Program-made: the position numbers and the translations under genes
The notes under the pieces: generated by a model
Database searches by the model: none
The model's input: only the letters and a program-made list of their open reading frames with translations
Told to the model about the DNA's origin: nothing
Shown: positions 1 through 64,000 of the stretch, in pieces
Layout of the letters: the number at the start of each line of letters is the position of its first letter
Numbering within the stretch: the stretch's first letter is position 1
Assembly (NCBI RefSeq): GCF_000004825.1
Contig: NW_008805063.1
Span: forward strand, 62,857 to 126,856
Reading direction: 5' to 3'
Source of the DNA: Heterostelium album PN500
Lineage: Eukaryota; Evosea; Eumycetozoa; Acytosteliales; Acytosteliaceae
DNA: 64,000 bases

Positions 1-2574
1 TTGTGACACGCTTGGCTATCTTCTTGACCTTGACCATCTTGTTGACGTGGAACTCCTTAAAGTCACGGCCATGCTGGAGAATTCCTGCGAGAAACTCTTT
101 GAAACGATTGTCCGACTCTTCTTGCTTCGACTTGATGACTTCGGATCGCGACGTGGAAGATCGCTTCATCTTGCCACTGGGATGAGCCGACGAACCGGCA
201 CCCAGTCTACCTCCGGAGCTGGACACACTATTCTCCAACGATAGCTCTAACAACTCCATTCTCATCTTCTTTTGTAGATCCAACATATTGAGCTGCTTCA
301 ACTCTATGGTCAGTTGCATTCTTTGGTTGTCATCGACCATCGGCTGTTGCAACAGATCTTTTAGCTCTTCAATTCTTTGAGTCATTCTCGACTTTATGTA
401 GACTTCTTCGTTTTCTTTGAGAAATTGATACTCTAGTGGTAGAGGTTTCAATGTGTCAATGGAAGACAGTACATATTGTGGAGGTGGTTGTGTGACTTGG
501 ACCACTGCGCCAGCAGAGGAAGCAGTTGATGCCTGCTGGACTTGTGGAGGATTGAAGCTAACCTGTAAAAAAGCCGGGATTGGTATGGAGTTGATAGATG
601 GAGGTGGTGGTGAATAGATCATTGGTATAGACGCCGGTCCTGCTGAATTGGCGTTAATGGTACCGTTGGCAACGATCTGCGTGCCAGTGGAAATTGGTGA
701 GGTCATTGTTGGTGTGGCAGCACCAGCCATTCCAGTTGTCGGTATACCAGATAATTGACCTACAACTTGTTGAGGCAATTGTTGTTGCTGCTGCTGCTGT
801 GGTTGCTGCTGCTGACCTATAACTTGTGGTGCTAGCTGCTGTGGTTTCATTACCTGAGTGGGTTGTTGCTGTTGTTGTAGTTGTTGGCCAATCTGAGTAA
901 CATTAGCATTGGGTGCACCAGCCGTTTGAATGGGAGCGCTAACAATGGGAGATTGCATTGTCCTCTGAGGTGTCTGAGATGGAATTGTCTTTTTTGGTAG
1001 ATTCAAAGAATTTGCTAGATCCTGCGGGAACGGATCAGGAGGCATACCCTTTTGAAACTGACCTATCGAAGTTGATATACATCTGTATGCCTTTACCTGT
1101 AGTTTTAACAACTCCATTTGCTCTGGTGTAATTAATATTGTAGATGGATCTTGTTTTGCTCTCATCTGTTGTTGTTGTTGCTGTTGCTGTTGCTGCTGTT
1201 GTTGTTGTCGTTGCTGCTGCAAGAGCTGTTGTTGAGGATTCATTAATTGTTGTGGTTGTTGAGGTTGCTGTTGTGTTGGAATTTGTTGTTGTTGTACTTG
1301 TTGCTGGAATATATTGTTATTTACACCGGAAGTCTGTGGCAATGCTGTGGAAGTACCGCTAGTTGATTGTTGTTGTTGTGGATATGGCTGTGGCTGTTGT
1401 TGTGCTACTTGTTGTGGTTGTTGTTGTACTTGTTGTTGAACTAATTGTGATTGTGGAGGTGTTTGCATATGTGTTTGTTGAATTTGAGGTGATGCTGCTG
1501 ATGCCAATGGCATTTGATTCGATGGTTGCGAGGCAAGAGTTGGTGACTTTACGTTTGCCTGATAGGCTTTAACTAAATTTGCATGTTGCTTGGAGACTCT
1601 GTTTACAATTTCATTTTGTTCAGATGTGTATTGATGTACTGACTTTTGACCCTTTAATACAAATAATAACTGTTGATACTTTTTATCGGTGATATCCGCC
1701 ACTGTTCTTTGATGATTATCTAAACTCTATTATAGATGTAATTGAAAAAAAAAAAAAGTTAACAAATGGTTGTGGTTGGTAGTAATAAATAAACTTACTT
1801 GATATAAATCCATTATTTGTTCTTTTGTTAATTGTAAAACTGTGATTGGTGCACCCTTTTGTTGTTGTTGAGCTTGTTGTTGTTGCTGTTGAGCTTGTTG
1901 CATTTGTTGAATTTGTTGTGGTGTCGGTTGTTGCTGTTGTTGTGGTACCTGTTGTGGCTGTTGTTGTGCGGATAGTTGTTGTTGTTGCGCTTGCTGTTGT
2001 TGTGCTTGCTGTTGATTGGCAGCTGCAGCCAGATATGCGTTGTATTGTTGTGGATTCTTCATCATTTGTGTCAAAATGGGTGATGATATAGGTGGAGTCT
2101 GTGAGGTTTGAGTTTGTGGCGAAGTCTGTTGTTGTGAGGCTTGTGGGGGTTGGTTTGGTAGTGGTTGCTGTTGTTGTGGTGGAAGACCAACGTTTGTAGG
2201 TGAATTTGTATTCATCTTGCCCATCATCATCTGTTGTTGAATTAATTGTTGCTGTTGCTGCTTTTGCTGTTGTAGCATAAGATGATGTTGCTGCTGTTGT
2301 TGTTGAGCTGCCGCTGCCTGTTGTTGTGCCGCCACTTGTTGTTGTTGTTGTTGCTGCTGTTGCTGTTGATTATTTGTTTGTTGTTGTTGTGTTGTTGTTT
2401 GTTGAGATGCAACTTGTTGTTGTGCCTGCTGGAATTGATTGGTAATTTGTGATTCAATTCCAGTCATCATGTAATTTTGTTGTGGATTCTGTTGTTGTTG
2501 TTGCTGATGCTGAGCTTGTTGTTGAGCCTGTTGCTGCTGCTGAGCTTGTTGCTGCTGTTGAGCTTGCTGTTGTA

Positions 2575-2671
<97 letters not shown>

Positions 2672-3022
2672 TAGTTGATTAACTTGCTGTTGTTGTTGTA
2701 GCTGATTAGCTTGCTGCTGTTGCTGTTGTTGTTGTTGCAACATCTGAAGTAACTGTATATTATTATTTTGTTGTTGAGCAACATTAACATTCATCTGATT
2801 GTCTGCGGATTGAGGTTGTTGTTGTTGCTGTAGTTGATTAGCTTGCTGTTGCTGCATCTGTTTCTGCTGTTGCTGTTGCTGTAACATCTGCATTTGTAGA
2901 TAATGTTGATACTGATTGTATTGCTCTGTATTTCCATTCACAGCAGGATTGCCATTTGCAGCCACCAAACCAGAGGGAATCGATGTTTGATTCGGTTGTT
3001 GCATTTGATTGCTATTCATCAT
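1..3022 (-). CDS. BRM/BRG1-type SNF2 chromatin-remodelling ATPase, N-terminal part (partial)
   Basis: Two exons are visible: 1799-3022 (start ATG ATG at 3022) and 1-1726, joined in phase 0 across an intron with a GTAAGT donor and TAG acceptor. The gene continues past the left edge, so the helicase domain is outside the window. The first exon is almost all Gln/Asn-rich. The second holds a QLQ domain near 1075-1145 (TPEQMELLKLQVKAYRCIS), a helical segment with TQRIEELKDLL and IELKQLNMLDLQKK, then an HSA domain near 2-110 (RFKEFLAGILQHGRDFKEFH). The QLQ-then-HSA order is diagnostic of the SWI/SNF ATPase (SMARCA2/4, Brahma). HSA binds nuclear actin-related proteins; the complex slides or evicts nucleosomes in the nucleus. 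The polyQ expansion is typical of dictyostelids. Identification is strong; which dictyostelid paralogue it is cannot be told here. Confidence 0.88.
2575..2672. repeat. Hexanucleotide (CTGTTG)n microsatellite coding polyglutamine
   Basis: A nearly pure CTGTTG repeat (CAACAG on the coding strand) in exon 1 of the BRM-like gene. It encodes an uninterrupted polyGln run of about 30 residues using alternating CAA and CAG codons. It is flanked by less pure Gln tracts. Confidence 0.9.
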
Positions 3023-4438
3023 AGTATATCAATATCAACAATCAATCAATCAACAATCAATCTATAAATATATATTAAATTTAATACTACATATAAAATA
3101 TTAATAATACATATAAATAATATAATATAATTTAAAGATTAGTAAATATTGTGTTATGTGTCTACTTTTTTAAAATTAAAATAAATTATGTAAAAACAAT
3201 TATATATAAATAAGATGAGTATGAATAAAGTTAAAGATAGATAAGATATATAGATGATAAAATAAAAAATGTTAAAACTTGGATGTGTTTTTAAAATAGA
3301 TGATGTTTGTTATGCTGTTTTGTGTTTTTAAAGTTATTTTTAAAAATAGGTAATAGTATAGACAAGATGACGAACTTCACCACTATGTGGAGTCTATAGT
3401 GGTGAAGGTTAGGTTATCAGCAAATCTACAAGTGAAAAGAGGGTTTGGTTCAATTATATTGTTATTGTAAGTTTGAAAAAAAACAAACAAAAATACAAAT
3501 TAATGATATACTATACGGGGATATATTTTAAATCGATTTTTAAATCGATAAAGAGGTTGTTTTTTTAATTAAATAAAAAACTTGTGTTGTTTTGTTTGTT
3601 TTGCTTGTTTTATTTAATCAATTATATTAACATGATACACAACCAAACAAAAAAGATGTTCAGAAAAAAAAAAAAAAAACACAATTATAAAAATAAAAAA
3701 TTTAAAGAGAGGAGAGTTGCACCTACACAATAATAGTAAGTTAAAGTTATTATTATCATTAATGTATATCCCTGTGTTTTTCTAATAATTTATGATAATA
3801 TGACTAAGCTTGGTTATTGGATATTTAATTGATTAAAAAATTTAAATTAATTTTGAATTTTGGTTGTCTAACTGTTGTTGTTGTTTGTTGTTTTAAATTT
3901 TTTATGTTCTTTTTTTTTTTTTTTGTTTTTTTCTATCAATAAACTAGCGCACTGGTTTTTTTTATATGGAATAAAATTTTTTTAACACACATTGAGAAAA
4001 AATTAAAAAAAAAAATTAAAAAATTAAAAAAAATTAAAAATTAAAAAAAATAACCCCCTCATTATCATATTAATTATTTGTAGAATAATGATAATTAAGT
4101 TTATTTATAGAATGAACATATCATTAATCTAAATTGATTAACCAAAAAAGTTAAATGAATATCATTTTTGTAACGGATAAATTTTGTCTAAAAATGGATG
4201 TGCATCTCGTAGATCAATTTGATTTGATTTGTTGTTTGATGAAAAAAAGATCAGACTCTGAGTGGTCACACGTCAAAAGTTGAAAGAACGGGATTATTTA
4301 TTTTATTTTAATAATTTTTTATTTTATTTTTATTTTAATATTTAAAAGAGAAGTTTTGGTGGATGGTTAGTTTGATAAAGTTTGAAGGATGGCTTGTTGT
4401 TTGTGATTGAAATGTTTTATACAGACTTATTATTATTA
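3023..4438. other. Intergenic region with one hairpin
   Basis: AT-rich spacer between the BRM-like promoter and the 3' end of the protease gene (both minus strand). No coding signal seen. It contains a hairpin at 3375-3407 (12-bp perfect stem, 9-nt loop) and several A/T homopolymer runs. The part nearest 3023 should be the BRM-like promoter and 5' UTR. Confidence 0.6.
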
Positions 4439-6753
4439 TTAATGGAATAAGATAAATAAGACTATACATATCATCATAAGTAAAGGATTACTTCGTTTGA
4501 TTTTAGCTAAATTCAGTTGAATATCATCATTTTGATTACTCTCTAATTGATGTGGATTGACGGAAAGATAATAATAATTAAAAAAATTAGAATATTATTA
4601 ATAATAATAAAATATGATAATAACTTACTGCATGGAATGGTAACTGCTTCTTTAACTAATTTTAGTTTTGGATTGACACAATTGTTACAACTATAAGGAT
4701 TACAGACACCTCCATTCTGACGACAGACAAATCCACATTCCACGGTTTTTGATTGGCATGTGTTGTTGAAACACGGTCCGGTGCAGTTGCTACATGCACC
4801 GTGGCTATATTGGATGGCGGTCATTGTGTTGATAAGACCGTAGCCTTGGTAGTTGTCTGGCTCGCTTGTTTGCGTTGATGTTAGAATCGCTTCTTTCACC
4901 ATGGCCGGTGTCCAGTTGGGATGAGCCTCCAAGATGAGTGCGACGGCACCGGCAATCAGTGGCGCCGACAGACTTGTTCCGCTCTGATAGGCGTAGGACG
5001 ACGGCGACTTGGAGTCAGCGGCGAAACTGAGCAGTCCATTCGCCACAACCTCTGGCTTGACACGACCGTCTGCCGTTGGACCGACAGCACTGAACGATGC
5101 CACCTGTCCAAACTTGTCGACCGCACCAACTGTGATGCAACGCTTGCTATCGGCGGGTGGTGACAATCCATAGACACCATTGTTTCCACTCGAGATTACA
5201 ACAACGACACCCTTGCCAGTTGCAATATCGACTGCCTTTGAAATGGCAGAGTCACCTGTCAAATCCCAATACTTGTACCATTCATTGTAGCCAAGCGAAG
5301 CAGTTACCACATCAACGCCCTGACTCTCTCCCCATTCCAATGCCGAAATAAAGTAATCCTCTTCAACAGGTATCTCTTTTGAAACTATTTCCTATTTTAG
5401 ATTGGAATTATTAATAAAAGAAAAAATTGTTAATAAATAAAAATAACAAAAACATGTAAAAGGTTCTTCACTAATTAGTTGTTTCATAATAGTCAATCAT
5501 TTTTGATGGATATGGATGGATAGTTTCTATATAGTTTATGATTTACAGTTTTAGCTAATAGATAGTTAGCATTGTAGGCAGCACCAATCATTTTACCAGG
5601 TTGATAAGCAGCAAGATTCGATAGAATATAAGTTCCATGTGAGTTTTGTGGATCTGTAAGTTTGAAAATAATAAAATGATAAGTTAAGATTAGATTTATA
5701 TTGAATGATTATTTTTTTTTTATGCTTACCTCCTAATGGACCTTGTGTTTCACTTGTATTATCAATGAAATTATGTTCACCAACGATCTTACAGTTTTTC
5801 AAAGATTCATGATCTTTGTAGAATCCTGTATCCAAAATTAAAATGGTAACACCTTTTCCTGTATATCCATTTGTGTGTGCCTATTTAATATATTAGTTGG
5901 TTAATTAAAAGTTAAGAATTAATATAAAATAAATATATTTAACAATACAAAATAACAAATGATTGTTACTTACGTCAATAATATTGATTTGTGATAGTTG
6001 TTTGAAGGATTGTGCATAGTCAACTCCGTTTACAAGGTTGACAAGATCTTCATTGATCAGTGACTTTGAGGCAGTCAATGGCTTCTGCTCGGAGGAGGTT
6101 GATTTGATTTGACTGACTTCAATTACTTTCAATACGTTTGGTAGCGTTTTGATTCGTTTAACCAGCTTTGAGAGTTCCGCTTCCTTTTCATCGAGAGTCG
6201 AGAGATTGTTGTCAAGTCGCACGGTTATAGATACTGCATTCAACCAATTGGAGCGATGTCTAACACTGATCAACGATGAATCGACGGCGACTACTCTATC
6301 TATATAAATCTGGTTGATTGGCACATCGAAACTATCGATCACATAGTCGGCTGACGACTTTGAATTGCTGTTCTGGTAGATGTTCTTCAGTGCGCCGACG
6401 GCATGCTCGGAACGTGAGCTTCTTCTCGACAGCGATTGTTGGTTCAGATTTATTGTGGTGGTCGAGTTGGCTGTAGTTTTCTTCTTGTCTGTAAAGTACA
6501 CCCAGAGATTGACGTGGTCAATCGATGACTTTTGACTGTTGCCAACGTTGAATGGCGAAACAATGTCGTGTGAATACGGATTGATTTTGACCTTTTCTTT
6601 TTGCAATTGGATAGCGCGACTGACAAATTCATCATCGGCGATAGCATCTTGAGATGAAGCATCAGCACGAACCGATACCGTACTGAAAAGAACCAACACC
6701 AACAACAACTTTATCATAATACTAATCGATATTGGATATCTGTGAATTATCAT
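4439..6753 (-). CDS. Secreted subtilisin-like serine protease (S8 family)
   Basis: Five exons: 5974-6753, 5730-5880, 5547-5653, 4629-5391, 4439-4542, giving about 634 aa. The start at 6753 is the first in-frame ATG and has an A-rich context; an internal ATG at 6717 also begins a good signal peptide (MIKLLLVLVLFSTVSVRADA). After the signal peptide and an inhibitor-like prodomain comes the catalytic domain with the complete triad: Asp277 (ILDTG), His316 (NSHGTY) and Ser486 (SGTSLSAP), plus oxyanion Asn416 (SSGNNG). A Cys-rich stretch follows (about residues 545-585). The short last exon adds a hydrophobic end (LLMMICIVLFILFH) that could anchor the protein or simply be poorly predicted. Likely a secreted or lysosomal endoprotease. 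It looks intact; the last exon is the least certain part. Confidence 0.85.
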
Positions 6754-7413
6754 TTTTATCAACTATTAACAAAATAATAAATGATTCTAAATATTATTAT
6801 TATTTATTCATTTATCTTTTATTTATTTTATTTTATTTTCTATTAATTATTTGTTTGTAAAGATATATATCTTTATAATTTAGTTATAAGAAAAGAATGA
6901 AATTCAATTGTATATCTTAATTATTGTCGTTTTGATAATGTGTAACTTGTTCATTTCCAAACAACACCTGTTGTGTTTTTTTTTTTGTTAACATTGCAAA
7001 TATTACTAAATAATTATTATTATTTTTAGTAAAAGAACACCACTATTACTACTCTATGAATAACAATTGCATATCTTTTTTAAGTAATAATTATAATTTA
7101 GATTTAAATATTAAAAAATTCAATAATAATATATGTGTGTGTGTTGTTTTTATTTACTATTTCCACACCAACAAATAATTTCATTGTTTAATTTATCTCT
7201 AAATTATTTTTTTACTCGATTTGATTTAACAAAAAAAAAAAAAATTTATTTTGAATTTCATTTAATTTAATTGCTTACGTATATCATAATTATAACCTCA
7301 TCATCATCAATTATTTACTTATAATATTAAAATTGTTGATATTTACGTATAGAATAGATACTAATTGATATACGTATATATTAATTTAAAATTAGATTAA
7401 AAAAAAATAAAAA
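6754..7413. other. Divergent promoter region
   Basis: AT-rich spacer between the divergently transcribed protease and DUF4536 genes. It should carry both promoters. I see T- and A-runs but no clear single TATA box, and no coding signal. Confidence 0.6.
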
Positions 7414-7680
7414 ATGAATAAGCAAAATGAAAATACAACAACGACAACAACAACGATAACAAAAGATTTAGAAGAATGTAAAGTATGTCATGCGCTGAGT
7501 GGATCTATCATTAGTGGTGCAGGAATCTACTCGTTACTACTCAGAAACAGACATCCAGAGAATAGAGTGTGGCTATCAGTGGTGGGTGCCACTACATTAT
7601 CGTTTGGACTCTACTGGTTTGCCGAGCCACATCTATTGGAAAGAGGATTGATTAAAACACCACTAAGAATTAATAAATAG
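7414..7680 (+). CDS. Small DUF4536 (DMAC1/TMEM261-like) membrane protein
   Basis: Single exon of 88 aa. After a Thr-rich start there is CKVCHALSGSIISGAGIY, a Cys pair running into a hydrophobic segment, which resembles the DUF4536 signature (C-x2-C followed by a Gly-rich membrane segment) of distal membrane-arm assembly component 1. A second hydrophobic segment follows (VVGATTLSFGLYWFAEP). Human DMAC1 is an assembly factor of mitochondrial complex I; the same role here is inference from a short match. Two membrane helices and no obvious presequence are what I can see. Confidence 0.55.
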   Translation: MNKQNENTTTTTTTITKDLEECKVCHALSGSIISGAGIYSLLLRNRHPENRVWLSVVGATTLSFGLYWFAEPHLLERGLIKTPLRINK

Positions 7681-8154
7681 TTAAATAATAAACAAATATA
7701 TAATATATAATAACATCATTAAACAACAAAATCTTTATTTGGTTATATATTATAAAGTTGATTCTAAAATCAATATATGAAAACCAATCAAATTCAAACT
7801 TTATCAATGAACATGGTCACATCCACTTTTATTAATTGTTTATAACAATTGTCATTTGATGTTATTCTAAAGAATTATAGTTCAAATTATGATTTTAAAA
7901 CGACATAATGAATCAAAGTATTTCATACAACAAAGATATATAATCATTTCTTAGAGAATATAAATCTTATTTTATAAATTGGTTGAAAAATTTTAAAGGA
8001 GTTTAGGAAACCTAATTGTTATGTGCATTCGGGGAGAAAAAAATTTAAAATAGATTATTTTTTTATGTGACATTAATTTCTGGATTGAGTTTATTTTAGA
8101 ATACCTAATTATGAAGTGTACACTATCTTTAATTTAATTAAATTTAGAAGAACA
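7681..8154. other. Intergenic spacer
   Basis: AT-rich, 474 bp, between two plus-strand genes. It should hold the 3' end of the DUF4536 gene and the promoter of dolichol kinase. No coding or RNA signal seen. Confidence 0.6.
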
Positions 8155-10071
8155 ATGTTAAGACCTAAACAACAATCAAAAAACTCAAATGATAAAGAAA
8201 ATAATTCAAACAAACAACAACCAACTACTAGTAGTAATCTTAAAAAGAATATTATTGATGAGATAAATATTGGTAGTGATAGAAATAAGAGAAGAGGATG
8301 GGTGGAATCAACTATTCTGATCACGTGTTGTCTGTGTGTGTTTGCCAGAGTATGGATGTCGATCGGCTCCGACGTCCAGAGAGGTAGACGTTCGTCACTC
8401 GCACGCTATCCCTCGCTGTTTGAATCGTTCCTACACGTCGAACTACTCCTCACAGTTCTAGTTGCAACCGTGCTACAATATAGCAAGCAGTCCGATTCCA
8501 CCCTTTCTACTGACCTGCTTAAACACTCACGTCAGCTGCTCGGCAACAGTAGCAGCTATGTCGACCTAGGATTACCAATTGCACTAGTACTACTCCCACT
8601 ACTCTATTCATCGATTCACCACTCTCTACCGATGGCAATTGCCAACTCTACTTCTACAGTTGTAGCTATTGAACGACTTCTCTTTGCATCTCTCATATCG
8701 TCATCTACAATTTTCTTTAACATTCTAAAGAGTAGAAGATTAGTCTATCCAATACTAATTACTCTCTTACAATTATTTGTTTATCATCATTTCTTTGGTA
8801 TGAATAATATTACTTAATAATCTCGATATTATTTAAGATTCTTAATACTAAACATAACTATATAATTAATTTCATATATAGGATATCAACTAGTTTGTTA
8901 TATATTTTTGTATCTATTGATACAGTTTGTTGGTACAAAAAGTTTGTTGACAATGTTTAGTGGTAGTTTTACGGTTGGAGAAGCATCGATTGTTGCACAA
9001 CTGGTAGGTGCATTCTTGGTTGAATCGTTTTGGTACTTGATCAACAGTAATGGATTGTTTGAATTCAGTAATAATTACTTTGAAGTAACCGATCAACAAG
9101 TTATTTTGAATACAGTATTCATTTTAGCGTTGGGAACTCTCTTGATTACTACACTGACATCCCCACTGGTTGAAACGATACGTCAACCTTATCACGGACA
9201 ATCTTTAACATCGAAATCGGTGATTGCATTCTATGTTGTAACAGTATCGATCATTTTTTTCATTCTAATGCCAACACTTACATTGTTAAACAATGGATCA
9301 AACATATTCCTCTGGCTGCTAAACTATCTATTGTCAAGTTCTGGCTCAAGAATACTATTAATTGGTTATTGGGTTGTACTATTATCATTTACGATATTCT
9401 ATTTCGATCCTAATGCAATTGCTAACAATAAGAATATACCAAACATTATCATTCGAAAGTACTTTCATTTGTTGGCGATTGTCATGTTTGTTCCTGGCAT
9501 TGTATTGCAACTACATTTCATGGTGCTTAGCTTTGCCATTGCAATTAGTGCATTGGTGTTGGTGGAACTATTGAAATACGGTAGAGTACCACCACTCGCC
9601 ACTCAACTATCTACCTATATGGATTCATTCTTGGATTCTCGTGACTCTGGTGTGATCACACTCACCCATATCTACCTACTTTTAGGCTGTTCAATACCGG
9701 CAATCACTTGTTTCTTCTTTGAAAGCAGCACTGCTATCAATACAAGTCATCTACATCCTCTGTCTGCACTCTCTGGTTTACTAACCATCGGTGTCGGTGA
9801 CAGTTTGGCATCACTTGTCGGAACCAAGTTTGGCAGAACCAAATGGTTCGGTACCTCTAAATCTATTGAAGGTACACTCGGTGGTATCATATCTACATTC
9901 ACAGCTGGTGTAATACTACTCATCGCAATACAACCAACATCTGCTACATTGTTCAGTGATGTAATCAAACTACTGATCGCTTCATTCCTAAGTGGAATAC
10001 TAGAAGCATCCACTACACAAATCGATAATATAATACTACCAATCATATTCTTTTCATTACTAAACTGTTAA
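8155..10071 (+). CDS. dolk: Dolichol kinase
   Basis: Two exons, 8155-8797 and 8882-10071, joined across an 84-bp intron in phase 1 (FFG|YQLVCYIF), giving about 610 aa. The ATG at 8155 is the first one in frame. The protein is hydrophobic with many membrane helices. The C-terminal third carries the CTP-dependent lipid kinase features of SEC59/DOLK: IIRKYFHLLAIVMFVPGI, a loop with SFLDSRDSG, then TIGVGDSLASLVGTKFGR and SIEGTLGG. It would phosphorylate dolichol with CTP in the ER membrane to make dolichyl phosphate for N-glycosylation and GPI anchors. The C-terminal motifs are clear; the N-terminal half is poorly conserved, as is usual for the family. Confidence 0.87.
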
Positions 10072-10282
10072 AAAAACAATGTTCTAAAAATGATAACAAT
10101 ATATAATTAAACAAAAAATAAATAAAAGAAGATATCTTTTTTTTTTAAAAAAAAATAAAAATATATATTACTATTATATTAAATAGTTTTATTTTATTTA
10201 TATTATATTTAGTTTAATTCTACTCTTACACACATTTACAACACTATACATTTTAAATCTGATTTGTTCCTAAATCATTGAT

Positions 10283-10685
10283 TTACTCCTTGAGGTATGA
10301 TCCACTGTGAATCTTGTGATAGAAACCAGCAGAGGTATTTGGAGCAATAAGTTTTGGTGCATCATTATTCATAAATAACATTTGAGTCTTTCTTGTTAAA
10401 CTAAATATTTAAATAAAAAAGAAAAAGAAAATAAAAGTATTAATATCTTTTGACAACTTTAAACTTTATATTGAATCTATTTACCTAAGATCATTATGAG
10501 TAGACATTGTTCTTACACCAAAACCAACGGTGAAAGCAGCGGCAGTACCAAGGATAACATAGAGTGGAACCAACTATTTTTATTTAGATTGTCCAAGTGC
10601 AATGGATTAATTAATATTTACATAATAACTTCAAATGCTTTCCTAATTTATAAAGACTTACAGAAGCATCAAAACGTGGAGCCAT
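10283..10685 (-). CDS. Small B12D/NDUFA4 (MLRQ)-like mitochondrial protein
   Basis: Three short exons, 10662-10685, 10485-10573 and 10283-10400, give an open frame of 76 aa (24+89+118 nt, 77 codons with stop). All junctions are canonical. The protein starts MAPRFDAS, has one membrane segment (LVPLYVILGTAAAFTVGFGV), then RTMSTHNDLSLTRK and a soluble tail ending GSYLKE. A short N-terminus, one helix, then an Asn/Asp-x-Ser-Lys-like motif matches the B12D/NDUFA4 family of small inner-membrane proteins of complex I or IV. The gene is certain enough from its splicing; the family assignment is a pattern match only. Confidence 0.6.
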
Positions 10686-13546
10686 TTTATTATTTGTTTA
10701 AAATTGTTTATAATTTGATAAAAAGAAAATAGTATTTATATATGGATATATTTATTTGAATGAAATATATGTGAATGTGAATGTGAAATTGTTTAACAGA
10801 ACAGATTGAGTTTTGAATTTATATTCTAATACTATTAATTAATATTATTTTAAATTAAATTTAAATAAATTGAAAATGATTTTGGAAATTGATTGGAGGT
10901 GTTAACATTAATGAGTTGAGTTATTCAAATTCAATGTGTTGTTGATGTTTTATTTTATTTGTATTATTAGTAAATCAACAACATACCACCACAACCACAT
11001 TTTTACCACCATTTTTTTTTACTTTCAATAATGAATATCAATTGAATCTTGAACCAAACAAACAAACAATAATTTACTTTAGATAATATCCAATTCGTAT
11101 AAGTTGTAACTTTTAAACTGATAAACTTTTTTTTTGGTTTTTTTCCTAATTAATTTATTTCTCATTGTTAAAGGAGGGGTGTCTTGCTTGATTTTGGATC
11201 AATCCATTACAATTATCATTAGAACTGTTCTTTTTATTGATATTTTTAAATTGAATTGAATTAATTAAATTCCCCATAAATTTCAACTTTTATAGAAAAA
11301 AAAAAAGTTAATTAAAAAATTAATTTAACTTTTTGATGGTTACCCCACACCAATTGTGGTTTACAAAACCAGCCCAATCAAAAAAAAAAAATTAAAAATA
11401 TCTTTTTTTTATGGTTTCAAATTAAAAGAAATTTAAAGACTTATAATCTATCATAGTACAAGTCCTACTTGAAGAAAAAAAAAAAAACAATATTATTATT
11501 TAATAGAAAATATTGGTTTCAACACCCTCCACGACTCAATACCTAGGCATATACTTTTTCAATTAAATATCTTATCTTCTGAGGTATATGATACAGTCAC
11601 AATAGTATAGAAAACAACAATGTCTTCGGATATACATATTGCAAAACAGATTAAGTAATAATAACGGTACTTTACAATAAAAATAGATCAAATAAATATT
11701 TCGTTGTTATTATAAAAAGTGGATTAAGCTTAATTTATACAGATTATACTTATATAATCTAAATATATAGATTATAAATCCTAATATTTATAGATTATAA
11801 AACTATTTATGATCTAAAAAATATCTTTCTTCATTCCTTTTCCTACTTTTATGATTCTTTTCGAAGGGCTTTATTTGATGGTCGACATTTCAATGTATTT
11901 TTCTTATGAATTTTTTTAAAAAAACATAAAAATCAGTTTTTTCTTTTTGATTTTTTTTAAAATTTTGTGGTGTTGTTAAACATCCTCATTTTATGTGACA
12001 TAAATGCAGATCAAATAGATCATCATCTAACAACTTTCATTGATGCAAATCAATATCCTGTGGAGTAAATAATAGAATGATCGAACATATTATTTTATTC
12101 TAGAACAAAATTAGTAAATATTTTAACTACTATTACTTTCGACTTTTATTGCTGCTACTGTTACTGCTGAATTGAACTTTACTTGTTCAATTTCAATTTC
12201 GTTTCGTCTTTCCATTCATTGTCATAGCATTTAAGATTTATATTATTTACATATTAATTATAGAATAAAAGTATGTATTCAAACAACAATAAAATCTGTA
12301 TAAACATAATAATTATGAATCATATGATACACGTGTTTTATTGTGATTAAACAACAAACAGAAAATATGAAAATTGGTAAAATTACTGGGTAAATTTTTT
12401 TAATTATTAAAATTTAATTCAATTTCAAAAAAAAATTTTTGATTTTTTTATAATTTCATTAAAAAAACACAATACATTTCCAAATTGAATTGAAATGATT
12501 AAACAACAAACAAAAAATCCTTAATCGGTATTAGTTTGCGAAATTTTTTTAATATCTCATTTTTTTAATAAACTACCAAACATTACATTAACAGTAACAT
12601 TATATAATAGCATAGAATTTAAATCAAAGGTAAATTTACAAAAAAAAAAAAAATATCATCATCATCATTATTATCACCAAACATCATTCAATTTAGAAAG
12701 AAACCTCCACATCCACTACCTACCCACACAACAAAAGAACCTTTATTAAAACTCAAGTTTATCATTTATTTAATAAATATAAGTTAATAATATTTATAGT
12801 AATATATAATATATATAATCATCATTCATATATATTTACTTGTGAAACAATAATAATTATTTTCTGTTTTTGAAATAAAAAAATCTTTTTTTTTTGTTTT
12901 AACCCTAAAAACACACAAAATACAAACAAAACCACAACAACAAACAAAATTAAGACAACATACACAATTGTTGCCATTTATTCATTTCACTCTGCATTTT
13001 CATCCATTTAGATAGATAATTTTATCATCAATTAGTTTATATTTTTATCAAGATCTGCATTTAGTTTATTTCATAGATAGTTTTATTTTTTAATACAAAA
13101 AATAATCTTAATCGAAATAAATTGTAAACAATTGTTTTTTTTTTATCTTGTCTTTTTTACTTTGTTCAGTGATTCATTAATTAGATTACATCAACAAAAA
13201 TCGTTTATATTTCAGATACCCGCATAATAGGTTAGCTTAACGTTTTTTTGTTTTGGAATTTTTTTTGTTTTTTTTTTTTATTATAAATTTTAGTTTTTGT
13301 AACATCCTTTTTTCCCAATTTCTTTCCGACGACACAACAACTTGTTTCACTGCAAATCAACAACCATATATTACACTACTACATTGTTTATTCATTAAAG
13401 TATAGTACTTTTTAGTCAGTTGTTTTATTTTTAGTTGAGAAAAACAATTTTTCTATTTTTTTTTTAAAAATAATTAATTTTTTTAATTTTTGCTACCACA
13501 CTCTCCAACCAATCACAAACATCTGCAACAACAAAATAACCCAGAC
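10686..13546. other. Long intergenic region (2.9 kb)
   Basis: Very AT-rich. It contains the divergent upstream regions of the B12D-like gene (minus) and the aspartate aminotransferase gene (plus). Around 11735-11825 there are imperfect repeats of TATAGATTATAAA and related words. A short open stretch near 11975-12067 (about 30 codons) looks mildly protein-like but has no start and no partner exon. No tRNA or other RNA gene seen. Confidence 0.5.
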
Positions 13547-14872
13547 ATGTCTTCATCATCATCATCAACTTCCATTGAGAAAGTAACATCGAGAATTCAA
13601 AACTCATTATTTGTACCTTTAGATATGGAACCAAACAAGACTGCCGCTCAAGTAGATACCACTACTTCGCTCTTTACCAATGTACCATTGGCACCGGTCG
13701 ACCCAATTATCGGTGTCAGCCAAGCCTACAAAGCCGATCCATCACCAAACAAGGTCGATGTCTCTGTCGGTGCCTACCGTGACGAGCAAGCCAAACCATA
13801 CGTCTTGAAGTGCGTGCGTGCCGCCGAGGAGCGTTTGCTCGGTGCCACCAAAGAGTACTTGCCAATCGACGGTATTCCAGAGTTCAACTTGGCATCGGCT
13901 CAACTCCTCTACGGAAAGGCAATGAACGGACAAGAGAAGCGTATGGTCACCGTCCAGACACTCTCTGGTACCGGTGCCGTGCGTCTCGGTGTCATCTTCA
14001 TTCGTAAATACTTGCCAGCCGGAACCACCGTGTACGCCTCGCGTCCAACCTGGGTCAATCACCACAACATCTGCAAGGAGTCCGGTGTGCCATCCGCTGA
14101 ATACACATACTACGACAACAAGAACAACTGTCTCAATTTCGAGGGTATGATCGCCGATATGCGTGCTGCCCCCAACGGATCGGTTTTCATCTTGCATCTC
14201 TGCGCTCACAACCCAACCGGTTGCGATCCATCCAAGGAGCAATGGGGAATCATTGCCGACGTCATGGCCGAGAAGAAGCACATTCCATTCGTAGATTGCG
14301 CCTACCAAGGTTATGCCAGTGGTGATTTGGACAACGACGCCTACTCTGCCCGTCTCTTCTTTGAGCGTGGATTCGAGATGTTCTCCGCACAATCCTACAG
14401 TAAGAATTTCGGTTTGTACGGTGAGCGTGCCGGTGCCTTGACAATTGTCAGTCACTCTGAAGCCGCCATCCCAAAGATGCTCTCACAACTCAAGATGGAC
14501 ATTCGTGCCATGTACTCATCGCCACCCACTCACGGTGCTCGTCTTGTGGCCACCGTCCTCGGTGACCCAGCTTTGCGTGCACTCTGGATCGACGAACTCA
14601 AGCAAATGTCCGGTAGAATCTTGCGTGTTCGTAAGGAGCTCTACGACGCTTTGGTCGCCCGTAACGTACCGGGTGACTGGTCACACATCGTCAAACAAAT
14701 CGGAATGTTCACCTACACTGGTCTCTCACCAGCTCAAGTCGAATACATTGTAAAGAAATATCACATCTATTTATTGGCCTCTGGTAGAGTTTCAATTGCC
14801 GGTCTGAATAGCAAATCTGTACCATATTTTGCTGACGCCATCGCCGATGCCGTCAAAGTTCACCCAAAATAA
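13547..14872 (+). CDS. Aspartate aminotransferase (class I, PLP-dependent)
   Basis: Single exon, 441 aa from the ATG at 13547 (the upstream open frame has no ATG). Fold type I aminotransferase: NVPLAPVDPIIGVSQAYKAD, VDVSVGAYRDEQAKPYVL, SGTGAVRLG, HNPTGCDPSKEQW, then the PLP lysine, Lys286, in QSYSKNFGLYGER. It interconverts aspartate plus 2-oxoglutarate and oxaloacetate plus glutamate. The N-terminus is Ser/Thr-rich with few positive charges, so cytosolic is more likely than mitochondrial, but I cannot decide. Codon use is notably richer in G+C than in neighbouring genes, which suggests high expression. It looks complete and intact. Confidence 0.93.
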   Translation: MSSSSSSTSIEKVTSRIQNSLFVPLDMEPNKTAAQVDTTTSLFTNVPLAPVDPIIGVSQAYKADPSPNKVDVSVGAYRDEQAKPYVLKCVRAAEERLLGATKEYLPIDGIPEFNLASAQLLYGKAMNGQEKRMVTVQTLSGTGAVRLGVIFIRKYLPAGTTVYASRPTWVNHHNICKESGVPSAEYTYYDNKNNCLNFEGMIADMRAAPNGSVFILHLCAHNPTGCDPSKEQWGIIADVMAEKKHIPFVDCAYQGYASGDLDNDAYSARLFFERGFEMFSAQSYSKNFGLYGERAGALTIVSHSEAAIPKMLSQLKMDIRAMYSSPPTHGARLVATVLGDPALRALWIDELKQMSGRILRVRKELYDALVARNVPGDWSHIVKQIGMFTYTGLSPAQVEYIVKKYHIYLLASGRVSIAGLNSKSVPYFADAIADAVKVHPK

Positions 14873-15038
14873 ATTAAAACAGCAAAAAAAAACAAACAAA
14901 CAACAAATACAAATACCAAAAATTTTCAAAATAAAACATGTTCAATATATAAATATATATTTAAATGCAAACAAAATAAGAAGTATCTTTACACATTTAT
15001 TTATTATAAACTAAACTAAACTAATAATGATGTTTTCT

Positions 15039-15673
15039 TTAACTTTTATACTTTCTAAAAGTTAAAGAAACACGTCTACCATTGTTCTGTGACTTGATAC
15101 CATGCTTCCAAACATATCTAGCATCATCTTGAAGTACTAACAATGATCTTCTTGGTAATGGTGTTTCAATTTCAACTTCATCCTAAGGATATTCATACAT
15201 AAAATAGATTAAATTAGTACTAATCTTTCTAAAAAAACAAAGTCGAGCACATATTATATCTTTACCTTTATAAATACCATTTTCCATTCTGATAATATAC
15301 TTAGACTTACAACGGTCGACTCCCAGTCGGTAACAGAATCGATATGAGGTTGAATCTTTTGGTTTTTATTGTATTCGTTGATTATCACTTGGTCAAAGGT
15401 GAACGGAATGACTGGATCGCTGAGTTTGGCAAGTCTGTCAATTAAAAAGTTTAGAAACTCGGGAATTGGAGGTGTTGTAGGTGCACCTTCATCATTCAAT
15501 TCATCGACACCCCTCAACCTGTAACAATAATGATAGCCATATTGTTGTGTTCGTCTTGCAATCTCACTCGACCAATCGTACCTATCGATATTCTCTATCA
15601 ATGAGTTCTCTTCTTGCTCGGTGATAAAGTTTTCAATCAATCTTAAACCATCAACATCTTTGATATTTGACAT
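15039..15673 (-). CDS. AlkB-like 2-oxoglutarate/Fe(II) dioxygenase (ALKBH8-like catalytic domain)
   Basis: Two exons, 15266-15673 and 15039-15182, phase 0, 183 aa. The double-stranded beta-helix residues are present: iron ligands His110 and Asp112 (QPHIDS) and His163 (VWKHGI), and the 2-oxoglutarate-binding Arg region RRVSLTFR at 172-179. The stretches SLSILSEWKMVF and PLPRRSLLVLQDDARYVWKHGI resemble the AlkB domain of ALKBH8 more than that of nucleic-acid repair AlkB. There is no RRM or methyltransferase domain, so it is a stand-alone AlkB domain. Expected activity is oxidative demethylation or hydroxylation, possibly of tRNA; the substrate is unknown. It converges with the aminotransferase gene, with 166 bp between stop codons. 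Confidence 0.82.
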
Positions 15674-16274
15674 TATTTATCTTGTTATATATATAATATG
15701 TAATAATGATACTGTTTAAACAATAATATTCTTTTAGTTTTAATATTAACGCCATTATTTAACAATTAAGTTTTAATTATAACATGAAATTCCAAGAAAA
15801 AATTAAGATTTAGATCCCACTTGAAAAAATTACGAAAATTACATCTTTTCATGTTGCCCAGACAAAGACAAAATATATAAATAAAGAAGGAATTCTAAAA
15901 AGTTAATGATCAAAAATATACATTTCTTTTCGAGAGTACGAATAATGAATATTTTTGATTATTACACAATAGAAATCTTCAATTAACTTTTCGATTTGTT
16001 CAAACTAACGAATTTCACAAGTGTAATCATAACAACAGATCTCTCTGTTTCGTCTAGTCTTTGGGATTTGAGATACTGAAAACCAAATATGACTTTTACC
16101 AAAAAATCTTAGATAATTATAAATATTTAAAAATTTTAATATGATTTTAGAAGAAGTTAGATATTTACAAAAAAATCAATGATTTTTTTTTTTGTAAAAC
16201 CACTCTTGTTACCATCTTAACTATAAATAGTGAGTGCACTACAATTTGTAAAAAGGATTAATAGATAGGTAGAA
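15674..16274. other. Divergent promoter region
   Basis: AT-rich 601-bp spacer between the AlkB-like gene (minus) and the secreted-protein gene (plus). A TATA box lies at its right end (separate entry). No coding or RNA signal seen. Confidence 0.6.
16222..16229 (+). promoter_or_regulatory. TATA box upstream of secreted-protein gene
   Basis: TATAAATA, 45 bp upstream of the ATG at 16275 and preceded by a T-rich stretch, the usual layout of dictyostelid promoters. Confidence 0.5.
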
Positions 16275-16850
16275 ATGAAAAATATATTATTAGTTTTAAT
16301 TGTATCCTCAATGTTTGTGACATTATGTTACTCTCAAGATACTTATTTTGTGGTGCAAACATCGATCAATAGCACATGTCTCAGTTTAGATTGTATTATT
16401 TCAACTGTTTACCAAAGAGTAGATCATTGTGACGGTGGAAAAGTATATTCGTGTGACTCGAGCGTGGCTATGGGAGCGGTCACCACCTATTCCGATTACG
16501 ATTGCCAAGGCGAGGTTACCAACGTCGCTAAATACCCACTGGGCCGCACTGGAAACTTGCTAGTCATGTGCTCTCCAGAGGTCTATACAAGTTCAGATTC
16601 GATCGACATGCTCTATTACAACTCGACTACCGCCGACTGTTCCGCCGCACCCTACTACGCAGTCTATATATCAACTGGTGTTTGCAACAAAGGTGTCATC
16701 AATACTTGTAATGAAAAGACTATAATCATCACCAAGTACGAGAATCTCGATTGCACTGGTGTTATCGCTTCAACCTCATCAAGATCATTAACACCAAAAT
16801 GCTCCACATTCAGTGGTGGTTCATTCCAAAGTTTTTGCACAACACAATAA
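16275..16850 (+). CDS. Small secreted Cys-rich protein, unknown function
   Basis: Single exon, 191 aa. It has a clear signal peptide (MKNILLVLIVSSMFVTLCYS) followed by a mature domain with about a dozen cysteines and two similar halves, in each of which a C-x-x-G-x-V/I-x-x-C motif occurs (DGGKVYSC and NKGVINTC). This looks like an internal duplication of a disulphide-stabilised unit. Such small secreted proteins form large dictyostelid-specific families. I do not recognise the function. Confidence 0.8.
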   Translation: MKNILLVLIVSSMFVTLCYSQDTYFVVQTSINSTCLSLDCIISTVYQRVDHCDGGKVYSCDSSVAMGAVTTYSDYDCQGEVTNVAKYPLGRTGNLLVMCSPEVYTSSDSIDMLYYNSTTADCSAAPYYAVYISTGVCNKGVINTCNEKTIIITKYENLDCTGVIASTSSRSLTPKCSTFSGGSFQSFCTTQ

Positions 16851-17488
16851 AGTTAATAAAAGTAAAATCACCACCCATGATTAATTAATTTAATTTATCA
16901 TCAAAAATGAACCTCCATTACCCTTATTCGATTATCTTAATTACAAAAGTTGAACTTTCCACCAAAGTTATGTTCTTAAATAAATTAGTAAGTCAAGTAA
17001 TAAATTTTTTTTTTTATTATTAACATTTTTTTAGAATTTAAATTTTTGAATTTATTTAACTAACATTTTAATGTTTTTCTTTTTTAACATCAACACTTGA
17101 AAAATTATAAATAATATTACTTTGCATACAAAAATAAAATAAAATAATAGTTCTATTGATTTTTAGAACCCACCACGGGAAATCTCCACACCTAACCTTT
17201 TATAATATTTTTCTCAAGAGAAAAAAGTATAAACAAAGTTTTCTTGTTTTGTTCTCTAGTTTTTGTTTAAGCTTAAAATAATGCATTATTCAAAATTGAA
17301 ATTGAACAATTCAGAATCAGAATTATTAATTTTGGTAAAAGAGTTTCGCTGTATACAAATCACTTATATAATTCAAAATTTCAAAAAAAAAAAAAAACAA
17401 CAAGTAAAAAAACAAAAAAATCCGATTTTTCAATTTCATTTTTAAACAACCAATTAATTGCAATTTGCAGATTTCAAAATTTAAAGTA
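16851..17488. other. Intergenic region and 5' UTR of the ABCF gene
   Basis: AT-rich. A TTTGCAG shortly before the ABCF start codon (near 17465-17470) could be the acceptor of a 5'-UTR intron. No coding signal seen. Confidence 0.5.
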
Positions 17489-19408
17489 ATGTCGGAGGAA
17501 GAAAGAGGAGAAGTCGTATTGGTAGGAGAGTTTTATATTAGTGAGAGTGACACCAAGGTTCTGAGTGCTAAATTCGTTGGACTTGCTGTCGATGATCGTT
17601 TGCTGCTCGAGAATGCATCGTTCACACTGATGCGTGGTCATCGCTATGGCCTGATCGGTGAAAACGGTACCGGTAAAACAACGTTGCTACAGGCGATACG
17701 CGCACAAATCGAGCAGGAAGATTCTAGTTTCGTTGTACGATACGTTGGTCAAACCGATGCCGAAGGTAGTGCCGATATCAAGGAGAGTGTACTGGATTAC
17801 TGTGCACAGTCCGATGCAAAGCGATCGGCACTCCGCAGAGAGATGGATGAACTGGAGTCACAGGACGCATCGAGCAGCGACATGGAAGCGATCTGCGAGA
17901 GAATCGGTGAGATCATGTTGGAGTTGGAGGAGCCCGACGATTCCAAGGAGCGTGCGGAAGCGTTGCTCAAGAAACTAGGTTTCCTAAAGTCGATGAGAGA
18001 CGGATCGGTATCTGCGCTGTCAGGAGGTTGGCGTGCAAGACTCGAGATGGCATTGGCGCTGTTTGCCGAGCCAGAGATTCTCTTTCTGGACGAGCCAACC
18101 AATCATTTGGACTTGCATGCCGTATTCCAATTGGCATCGATCCTTAGGAACAACCATCAGAATATGACAGTGATCGTAGTTTCGCATGATGCTTCATTCC
18201 TGGATTTGGTTTCCACTGATATTCTCTCGATCAATGGATGTATGTTACAGCAAATGGCTGGAAATTATTCGGCATTCGAGGAGAAGGCTGCCGAGTACAA
18301 GCGATTCCACGAGCATATCTATGAGAACAGAGTGAGAGAGGAAGCAAGACAGAATGCCAGTACGGCACAACAAAAAGTGAGCGCAAAGAAATCCGGTAAT
18401 GACAAGGCGATGAAGGCTGCCGCTTCCAGGGAGAGAAAGACAAGTAAACGTGTAGGTCTCTACCGTGAGGATGGAAAGAAATTCAAGCTGAATTCAGTAA
18501 AGACATTGTCGGAGGAAGCTATTAGATTGCCATCGAAAGCAGCGCCACTAAAGAGACAACCAGTAACCAAGATAACACTACCACAATCACATAAACTATC
18601 GGGTGGAGCACGTGGAACTATAGTGGAACTGCGGACTGTCACACTGCGCTATCCCAATGCAACCAAAGACTTGCTGGCCAAGGTAGATCTATCGATTAGT
18701 GCTGGCGATCGTATTGCCCTCGTCGGAAAGAATGGAGCTGGTAAATCAACACTGCTGCGTGCTCTCTCTGGGAATCCACTGCCAGCCAATGTGACCGTCG
18801 GTGAAATTAGAAAACCCGGAAAGATTGCAGTTGTAGATCAAAATCAATTGGCTTTGCTCGACGGACATCTCGACAAGTCGTCGGTTACTTTTCTGCGAGA
18901 CAGACATCCTGGATACTTTGAGACTGGCGACGAGACTGGAATACGTAAGCATCTCGGTCAATTCGGATTGATGGGAGACACTCCACTTCTGCCGATATTG
19001 GCTCTGAGTGGAGGTTTGCGTGTTCGTTTGGTACTGGCGGATCTGTTTGCCGATAGTGTTCCACCCGATTGTTTATTGCTGGACGAGCCCACCAATCATT
19101 TGGACGGTGAAACCATCGCTGCTCTGACAGCGGCACTCAAGACATTCACCGGTGCAGTATTGGCTATAAGTCACAACTGTGCTTTTCTCTTGGAGGTTTG
19201 CAAGGATCTCTGGATTTGCGAAGGTGGTGCCATTACCATCAAGAGACAAGTCGATGGTTGCACATTCCTTGACAACTTCCGTGTCTATGCAGAAAAGATT
19301 GTACCGGCCACAGAGAAAGATGCACTACAGGACATGTTGAGAATTCGTGCAGCAAGAGCAACCATTGTAGTTCAACAAGCAGGTGCATCAACAAGTTTGC
19401 TTGTCTAG
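17489..19408 (+). CDS. ABC-F family ATPase (two nucleotide-binding domains, no membrane domain)
   Basis: Single exon, 639 aa from the first ATG at 17489. Tandem nucleotide-binding domains: Walker A GENGTGKTT at about 57, signature LSGGWRARLEMA and Walker B LFLDEPTNHLD; then a charged linker (about 260-370) and Walker A GKNGAGKST at about 413, signature LSGGLRVRLVLA and Walker B LLLDEPTNHLDGET. There are no transmembrane segments. This is the ABC-F architecture of soluble ribosome-associated ATPases (ABCF1-3, GCN20, New1/EF3 relatives) acting in translation or its regulation. Which of the ABCF subtypes it matches cannot be told by eye. It looks intact. Confidence 0.92.
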   Translation: MSEEERGEVVLVGEFYISESDTKVLSAKFVGLAVDDRLLLENASFTLMRGHRYGLIGENGTGKTTLLQAIRAQIEQEDSSFVVRYVGQTDAEGSADIKESVLDYCAQSDAKRSALRREMDELESQDASSSDMEAICERIGEIMLELEEPDDSKERAEALLKKLGFLKSMRDGSVSALSGGWRARLEMALALFAEPEILFLDEPTNHLDLHAVFQLASILRNNHQNMTVIVVSHDASFLDLVSTDILSINGCMLQQMAGNYSAFEEKAAEYKRFHEHIYENRVREEARQNASTAQQKVSAKKSGNDKAMKAAASRERKTSKRVGLYREDGKKFKLNSVKTLSEEAIRLPSKAAPLKRQPVTKITLPQSHKLSGGARGTIVELRTVTLRYPNATKDLLAKVDLSISAGDRIALVGKNGAGKSTLLRALSGNPLPANVTVGEIRKPGKIAVVDQNQLALLDGHLDKSSVTFLRDRHPGYFETGDETGIRKHLGQFGLMGDTPLLPILALSGGLRVRLVLADLFADSVPPDCLLLDEPTNHLDGETIAALTAALKTFTGAVLAISHNCAFLLEVCKDLWICEGGAITIKRQVDGCTFLDNFRVYAEKIVPATEKDALQDMLRIRAARATIVVQQAGASTSLLV

Positions 19409-20948
19409 TAGTTTTGTTATCAATATAAAGTTTATATAAATCAATAAAATAATATTTATATCATGATGATTCGTAAACTACACAAAAGAAAATCAATGGA
19501 TTTCTTATTTGTTTTAAAAAACCAAACTTTTGAACTATCAAATGTTCTAAAAATATTTATAGAAATTTGTAATATCAAAGATAAGTCCGTTATATTACAT
19601 AAATATGTTAATAATTAATTTCCTATTGCTTTTTGTTTTTATTTTTACTTGGAAAGATAGATTCTATATTTTAGACTTTAAAACAATGTTTTTTAAAAAG
19701 ACCAATTGATTATTTAAAAATTGTTATTGGTTTTCCTTTATTGTAATAGGGACTGTCATGTGACTGAAGAGTATTTCCGATTTGGGAAATATTAGTTTGG
19801 CCAAGGGAAGAAGGGGAAAATTCCATAGAAGTATAATTGTTTAATTTGATTACAAGATTGTTTGGACCAAAGAGATTTTGAATATGATCTTATAATTTAA
19901 TAGTTAGAATTTGTTTTGTTTATTTTAAATCCTTAAATATATACCTATTAACATTTTGATTTATTACAAATAATATTACAAGTAGTTATACAATTTAATT
20001 TTACAAGTTAAAGATATGTTTATATTATATTGATTTAACAATTAAAGATTCAATATTTATAGTTTTCATCTACAACTAATATTTTGTTGTATAATATGAA
20101 TTTTCAAAGATTTTTGAATTTTAGAATACCGGTATCTAAAAAAAAGGAGGACTGATCATGAACATTCAAAATAGATATAGTAACCTATAATCAGATCTTA
20201 ATTTGGTCGAATTTACAATTTTTTTTATTCAACTTATAAATTAATCACAGTACTTAAATTTTAACATATAAGCAAAAAAAACTGTTAACCACAGTTTTAG
20301 TGTTTAATTTAAAACTTTGATGATAAGGATCAAAATTTGAACTAGTTCTAAAAATAGATAATAAGTCTTGTGTGAATCATAGAGATAAGAAAACAAATAA
20401 TTTCTAATAAAATTTTGTATTTTTATGGTTTAAAACAAAAACTACCTTTTTATGATAGATTGATCGATCATATCTATTAGATCTACTATTATCAGTAGAT
20501 CTAGAGATGATTTGATACTTTTACAATAATTACTTTCAGGTGAAGTGAAAGGGAAAATTTATTGTAATGGATTAGAGATCATCTACAATATCAACTGTAT
20601 TTTCATATAATAGAATATTTTAATTTAAAGATCTTTAAATTAAGAATTTAGTTTCATTGATTTTAACCATTTGTTTTTTAGCGATGAAAAGATTTGTAAA
20701 ACTATTTTCTGAAGTTCATTCTAGATTTAAAAATATAAAAAACAATATTTATAAAAATATTAACCTATCTTCTATATAGAATAGTGGTTAAATTTTGAGA
20801 TATAAATATCAAAAATATGCAGAATTAGTATTATTATTAATATCTTATCAAAATAAATTCTTTCTAAATTATTTCTAGAAATCTTGTTTTTTTTAAAAAT
20901 TTTTTGCTTTATCTTGTCTTTTACTTGTTCTGAAAATTGTTAATAGAA
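19409..20948. other. Intergenic region (1.5 kb)
   Basis: AT-rich spacer between two plus-strand genes. It contains a small palindromic stretch near 20457-20470 (TTGATCGATCA) and otherwise homopolymer-rich DNA. No coding or RNA signal seen. Confidence 0.55.
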
Positions 20949-22469
20949 ATGAAAAAAGATATATATTTAAAGATATTTAACAATAATATATTAAATAAAC
21001 ATATTTTTAATAATGTATCTTTTATAAATAAAGTTAGATCTAGCTATGAACGTTGTAATTGGAAACAATTATTAGAATCACCTTATTTTATGGTTGGCAA
21101 TGGTTATTTCGATTTGCTAATGAATTACTTTGAGGAGAATAGAGAAGATCTCATTTCAAATGAGATAGAAATCGATTTCATAAAGCTTTTAATAATAGCA
21201 ATCAAAGTTGATCGATTCGATCTATTCGAGTATCTATGGTCGGAATTCGATTTCAATAGTAGAACATGCTATGATCAACAGAACACAAACGATGTTCTAG
21301 TCGAAGCGATCATATATAATCGAATGGACGTAGTTTCATTACTCTTTGAATCGGCGTCTTCACTGCAGAGCAGTGGCTTCAATTGGCACTATAAAAGAGC
21401 GTTCGAAGAATCACCGAAATCAAAGAGTTTGGCAATGCTAGAGTATGTCTCTGAGCAATTCGACTCGTACAACATCGTCAGCAAATCGATTCCAAAGGTA
21501 TTCGATAATGCAGCATCGGTTGGCTCGATAGAAATGATCGAATGGCTTGCAGAGAACAAACCACAACACCGACCAAATAATCTAATGTATCGCGAGGCAA
21601 TCATTGCCAACCAAATGGAGGTTGTCAAATACCTGTTGGGATTGGGCGACGAGGAAGATCGAGGAAGAGCTGATGGTAGATCGAGCACGGCCGTTTGCTT
21701 AGCGGCCGATAAGAATAACCTTGATCTATTGAAACTACTTCATCAGAATGGCTTTGAATTCAACAGTTCCACCTATTTCTATGCAATTAACAAAAATAAC
21801 TTGGAAATGGTTCAATGGCTGGCACAAGTACCAGCAGAATATCCAATCAACATTATTTTCTACACGATTAAATGTGGAAATCTTGAAATTTTCAAATGGA
21901 TACTTGAAAATACACCGTTTGTATGCGATGTCAAAGACATGGATATGGCCGCACAATACAATAGACTCGATTTTCTAGAGTATCTTCATGGCAAGGGTAT
22001 TTTGGTGTGTACCACCGATGCTATGGATCTTGCAGCAACCAAAGGCCACACCGACGTTGTTAGATGGCTTAATGAAAATAGGACAGAAGGTTGTACCGGT
22101 CTTGGAATCAGAGAAGCATTAACCAATGGTCATTTTGCCGTAGTTCAGTATCTATGCGAAAACCACATGATGGCATGCAACAGCTACGAATTGAGCACTG
22201 CTGCATGCGCCGAACAATTTGAAATATTCGAATGGCTACTATTCAACCGATTCGAATACCATCATAATCACTTTGAAATTAGTGATCCTCCAATGCATAC
22301 GCTATTCAGCAAAGACAAATATCAAATTGTTGAAAGGATATTGAATGAACGACCTACATCCTATGAAAATCTCATTCGATACCGATCGATAATTGAGAAA
22401 CTTTATAAAAATTCACAGCAGTCACTTGAAATACTAAACAAACACATATCAAATCACCAAAAAAAATAA
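20949..22469 (+). CDS. Ankyrin-type repeat protein
   Basis: Single exon, 506 aa, start at the first ATG (20949). The N-terminus (MKKDIYLKIFNNNILNKHIF) and the pattern IFNNV..I..VR are those of the large dictyostelid family of degenerate ankyrin proteins. At least ten helical repeats follow with the phrases MEVVKYLLGLG, LDLLKLLHQNGFE, LEMVQWLAQVP and TDVVRWLNENR. The role is unknown; such proteins are scaffolds. This family is expanded in lineage-specific ways. It looks intact and uses ordinary codons. It converges with the Fanzor-like gene, with 235 bp between stop codons. Confidence 0.82.
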   Translation: MKKDIYLKIFNNNILNKHIFNNVSFINKVRSSYERCNWKQLLESPYFMVGNGYFDLLMNYFEENREDLISNEIEIDFIKLLIIAIKVDRFDLFEYLWSEFDFNSRTCYDQQNTNDVLVEAIIYNRMDVVSLLFESASSLQSSGFNWHYKRAFEESPKSKSLAMLEYVSEQFDSYNIVSKSIPKVFDNAASVGSIEMIEWLAENKPQHRPNNLMYREAIIANQMEVVKYLLGLGDEEDRGRADGRSSTAVCLAADKNNLDLLKLLHQNGFEFNSSTYFYAINKNNLEMVQWLAQVPAEYPINIIFYTIKCGNLEIFKWILENTPFVCDVKDMDMAAQYNRLDFLEYLHGKGILVCTTDAMDLAATKGHTDVVRWLNENRTEGCTGLGIREALTNGHFAVVQYLCENHMMACNSYELSTAACAEQFEIFEWLLFNRFEYHHNHFEISDPPMHTLFSKDKYQIVERILNERPTSYENLIRYRSIIEKLYKNSQQSLEILNKHISNHQKK

Positions 22470-22704
22470 ACAATTTTTTGATATTAATGTTTGTTTGTGT
22501 TTTTATAAAATTTACTGTATTTACTTTTATTATTATTTTTGATTCTTTATTTTATTTTAGAATAGAGTTAATATGAAACTATTTTTTGAATGACAGAGAA
22601 ATTATGAAAAAAAAATGTGAAAAAAAAATTTAATTGAAGGTTAGTGTCAAAAATTTTTTCTAAAAAAAAAATAATTAACTTACTTGTTGTTAGAATGTAA
22701 AATT

Positions 22705-25700
22705 CTATTTGTTAATAAATTTGATGTATTGGAACACGACTGGTCGGAATTGATATCGAACACTGAGTAACCCAAGAAGTAAGATGTTTCTAGCAGCGTT
22801 CTTATCCCGGTGGTAGAAGTGACCACAGCCGCGACAGAGTGGCCTTTTCCATTTTTTCTCTTGGAATACTTTCAGGATCGGATGATCCTTAGCCAAGCCA
22901 TCAACATTTACATTGTTTCCAGACATTTGATTGGAATACAAAGAGTGGTGTTTCATATAGTCAAATCGTTCATTACTTTTATTAGTAGAACTATTGACTT
23001 TATTCGTACCATCTATGTATCCTGTGACTCTCTGGTGTAGTGTTGATAGTTGCTTGTGACACTCAGCTACTTGATTTCTATCGATGCTAACTGATTTGGA
23101 GTATGGTCCACTTGAAAGAGCACATGGCGGAGGATCTTTCATATTGCTAACTTTGTTGTTAAGTTTAGCAAGAATTTCCTTTTCCGTCTTGTTCCAACAT
23201 GCATTATGAACCTATATTATAAATATAAAAAAAAAAGATTAATTATTTAATTATTAAAAAATATATTTATAATTTGTGACAAATTTAAGTTGTACTTACT
23301 TTTGAGGTGTAGCATTCATTGATCCATAATGCTTTATGTTTTTTTTTCTTCACCCACTTGTAGAGAGTGGCTGAAGAAATGAAAGAAGAATGACCACGAC
23401 TGTTGTGGCTGAACTTTGCAGAACCAATAAAGACTATACTATTTTTGATTGGAACCAGTTTGTCTACCATTGCATTGTAGGATTTACGCTTTTTGTAGTA
23501 GTTATTCTTCTTCATTATTAGGTTGTACTCATCTAATCTAATGTTGAGATAGTTTCTTGTTGTTGTTGGGTGTAATCTAAGATAACTAATCCTGTTGCTA
23601 ATCAGTGATCTATCCAAACAGATATCATTGATATCTAAAGAAAAAATAATAAATAATATAATAAATTAATATCAATCTATATTAAAAATAAAAGGTGATA
23701 GTTTATACTTACTCTTACTAGGTGGAATTAGACTTTCAAACTTTAACATGGCTGGACCCAACATTTTCTTTTGAGCTTCCGAGTTGAAACGACTTCTTAA
23801 GTTAAGATAGTGTTCCTGTACAGAGAATGAGTGAGTTTTACCGTGTTCATCGATGGATACATGTGATGATCTTCCGCAATCGATTCCAAATATATATTTA
23901 TTATTAATATTATTATTATTAGGAGTTGTTGTAGTAGTTGTTGTTGTTGTTGTTGAAGGATAATCTATATCCATTTCCATTTCTAAAGCCGTGGAGTTGT
24001 TATTGGACTGAAGGCTATATTCGTCTCTTTCATTGACGAATCTACCTCCCTGGAAAATATAATTCGTCGTTCTTGGTCGCTTGTCGACATGATTGTATGT
24101 TTCAATTCTACTACGGCTACTATCGGTAGTGGATGTTGTTGTTGTAGATGTTGTAGATGGTGATGGATTAGAGGTTGGTGATGGTGCTGATAAAAAATTA
24201 GAGGATGGTGATGGTGCTGATAAAGAAGATGTTGGTAATATCAATGATTTTGTTGTTGCTGATGGTTTGAGTTTTAATAGTTTTGGTAAGGTATTGGATG
24301 ATTGTGGTTTTGTAGATGAAATGGTTGTTGTTGGTGATGTTGTAGATGGTGGGGGATTAGATGTTGATGGTGAGGGATTAGATGATGATGGTGCTGATAA
24401 AGAATTAGAAGATGATGATGGTGCTGATAAAAAATTAGAGGATGGTGATGGTGCTGATAAAGAAGATGTTGGTAATATCAATGATTTTGTTGTTGCTGAT
24501 GGTTTGAGTTTTAATAGTTTTGGTAAGGTATTGGATGATTGTGGTTTTGTAGATGAAATGGTTGTTGTTGGTGATGTTGTAGATGGTGGGGGATTAGATG
24601 TTGATGGTGAGGGATTAGATGATGATGGTGCTGATAATGAGGATGTTGGTAATATCAATGATTTTGTTGATGATGATGATGAATTGGGAGTTACAAATGC
24701 AAATTTAGAAGTTTTCTCGGGAATAGGTGGTGGTGGTGGAATATAGAGAGAGCCACTATTGGAAAAACACGACCTCTCCAGTTCAAAGGATATATCTGGC
24801 AAAAAACTCTCACAATTCTTTTGTAGTGTTGACTTTGATGGTGTTGTAAAAGCCTGATCTTCCAATTTATTCTCAAGACAATACTGGTAGTAATCCAATA
24901 AATTGAATTCTTCATCACTATCATTGTAATAATGAGTACTGCTGTCACTGTTTGTAGTGGATGCTGTTGAATGAATGGTAGTGCTAGATTGTGAAGATGA
25001 TGCCATTGATGTCTTGGGTGAAGGAAACACATGTGCCAAAGTAGATTGAGAATCAATATCCATTTTGAAATCTTTATCATATGTATTATTATTATTACTT
25101 GTTGCTGATGTATCAGCCGACAATTTGTTATAGTTGAATTGTATTGGCTTGGATGATGATGATGATAATGTTGGAATGGTTGGAATTAAAGGTGAAACTG
25201 CACTTGGAGAAGTTATTGGTGGTGATAAAGATGTTGTTGAGGTGGTGGTTGTTGTTTTAGTTGATGATGGTGGTGGTGGTGGTGGTGGAGATTTGTACTC
25301 CTTTACCATATCTTGAATGTATTGGAATTCTTTAAGATCCACGTTAAGCGATGAATGATACGGCTGTTTGGAGGGATGAATACTTTCATCATCTTCTCGT
25401 GTCTTTGGTTTCTTATACGTAATGGAGAAAGTGATTCCATTCAAAGATACAGTCGGTCCTATATATAGTTTTGATAAAATAATATTAATAAAATATCATA
25501 CTAAAATCAATAGATTCTAATTAATATTACCATCATAATCGTAACTGACTGTGTTGGTAGCATCCGATGGTTTGGTTTTAAAATTAAGTTTCTTTTCCTT
25601 GGCTGGATCTAGTATGAAATGTTTGGAATCTCCATCATACTTCGCCAATAGTCTGCTTGCCAATTCCAACTCAGGCTTCATAACTCCTGGGGTCGGATGG

Positions 25701-28396
25701 TTGGCAAATATGAACAATGTTGTTGGTCGTCCAGAGTGGTAAAGGATGTAGGATTCGATATTACCAGAGTTCTGATTTGAGATGTTATAGAGTGAATTTT
25801 GAATTGGCTTGCCCGAGAAAAGATGTAAGATGAAGCTCTGAGATTCCCAATCTGCCAATATAATCACTTTGTGGTTCCCTTCAATTATCTGATCCAACCA
25901 TGCCAATATATGAGGTAGTGATTGCTCCGGAATTCCAAAAGGTGAATAATTTGTAGAGGAGTAACTATTGGTTATAAAGAGTTTTGGAAGCACCTTTTTA
26001 TCTTTAAACACCGTATTAATAATTTTACCGAGCTTTTTAAAAGATGGATTGAAATCAGTGTCATCTGCGGTAAGTCCAACATGCCATTTACTGGTTGGAT
26101 CGCTGAATATGACACCTATATCACAATTCGGTGGAATTGATTCCATTCCTTGATAGTTTATATCACAGCCAACAAAAAATGGTGAATTGAAATGTTCTTG
26201 GTTGGGTTTCACAGAGGCGGTTGAAGCGTTGGTTGATGTCCAATTGATAGACGTTTGTTTTTGAGACGTAACCTCTATGATTGAATTTGGCTTTGATAGG
26301 TCTCTAATCCATTGGTTCTTCTTTTCAATATGAGGTTCGGAATCCAGTGATCCACATCGTATACTCTGGATACGCCATTCCGACTCCTTGAATTTAGAAA
26401 TGCAGCGGCTCCCACATTTACTTAGCTTGCACTTCTTCGAGAATGTAGAGTGCTCAGGGCAAAGCATAGCACCAACTTTCTTTTGCTTCGGGACAGTTAG
26501 AGTTAAATTGTTGGATGCTGCAAACATACATATTGTGTGTGCATTGGTGTGGTCGACTGAATCTACTGGTGGCACGTGTCCACAATGTGATTCACGATCC
26601 AAATTGAATTGACAAACGGTAAGAGGATGTTTAAACGTATAAAAATTTTGTTTGAACTGTTCCGGTATGTTGATTAATAATGAAAGATGATCCAGATAAC
26701 TTCCTTCTCGATTGAAATCGGAACCGTTATAGAATTGTTGAAGAAACTGTTGGAGAAACTTTGTAGATAAAATAAAGTTGCGAGGTGCCAATTTAAACTT
26801 TGGTATAAATTCATTTATTATGATTAGTTTGTTGTAGTTGTCATTGGCTTTTATCCATCGCGAATTATTATTTTTGAGTGGAATTGGTGAAGTTGATTGT
26901 TTGATTGAGTTGATCCATGCTTGAGATTCAGTTTTATAATTGTCTTCATTGTGATATTTTCCAAATTCTTTTTCAATATTTTGAAATTGATTAATTGTGT
27001 GTTGATTCCAATTGACTTTATTGTGTTGATTCTTCTTCTCCTCCTCTACCTCTTTCTCTTTCTCTTTCTCTTTCTCTTTCTCTTTCTCTTTCTCTTTCTC
27101 TTTCTCCTTCTTCTTCTCCTCCATATTTTGATGTACTCTTTGATTGTGCACTAAAGTGATTTATAAAATTATATAAATTAGAAAATAAAAATAATAAATA
27201 AAATTTTAAATAAAATTAAAGTATACATACAAATAATAGTTGGATGATTCAGAATAGATTGAATGAATTCCAATGCACTCGTACAATTCGTTTCACTAGA
27301 TTTTGTCACTGGCACCAAGTATGTTTCAAAATCATTTTTGAAAGATTTGTATCGGTCGAACGATTCTTTGGTGATTGTGGCGTCATGTTGTCGTAACGAT
27401 ATTAAAATTGAAGGCTCTCTCAAGGCCGAGTCTACGGTTTCCTCTGGCTTTGCAAGAAGGTACTTCTTGATGGATGTTACGATCGGACCAAAACCATTCA
27501 GCTCCATAATGTGTTTACTTATCCTTTCGATATTCAACAGATTCAAATTGGATTGATTCTTCATGTGGTCTCGTACAATTTGGTTGACCATCTCGTTGAA
27601 CCAGTCTCTATTCAAACTTCCAAGTCTGTTCTTTCCCAAACCATGTTCCTTGAGAAATGCCAGATAAACATCTTGATAAAGTTTTCGTAGAAACTTGTAA
27701 TTCTCATTCTCCTCGTCTCTCAGTAATGGTAGAACAACTACAAAATTAAAAAATCTTTTTAAAAAAAAAAAAAAAATTTCTTATTAATTTAATTGTTTAA
27801 AAAATACGAAAAACAAAAACAAACTTACTTGTCAACTAACTTTTGAACTTCTGGTTTCAAAATGAATTTATCTTTAGCAATTTCACTTTCTTTTAACTCT
27901 TTAATAATCTAAATTAGAGTAAATAATAAAAATTGATTAGTTTATAGAAATAAGAATAATTTAAAATTTTAAATCTTACTTTTTTTTCCTTATCTTTCAA
28001 ATCATACAATTTACTGTCAGAGAGGAACTGCAAAAGAATCACCTCACAAAGGTCAGTATTGTGTGAAATTTTACTTTTTGCAAAAAGCAATCTAAATTTA
28101 CTAATGCTCGCTTCATCTTTCCTAATATCCACCCATTCCTCTGGGATATCCGATTTTTTAAATGTTTGACTAAACATTTTCATATCAAAATCGATTTTAT
28201 TTACAATGTCGTGATATATTAATGAAAAACAATAGGAAAGTAATCCACTAATTTGCGATAATTGAATAAAAATTTTTTGGAGATGATTATTATTATTATT
28301 GACATTTCTATATAAATGATTATACGGATAAACGATAGTTTCCGTTTTGATCTCATTTTCAGATAGATGTTGATTATTGGAATATACATATTTCAT
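22705..28396 (-). CDS. Fanzor-like RNA-guided nuclease (eukaryotic TnpB relative), very large
   Basis: Seven exons: 27980-28396, 27829-27908, 27231-27754, 25531-27150, 23713-25458, 23300-23634, 22705-23211. They total 5229 nt, an open frame of 1742 aa. The C-terminal third carries the split RuvC nuclease of Fanzor proteins: RuvC-I Asp1407 in YIFGIDCGRSSHVS; the GSAKFSHNSRGHSSF segment; Glu1569 in WINECYTSK, which fits the relocated glutamate of the Fanzor D/N-E-F/Y-x-TSK motif; and Asp1710 in FYHRDKNAARNI. The zinc ribbon is His-x2-Cys (VHNAC) plus Cys-x2-Cys (CRGC), so one usual Cys is His. The first 880 residues have no domain I recognise; they contain a Cys/His-rich patch and a Lys-Glu repeat. 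Residues about 880-1400 are largely Pro/Ser/Thr low complexity. Known Fanzors are guided by an RNA from the element's own end; here this is inference. The acceptor of exon 3 (after a T17 run) is the least secure join. Confidence 0.8.
24178..24640. repeat. Tandem 237-bp duplication inside the Fanzor-like gene
   Basis: Two copies, the second starting 237 bp (79 codons) after the first (GAGGATGGTGATGG at 24201 and again at 24438). They look identical over about 205 bp. The unit encodes a Ser/Pro/Thr-rich segment containing NTLPKLLKLKPSATTKSLI. Frame is kept. Third-position identity implies a recent duplication or gene conversion. Confidence 0.85.
27040..27122. repeat. Microsatellite coding a Lys-Glu run
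   Basis: CTTTCT repeats (AGAAAG on the coding strand) in exon 4 of the Fanzor-like gene, encoding an alternating Lys-Glu stretch of about 25 residues, probably a highly charged helix. Confidence 0.85.
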
Positions 28397-29863
28397 ATTT
28401 AAACAAACAATAAATATTATATAAAAAATAATAAAAAATTATTAAAAAAAGGTTTTTCATAAAACTAAACAAAAAAATAAGTAAGAGTAAAATGTAAACA
28501 AATAAAAAGAAATCTAATAAGTATAATAAAAATAGATATATATATAAAAAATAATATTTTAAAAATAAAAGAAATAATAACTATTATATAAATTTGAAGA
28601 TTGTATTTGTTGTTAATTTGAAGGTTGTAAAGTAAAAAAATTAAAATGAAAAAATTTGGTTTTGATCAAAACAAAAAAGCATAGTTTTGTTGTATTGAGG
28701 CAAATTCTCTCCGTATTAAAAAAGAAAGGTTGAAAACTTAATTCCAAAAGTTTTTTACAAAGAATTGAGGATCAAGAAAAAAAAAAGAATCTTTTTCTAA
28801 TATCTAATATGATTGGTATGATCATACCAATATATTTAGCAAACATTCTAAATCGGGATATTTTTATAATTTTCTTCCAAACTTTGTGTTTGGATCATAT
28901 GAAAACTAAGTTTTGCAAAAAAAATGATGAATTTGAAAATAATATTTTTTTTAATTATATTTTGGTTTGGTTTTTTTTTTTGCAATAAAAACAAAAGAAA
29001 ACAGACATCTTAATTCATTCTTTTAAAATATAGTTATAATTTAATTATTATTTGAATATTTATCACCAAGATATACATGTAGTAAATTAGTAAATAAAGG
29101 TTAATTACTGGACAATGACCGATTAGCATGCATTTCAATAACAGAAACAATTACAAAGTTTGAGTTTAATAACAGAATTAGTTCTATTGCTCAACTAAAA
29201 AGTAAAATAAACATATAAACAAGCACATGTAATCATAGATTGGCTAAAAAGGATAGTGGATGTAATATTTATAAAGATATAGATTTATTTTATTTTTTCA
29301 CTTTTAAACAACTTTAATTAACTGACTGGTTAAACCATCATCATCATTCAGAGAATTCTATAGGAGAAGAGCAGCTGAGAAACGTGAACCTTTTAATTAT
29401 TGTCAAGATTTGGTGAAAACCAATGGTTTTATTTTAGCTAACTAATAATGCTTAGAGCAATTCAACATTGTTTCGAATGTCAAAGAAAATATATCGAGGA
29501 AATATAATGTTCATCAATTCGTGAACATTATGACCCCTCGTAACCTCTTTGGTATTATTCTACAAACAGGTAGACTGTTGGTCATGTGGTTATACATGGA
29601 TCAAAAGAGAGTTATTTAAAAAACAAAACACAATATATGTATTTAAAATTTAATAATAAAGAAAAAAATAAAACAATCTATAGATTTAATCATTAATAGA
29701 AATATTGTTAAAGAGGTGCATCAAACTAATACTTATTATCATGTGGCTATGCTTTTTTGTGTTTTGCTTTTTTTAAAAAAAAAAAAAATTTAAAGTTAGT
29801 GATTCTTTTTAATTATTTATATTTGATTTTTGATTCGTTATTTTAATTAAGTTTTATTTTAAA
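28397..29863. other. Divergent intergenic region between Fanzor-like and transposase-like genes
   Basis: AT-rich, 1467 bp, upstream of both genes. It contains a perfect 20-bp palindrome (28812-28831) and a hairpin (29504-29531). Two similar words, TCATGTGGTTATAC near 29583 and TCATGTGGCTATGC near 29740, occur in direct orientation. I could not find convincing terminal inverted repeats by eye. Confidence 0.5.
28812..28831. repeat. Perfect 20-bp palindrome
   Basis: ATTGGTATGATCATACCAAT equals its own reverse complement over all 20 bases. It lies in the divergent spacer, about 415 bp upstream of the Fanzor-like start. Confidence 0.9.
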
Positions 29864-32800
29864 ATGGCAAGCAGATTAACTACACAACAAAATAAGAGTA
29901 ATAATAGTCGATCATTGGCTCCCTCTTTCAATAATTATACACAAGGAGTGTTGAATTCAATAAAATCAGTTAGTGATCCAAACACTAAACCAGTCAAGAG
30001 TAATCGTTATAAGGACTATAGTAAATTATCAGAGAGGTCTGGTAATAAAAGTAAAGTTTTAAATTTAATAACAACTTCAGTAAATGTAATAGCATCACCA
30101 AAAAAACATAACGAAGTAACGATTGATCAACAGACACATTTAATGAAAGATTGGTTAACAAAGAATACCACTGGAAAGCAGGTACACTATTGACTACTAT
30201 ACATATCATAAACTGTTGTTTTGAATGATTATTGTTAATATTTTAACTATAAATATATTCAGGTTCTTGAAGAATTAAAGAAAGATGGTAGTATAGCTGC
30301 AACAGAAGAATTCAGAAAGCGATATAAGGAGATATATGAAGAGATACCTGGAGCAACCACACATGCTGTTGCGTTGTCATATGTTATTTCATCACTTCAG
30401 AGTGGCCAATATACAGATAGAGATGGATATGAAAAAACAAGGTAAGTGTTTTGTAATGCTCGCGATTTTGTATATCATTGATACTAATATTCCCAATCTA
30501 GATTGTTATCAAGTTTAGTTCCTTTTTACACTTCTAAGGAAATCAGAGAGTTTGGAATCACAATAGATAATAATGCGTGGAATCATGCAATTCAACACGT
30601 ACACAAGTATGGTGCAGGTAGACTGATTAATGCAGAAGAGATCAGCAATTGGAGATCTAAATTTACACACAATGGACAAATGACAAGAAGACAAAGAACC
30701 ACGATGCTAAGGACAGCCGTCGAAGGTTACTTCAATATGAAAGATATAACTGAAGAATCAAGTAAAAACATGAGGTTGTACAGCAAAGAACTCGACGCAG
30801 ATGGTAAACGAGCATTCGAGTTGGTGTCAATCAAGAACCTTGCTTTAGGAAACATAAATACCTGCTTTACAGATTACCTCAAGAAGAGTGAAGTTGATCA
30901 AGTCAAGTATCCACTCATGGGTAGAAGTGCATTTTACAGTTTCGTACCAGAGTATGTCAGAGAAATGAAGAATCGAACCGACATGTGTCCAATGTGTGTT
31001 CAGTATCAGGCTCTCGAGTCAAAACGAATTAAGTTTGGGCAACTTTCAGATCAAGATCATAAACTGTTTGAAATCTTGACTATTCACAAGATGTTTGTTC
31101 AGCAAAGAAAGAATGATTATTTGACATGTGTAATTATAATTTTATTAATACATTTAGCTAATGATTTATTAATGAAATTTTTTTTTTTTTTTTATTTAGA
31201 AAAATGAGTTAAAGGTAGGAGAGTGTATTATTCTCTGTGATTTTAAAGAGAATATATCATTAGGTAAATCCAAAGTGCAAGTAAGCCATGAATTTTACCA
31301 ACAACCTGCTCGTACCTTCTTTGGAATGGTCCTCTTCTATAAGCAAGGTGACAAGCTGAAGATTCACTACTATGACTGTCTTTCACAAGTACTTAATCAC
31401 TGTTCGACATTTGCAATTTCATGTCTCGACAAATTAATCAATGATCCATTATTCACCAGTCTAAATATCAACAAAATTACATTTTGGTGTGATAATGCTA
31501 GACACTTCAAGTCAAATGAAATACTTTCATATATGCATACATTGTCAAAGTTGCAAGTAGCTGATCCAAACACTCCAAACAAAACCAAAAGAAAGTATCT
31601 CGTCGAATTGAATACTTTTGCACCCTATCACGGAAAGAGTGAATGCGATCAACATTTTTCAATGGTTTCTAGAGCGATAGCAGACAAGTCGAGTTTCAAA
31701 GATTCAATCTATACAGATCAAGATGTTATCAATGCAATCAAGAGTACCACTGACAACAACAACTATCAAAGAACATACAAATTGACTTCTGAATCAGAGA
31801 AGGAGGCTGTTACCATCAAAGTAACAGTCGAAATTCATAACCCAAAGGAATTGAAACAGAAAGAAATAAGATCTTTCCTGGTTTTACAGAGTATCATCGT
31901 TTCCAGTTTTTAGATAATAGATCAGTAAGTTAATCAATTATATAATTTGTATTCAAAACAATTATTAATCAATATTTTTTTATAAAAAAAAGATGCGTGC
32001 CAATAAACATTACATTAAATTCATGGGTGGAAATGAAGTTGACAAAATGACTATCTACAAATATTCTGCTATGAAAAGTCAAGTTGGTAAAGAGACTACA
32101 ATTTCCAGAGGCTACGAATCGACCACCAAGGAGGAGGCACAGTCTTGGAAACCAGCTCGAGATAAGGCACATACCACCTATCTAAACACCATGATAGAAA
32201 TGAATACGATTGCCGACAACGAATCAAATAAGGATAAGGCAAAAGAGATGAGCGATATTATAAATACTTATACCAAAGTAACATCTAAATTAGCTCCACA
32301 ACCCACACCTTCAAGAACACAACAAATTGTTTCATCACCTCAGTCACCATCTCAACCAACACTTTCAAAATCACAAGCTGCTTCTACTTCATCTCAATCT
32401 TCACCAAAACCAGCTACCACAACTACACCAGACCAAACACTCTCTGGTACAAACAAAAGAAGAAGAGGCTACAGAGGAACAAAGAAAACAAAACAGACTA
32501 ATTCACAAAATAATACAGAGAATAATACACAAAATAATACACAGATTAATAAACAAAATAATTCACAAAATAGTACACAAAATAATAAACAAAATAATAC
32601 ACAGAATAATACACAGAACAATACACATAATAATACACAAAGTAAACCATTGTTTGATATCGAGTCGATTGATTTTGGTGACGATGATCATGATATCGGA
32701 TCCGATATTCAATCGAGCTTGATTTATAGTGGTAAAAGAAAAGAAAGAGAGGATGATTGTGACAATAATAGTCAACATAAAAAAATAAATAACCAAATAA

Positions 32801-33592
32801 ATAACAATAATAATAATAACAATCCAACAAAAAAAAAGAATAAGAGAAGAAGATAATAATCAAGAATCAATGGACAATCAAAAACATCACAAATCAACTC
32901 ATGTAAATAGTCAAACACCAATCCAATCCCCATCCCAAACACCAATTCAAACACCATCCCAAACACCAATCCAAACACCAATTCCAACACAATCCCAAAC
33001 TCCAATCCAAACTCCATCTCAATCACCAATCCAATCTCCAACCCAAACACCACTCCATACTCCTATTCAACACAACACTACAGTGCAATCAACGGAACAA
33101 TCAAAACCAGCAAAAGAAATTGTCGTAATCTTTGAAATCGATAACAATTACAACTCGCAGATTCAAGATTATAGACAACAACAACAAATCAACTATTTAC
33201 AACAAATTTCACAAACACTGCAACAACAATCTCCACTACAGTCAGAAGCAGCAGCATCAAATGATGTAGAAATGACATCACATGAAGATCCTATCATGGA
33301 ACAAGTTGAGGAAACTGACGATGCAATGGAGATCGATCGATTCTGTATTCCATATGAAAAGATCAAGGACCAGTTGAATACCGCAGAAGAAGACGAAAAC
33401 ATGAACAATGCCGGTGACTTCTTATCCAATTGGCCATCTCTACGAGAACTTATTATAAGAATTCCATGCCTCACAGCCATAGCGGACTATGGACAGCTCT
33501 TCTCCACTCTACTCATTAAGAACCCATTATCAAACCTGGTAATAAGACCAATTCAAAATATGATTGGAAATGTTTTAAAATCATTTTTATAA
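29864..33592 (+). pseudogene. DDE-transposase-like gene with low-complexity tail, apparently damaged
   Basis: Start ATG at 29864. Coding exons: 29864-30181, 30263-30441, 30502-31129, from 31200, and from 31993 after a GTAAGT intron. The central region has CDFKENISLG, then FWCDNARHFKSNEIL, then APYHGKSECDQHFSM. Three acidic residues spaced like this, with the HGK-x2-CD ending, are what I expect of an RNase-H-fold (DDE/D) transposase catalytic core. A Cys pair (DMCPMC) precedes it. The downstream part (YIKFMGGNEVDKMTIYKYS onward) is Ser/Gln/Asn-rich with many QTPIQ repeats and ends KSFL at 33592. The reading frame seems to change about twice in the 3' half, once at an A-run, so the gene is decayed or the assembly has indels there. 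I cannot name the transposon superfamily. It could also be a domesticated gene. Confidence 0.55.
32905..33070. repeat. Short tandem repeats coding Gln-Thr-Pro-Ile motifs
   Basis: Degenerate 12- and 24-bp repeats of CCAATCCAAACACC type, encoding QTPIQ/SPSQTPIQ units in the tail of the transposase-like gene. Confidence 0.8.
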
Positions 33593-34091
33593 TTCAAATT
33601 TTATTATAATCTTTTTGGTATGTGGAGAGGTTTAGTCATAAAAGATAGTGTAAGTAATAATTGTTTTATTTTAATGAATACAGATTACTAATTTTTATTT
33701 CTTTGACATATCTTTAGTGGATCATAATTATTCAATAATTTTTGATTGCTTGTTTTGAAATAGTATATGCAGTAGTGTGTAAAGAATCTTGCAATCAATT
33801 CGCCTATTTTTTCATTTGTTGTTATGGGTTTGATGAAGCTATGTATATGTTCGGATGGGAGTCTGGTCTAGTACATTTCAAATCAAATTTATTTCAACAT
33901 TGAATAAGGTGATTTTGGTTATTAACAAAAACACAATTCAACATGTGAGCACTTTGCTATATTATTTTAGAATAACTTTCTAACATATAACTTAAAGACT
34001 TTTAATTGGAATCTCTTCTCATAGTAACTGTATTTTTACAAATAGACATATTCCGCATGCGGACCTTATTTTTAACCTTATATATAAAAGC
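33593..34091. other. Intergenic region with tRNA-flanking palindrome
   Basis: AT-rich spacer between the transposase-like gene and tRNA-Gln. It contains CCGCATGCGG at 34053-34062 (separate entry). No coding signal seen. Confidence 0.6.
34053..34062. promoter_or_regulatory. CCGCATGCGG palindrome downstream of tRNA-Gln
   Basis: A 10-bp perfect palindrome, very GC-rich in AT-rich DNA, 29 nt past the 3' end of tRNA-Gln. The same element follows the other two tRNA genes in the window. Function unknown. Confidence 0.7.
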
Positions 34092-34163
34092 TTGCTCTGC
34101 TGAGATTCGAACTCAGATGACTGGATTCAAAGTCCAGGATACTAACCCTTATATGACAGAGCA
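34092..34163 (-). tRNA. tRNA-Gln(TTG)
   Basis: A 72-nt cloverleaf on the minus strand: acceptor TGCTCTG/CAGAGCA with discriminator A, D-arm with AAGGGTTAGT, anticodon arm CTGGA-CTTTGAA-TCCAG with anticodon TTG, and T-arm CTGAG-TTCGAAT-CTCAG. No intron. It reads CAA, the Gln codon that dominates the polyQ tracts nearby. Confidence 0.95.
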
Positions 34164-34360
34164 ATTGATGTTTTTTTAAAAAAAAACTTATCTTTATAAA
34201 ATTTTTTCTCATAAAATTTTTTCTTGTATCTCTTTTCAATTTTGAATCATTAATAAAAAAATTGAGTAATTTTTAAAAATTAAAAATAATTTTCTTAGTT
34301 TAAATTGTCTTTTATAAATTTTTCATTTATCTTTTTATTCAACATTGGTGATTCAAATAA

Positions 34361-36217
34361 ATGAAAGACACAGATTCCGTTATAGATAGTATAACAACAT
34401 TTCTTTCTCAAAATGAAGATGAACTTAATAAATCATCTTCTACCATAGAAACTTTTATCAACGCACTTAACAATACATTTATAAATAGTAAGAATGAGAA
34501 AATCAGATTTTAAAATGATCAACAAAAATGATTAACAACCACCATATCGATAATGTAACATAACAGATGATGAATACTATCCAATTAAAACAAAAGCATA
34601 TATTTCCTATCTATATGGCAAGCTTTATTATCTTTTATTGACATGCAATGATAAATCCAATGACACTGCTATTACCAATAACAATACCAATAATAATAGT
34701 AGTTCGAGCAACTTCACCAATGCTGAGAACTACCTCTCGAAAGCAGTGAAATTAGATGATACCCTTGAAGTTGCATGGAATGAATTGGGTGAGCTTTACT
34801 GGCGAAAGAACTGTTTGCAATTGGCAATGAAATGTTTTCAACAATCACTCCAAAGAAACAATGTAAATACCAACATCTATTTAAACTAACTATATGATTA
34901 TGATCACAATTATAAAACTAATATCACTATTATGTTGTAAAATAGAAAAATGTTGTATCTTTACAAAAGATTTCAATTGTACTTAGACAATTAAATGAAG
35001 ATAGTATGTGTTTAATCAAACGATACCTAGGTACGATAATTATTTTTATTAACATGTTAACTTTTTGAAGATATATTGAAAAAGAGAGATAATGTAGAGA
35101 GAAGTGTAAAATATGCAAAAGAAGCTTTGGCCATCGACTTTAAGAATTCAGAATCTTGGTGTAAATATAATATAAAATTGATCAATTTAATACTCTACTC
35201 TTCTAAATTTAGCTAACAAGTTATATTACATCCTATTTTAATCTAGATATTCTTGGTAATTCATATCTAAGCTCATTCTTTATAGATGTACAAAAAAACG
35301 AATCAGATTTAAATAGTGCACTGAAAGCTTACAGCTATTCAGAACAGCATTCAAAGTTGAAGAATAATCCTGATTTATATTATAATAGAGCAACCGTATG
35401 TTTGTCAAAGATCAAAAAACAACAGATTTTATATAAACTAATGTTGGTTATTTTAGATTTATAAATATCAGGAAGATTACCAATTGGCATTAGAAGGTTT
35501 CACAAGAGCATTGGAAATTGAAAATAAACCATGGAGTGATCCAATAAAGAATATTCAAGAGATACTCTCAAATACTAAATTAATATCTGATTCATTAAAC
35601 AAGGTAATAATAATAACAATAGATGATTAACACTAAACATAAACTAATAATCTGAATATAAAATTTTATTTTAGATTAATAATAAAAAGAAAAATAATAA
35701 TAGTAATAAGATTAATACATTGTTGAATTACAGTCCGATGATGTTTAATAATGGTGGAAATAGAAATATTACAAAGAATCAAGCATCACTCTCAATTCAA
35801 GCTTTACAAGTAGGTTTAAATAAGGATTCATTTTTCATTGGTAAAATCAAAAGAGTGATATCGCCAAGCGAATCAGTACCGAGAATTGCAATTTGTTCAG
35901 ATAGAAACTCACAGCTGATTGTCCTGTCCATCTACAACATAACATCAAATGCAATTAAAAAAGGTGATCTTATTGGTATAACTGATCCAACCGTTAAAGA
36001 AATACAAATTAATTGGCACAGACAACCATATTCAATTGTAACTATAAATATATTTATCAAAATCTATTTAGTAGTGTTGGCTAACACTTTATTTGTTTAT
36101 TTATTTCTTTAGAATTTAAAATATTTATGTATTCAAGCGAAATCATCAAATGTAGAGATAAGAGGTAAAGAAATGTCTGATTTATCATCTTCACCAACAA
36201 TTAAAGTTGGTAAATAA
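34361..36217 (+). CDS. ttc5: TTC5/Strap-like tetratricopeptide protein
   Basis: Eight exons: 34361-34487, 34567-34862, 34946-35030, 35071-35160, 35247-35395, 35457-35603, 35711-36037, 36113-36217, giving 441 aa (human TTC5 is 440). TPR phrases match TTC5 along the length: AENYLSKAVKLDDTLEVAWNE, VVSLQKISIVLRQL, SWYILGNSYLSSFF, NPDLYYNRAT, EDYQLALEGFTRALEIE. The C-terminal OB-fold region follows (LSIQALQVGLN, VLSIYNITSNAIKKGDLIGI, YLCIQAKSSNVEIRGKEM). TTC5 binds p300/JMY in the nucleus and nascent tubulin at the ribosome to trigger tubulin mRNA decay. One oddity: the most natural acceptor for exon 7 (TTTTAG at 35675) gives a stop, so I used the next usable AG at 35710. Confidence 0.86.
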
Positions 36218-36323
36218 TAAATAAATTTGTAAATTATTTGTAGTTTGTTTTTGTGAAAAATAAAAGATATAGTCATTTTATTATATTATCTTTAATTATT
36301 ATTATTATTATTACTATTATTAT

Positions 36324-38493
36324 TTATTGAGAGATATCAATTGAACTGTTGTTGTCATCGAGCTTGACACCTTTATCGGCTTGCTTGGCCTTGATTCTCT
36401 TGTTTCTGATGATGAGAGCACCGACGATCAAAGCAGTGATGGCAGCTACACCGGCACCTACTGACATCAATGAGATGAACAATACACTCTTGGTGACTGG
36501 CTCTTCGTGTGCTTTGTTGACCTTTAACGATACAGAGGAACCGTCGGTTACCAATGTGTAGTTGACTTGTTGGTTGTTCTCAAACTCGACGACGATGTTG
36601 TCAGTGACTGCTTGTTCACCGCTACCGTAGGAGATCAATTGGAATTCGTTGTTCTCCAACAAGGCAGCTGAGCTAACCTTGACGACAACGACACCTTGGG
36701 CAAGAGTCAATGATTGGCTGACTTGGATCTGAGTGTAGTCAGTGTTGGAATTGACGAGGATGGCAATCTTACTGTTTGGATCGGCAGAGTTGACTGAACC
36801 TTCGATAACAATCTTGGAGACGGTATCGAATGAACCGAGAGTACCTTGATTCTCGAGGTTACCAGAGATAACACCACTACCAGAGATGGAACCAGTGTTT
36901 GTAACATCACTTGAAATGGTAGATTCATTCAAAACAACATTGGAATTGATAACCAGTCCATTGGAACTTACAATTGATGAATTGGATAAAACAAGATTTG
37001 ACTATGATAAATTAATGGGATTATTAATTAATTGTTATAAATAATAAAAAGATATATTAACTTTTTACTTACAAGTGTAATTGAACTCTTTTCTCCACCA
37101 ATGATATTGATATTGTTCAAGTTTTGATCAGATTCGAATTGTGCGTTATCCTAGAGTAATTTAAAAAAATAATTATAATTAGTTATTGTTTTAATAATAA
37201 ATATTATAATTTATATTACTTACATTTAATTCGAATGTTAAAGTTGAAAGTTCTCTATTTTGAACGGCTTCTGACGATTCAGAGGCAGCTTGGTCGGCAA
37301 GAATATTGTTGGAATGGAAGAGGTTATTAAAGAATCCCTTGTATTGGACTTTGGCGTAATCGGAGAGTACTATTCTGATTGGGGTTAATGGGAGAACAAG
37401 ACCACCGAAACTCAAAACGGATCTGTCTTTGAGAACGAATCTACCGTTCATCATGAGAATGGTATTCTCCAAGTAGATCGATGATCTGTAGGTGGCAACG
37501 AAATCGGCACCGGTTGAACTTTGGAGTGTTGAGAACTTCTTAAAGGTGATGGTGTTGTCACTTTGAGTATGGAAGAGCTTGTCAAAGCTAACAGAGGATG
37601 CTTCAGCTGTGAAAATACCACTGTCGATTAAACTCAAACTACGGAACCTCATGGAAGAAGCAACCAAATTAATTTTGGAATTTTCAAACATCATGTAATT
37701 ATCGGTTTGGAAGGCTGAGCTGGTAAATGAGAGATTTGAAGAGTGGACGGTTGAAACTAATCCTTTGTTCTATAAATAGATAAGAAAAAAAAAACAAAAA
37801 TTATGTATTAGAAATAAAAAACTAAAAGTTATAAATCTTAATATATATATTTACATTTGAATTCAAAATTGAACTAATAGATTCCAAATTGGATCCTAAG
37901 AATCTGGTGGCAAATTTGATTTCACTGTTTGAAGATACTTGACGAATATTACTGTTCACAACATTAATATAATTTGAATTGATTTTCTGATTACCATTTA
38001 CTTTAAAAATAATATTAGTAAAATAGTTCTTTTAAATAATCGATATTAAAAACATACTTAAATCAACTTTAGCGGACATCATATTGAAATAACCAGTATC
38101 GATGGAACCAGTCTTGATTTGTAATTTAGATAGCAAAGTGGTGGAGGAGTTTGATTGAAAAGCTGGAGCTGACTTTAATGAAGAGTCAATGTAAAGGGTG
38201 GCACTGTTATTGAGAACAGCGTTGTTGGTGGTGATTTTACCGCTACCAGTGATAACCAAAGTACCATTAACAGGGGAATCAAAGGTGAGAGAATTGATGG
38301 CAGATGGAGCGTTGACATAAACGTAAGCATTGTTTGGTGAGATATTGACATTATCGTCACGAACAGGGGTTCTATTGACATTCCAATTATTTGGTGTGAA
38401 GAAATTGTATTGATTGGCATTATTTACCCAACTAACCTCTGTGGCATTGGCAATGGCAATCAAAACACAAATAAAGATGATTGATCGTTGCAT
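36324..38493 (-). CDS. Type I membrane protein with large beta-rich ectodomain, unknown function
   Basis: Five exons: 38058-38493, 37855-38000, 37224-37769, 37073-37150, 36324-37001, giving 627 aa. Signal peptide MQRSIIFICVLIAIANA is followed by SWVNNANQYNFFTPNNWNVN and a long run of short hydrophobic/Asn/Ser-rich strands (NSTISS..., GSGKITTNNAVLNNSATL, GVISGNLENQGTLGSF), the texture of a right-handed beta-helix like those in bacterial autotransporters. Near the C-terminus there is one membrane helix (LMSVGAGVAAITALIVGALI) and a basic cytoplasmic tail. Possibly an adhesin or matrix protein at the cell surface; that is inference. Its codons are G+C-rich, suggesting good expression. It looks intact. 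Confidence 0.82.
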
Positions 38494-40251
38494 TTTGTTA
38501 ACTATTGGAATTTTAATTAATCGATTTAATTAAAGGTGATTATAATAAAAGTATTGTAGAATAAAAATATGATTTTGAAATAAATTGTAATGAATTGTTG
38601 TTATTATTATTATTATTATTATTATTTATAAAAATAATATTTTTATTTGTTTTGTGATACAAATAGGTAGTGATACAGATAGAATTAATATTACAAGATA
38701 ATTAATTAATATTTAATTATCTATTTGATTGTAGTAGTAGTATTAGTAGATTGTTTTGAAAAAGTACAGGTTTGGTATTTATCATAAAAAAATAATCAAT
38801 TTATAGGAAAAAGTACTGAGAATGAAATTAAGAATACAAGACAACAACGCATTACAGTAATTATTTTGTTTGAAAAAGAGAGGCTATGAAAAGAAGAGGA
38901 ATTATTATGATCATCAAAGTGTGTATGGACATAAAGTGGGGGTTTTGTGTTGAATACTCAGATTCAAATCTCATCACATACTAATATGCTATATATTGAT
39001 ATAATTAACCTTTACCTCCCACTTTGGAAATTGGGTGATCTAGTGGTCTCACTCACAAGAGGGGTGAATCAAGATATACAAGGAGGTTTCAAGTTTTTTT
39101 GTTTTTTTTTTCTTCTTTTTTTTTTGTTTTTCTGATTTACGAAACTTGATAATTTGTTGATCAACGATGATTCCAAGTGTTTGTGGTTATTGTTAATCTA
39201 GTATTGAATAATAATTTATAAAGACGAATACAAGAAAACTAAAGAGGTAATCTTGCAAGAAAACAAATTCTAAATATTTAAAGATACGAAAGAGTAGGAG
39301 GTGTGCTCATTTTAGAAAGATGTGGTGAGTGGGTTACTTACTCCTCTCATGGATCAAAGGTCAAATATTTTAGTGGTATTAAGATTGAAAGTAGGGGGTT
39401 TCAACTCTGTGGAAGTCAGTTGAAATATTGTTGTGTGTGTGGTTTCGAAATTGGATTAACTGTTTGATTGGCTATGAATTTCGAGAAATTGTGTGTTTTA
39501 GTTGTAAATTTAGTTTATTAGGTTTTATCTTTTGATGGATTGATTTCATTTGTTGAAAATGTGATCGGGTGTTTGATTTTTTACTTGTGTTTCAACTATG
39601 ATGATTTATAACGTAGACAGAGAAGAAGAAAAAATTATTAATGTGGCATCATCCTTATTGTTGAGCAACTTTTAAAATGAATTGATTATTTCATTTCTCT
39701 TTCAATTTGATTGAATTGATCGATGTGCTATGAGTGGAATCCAAAAATGTGAAAAAATCAAACAAACGAAAATAATCCTCCAATGAGATTGAAAAGCAAA
39801 AAAGATGGAACTTAATATCGAAAAATAACCGTCCAAGGATTAATCATAATTTTGATGATTATTTGTTTTTGCACCCAAAAAATGTCATATTTTTTGAGAT
39901 TTGATTGATCAGAAAATGAGGCATTATTGATTCTCTCGTAAGATAAAAATTCAATCAAAATGGATGAAACTTCATAGGATGGATCACATGACCTAACTTT
40001 GGTATTAATCACACCAAAGTTATGACAAATATAGAACAAACAGAAAAAATAAAAATAAAAATAAAATAAAAATAAAATCCTCCAAATTAATAAATGACTG
40101 ATACTTGAAAAATATAAAGATTAATAAATGAGGCACAATCAAAATGAAAGTGATCTTCAAAATCATTTCTTTCAATTAAGACATTTCTTTTAAAAAAAAA
40201 ATAATAGAATTAAAAATAAAAACTATTTTCTAAAAAATGAACTACATCAAA
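38494..40251. other. Intergenic region (1.8 kb)
   Basis: Promoter side of the membrane-protein gene on the left and the 5' side of tRNA-Pro on the right. It contains a hairpin at 39994-40022 (10-bp stem, AACTTTGG core) and a stretch around 39028-39092 with vague tRNA-like words. No open frame looks coding. Confidence 0.5.
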
Positions 40252-40322
40252 GGCTCCATAGTTGAATGGTACAATACTACCTTTGGGTGGTAGTGGTCTG
40301 GGTTCGATTCCCGGTGGAGCCC
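40252..40322 (+). tRNA. tRNA-Pro(TGG)
   Basis: A 71-nt cloverleaf: acceptor GGCTCCA/TGGAGCC with discriminator C, D-arm GTTG-AATGGTA-CAAT, anticodon arm CTACC-TTTGGGT-GGTAG with anticodon TGG, and T-arm CTGGG-TTCGATT-CCCGG. No intron. Confidence 0.95.
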
Positions 40323-40646
40323 CAAATATTATTGTAAATTAATTTACCGCATGCGGCTTGACTCTTAAGTTTAACAAACTTGTGAAATTTTAGCCTTTTA
40401 TACAAAAGAATCACTCCGTACGTAAGTAAAAAGCTATTTATTTATTTATTTATTTATTTACTCCTGTTACACATATTTTTTATATCTATTTGGTTTAATT
40501 ATTTCAATTTATTTAATATTTTTATCATAAATCTTTATGATATTTGTGAAATTTTATGAAAAGTTTGTTCGTAAATATTATTGTCGTTTGTTGTGTTTCA
40601 TATCGTTTGTTTCCTTTTATAATATCACTTGTATATATACTATTTA
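40323..40646. other. Intergenic spacer after tRNA-Pro
   Basis: 324 bp. It contains the CCGCATGCGG palindrome at 40347-40356 and a TTTA microsatellite near 40436-40461. No coding signal seen. Confidence 0.6.
40347..40356. promoter_or_regulatory. CCGCATGCGG palindrome downstream of tRNA-Pro
   Basis: Same 10-bp palindrome as near tRNA-Gln, 24 nt past the 3' end of tRNA-Pro. Confidence 0.7.
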
Positions 40647-41295
40647 CTATTGTGTTGTAGTTGTAGTGGCTGTATCTGTGACAGTGGATGTAGTGGTGAT
40701 AGTTTGTTTATTTTTATTATCATTATTGTTGTTGTTGCTATTATTATTATTATTATTGTTGTTATTACTATTATTACTATTGATTACTACAGCTTGTTTT
40801 TCTGCAGGTTTCTTTGATACTCTACAAGAGACGATGTATTTCATCGGTACGATAATGAAACCAAGTTCTTTGCGACCGTTGTTCTTTGGTTTGATTGGTT
40901 CTGTTCGTTCGCTCTCTGGTAGTGTCTCATCGACAGCCTTCTTCTTTTCGAGATACTGTTGATATTTTTCGTCGGTAAACAACTCCTCGTGGGCATTCGA
41001 CAGTAATATATTCTCTTGTTTATCCAAACATGTTAGTTTGCCTTTGATCACTCTATTTCCAACAACACCAACAATCACATCTCTCTCCATATATTCCATC
41101 AACTTTTTTATTGATTCAGGTTGTGGTTCATTGTTATCTAGTTTTGTTTGTTTATTATCTACCTGCTCTTGTTGTTGTTGTTGTGTATCAACCTATATTT
41201 TTAAATGAATATAATACGTATTAATAAGTATTATTAAACTAATATTAATATTCAACATTACATACATTTGATTGATTACTAATAACATCTGTCAT
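40647..41295 (-). CDS. LSM-domain protein, NAA38/LSMD1-like
   Basis: Two exons, 41266-41295 and 40647-41192, phase 0, 191 aa. The Sm fold is visible: RDVIVGVVGNRVIKGKLTC (Sm1), DKQENILLSNAHEEL, an insert of about 35 charged residues, then ELGFIIVPMKYIVSCRV (Sm2). The Gly-x-Leu-x-Cys-x-Asp and G-x-x-x-VP-x-x-x-IVS features resemble NAA38, the LSM-type auxiliary subunit of the NatC N-terminal acetyltransferase. Another LSM-like protein cannot be excluded. The C-terminal third is Asn- then Thr-rich low complexity. Confidence 0.65.
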
Positions 41296-41690
41296 TATTC
41301 TAACTTTTAATTTATATTAATATATATATGTATGTTATTAATAAGAAATTGATATGATTAAAAAATTTACAAAAAAATTTAAAAATTTGAAATTTTTAAG
41401 AGGGAATTTGTTGATAATAACTAATGTTATAATTATTATGAGAGTAATTGCTAAATATTGATGAGTTACCATTTTAATTATAATTTTATAAGGAATCATA
41501 TATGTATATGAACTTATTATTATTATTATCTATTATCTATTATTATTTATTATTTATATATTTCAAAGAAAGTGGAAAGTAGATCAGGAGTAGCACAGAA
41601 GAAGATTTATTGTAAATATCAGATTAGATTAGATTAGAAAAGTCAAAAGTAAAAAGTATTAAAAGAAGAATAGTAGATATATATAAATAA
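41296..41690. other. Divergent promoter region
   Basis: 395 bp, AT-rich, between the LSM gene (minus) and the SET-domain gene (plus). No other signal seen. Confidence 0.6.
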
Positions 41691-44600
41691 ATGGATAATA
41701 ATAGTGCAACACAATATATAAAACAACTTTTACAGAAAAGATCATCTATTGATGTCAATGATGAACAGATAGAACTTGCCAAAGTGATGGCAATTGAAGC
41801 CGGTATCAATCCCGATACTCTTATCAATCCAGAGTACGATGGATTTTTAGTTTCACTAAAGAGAATCGTTGCGAAATCACAACAATATTCTGAGCAAATC
41901 AATTTAACAACTGCAACAACAACAACAACAACTACAACAACAAATGGAGTTAATAATAATAACAATAATAATAAAAACAATAGCAATTATATAAAGACAA
42001 CAAGCACAACAAGCACAACAACACCGTCATCATCATCATCATCATCATCGTCATCATCAAAAACAACATCAACATCAACAAAACCGAATAGTAACAGTAA
42101 TAATAATAGTAAAGATGAAATTGTAAATAATATAAAGAGTGAAACAGATAATATTTTATTGGAGTTTAAACATTTGGTTTCGCGACGTAACAAGATTCTG
42201 AACAAACTGCTGGGTCTTGAAAAATTTATGGATACGAAAAAGGAAAGATTCTTTGAGTTGAATAATTCTTTAAATCAGATAAACAATGGCAGTGTTTCAA
42301 CTAACAACAATAATAATAGCAGTAGCAGTAGTAGTAGTAACAGTAGTGGTAGTAATAGCAATGGTAAAAAGTCAAATACAACAGCTAGAAAGAAGAATGC
42401 AAAGAAAGCAAACTCAGAAGATCTGCGGACTGACCCAGCTCAAAAGTCTGGTGATCATCATCATCATCATCATCATCATCAACATCATCAGAGATTCACA
42501 ATCGATCCCGATAAGCGTAAAGAGATCAGAGAGCAACTGGAACAATTTATGCGTGAATACTACCTTTCACTTGGCTGGGGAGAATCAACCATCAAAGAGT
42601 ACAGTCATCTCGTTGAGAAAGGAACTTTCACAAATTCAAAGTCAAAAGACGATTACATTGCAAACTTTGAGAATATATATAATCAACTTTATCTTCAATC
42701 AAAGAATCATATTAAACTAAATACATTCATAAATACAATAATATATAATAATAATAATAATAATAGTAATCAAAATAGTAGTAGTAATAGTAATATTGAT
42801 ATAGTTATGGGTGATGTGGATGAAGTTGAAACTGTAAATGAAAAGAAAAAAGACAAAGATAGAGACAAAGGCAGACACAGAGAGAAAGACAGAAAGAGAG
42901 AGAGAGAGAAAGATAGAGATAGAGAGAGAAGGAGAGATAGGGAAAAGGGAACCGAAAGGGAGAAAGAAAAAGAGAGAAAGAAAGAGAAAGAAAAAGAGAG
43001 AGAGAAAGAAAAAGAGAAGGAGAAGGAGAAAGAACAAGTGAAAGAAGAGAAAAAGGAGAAGGAGGAGAAAGAGGAGGAGAGTTTTGTTGTTGGTGTTGTT
43101 GCAAGTGCACCTAGGAGAAGTGTTAGTCCAGGTCGATCGAATCTACCAAGTCATCTGCCTTTGCATACCAATAATTTGGATAGTATACTCATTGGTTTGA
43201 AGTCATCGTTGCACTCGATTGGTGCGAGTGATGTTGGTGCTGCTGGTGCGAATGGTTCCGGACATAATAATAATGACAACGACTACAACAACAGAGACGA
43301 TACCGATGCAATGAAAATAGATTCATCATCGCCATCTTCTAATGAACCATCTTCTGCATCTATAACAACAACATCATCATCATCAACTGCGACATCAACG
43401 GCTACATCAATAATACCAACAACAATACCAACACCTGCAATAACATCAACGATATCTACAACAACAACAACATCTACATCTACAACATCTTTAAATAGTT
43501 CAACTTCACCTGTTAATAATAATAATAACAATAATAATAATAATAATAATGAATTACTATCACCACTGATAGTTATACAACAACATAATGATTCAATGGA
43601 TGATAAAACCAATTTTTACAATACTATATCGTTTATTCCACCGATCTTGTCGGATCGGTTGATAGACGACTACAACGATACACATTGGAAAGCATGGCGA
43701 GAGATTACAGATTTAAAGCCAAAGAGTAAACTCGAAGATAATCTCATACGTAAATACTATGACCTGTCAAAGAGTGAGAAATCACCGTTCAACACATTCC
43801 TCATCCAAGCGATTTCAATCATTTTAAAGAGAGATATTATTTATATAAGATCAATGTTTTTAGATATATTCGTAGGTGTTAATTAATATATTGATTATTT
43901 CATTGGTATAATTATTATTATTATCATCATATTAATATATTCATAATCATTGTACAATAATAATAGAAATCAGAACCATATGAAGTAGTTAGACCAAATG
44001 ATTTAGAGATAATCAAAGACTATATGAATCGAAAAGATTTAAAGATATCGGATTTAAATACACCACAGGCATTCCAAAAGTTGCTAATGGAACTACAAAA
44101 GAGTATTGGTGTACAAATGGATATATTGTCTTCGAATCTGTTGAATATGGCACCGAAACAAATAGCGGAGCTGTCGGAACGCAACAAAATACAACTCGAA
44201 AAATCAAATATAGAATCGATAAGGAAGAAGAGAAGAGAAACATTGGATACATATATAACGATTACATCATCACCGTCATCGTCCAACTCTTCATCTTCTA
44301 CCTCTTCATCGGTTTCTTCTTCTTCGTTCTCACCGACATCCGCTAGTAAATCGATTGGCAGTAAATACTATAGTAGTGTCAGCGGCAAACAGGTGTTCTG
44401 GGAGCATCCAAACATCGCCAAAGGAAACTTGCCATTTCCGTTGCCGGCCAGGAATGAAGTCGATACTCTGCAGATCGACGAATTCCAGTGGATCAGCAAG
44501 AGTTTCAGTCAACTCGACGCGCAGGTCGAGCTGAAAGAGTTCCAGGTTGGGTGTTCGTGTATTGGCGACTGTCACGCGCCCGAGAACATCAAGACGTGTC

Positions 44601-45318
44601 AGTGTCTCGGACACCTCGGACAGAACTACGAGAGTGGCAAACTGCTGCCGCACAACATGGAGGAGGGAGTAATCATCGACGAGTGCAACGAGAAGTGCCG
44701 CTGTAAACACAACTGCAGCAATCGTATCATACAGAACGGTCAGCAGTACCCGCTGGAGCTGTTCAAGTCGGCGGTGAAAGGCTGGGGTGTGCGCACACTC
44801 ACCGACATTCCCGAGCGAACGTTTGTCACCGAGTACGTCGGTGAAATCATTACGTCCGACGAGGCAGAGAAACGTGGACAAAAATACGACAAAGAACGAC
44901 TCAGTTATCTCTATGACATGGATGTGCCAGGCGATCGATCCGGTGAATTCTGCATCGACGCAATGGAATATGGCAATGAGTCGCGATTCATCAATCATTC
45001 ATGTGATCCAAATATTAAGAATATTGTATGTTAATTATATCAATTCAATTTCAAATTACTTATCATTCTTTAATCTAAAAAAAAAAAAAACAAAAACAAT
45101 ACTTATAGATGTTTAATGATTCTGATGATCCAAGATTTTTAAGATTTATTTTCTTTAGTAAAAGACCGATAAAGAAAGGAGAGGAGTTAACGATTGACTA
45201 TAATTATCAGATACCGGAAAACAATACACTAAGATCAAATACAAGTCGTAATGATATACCTTGTTATTGTGGTTCCTCAAAATGTAGAAAATGGTTATGG
45301 AGAGCTCCTCCAACATAA
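41691..45318 (+). CDS. suvA: SUV39-type histone H3K9 methyltransferase (pre-SET, SET, post-SET)
   Basis: Three exons, 41691-43871, 43967-45025, 45109-45318, all phase 0, 1149 aa. The first 900 residues are mostly low complexity (Thr, Asn, Ser, a His run and a long Lys/Glu/Arg/Asp block) with short ordered islands. From about residue 923 comes a pre-SET zinc cluster (GCSCIGDCHAPENIKTCQC, then ECNEKCRCKHNCSNR), then the SET domain with GWGVRTLTDIPERTFVTEY, RFINHSCDPN and ELTIDYNY, and a post-SET motif (CYCGSSKC). The pre-SET plus post-SET combination marks the SUV39/Clr4 family that methylates H3 Lys9 for heterochromatin. I see no chromodomain. The symbol follows the D. discoideum family member and is tentative. 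Confidence 0.88.
42835..43080. repeat. Purine-rich AGAGAAAG tract coding a charged block
   Basis: About 245 bp, almost purely A/G on the plus strand, encoding a Lys/Glu/Arg/Asp-rich segment in the SUV39-type protein. A long polypurine tract of this kind can form unusual DNA structure. Confidence 0.8.
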
Positions 45319-45868
45319 AACTAAACTTACTTTTCATTAAATAAAAAAAAGAATGTTTATTTTATTTATAATATTAAAATCTCATTTACTATCAATTCAT
45401 ATTCTAATCAATCGATTCATTGATCTTTGATGTTCACACTCTATCTGTTTATTAAAAAATTTTTAAAAAAAGAAAAAAAAAAAAAAGAAAAAAAAAATAA
45501 AAAAAATAAAAAATTATTATTACAAGTAATATGTTGTTTTATACTATTATTGAACTTCTGATTCCGATCTAATAGATATTCAGACTTTGATATCTTTGGT
45601 ATAACGTTTATATCTATGTCTTAATCTATATGGAATATGTAAAGTAATGTCAAATTTGAATAGTTGAGTATGAAAAATAGAAGAAGATTAGATATATTTG
45701 TAATATTATAATTATAAATAAAATGAATGAATGAAGTTAAATAATTATATTATGTTATGTCATGTTTTGTTTTTTGTTTATAATATTAATTTAATTCTTT
45801 GATTAAAGGTTTTTGTTTTAAAAAAAGTTTAGTTTGGTAGTTTGTAGTTTCTATTTGTATTTTTATAT
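45319..45868. other. Convergent intergenic region
   Basis: 550 bp of AT-rich DNA between the 3' ends of the SET gene and the acyl carrier protein gene, with long A runs near 45470-45510. No coding signal seen. Confidence 0.6.
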
Positions 45869-46213
45869 TTATTTGGCAGTTGGGGTCTTTCTAATGTAGG
45901 AGATGGTGTCTTTTACAGAGGTGATTCTATCAACTTCTTCGTCTGGGATTTCGATTCCAAATTCCTCTTCGACAGCGACCAAGATGTCAGCACTGTCCAA
46001 ACTGTCGAGTTCGAGCTCCTTGAAGGTGTCCGATGGCGAAACACTCTTACCAGCGCACTTGTCGTACTTTGAGATGACCTCGAGAATACGGTCGGTGACC
46101 TCCTTCTCTGAGAGACGGTGATCCGAGGAGAACGAACGGATCATCGATGATTGACCAGCCATCAAGACTGGACGTTGAATTTGAACCAATGATTTGAATG
46201 AACGTGACAACAT
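45869..46213 (-). CDS. ndufab1: Mitochondrial acyl carrier protein (NDUFAB1)
   Basis: Single exon, 114 aa, ATG at 46213. The first 30 residues form a mitochondrial presequence (Arg/Ser-rich, no acidic residues: MLSRSFKSLVQIQRP). The ACP domain carries the phosphopantetheine serine in ELDSLDSADILVAVEEEFGIEIP. It serves mitochondrial fatty acid synthesis (octanoate for lipoate), is a subunit of complex I and supports Fe-S and LYR-protein assembly. Codons are G+C-rich. It looks intact. Confidence 0.94.
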   Translation of the reverse strand: MLSRSFKSLVQIQRPVLMAGQSSMIRSFSSDHRLSEKEVTDRILEVISKYDKCAGKSVSPSDTFKELELDSLDSADILVAVEEEFGIEIPDEEVDRITSVKDTISYIRKTPTAK

Positions 46214-46762
46214 CTTTTTAAATCTTTATTATATATTGTTGTGGTTGTTGATATTGATATCTAAAATCTAATCTTTTGTTTGTTAATTATACAACTAGCT
46301 GTAAATATTTCGACTTTATACAAATGTATTTATTGATCACACACTCTGCTGCTTTTCAAAAAATTTAAAAAAAAAAAAATTAAAAAAATATGAAAGAGAA
46401 CAATGAATTGCGATTAATAAAAAAAAAAAAAAAAAAAAACTAAAAATCTATGAACTTTGGTGTGGAGCGAAACAGAAAAAAAGTTGCATAATAATGATAA
46501 TGTCATTGTTTTTTATCACACCAAAGTCTTGCTGCTAAAAAAAAATTTGTTGAACCAACACTTTTATAACGTTACCATATATATGACAATTCATTAATGA
46601 ATGTTTTAAATTAATTAATTAACTTTATTAATATATATTTATCTATTTAAAATGATTTATAACTAGTTATATTTAAACATTTTAAAACAACTTATTTAGA
46701 AATATATAAATAATAATAAATAAGTTGTTTTTATTTATTTATAAATAAAATAATATAAAAAA
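46214..46762. other. Divergent promoter region with inverted repeat
   Basis: AT-rich, 549 bp, between the ACP and LRR genes. It contains an 11-bp inverted repeat, ACTTTGGTGTG at 46454-46464 and CACACCAAAGT at 46517-46527. Confidence 0.6.
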
Positions 46763-48660
46763 ATGAATAAGAATTATAATATTAATAGAAATACTACTAG
46801 TGGTAGTGGTGTTACTTCGAAAATAACAACAAATAATAATAGTGTTAGTAGTTTAACAGAAAATAATAATATAGTTCAAAAACAAATACAACAACAATCA
46901 ACAAGTTCGATGTTTATACCAAAGCAAAATCGAAACTATCAAATTAGACAGACACCACCACCACCACAATCATCACAACTACAAAAGATTCAGGATGATC
47001 AGGACAATGTTACTCCACCTCCATTGAAAAAAGTTAAAAAAAATACGATTGTTATACCGATTGTATCTTCACCTACCTCTTCACCTTCAAAATCTAAATC
47101 ATCATCATCATCATCTTCAAACAACAAACACACAAACAATAAAAGTGTTAAATTCAAAGAAAATGAAGAAATAATTATAAAACAAAATAAAAACTATTCG
47201 ACAACAACCACAACCACTACGTCAAATTCAAATGAAAGTGGAAACATTATCGATCAACAACAACAACAACAACCAAACAAGACATTACCAATTATCATTC
47301 AAAAATATATAATAGAGCTGATAGTTGATGATTGTCACCGTTCACTGAGAGCTGTCAATCGAGTTTGGCGAAAGACATCCGATGCGTTTGTGCGTGCTCT
47401 CACCGTGTATTTTAGTGATCTTCACATCACCGCGTCACAGGCATATACATCGGAGACGTTCCAAAGTAAATTGATAAGCGAATACCTCTCGTTGCGATCG
47501 ATCTCTTTTGTCAATGCCGACTCCTACCAGTCGGTGATTGGCGTAAGTCGTCATCTGTTCAACGCATACATCTACCCGTTCATCAGAAACACACTGCGGC
47601 GTTGCACAACACTCGAATCCGTTACTATCAAGGGTTATCCACTTTCATTGATCGATGTTACCAGTAACAACAAGCAACAGGATGGCGATGATGACAGTGG
47701 CGACCAAGACTACAACCGCCTGTATCTTCCACCGCAGATACGCTCACTCAAACTAAAGAACATAGGGCTGTACTCATCGCAGTCACTCCACTCGTTCTTT
47801 GTATTCTCACTGCCGACCAGCCACACTCTGGAGACTCTCCAAATCTCTGAGCACATCGACGACACCGACCTGGACATCCTCGTCAACCTCTTTGAGACGC
47901 GACAACTCCTTTCACTCCGGCGACTTTGTCTCTCGAGAAATCGTTCGAATCAACTGGGACAATCAATACGCAAGATACTCCGATGCGTCGGTGAATCAAG
48001 ACAGCTGTTTTCACTGGTGGATCTTGACCTCCCTAATAACGCCATCGGCGACAATGAGCTGTCAAACATGCTAGCCACCCTGCCATACTCTGGACTGCAA
48101 TCACTCAGTCTCCGCGAGAATAGAATCACTCTTAACACCGGAAACACTATTAACTTTGGTCCGCTCGTCCATCTCGACCTCTCAAAGAACAACATCAACG
48201 TGAACGGTGTTAAAGCGCTCGGTGCTTATCTTGCCGGCAGTTCGTCCGGACAACTTCAACAACAACAAAACCAACTAGAATCACTCGATTTAAGTTACAA
48301 TACGCTTGGTGTTGACGGTGCAAAGAAACTGGCAAAGTCACTGGCTGGTCACCAAGTACTCGCGCAGCTGGATTTGTCATTCAACAGGATATGTAACGAT
48401 GGATTCGAATACTTGGTAATTGCACTACGAAAGAACCGAATACAACAGCTAGTATTACAATCGAACCAGATCGATAACCGATGTGCCAAGACGCTGTTGC
48501 AGTTGCTTGTTGAGCGGTCAGCAGCAACAACAGTTCCATTGACAAACATCAATCTAGCTACCAATCGATTTGGTATCACCGGATTCAAAGATACCTTTCA
48601 TTCACTCTCGAAATACAACCGAATTCAAATCATAGGTGAGACAACCATCTATTCAAACTT

Positions 48661-48698
<38 letters not shown>

Positions 48699-48985
48699 CA
48701 CAACCACCAACACAATATATAGATCAAAATGTTACTTCAACAACTACAACAACAAACAACACGATAAACATTACAACAAAACCAACCGAAATGAATATAT
48801 CAACATTAAATCAACCTGAAAACACTCCAACTACAACAACAACTATACATCAAACTGAATGTAATATCAATTTAACAGGTAACAAGTTAACAATGGATGG
48901 TGCAACTAAACATTTGAAGACTTTCCAAGAAGATTCAAAGAATATTAATAAAACAATTTACAAACAGATTTCAATTAATCTGTGA
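46763..48985 (+). CDS. Leucine-rich-repeat protein (RI-type) with F-box-like N-terminus
   Basis: Single exon, 740 aa. Residues 1-170 are Asn/Ser/Thr/Gln-rich. An F-box-like helix pair follows (LPIIIQKYIIELIVDDCHRS, RAVNRVWRKTSDAF). From about 330 to 620 there are ribonuclease-inhibitor-type LRRs (LVDLDLPNNAIGDNELSNML, LVHLDLSKNNINVNGVKALG, LESLDLSYNTLGVDGAKKL, LAQLDLSFNRICNDGFEYL). After a Gln/Thr-rich spacer one more LRR-like piece (NLTGNKLTMDGATKHL) ends the protein. The F-box assignment is weak. The role could be as a substrate receptor or a Ran-GAP-like scaffold. Confidence 0.8.
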
Positions 48986-49076
48986 AACAGTTATATAACA
49001 AAGTTTAGTTTGTTTATATTATATTATAGTTTTATTATAGTTTTTTGTTTTATTAAAAATTTAGGTAATTATTATT

Positions 49077-50394
49077 TTATGCAGCTTCAGTCATTTCTTG
49101 TGTTTGTTGTTGTTGTGATGATGTTGATGATGATGTTGTTAATGCTTGTTTGAATGTCTCTGGTATCGATTGGTTAAAGTATTTCTCTATGTTTTGTTGA
49201 AGTTGTTGTTGATTCTCTGGAGTGGCAAGTTGATATTGTGCACCGAATTGTTTGGCGGCGTCTTCGAGTGTAGCAACCTTGGATTCGTTGATTCTTGGGA
49301 GAAGACGGTGTTGATTGTCTCCCGATGCAATGATGGCGGCATGCACGGTCGATACACCGACCTTGTCTTCCGGTAGGAATACATAGCCGTCGAGTGTCTC
49401 CAGAGTGGCACCGACCGTATTGTTGATGATCGCTTCACGCAACACCGTCTTGAGCATATACTCACCGATGTTGAGCGGCGACTGTGACTCTTCCTCTGGT
49501 TGGCTCGACATCTCCGAGAGGAATGGCACGACGGCAGCAACGTTGCCGGAACGCTTCAAACCCTTGGCGACAGTCGGCATGAACAGGTTCGACATGGCAT
49601 GACGCTTGAGATGTGTGCGCATCAGCTTGATGGCGGCATCCAACTGGTCGGCACGCAACAACTGGTAGATAGTCTTGGCGACTATCGTCTGCGATGGGAA
49701 GATCTGGAAGGTACGCGAGTTGATCAGGATGTCCGACCAGACCTGCCACTGATTGACACGGTCGACCGCGTAGTAGATCTGAGAGATGTGTGCACTGTTG
49801 AAGTATGTCGATTTCTGGTTACGAATCGACTTGTAGAAGAGCAGTGCCTCTTCGAATTGCTCGAGTGTCTTTACCTTCATGAAGAGTGTCGCAGTGTGAG
49901 CGGCGAGCACAACCTTGTACTTTTGCAGCTTGTCCTTGAGGTTTTGGAGTGCCTCCTCGAAGCTGAGTGGGTCAATCGAGACCTTGTTGGCCTCTGTGAA
50001 CTTTCTCTCTGCTTCCTCCTTTAACAACTTTGCTTGAGCATCACGCTTCTCCTTGATCTTTTGGAATTGCTTTTGACTGAGAGTTGAATAGTCATTGTTT
50101 AAAATCAAAGATGATGATGATGCTTGTCCAACCAACGATGTTGTATTTGTACTGTGATTATTATTGAATCTACTATTTATTCCACTACCATTATTATTAT
50201 TATTATTATTATTATTGTTATTATTCAGAGCAACTGTAACATAACATATTATATATGATGATTTACTCAAATTAGTAAAACTTTAAATTCTTGGCAAAAA
50301 GCACATATTCGAATATTCACATGATTAACTTACCTCTTGAAGTAGAAGTTGATGAAGATCTATAAATATTATATAAACATCTGTTTCCGATCAT
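49077..50394 (-). CDS. Mitochondrial helical-repeat (PPR-like) protein
   Basis: Two exons, 50334-50394 and 49077-50233, phase 1, 405 aa. The first exon supplies a mitochondrial-type N-terminus (MIGNRCLYNIYRSSSTSTSR) followed by an Asn run. The body is alpha-helical with pentatricopeptide-like units: FEEALLFYKSIRNQKSTYFN, LDAAIKLMRTHLKRHA, and VAKGLKRSGNVAAVVPFLSEM. It ends in a Ser/Gln tail. It could be a mitoribosomal protein of the MRPS27 kind or another RNA-binding organelle factor; I cannot decide. The G+C-rich codons suggest steady expression. Confidence 0.6.
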
Positions 50395-50646
50395 TTTCGC
50401 TGTATTTCTATATATATTGATTAATATACTATATTAATATAAAAATTGATCGATTGAAAAAGAAGATAACAATAATCACTAATAATAATGACACACCCAC
50501 ACTGATCAGTGAAAAAAAACGAAGACGCACCACTCACTCAATGATCATATGATTTGTTTTAAAAAAAAAATAAAAATTTTTATTTAAATAGTTTTTCTCA
50601 TTTTTTTTATAAGTTAATAAACAAGTTAAATTAAATTAAATTAATA

Positions 50647-51559
50647 ATGGCAAATAGTAAATATGAATATGTAAAGTTATTTGAGCAACCTGATTCATTA
50701 CTGCCGAATGTATGGATCGTTGTCAGAGTAGATGGTAGAGGTTTTCACAAATTCACACAGAAACACGATTATGCAAAACCAAACGATGATCGTGGACTCA
50801 ATCTGATGAATCGTTGTGCTTTAGAGGTATGCAAAGAATTCACTGATATAGTTATTGCATTCGGTGAAAGTGATGAATATAGGTAAGTAACTAGTTACCT
50901 AAATAAATAATGAATACATTTATTTATTAATAATTATAATTATTATTTAGTTTTGTATTGAAAAAACAGTGTACATTATTCGAAAGAAGAGAAAGTAAAA
51001 TTACATCATCTATAGTTAGTTACTTCTCAAGTCAATTTGTTTATAGATGGAAAGAGTATTTCGGTGATTTCGAATTGAAATATCCACCAACATTCGATAG
51101 TCGTGCCGTTTGTTATCCATCAGATCAGAATTTAAGGTTGGTTTATAAAAATTGTTATTATTATCATTATTTTATTTATTATTTATTAATTATTTCTATA
51201 GAGATTATCTTAGTTGGAGACAAGCAGATACACATATCAATAATTTATATAATACAGCATATTGGGCATTGGTGCTGAAGGGTGGCAAGACACCGAATGA
51301 AGCAGAGTTGGAACTGAGAGGAACTCTCTCTGAGCAAAAGAATGAAATTCTCTTTTCGAGATTCGCCATCAACTATAATAATCTACCGCAAATGTATCGA
51401 AAAGGAAGTGTTATCTACCGAAAGATGGTTGCAGAGGAACGTATCGACAGTCGGACAGGTCAACCCACAACCAAACAAAAGAAACGTTTGGTCACAGAGC
51501 ACATCGATATTATTTCAGATTCATTTTGGAAAGAGAATCCAGATTTATTGAAAAACTAG
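50647..51559 (+). CDS. thg1: tRNA-His guanylyltransferase (Thg1)
   Basis: Three exons, 50647-50882, 50951-51136, 51202-51559, 259 aa. Motifs of the Thg1 reverse (3'-5') polymerase palm: [13 protein letters not shown] with the metal-binding Asp, [20 protein letters not shown], and [12 protein letters not shown] with the second acidic pair. Further along come [38 protein letters not shown] and a C-terminal [18 protein letters not shown]. It adds G-1 to tRNA-His. The intron 2 donor is GTTGGT rather than GTAAGT. Dictyostelids also have Thg1-like repair enzymes; the C-terminal match to canonical Thg1 favours that form. Confidence 0.9.
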
Positions 51560-52468
51560 TGAAACCAATACATATAGTTATATAAACTAGAAACAACTAA
51601 TACTTATAATAATTATAAATAAATAAATAATAAAATAATTATTATAATTTAAAAACGATTCATTGATTTTTACATAGGTCCCATAACAAAACGAACGAAA
51701 AATAATGATTTTGGTGGCAAAAATCGAAAAAAAAAAGGTGATGTTGATGACGATGTTTGGTTATGGTCGACTATCGCTGGTCATAGCTATTCTCTGGAGG
51801 GAGTTTTTCTCTCCTTGAATCAAATTACATCACATTGTGTTATCAATACAGAGCAAAAGGTAATTCATAGTACTTAATAAGCTTGTCCCATGGTTATTAT
51901 GTCTCCATTTATCCAACATTATTTTCAATTTCAACAATATAACATTTTTTAAAGATTCAAATAAAAGATATAATATCTCCTACTACCACAGCAAAGTTTT
52001 GAAAAGTCTTTAGTTATTTTTAGTTTGTTGCAACAAATTAACTGTTAATATAATGTAAGGGTATAGGGTGCTAAATACTTGTAAAATTATAATCTGTGTG
52101 TTCAGTAACAGTATAGAACCCTTTGTTTATCAAATAATATTTACTTACTGTAGCTACTATTTTACCTCTACTTCTTTATGATTAGAAATCTATAAAAATA
52201 TAAAAAACGAATATTGCTTTGTTTTAAATAGGATTTAAAATCACATGCTCTTTGTATTTATCTAAATTTTGTATTTATTATATCAAATAAAAAAATTCAA
52301 AAATAAAAAAATTAAATGGTTGCACTTAACAGTTAATAAAAAATTTTAATTGTGAAGATCTTTATAAACTTGCACATTTAATAATGGTTCAGTTTATAAT
52401 TAGTGTGGGTTGTGTGTTTAAAGAAACTGTTTTCAAAAGTTTATGTTATTTCAAAAGAATACTTCAAA
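51560..52468. other. Intergenic region with orphan coding-like fragment
   Basis: AT-rich spacer between Thg1 and the broken kinase gene, apart from the open stretch at 51651-51878 listed separately. Confidence 0.5.
51651..51878 (+). pseudogene. Orphan exon-like open stretch, unknown
   Basis: About 75 codons without a stop and with clearly protein-like composition, reading through KRTKNNDFGGKNRKKK and DDDVWLWSTIAGHSYSLEG to NQITSHCVINTEQK, followed by a usable donor (AAG|GTAATTC) and preceded by a usable acceptor (TTTTTACATAG). There is no start codon or partner exon nearby. It may be a remnant of a gene or mobile element, or an exon of a gene I failed to assemble. I do not recognise the sequence. 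Confidence 0.3.
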
Positions 52469-54282
52469 ATGAATACAAATAGTATCAAAAAAACAGATAG
52501 ATTAATCAATGGAAATCATATCTTGGAATTTAATTTTGTGGGACTATTCATTGATAGACTCTTGGTTTTAGTTTATAATCATTTGAAAGATAAAGATAAT
52601 ATCACAATCGTTGGAAATATCAATATTAATAATAATGTGATTGTAATACCAGATACAGTCGATACTGAATACCAATTAATAATATTAGCATCGGGTTCTT
52701 CCAAATCAAAGTTAGTTTCCATACCGATGTGCTTGGAGTTATTAAACAAATCTCAATCATACTTAATCGATATTCAAGAATGTCAATACAAATACAACCT
52801 TAGCTATTTCAAACAATTACATATCGTTAATAACAAACAGTATCATTCAATAACTAGATTTCCTAATTGTAATGGTATCAATGATGTTTATCTAGTAGGT
52901 TATAAGAGAAGACTGGTAAGATCGTTTCGATATCTAATCAATTCATATTCCCCAGAAACTAACAAACAAATCAATTACAAAAGTATGTTTATAAAAAGAT
53001 AAACTATAAAGCTAATCAAAAATGTTATGAAGCAGCATTGAATGAAATCAAAGCAATGAAATTACTCAAAGGTAATCCAAGATTCATTCAAATTTTTGAC
53101 CATCACGATGATAGAGATAACCAAACCTTTCATATCATCACTAAATATAGTTATGGTGGTGATCTTTCTCAAAAGTATAAACGTTTAATTGATCAAAATC
53201 TGTATGTATAAAATAATACTTTACTATTATCGAGATATTAAAGAAATAGAGTATAACTAACCAACCACTTTTTTATTGATTATAAAAATAGAATCTTTGG
53301 CGAGACAGATATCAGTAAATATATTTCGCAGCTTTTCAATATTCTTTTGGATCTTGATAAGCATGGAATTGTTCATTGTGATATCAAGCCATCAAACATA
53401 TTCATTGGTAAAAGTGAATTTAGTTGGACTTTGAGACTTGGTGATTTTGGCAGTTGTAAATTTCTTGATGAAGAGCCAGCCTTTCAGTTACAAGGTACAA
53501 TAGAAGACCTCCAGGAAGCAGGTGATTTAATTGTGAAATCTATCGACGATGAAATATCAAAGCCCACCATTTGTCCAATAAACACAAATACACTTGTAAA
53601 AGCAACTCGTGGGACAATTGGTTATATTTCACCGGTAAATGAAACTCTATTTAATTGAATATTTTTTAAATAAAATTCTAATAATACTATACAACTAGGA
53701 AGCAATGAATAGACAATATGCTCAATCATGTGATATCTTTTCAATTGGATCAACCATTCTCAAGTTATTAACTTGGTAAATATTCATTCGATTATTATTT
53801 TCAAATTGATATTAACTCTATATATTTAATATTTAAATTTAAAAGTCATCAGGATGATCGAAATAATCATCAATTGTTCCAATCGAAACAAGAAATTAAG
53901 ATTTCGGAATCCAGATATTCTAACTATTGATTGAATTTATTCATCGATTGTTGGATCAGAGTCCAAAGAATAGAGAATCATTGGATCAACTATTAAACCA
54001 GTATATGGATATTATCACCAATCATCATTCAATTACATTCAATGTAAATACTATTTTCGAAAATAATTCTGAACTCTGGAAATTTATTTAGGTAGTCAGA
54101 AAAAATTTGAAGCATTGATAATAACAAATTCAAGTGATTCACTTGCATTTATCAAAGAATATTATCCAGAATACTATTCAACACACAATTTATCCAAGAT
54201 CAGAGATTTCTTTGTCGATTCTGAAAACAACAAAATCAAAGGAGAATATATCACCGCTCTCCTATTAACACAACAATTTTAA
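52469..54282 (+). pseudogene. Protein kinase pseudogene
   Basis: Starts at ATG 52469 with about 170 residues of dictyostelid-specific sequence, then a kinase domain: VYKKINYKA (beta-3 lysine), EIKAMKLLKGNPRFIQIF, the catalytic loop IVHCDIKPSNIFIG, RLGDFGSCK (DFG), GTIGYISP|EAMNRQYAQSCDIFSIGS and a C-lobe helix LIEFIHRLLDQSPKNRESL. Exon borders at 53201/53292 and 53634/53699 are canonical. The frame changes near 52980, before the beta-3 strand, and again near 53930, before the C-lobe helix, so the gene looks recently inactivated; assembly indels are the alternative. No glycine loop is evident. All catalytic residues are otherwise kept. Confidence 0.65.
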
Positions 54283-55788
54283 ATAAAATATTTTTAACAA
54301 CTTTTTTGAACTTTTCAAGTTTCTGTATTTTTTAAAAATCACAATTAATTAAAAAATGTTTTTTATTACATTATATAAATTAGGCCATGTATCTATGAAG
54401 AAAGAACAACGTTACCTCTGAAAAAAAAAAAAACAAAAAAAAAAAAAAAGTGGTGGAACAAAAAAAAAAGATAGTACAACAATAATTCTTTTTATTAAGT
54501 TTTTGCAAATTATCTTTAAAACAATCATCTCCTAATAGTTTAAAAAAGAAGATATAATTTATTTATAAAACAAACCCAGATTTCTGTAATGCTCTTAAAG
54601 TTATTTTTAACAACAATCTTATATTTAGAAATTTTATCAAAGCACACATATTCACCATGTGTTGAAATAATGTTAATTTGGTTTTAAATAACTTTCTCTT
54701 TTTCTTTTTATTATAAAATACAATATATTATATCAAAAACAACCATTAATTAAATAGTTTTGGGTCTGTCTCGATCACTTTATACTTTTAAAACAAATAC
54801 TCACACATCTTTGCAGCTTATTTGCTTAATTGTTTGTTATCTTTTACCTAGTGTTGAATGTTCAGTGCGAAAACAGAATACTTGTGGTGATTGGTGTTAA
54901 ACAACTGTTTAATTGTGATTTTTATTTTGCTGCAATCTTTTATTATTATTATATTTACAAAAGCAAAAGTGGAAGGTAGACCTTGACATTTATATATTTG
55001 CGAGACTTCACCTCCACTATTAATAAAAGTAATATTAAAATAACTTTGAATTTTCAAAACGATAATAAACATATTTGTATGGAAGATTTCAATAGGTTTA
55101 CTTAATGCAATCAAAGGTACAAGTTAATTTCGCTATCCAAACCACACCTCACACCCTTTTTTAAAAAGTCAACTTGTCAAGTCTTATCTTTAACTTTATG
55201 TCATGATAACAATAAACAAATACAATTCTTTGTAAAGTAAAGATATTTAATTTTGTTTGGCTAAAGCCAAATATAATTGTAAATCGTCTACCGCATCATT
55301 TACTTGTTTAGTTGTTGTGTTTTGTTTGAAAAAGTTGTACAATTTCAAGATGAATGGTAATCTAAATCCAAACGAAACAAACTAATGGGTATCATATGGT
55401 TTTTATTTGTTATTGGTGATAGACACTTTTTTTTTGGATTTATTCGATATACTTGTAGTTTGTTTTTTTTTAAAAAAAAGAAATTTCTAATTGCAACTTG
55501 TATTTCAAACAAAAGAATACCCTTTATTTGGATTACTTTAAACTGAAAATCTAGATTGTATCCAATAAGATTATGATCTCGAATTTACATTGGAATTTAA
55601 TGGATTTTACAATCAACTATAAAAGCGTTTGCATTTTTGCAATGTATAATAAAACAAAACATAAAACAATTAAAAATAAAGATATTTATTTTGTATCAAT
55701 AGATATTCAACTTTCTGTATAAGTATTTGTATTATTTTTATAAAATAATTTCCAAGAGTCAAGAAGACTTGAACAAAAAAACAAAATA
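54283..55788. other. Intergenic region upstream of cellulase gene
   Basis: 1.5 kb, AT-rich. Its right end carries the cellulase promoter with a TATA box at 55618. No coding or RNA signal seen. Confidence 0.55.
55618..55625 (+). promoter_or_regulatory. TATA box upstream of cellulase gene
   Basis: TATAAAAG, about 165 bp upstream of the ATG at 55789, after a T/A-rich region. A long 5' UTR would follow. Confidence 0.4.
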
Positions 55789-57579
55789 ATGAAATTTATA
55801 AAATTATCAATTGTATTATTATTATCTGTATTTGTATCAATAAATGTTGCACAAAATGAAATCGATTATTGTATACCACTGCATGCATCTTTGATGTTCT
55901 ATAAGGCTCAGAGAGCTGGTAAGCTTCCGGATAACGATGTTCCATGGCGTGAAGATTCAGTTTTGAATGATGGACAACAACTCAACATCGATTTATCTGG
56001 TGGTTATTTCGATGCCGGTGACTATATTAAATTCACTTTCCCACTCGCCTACACTATGACAACTCTGGGTTGGTCATACCTCTTATTCCAAGACAACATC
56101 GCGAACAAGTGCCATCTAAAAGATGACTATCTCTCAGTTTTGAAATATGGAACCGACTGGATCATGAATGCTCATTACAAAGCTAACAACTTGGTAACCC
56201 AAGTCGATGTAATGAGTTCACATTACCAATGGAACCGTCCATCTGATGTAACATACCCACGAGAAATATTCACTGTGGACAACACTCAACCATGTACCGA
56301 CGTAGCAATGCAATCCGCTTCTGCATTGGCAGTAGCATCGCTTGTATTTGCCGACACCAACCCATCCTACTCTACTCAGCTACTCAACAAAGCCAAATCA
56401 TTGTATTCTCTAGGTAAAGCGTGTCCACTCGGAACCATGGCTGTTCCAGACTATTCCGATCATGGCAGACAGGGTTACGAATCCCATGGATACGAAGACG
56501 AACTTATCTGGGCTTCGATATGCATGTATTTGGCTACTGGTAGATCTACCACCTACCTCTCCGACTTGACAAACAATCTCAAGAAACTACAAGGTCGTAA
56601 CTTTGCAAATGATATTTGGGGTTCCATGTTAAGCTGGGATTCTAAATACTCTGCTTCCTTGTTGATGTCACTCAAATCATTGTCATCCGACCCCAACTTC
56701 TCTCAATTCTTAAACAACTTCCAATCGAAATCCAATGATATTGCCCAAAGCTGGATAAATCAACCCAATTTTTCCAATGGAATTGTATCAGGTATTGCAA
56801 AGTGGGGCAACAACCGCTATGCAATGGGAGGTGCATTTCTTGCTGCAGTTATAAACACACCGGCTTCTAAACGATGGGCAACCGAGCAAGTCAATTGTGT
56901 GCTCGGCCAATGTCCGGCAAACTCGAAATCATTTGTAATTGGATATGGAAATAACTATGCGCAATTCCCGCATCACCGAGCTGCTCACAATCCATTGCCA
57001 AATCCATCTCTATCCGAAAATTATCCGGTTGCAACCACCTACAAAATACTGGGAGCACTAATTGGTGGACCATCAATTGAAAACTCAACCTACGAAGATG
57101 CTCGTAAAAACTATCAACAAAACGAACCTGCTATCGATTATAATGCTGCATTTACTGGTGCTTTAGCTGCTCTTGTAAGTTTCGAACACTCTGGAGGTTA
57201 CAATGGAAATCCATCATCATTCCAATCGACTACTTCTTCAACAACATCGACAACTTTGCAACCAACTTCAACATCGACATCATCCCAATCGACTACTTCT
57301 TCAAAAACATCGACATCTTCACAACCCACTACAATATCTACTTCTACTACCTCCTTGCCAACTTTAAGCTCAACTATAACAACCTACCAAACAACTAACA
57401 CCAAAACTACAACTTCGCCATCAACTTCCTCGAAACCAATATCAACTCCATCTACTACCTCACGTCTTACAACCAATGGTGAAGAACCATCTGAAGATCC
57501 TACTATTGCCAGTGGATTTACATTAAAATCATCAAGTATTTTTGTACTATTAGCTATCATTACTTTATTAACCTGTTAG
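55789..57579 (+). CDS. Secreted or GPI-anchored endoglucanase, glycoside hydrolase family 9
   Basis: Single exon, 596 aa. Signal peptide of about 21 residues, then a GH9 catalytic domain: SGGYFDAGDYIKFTFPLAYT with the catalytic base aspartates, YVYP-equivalent YGNNYAQFPHHRAAHN, and the C-terminal acid region YEDARKNYQQNEPAIDYNAAFTGALAAL with the catalytic Glu. After it comes a Ser/Thr-rich linker of about 100 residues with repeats of TSTSSQSTTSS type, then a hydrophobic end (SIFVLLAIITLLTC) that looks like a GPI-anchor signal. It cleaves beta-1,4-glucan; dictyostelids use such enzymes (celA type) on spore and stalk cellulose during germination. It looks intact. Confidence 0.92.
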   Translation: MKFIKLSIVLLLSVFVSINVAQNEIDYCIPLHASLMFYKAQRAGKLPDNDVPWREDSVLNDGQQLNIDLSGGYFDAGDYIKFTFPLAYTMTTLGWSYLLFQDNIANKCHLKDDYLSVLKYGTDWIMNAHYKANNLVTQVDVMSSHYQWNRPSDVTYPREIFTVDNTQPCTDVAMQSASALAVASLVFADTNPSYSTQLLNKAKSLYSLGKACPLGTMAVPDYSDHGRQGYESHGYEDELIWASICMYLATGRSTTYLSDLTNNLKKLQGRNFANDIWGSMLSWDSKYSASLLMSLKSLSSDPNFSQFLNNFQSKSNDIAQSWINQPNFSNGIVSGIAKWGNNRYAMGGAFLAAVINTPASKRWATEQVNCVLGQCPANSKSFVIGYGNNYAQFPHHRAAHNPLPNPSLSENYPVATTYKILGALIGGPSIENSTYEDARKNYQQNEPAIDYNAAFTGALAALVSFEHSGGYNGNPSSFQSTTSSTTSTTLQPTSTSTSSQSTTSSKTSTSSQPTTISTSTTSLPTLSSTITTYQTTNTKTTTSPSTSSKPISTPSTTSRLTTNGEEPSEDPTIASGFTLKSSSIFVLLAIITLLTC

Positions 57580-59151
57580 GATGTTTGGTAATAAACATAC
57601 TACCAATAAACAATAAATAATATAATTTAATTAAAATAAATTAACTTGAGAATGCAAGTGTAGATTATTTTAAAAAGGTGACAGATAACTATTGTATTAC
57701 TTCTATTATCTATTGACAATAGATTTTACAAATTGATGATCAGACCTGTTTTTGTACAAATATCTTTGAAATACTTTCACACTTTAAACACTTTTTTTAT
57801 TCAAAATAAAAATAAATAAAATTTTATTCTGCTTTTACATATAAAAGAATAAATTACTTTAACAATTTCCAATTCTAAACAGATAAGATAAAAGATTTTG
57901 GTACCAAAATCAATTAATAAAAATAAATAATCAAAAACATAAACAACACATTCAAACAAACACACTGACACAAATAGATACACACAATTATAAACAAAAA
58001 TAATCACACATTAAAAAATAGTATTGTTTAACACATATTAATCAATGTTACCATTTTATTAAGACATTTTTCGATAACTCATCTTACCCCTCTATCTCAC
58101 TTTATTTATTTGTTTCTCTTGGTAAACCAATTAACCTTACTCACGAAACAAATAGATAAAAAATTAAAAGAATAAAATATACTTTCATTTCGAAACAATG
58201 TTTGATTCACATTTATGGTTTTTCTTTTTTTTCCCCTCCACCCAACCATTACTTTCATCCTTTCTCAACTTCCACTTCTTTATTATATTATCATGATAAA
58301 AACATAAACACCAAACAACTACAACAATCAAACAATAATAACTATTTAAGAGATAAAGTTTTTGTTGCAATTCAATTGATTGATTATTGTTTTTTTTTTT
58401 TGATTCTTTTTTTCCTTTTAAACCTTTTTCTCGTCTAATTTGTAAATCACAATCTACAAATAAACAAATCATAAGTCAGTCTACAATTTAAACAATTGAT
58501 TATTAATCCAACAACAATTATAAAATGTAATCATTTTACATATAACATCATCCCAATTTTAATGATAAAAATAATCAAAAAAAAAATAAACAAATAACTA
58601 AATAAAAATAAACAATCAAAAATTAAATAATACAAATTCTATCTATCATATATAATTAAATAGATAGGTAATATTATATTTTTTTAAAATAAATTTATTA
58701 TTCAATAACAAAAACAACATCAATATTTATATTATTTATTTTTTAATTAATCAAACAACACTTACTATATAATATAATCAATAGACAATAACTAAATTTA
58801 ATTGTATCTTTATTTTATTATTAATTATTGATTCAATCAGTTTTGTTTTGTATTATTATATATAGTATAATTTTTATTTATAATTAAACAAGCTTTGTAC
58901 ATTTAGAAATTTAATTTTTTTTTTTTAGTTTTGTGTGTGTGTTTTTTATCCAATTAAGATAAAAAATAAAAATTATATATTAAACATCAAAAAAAAAACA
59001 GAAACAACAACTTCGTCAAATCAATATAAATTAAGTAGTTAATAAATTAATCAAATATATTATTAGTGTTATATATTGTTATAATCATTAGTTGAAAATC
59101 ATTTTTTATATAAATATAGAATCTACATTCTTAAATATATAAATATAAATA
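57580..59151. other. Intergenic region (1.6 kb)
   Basis: Very AT-rich spacer between two plus-strand genes, with many A and T runs. The right end should be the promoter of the BTB gene. No coding or RNA signal seen. Confidence 0.55.
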
Positions 59152-61136
59152 ATGGATATAATGAAATTTCCACTTGATTTAGATAATCTTAATTTAGGTA
59201 ATTTTACTTTTTATTATTAATAGAAATTGATTCTCTTAATCATTATTCAAAGAAATTAATTTTAGTTATTTTCAAAAAAAAAAAAATACAAAAAAAAAAA
59301 ACTTAAAAACTAAAAATAGGTAATTCTGATAAACAAGCTTCATCTTCACCAGTAGTTTCAGCAACAGCATCACAACATCTTCAGAATCCAACATCATTGT
59401 CTCTGTCATCTTCATCACCTTCAAACAGTGATCAACAATATAGCAGTAATAATGATAGCAGTTTAACAGATAGCTCGGCAGTAACTTCGTCATCCTTCCA
59501 TTTTATACAACCATCATTCCAGAAGAACAATACACATGATCTTACATTTCTCTTACCACCACCATCACCATCTACTTCTTCATCATCATCATCATCAAAC
59601 GACAATGTAATAGTATTAAATTATCATAATAAGAATAGCAGTAATAATAGTAATAATAATGATAATATTATAAATATAAATAATTATATAGTTGAAAATG
59701 ATAATGGTGAAGCAGAAGTTAGGATATATGCACACAAATCAATGATACAACATGGTTCGGATTACTTTAGAACGCTGCTTACCAACGGCATGCGAGAGAC
59801 AACACAACAAGAGATCAACATTCCCAATGTGCCAGTCGGTGTCTTTTTTGAGATTCTAATGTTTCTCTACACTTCACACCTGAGAATTCAGAATGACTCA
59901 CTCAATCAGGTATTCATGGTCTGCGACCAGTTCCTCTTGGAAGGCGGCAAACAAATATGTAGAGATTTTATCAAAAAGTTGAACAATGAAGTTTTAGAAG
60001 GTTTTTTATTTGATGTAAGTAACATATAATTATAATTAATTGCTTGTTAACTTTAACTAATATATATATTTACATTTCTTTTTTTTTTTTTCTAGGAGAA
60101 TTTATCTATTTGTAGCGAATTAAATAATCTTTATATAGACCAAGCAGTTTGTAACTCAACATACTTTTTACAGCTGAATAGAGTCAGTAAATTATCAAAA
60201 GATTTACTTATCCGTATTTTAAAGAGCAACGATGTATATTTGAAAGAGATTGATATATTCAAGTCGGCAATAGAGTGGATTCGTTACAATATCAAAGATG
60301 CTTTTATTGGAAGAATTGGTGATGGTAGTGGTGAAACTTCATCAGAGAATGGTATATGCAACGACGACAACAATAATAACAGTAATAATAACAACAATAA
60401 TAACAATGAATTTGACTTTGACTACGACAACAGTAACAACATTAACAATAGCAAAGTTAATAGAGAATTGGCAGAGATTTTCAATTTGATTCGATTCCCA
60501 ACGATGGATTACGAGGATTTAATTACTCTTGTAGAGCCAATGCAAATTGTACCGGATCGATTGTTGCTGGAAGCCTTTCGATTCCTTTCCAGACCAGAGT
60601 TGTATCCAAAGGATATAAATTCATTGAGAAACCATCGATTGCAAGCTCGTAACAAGCAGAATCCACCGCCTACTCCCGGTGTCGATGTCTACAATTTCCT
60701 TTGTCCGGACCACCAGTGTTGCTCATCGGTTTCGTGGACGATCAACAACTTTAGCTCGATCAAGACACAGAAGCACGTTTCCAATACTTTTGAAATCATC
60801 GGACTCAAATGGAAGATGTGGGCCTATCCAGCGGGTGAAGCGAAACACTCGGATTCGTTCTCGGTCTACCTGGAGGCGGTCAGAGTCAAGGAGAAGGAAT
60901 CCTACGATTTCCTTAGAAATACAACCTTCTTTTTCGCGCTGGTCAATCACAAGAACAAGACACTCTCCAAACACTACCCTTCGTCACCCAACGTTTTGTT
61001 CAACTATGAAAAGAGTGTATGGGGCAATGGTTTGATAGAATTGAAGCTACTCTATGACCCAACTCTCGGTTATTTGGATAATGATACCGTTTGTATTCAA
61101 CTCCATATTTTAGAATGCATTGCAATAGAAGGATAA
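59152..61136 (+). CDS. BTB-BACK-MATH domain protein
   Basis: Three exons, 59152-59197, 59320-60014, 60096-61136, 593 aa. After a Ser-rich N-terminus comes a BTB domain (VRIYAHKSMIQHGSDYFRTL, VPVGVFFEILMFLYTSHL), a BACK-like helical region (NLYIDQAVCNSTYFLQL, RIFSRPELYPKD-type helices, with an Asn-rich insert), and a C-terminal MATH domain (VSWTINNFSSIKTQKHVSNTF, KWKMWAYPAG, DSFSVYLEAV, QLHILE). BTB-MATH proteins act as cullin-3 substrate adaptors; the order here (MATH at the C-terminus) is the reverse of metazoan SPOP but is seen in amoebae. It looks intact. Confidence 0.85.
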
Positions 61137-61731
61137 ACAAAATGAATAGAAAGATTAGATTTACTCACTATTGTTTAATGATATTTACATGTAAAAAAAT
61201 CAATAAAAATCCTTTATTATTAAATTTAATCTAGTTGTTATACCTCATATTTGTTTGATAAAATGTTGATTAATCACATCCATTCTTTAATTCAAAATTA
61301 ACTTCAATTTTATTTTATTTTATTTTTTTTTTTTACAGTTTTTACTTTTTCATAATTCTGCAATTGATTGCTATTTTGATTATTATAATTTATTTTAGTT
61401 ATTGATATTTTATAGATTATTAAGTTGATGAGAATACTGATGATTGAATTGGTTAATTGAAAATGAAGATTAAGAAGAGGAACACTTTGATTTCTTCGTA
61501 TTTTGTTCCACCCACACTAATTTATGCGTAAAAATACTCTACTTAGATACTGTTATTTATAAATAATTTCATTACTGATATGTGCTGTAAATACTCATTT
61601 ATGATAGATTCATTAGATAGTAGGTTGTTATCGTTTTCGAAAAGAAAAAAAAAACTTCAATTTTAATTAAAAAAGAATTTCATTACAATTTTTTAAATCC
61701 GATCGCATGCGGAGATTGAAATTTTAAAAGA
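61137..61731. other. Intergenic region with tRNA-flanking palindrome
   Basis: AT-rich spacer. Near its right end at 61703-61712 lies TCGCATGCGG (separate entry). No coding signal seen. Confidence 0.6.
61703..61712. promoter_or_regulatory. CGCATGCG palindrome downstream of tRNA-Tyr
   Basis: TCGCATGCGG, one mismatch from the CCGCATGCGG seen near the other two tRNA genes, 19 nt past the 3' end of tRNA-Tyr. The inner CGCATGCG is fully palindromic. Confidence 0.65.
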
Positions 61732-61821
61732 TCCGACTTGCCAGACTCGAACTAGCAACCTTTTGATATCTCTTGTGATTCTTACTACAGTCAAACACTC
61801 TACCACTTGAGTTAAAGTCGG
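61732..61821 (-). tRNA. tRNA-Tyr(GTA) with intron
   Basis: A 90-nt gene: acceptor CCGACTT/AAGTCGG with discriminator A, D-arm ACTC-AAGTGGTA-GAGT, anticodon stem TTTGA/TCAAA with anticodon GTA, and T-arm GCTAG-TTCGAGT-CTGGC. A 17-nt intron (TAAGAATCACAAGAGAT) sits one base 3' of the anticodon, the canonical place. Mature length is 73 nt. Introns in tRNA-Tyr are near universal in eukaryotes. Confidence 0.95.
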
Positions 61822-62447
61822 AATTTATGCCTATCAAAAAAATTTTGCATCCTCTTCTAAATGGAGGAAAGAGAACTCGCTCAAAAAGAATGGGTCTATA
61901 ACCATTGGAACATATAAATATTTAAGAGTTTAGTAGGATGATATTGGAAAAAGTTCCAATTAAATAGTTTGAAGTTGTAGTTAACTTTTTTTTGAAGAAT
62001 CAGGTTGAGATATTCAACAACACAACAATTGTACCACGGTTTTTATTGTGACTAGTAATTTAACTTCAACTAAAGACCAGGCAGGGAAATGATATCTGTT
62101 CTATGTTCTACTCCTTAGGTTGGGACCACCAGGATACCACTTCAGATGGAGGGCTAAGAAAGTCACAACCGGCTGTTAGACGGATGAATGGAATGTTGCT
62201 GTGATTATATCCTCCCTATAACAAACACTTTTATAACAGCAAACTTATCACCTCTAAGTCATCTGCTTACCTAGAACATCATATTACAGATAAAAAACAA
62301 TTCAGTTTTTAATTTCTATTATTATTAATATCAATTTAAATGAGAGCACCATGCAATAGTAAAAGTCATTTCTGCCGCCCCTACTCTCTCCGATTGTTTT
62401 TGTAAAGTAGAAAATAAAAAACTATTGTTTAATTAAGGTGATTTTAT
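61822..62447. other. Intergenic region holding candidate ncRNA
   Basis: Spacer between tRNA-Tyr and the dehydrogenase gene. The middle (62070-62230) is much richer in G+C than typical spacer and is listed as a candidate RNA gene. The rest is AT-rich. Confidence 0.5.
62070..62230 (+). ncRNA. Candidate structured ncRNA, vaguely SRP-like
   Basis: About 160 bp of roughly 45% G+C in AT-rich spacer, with no open frame. GGGACCACCAGG at 62121-62132 matches a word near the conserved S-domain of eukaryotic SRP RNA and is followed, as there, by a GGAGG and an ACCGG. Helices can be drawn: GGAGG (62147-62151) with CCTCC (62210-62214), enclosing AGTCACA (62160-62166) with TGTGATT (62199-62205). A TTTT run at about 62228 could end Pol III transcription. 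The strand is a guess from these points. The resemblance to SRP RNA is partial; any other structured RNA is possible. Confidence 0.3.
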
Positions 62448-63467
62448 TTAAATATTCACATCTTGTACTTCTACCGGAAGAACTTGAAGTGTTTCTTTCC
62501 ATAATCTTTCTAATAAAGCTTGACCTTCTTCACCATCCAACAAAGCATTTACTTTTGCTGGTTTACAAGCAGAGAAATAGATACCATTTTCAATTCCACT
62601 TTCAACACCGTAATCGACACTGGTTGCTGCTAAAATAGTTGTTTTTGATCCTTCCTCTGGTGTTCTTGCAATAATATAACTTAAAACTGTATTGAGTGTC
62701 TTGAAAGCAAGTTTAGACAACCATGATTTATCATCTTTTAAACCGAGGTCTGATGTAACCATTCCAGGGTTGATAGAGTAGACCGAAATCTTTTTATCTT
62801 CTGCTTGGTTTGATTCTTGAAGGTGTTTCGCCAGACTCTTTGTAAACATAACATTCATCAACTTTGATATCGAGTATCTATCGAATCCAACTATCAAATT
62901 TGGGTCATCCATTGCCTTGATAATATTGGGTTTATCTTTTACTGAAAAGTTGGTCCAAAGATGAACTTCCGATGCCAAATTAATGATTCTTGGATAAACA
63001 TTATTCTCAAGTGCAGTCTTTCTTATCACTGGCAGCAGTAGCAATGTCAACAGCGTAGTTCCAAGATGATTTGTTCCATACATTGTTTCATGTCCATCCT
63101 TTGTCAACGAGAAAGGCATGTTTCCACCGAGTCCGGCATTGTTTATCAGTATGTGAAGTGGCAATGAAGAATCTTGAAATCTCTTTGCAAATGATTTAAT
63201 TGATTCAAACGAAGAAATATCTAATTGCCACGCCTCAATAGCTACACCATTATCATTTTGTAGTTTGGAGATTGCTTCTTTAGCTTTCTCCATATTTCTA
63301 CAAGCCATAATAATTCTCTCTGGATTCATCTTTAGAAGATGTTGAACAGTTGCAAAACCAATTCCAATATTACTTCCAGTGACAATGATCACCTTTCCTT
63401 TGAGATCAACTGGATTGAAATGAAGTTTAGTGTATTGGTCAACGAGAAATTGTTTAACTGATTGCAT
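62448..63467 (-). CDS. Short-chain dehydrogenase/reductase (retinol dehydrogenase/WWOX-like)
   Basis: Single exon, 339 aa, ATG at 63467. Classical SDR motifs: VIIVTGSNIGIGFATVQHLL (TGx3GxG cofactor site), MACRNMEKAKEA (Arg after beta-2, NADP preference likely), LDISSFESI, ILINNAGLG (NNAG), and the active site YSISKLMNV (YxxxK) with an upstream Ser in IINLAS. The family most like it is the retinol dehydrogenase 11-14/WWOX oxidoreductases. The substrate is unknown. It looks intact. Confidence 0.9.
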   Translation of the reverse strand: MQSVKQFLVDQYTKLHFNPVDLKGKVIIVTGSNIGIGFATVQHLLKMNPERIIMACRNMEKAKEAISKLQNDNGVAIEAWQLDISSFESIKSFAKRFQDSSLPLHILINNAGLGGNMPFSLTKDGHETMYGTNHLGTTLLTLLLLPVIRKTALENNVYPRIINLASEVHLWTNFSVKDKPNIIKAMDDPNLIVGFDRYSISKLMNVMFTKSLAKHLQESNQAEDKKISVYSINPGMVTSDLGLKDDKSWLSKLAFKTLNTVLSYIIARTPEEGSKTTILAATSVDYGVESGIENGIYFSACKPAKVNALLDGEEGQALLERLWKETLQVLPVEVQDVNI

Positions 63468-64000
63468 TATTATAATATATAAATTTAGAAAAAGAAAAAA
63501 AATATAAATTTTGATTTTATTTAAAGTTTAAGTTTTTGTTTATTTGATGATTATTAGTTTGATGGTTAAATCATTTGAAATAACAAGTTTATATACTTTT
63601 TTGGTTTCCTAAATAATCGACGGTTTAGATTCACCAGGTCAAAAAAAACCATCAAAATTAAACCTCTTCAAAGAATAAAGTGTGGTTAAAAAAAATTAAC
63701 AAAAAATAATGATTAAAATGACATAATTTCATCGGGTAGACGAAAATTTAATCATACACAACATTGTACAAACCATTAAGTATTGTACAATGATTAATGA
63801 ACATCACCCCATTTTTTAAATTTTATAAATCTAAAATAATATATTTTAAATTATTTATTATCTTTTAGTATAGATAATAATGATAATAAAGATTGTTGTT
63901 GTTATTGTTATAAATTAATTCAAGTTCATCATAATGATTCATTCTTATTAAAAGAAAAATGTGTAGATAAGTTAACTTAAGATTAATAATAATATCGTTG
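63468..64000. other. Upstream region of the dehydrogenase gene
   Basis: AT-rich, with a short inverted repeat TTGTACAA near 63764/63784 (TTGTACAAACC... TATTGTACAATG). No coding signal to the right edge. Confidence 0.5.

Follow-up and report, generated by a model that had tools for sequence, protein, structure and literature searches.

A divergent Fanzor1-like nuclease gene, probable cargo of a Sola2 DNA transposon, in Heterostelium album PN500

Fanzors are eukaryotic RNA-guided nucleases, and the reason for their carriage by transposons is unsettled. Among reports on Fanzor in this host or element, our literature search found only PMC3627910 (Bao and Jurka 2013). In its available excerpts, Polysphondylium pallidum has seven Fanzor1 families, of which three reside in Sola2 elements and have a 7-kb end in common; the Sola2-Fanzor1 chimeric elements PPa-1, PPa-4 and PPa-5 are named there. 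The same excerpts term the C4 zinc finger strictly conserved and give the pattern D-X(125-275)-[TS][TS], with an RD 5-50 residues from the finger; the finger pairs stand 12-18 residues apart, a spacing also used in the search pattern of PMC10711439. According to PMC10711439, DPG occurs 'near exclusively' at RuvC-I in Fanzors, and Ealt is a glutamate six residues ahead of the zinc motif.

We analysed 64,000 nucleotides of Heterostelium album PN500 (contig NW_008805063.1, positions 62,857 to 126,856, forward strand), called the window below. It very probably holds a divergent Fanzor1-type nuclease gene carried along by a Sola2 DNA transposon, and the family is probably one of the three Sola2-Fanzor1 families of P. 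pallidum. The finding stands, but little of it is new, because the pairing of Fanzor1 with Sola2 was published in 2013, as excerpted from PMC3627910. The gene lies on the minus strand from 28396 to 22705 and has the following parts.

27980..28396, minus strand: exon 1, start codon at 28396 (splice model; same junctions in the C4 and C14 copies)
27829..27908, minus strand: exon 2 (splice model; junctions kept in C4 and C14)
27231..27754, minus strand: exon 3, with the weakest acceptor, AAAAAG (splice model; C4 and C14 junctions)
25531..27150, minus strand: exon 4, bulk of the front half (splice model; paralog comparison)
23719..25458, alternative donor 23713, minus strand: exon 5, with the VSLNGITFSI strand, the linker and RuvC-I (splice model)
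23300..23634, minus strand: exon 6, with RuvC-II (splice model; paralog alignment)
22705..23211, minus strand: exon 7, with the split zinc ribbon, RuvC-III and the stop codon (PF07282; paralog alignment)
23879..23881, minus strand: codon of the RuvC-I aspartate D1407 (FGIDCG), invariant in two paralogs
23315..23317, minus strand: codon of the RuvC-II glutamate E1567 (INECYTSK), six residues ahead of the first zinc-ligand position
22804..22806, minus strand: codon of the RuvC-III aspartate D1708 (HRDKNAARN; paralog alignment)

In the splice model, the seven exons join through six GT-AG introns into one frame of 1,740 or 1,742 aa, the length being set by two exon 5 donors six bases apart (23719 or 23713). 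This confirmed the sequence-only reading, which had proposed seven exons in one open frame of 1742 aa, the longer of the two donor choices. A copy of the gene on the C4 contig is 97% identical, keeps all junctions and is likewise open (1,769 aa). The C14 copy also keeps the junctions, but its low-complexity exon 5 is frameshifted. Of all junctions, the exon 3 acceptor at 27754 is the weakest; a better-looking acceptor at 27737 disrupts the frame. This weak acceptor, and the low-complexity linker of ~450 aa (53% S, T or P) that separates the front half from RuvC-I in exon 5, could point to a wrong joining of two genes, with exons 1-4 forming a front gene and exons 5-7 a separate Fanzor gene for the C-terminus. 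Two paralogs at 30-31% identity, C3a and C3b, argue against this: they carry the front region and RuvC-I within single open frames (880 and 643 aa, respectively), which supports the exon join, and a C3b query recovers window exons 6 and 7 at E ~1e-7 and exon 4 at 0.0025. We consider a joining of two genes extremely improbable and rejected that model, since the paralogs hold both parts in one open frame.

The three acidic residues named in the sequence-only reading were found at their places as D1407, E1567 and D1708, and all three are invariant in C3a and C3b. Their spacing is that of Fanzors (E-to-zinc gap 6, D-to-TS gap 162, CxxC-to-D gap 6), and the pattern of Bao and Jurka is present with gaps of 162 for D to [TS][TS] and 5 for RD to the finger. 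The displacement of the RuvC-II glutamate was borne out as well: E1567 stands at a gap of 6 from H1574, as in the Ealt fingerprint of PMC10711439. The same D-E-D set with a displaced glutamate is found in SpuFz1 and other Fanzor1 proteins, as far as the excerpts of PMC10432273 and PMC11423790 extend. Other features depart from the Fanzor norm. The RuvC-I motif is DCG, not DPG, in the window, C4 and C14 copies, whereas C3a and C3b have DPG. The zinc ribbon noted earlier exists as two pairs, HNAC (H-x2-C) and CRGC (C-x2-C), but its ligands are three cysteines and one histidine (C3H) rather than C4, and 120 residues instead of 12-18 lie between the pairs, in contrast to the strictly conserved C4 finger of PMC3627910. 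The Fanzor identity first proposed is thus upheld by the D-E-D set and the displaced glutamate, and qualified by DCG and C3H. On its sequence, we file the protein as Fanzor1-like, divergent, despite the departure from C4, because the finger is present in 'many', not all, TnpBs and Fanzors (PMC10711439).

Most Fanzor1 proteins have 600-700 aa (PMC11423790, as excerpted). At 1,740 aa, the window protein is ~2.5 times the usual length, and it differs from the studied Fanzor1 proteins of those excerpts in its front half of ~900 aa, its 450-aa linker and its split zinc ribbon. The front half, mostly encoded by exon 4, includes an LCPxH...C...C motif retained in two paralogs and may, by its position only, be REC-like. 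The exon 5 strand VSLNGITFSI is presumably WED-like. Length, front half, linker, DCG and the split C3H zinc ribbon are the unusual points of this protein.

In profile searches, the C-terminal part showed a borderline resemblance to TnpB. The spliced core scored 26.3 bits against PF07282, equal to the Pfam cut-off of 26.3, and exon 7 alone reached E 1.3e-4 at 22.4 bits, under the cut-off. PF07282 matched 3/3 family members, the window protein among them, at E up to 1, and gave 0 matches on the raw genome at E up to 0.001. The sequence-only reading was to fall if no TnpB/Fanzor profile matched; a match exists, though a thin one, exactly at the cut-off. With hhalign against a profile of 78 TnpB cores, the probability was 88% and the score of 48.9 exceeded all 100 shuffles (≤26.3); the significant stretch comprises 32 columns at RuvC-III, and the RuvC-I aspartates align with TnpB only under a forced alignment. 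Compared with bacterial TnpB (PF07282, NF040570), the RuvC-III and zinc-ribbon half aligns, whereas the displaced glutamate, the introns and the front half, without a family match, set the window protein apart. In NCBIfam the window protein had no match, NF040570 being hit by another of the three members only (E 0.003). Among solved structures, no TnpB-, Cas12- or Fanzor-named chain was recovered for the core, either as single sequence or as profile, and the front half gave nothing useful, an amino acid transporter at E 0.29 ranking first; in Pfam, the front half had one weak Big_2 match (E 0.4). In PHROGs, the window protein matched a family of unknown function (E 0.07), and a transposase family was hit by a different member (E 0.01). 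Fifteen pattern matches in viral contigs included 0 relatives.

Comparison of the copies pointed to selection. Between the window and C4 genes, 21.5 (rounded to 22) of 58 changes were synonymous, against a synonymous site share of 0.21 (P = 0.003), and dN/dS was 0.45 overall (P 0.003), falling to 0.28 when only the RuvC part is counted (P 0.018). Less favourable are the C4-C14 comparison, where that part differs by one non-synonymous and no synonymous change, and the linker, with dN/dS of 0.55-0.78. The motif set is more than chance, given this synonymous excess and the retention of D, E and D in two paralogs. Both observations also bear on whether the protein is a nuclease-dead or decaying relative, one that only binds RNA or DNA or has no activity at all. 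The C3H ligands, the 120-aa gap, DCG, the paralogs without CxxC pairs and the frameshifted C14 copy would fit such a relative, but all three acidic residues persist in the window and C4 copies and in both paralogs, and the synonymous excess extends to the RuvC part; we judge it unlikely.

The Fanzor gene is carried by a transposable element, a status absent from the sequence-only reading.

29864..33592, plus strand: transposase gene, putatively of Sola2 type, in several exons; carries a frameshift when compared with three other copies
28931..33976, no strand assigned: part of the Sola2 module, 97% identical to another copy, on C14; stops at 33976 where others continue
22575..22704, minus strand: 3' untranslated stretch to the Fanzor-side terminus, the expected place of a putative guide-RNA scaffold
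22571..22574, no strand assigned: ATAT, taken as half of a 4-bp target-site duplication, its partner lost with the other end

The transposase gene stands head to head with the Fanzor gene, in a module ~97% identical at many places. AT-rich noise dominated an inverted-repeat scan (25 longest of 514 pairs), and ends were instead defined from copies. The Fanzor-side terminus lies at 22575, 130 bp past the stop codon and adjoining ATAT; the gene end faces the transposon end as in SpuFz1 and other Fanzor1 (excerpts of PMC10432273 and PMC11423790). The window copy lacks ~2.08 kb of the Sola2 end, the distance to the true terminus in three copies followed. The shared end, here 28931-33976 plus the ~2.08 kb present in other copies, corresponds to the near-identical ~7 kb Sola2 end across families with unlike Fanzor parts in PPa-1, PPa-4 and PPa-5, and the imperfect terminal repeats and ATAT duplications are also the same, to the extent that PMC3627910 is excerpted. 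In two relatives of 1.7 kb that lack the nuclease gene, ATAT stands on both sides, an AT-rich 4-bp duplication. Further Sola2 cargoes, of at least two types, occur in the same genome. Against Pfam, two transposase frames gave no significant match; the elements may be called Sola2 by their agreement with those of Bao and Jurka 2013 rather than by a family model. The C4 element is two-ended, but its flanks are unlike (ATTT and ATAT) and its transposase differs by one base from the other copies compared, so no copy is established as fully intact. The window copy is probably incapable of moving by itself, because it has lost one end and carries a frameshift in its transposase, which leaves the earlier suggestion of a mobile enzyme doubtful for this copy.

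The same damage could suggest a domesticated host gene, a nuclease that outlived the transposon and stayed in place to serve a cellular function, since the frame stayed open despite the frameshifted transposase and the missing end, and the copies show a synonymous excess. However, the C4 copy is equally open within a two-ended element, and selection during the mobile phase can account for what is seen. The copies may also be just too recent to have decayed: at silent sites they diverge by ~1-2% across the gene, with values up to 3.5% for the RuvC part. Domestication, also raised in the sequence-only reading, found no direct support and appears very unlikely.

The 3' stretch at 22575..22704 shows 0 changes when the window copy is set against C4 or C14, over an alignment of 129 sites that also has 2 gap columns. 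Folding of the 151-nt 3' end was no better than that of shuffles (z -0.48, 63/200 equally good); together with coding sequence it gave a mild signal (z -2.1, 6/200 shuffles as good). At gathering scores, Rfam identified three tRNAs only in the whole window. RNA guidance of the window protein is proposed by analogy. Under the preferred reading of a Fanzor1-type cargo gene, the protein would bind RNA transcribed through the Fanzor-side end, as in studied Fanzors, with the flanking host DNA just beyond that end as guide. After excision by the transposase, the nuclease would cut the emptied donor site (flank-ATAT-flank), and repair off an uncut copy would restore the element. With its Sola2 end lost and its transposase frameshifted, the window copy could at most serve other copies and short ghost elements as a source of nuclease in trans.

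A bolder possibility is that a slime-mould Fanzor1 lineage moved independently to a Cas12a-like build (~900-aa front half, zinc ribbon lost or remodelled, active RuvC kept), with one Sola2 chassis repeatedly swapping such nucleases. The front half roughly matches the size of the Cas12a REC insertion in the excerpts of PMC10432273; we hold this possibility only tentatively and think it rather doubtful.

This amoeba genome pairs a nuclease gene with a transposase gene, and two-ended, broken and nuclease-less copies coexist in it; with all three copy types in one genome, the idea of retention can be tested. The pairing itself has been known since 2013, and the interest lies in the oversized, unusual protein, whose size and altered zinc ribbon would illustrate how much stretching the Fanzor frame tolerates.

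The genome searched comprises 32.9 Mb in 39 contigs. Within the window, the nuclease gene was modelled as:

28396-22705, minus strand: Fanzor-like gene, GT-AG splice model, seven exons, one frame

The spliced frame encodes 1,740 aa, or 1,742 aa if a second donor, six bases further along, is used. The sequence-only reading had proposed seven exons in one open frame of 1,742 aa, and that structure was recovered, in its alternative-donor version. The weak junction is the exon 3 acceptor, for which a neater alternative breaks the frame. In the low-complexity linker of exon 5, a block of ∼260 bp is duplicated (24145-24640, 95% alike); this exon is longer in the copies on contigs C4 and C14 than in the window.

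Alignment of the window protein with two divergent paralogs from contig C3, C3a and C3b, revealed 30-31% identity over the RuvC part and 23-25% over the front half; paralog junctions were picked by eye, the C3b junction following RuvC-I being uncertain. Conserved throughout the three proteins are the acidic triad and the motifs N-E-x-x-T-S and R-D-x-N-A-x-R-N-I-L. The earlier claim of a Fanzor-like protein with an acidic triad was right. The RuvC-I motif is DCG in the window and DPG in the paralogs. A C3b query matched window exons 6 and 7 at E about 1e-7 and exon 4 weakly (E 0.0025). That the front half and the RuvC part are two separate genes was considered and rejected, since C3a and C3b carry both counterparts, up to RuvC-I, in single open frames (880 and 643 aa, respectively). 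The front half, which matched no family in family searches, is REC-like by position.

The RuvC-II glutamate, previously read as displaced, indeed lies six residues upstream of the first zinc-ligand position, the Ealt placement described in PMC10711439. The zinc ribbon also claimed stood in part: HNAC and CRGC are present, forming no C4 finger and lying 120 residues apart. The second pair is CRCC in the C4 and C14 copies as against CRGC in the window, and alignment revealed no CxxC pair at this place in C3a or C3b.

The match to family profiles was thin. PF07282 scored 26.3 bits on the spliced window core, exactly the cut-off, and 22.4 bits on exon 7 alone; it matched all three members at E up to 1, and the raw genome, searched to E 0.001, yielded nothing. 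NF040570 matched one of the three, the window protein being unmatched. Profile-profile comparison with TnpB (profile built on 78 of 80 fetched loci) scored 48.9 (probability 88%), against at most 26.3 for 100 column shuffles and 13.8 for the reversed alignment. The significant stretch covers 32 columns around RuvC-III, and the RuvC-I aspartates pair only when the alignment is forced. From its sequence, we filed the window protein as Fanzor1-like, divergent, the latter because DPG and a C4 finger were both looked for and neither is present.

Further copies allowed substitutions to be compared. The C4 copy is 97.3% identical over 11,570 aligned columns and keeps every junction, its frame staying open over 1,769 aa. 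The C14 copy corresponds to window 22570 to 31927 (98.0%), where the match ends, 1.8 kb from the contig start; its junctions are kept, with a frameshift in the low-complexity exon. Window and C4 differ by 21.5 synonymous changes (rounded to 22) and 36.5 non-synonymous ones (synonymous site share 0.21; P = 0.003), and in the RuvC part by 7 and 8 (P = 0.018), these being small counts from non-independent copy pairs. Counting against a synonymous excess, the C4-C14 pair has 0 synonymous and 1 non-synonymous change in the RuvC part, and linker dN/dS is 0.55-0.78. Present use and selection during a mobile phase would account equally well for these numbers.

Head to head with the nuclease gene lies a transposase gene, in a stretch (28931-33976) 97% identical to one on C14; portions of this stretch are found again at numerous other loci (among 65 listed matches, with 37 of 116 candidates scored). 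Shared sequence continues beyond 33976 in five other copies, the true Sola2-side end lying ∼2.08 kb further out in C4, C14 and C17. The window copy therefore lacks its Sola2-side end. The break is separated by 113 bp from a tRNA gene:

34090-34164: tRNA-Gln gene

Among dictyostelid elements, some are inserted next to tRNA genes. Because of this habit and the nearby tRNA-Gln, we propose that the end may have been removed by later insertion or rearrangement. Another tRNA, called by Rfam and absent from ARAGORN output, lies at 61732-61821 on the minus strand (90 nt, perhaps intron-bearing).

The Fanzor-side end lies at 22575, flanked by ATAT. Read inward, the two ends, GTTAAATTTTTTTCAATGATAG and GAAACTATTTTTTGAATGACAG, form an imperfect terminal repeat. 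Allowing up to 3 mismatches, a genome-wide search placed the Fanzor-side end at 10 sites and the Sola2-side end at 38, and gave 0 for each of the reversed controls. Judged by position, a correctly oriented Sola2-side end lies within 14 kb of 3 of the 10 (C4, C8, C9). Many Sola2 ends therefore appear to be fused to other, unlike 3′ parts; end loss would also reduce the count. The C8 and C9 pairs delimit elements of ∼1.7 kb that are flanked by ATAT at each end and retain mere fragments of the nuclease gene, resembling the ghost elements of Spizellomyces (PMC10432273). The C4 flanks, ATTT and ATAT, mismatch. Compared with the C4, C14 and C17 copies, the window transposase carries a frameshift, and that of C4 differs from other copies by one base elsewhere in the gene, so no copy can be called fully intact.

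By analogy with studied Fanzors (PMC10432273 and PMC11423790), the RNA used by the nuclease would most likely come from the element's own end and take its guide from the flanking DNA. Duplication of ATAT at insertion would leave an emptied site of flank-ATAT-flank, where a guide beginning just past the duplication would direct cutting, ATAT serving as adjacent recognition motif or part of it; repair templated by an uncut copy would bring the element back. The 3′ end of the element folds no better than shuffles. In the 3′ untranslated stretch, a splice-donor-like CAACAAGTAAGT (22683, minus strand), also present in the diverged relatives L026 and L027, might allow splicing out of the element to the DNA beside it.

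From P. pallidum PN500, Bao and Jurka (2013; PMC3627910) reported seven Fanzor1 families. Three of these, PPa-1, 4 and 5, are described as Sola2-Fanzor chimeras: they share their 5′ 7 kb at 98% identity, differ completely in their 3′ parts, and show imperfect repeats of 21 bp and duplications of ATAT, AAAT or ATTT. Like those chimeras, the present element has the shared 7-kb end, imperfect repeats and duplications, and the Sola2 end bears at least two other cargo types in this genome. One, on C14, has NEF-x-TS and NRD motifs by eye and no hit in a Pfam scan; the other, on C8, was traced short of its C-terminus. In another Sola2 element on C14, a 600-aa open frame (L038:2952-4751) with weak, sub-cut-off BRCT matches (E 0.005 and 0.008) sits between the stretches of another cargo gene that resemble RuvC-I and RuvC-II.

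The find is of a kind in print since 2013, and the earlier reading of it is correct. The protein's build is the part worth re-examining: a front half of ∼900 aa, a linker of 450 aa and a remodelled zinc ribbon. Unlike the Fanzor1 proteins described in PMC3627910, with their strict C4 zinc finger, it has none, and it is ∼2.5 times the usual Fanzor1 length of 600-700 aa given in PMC11423790.
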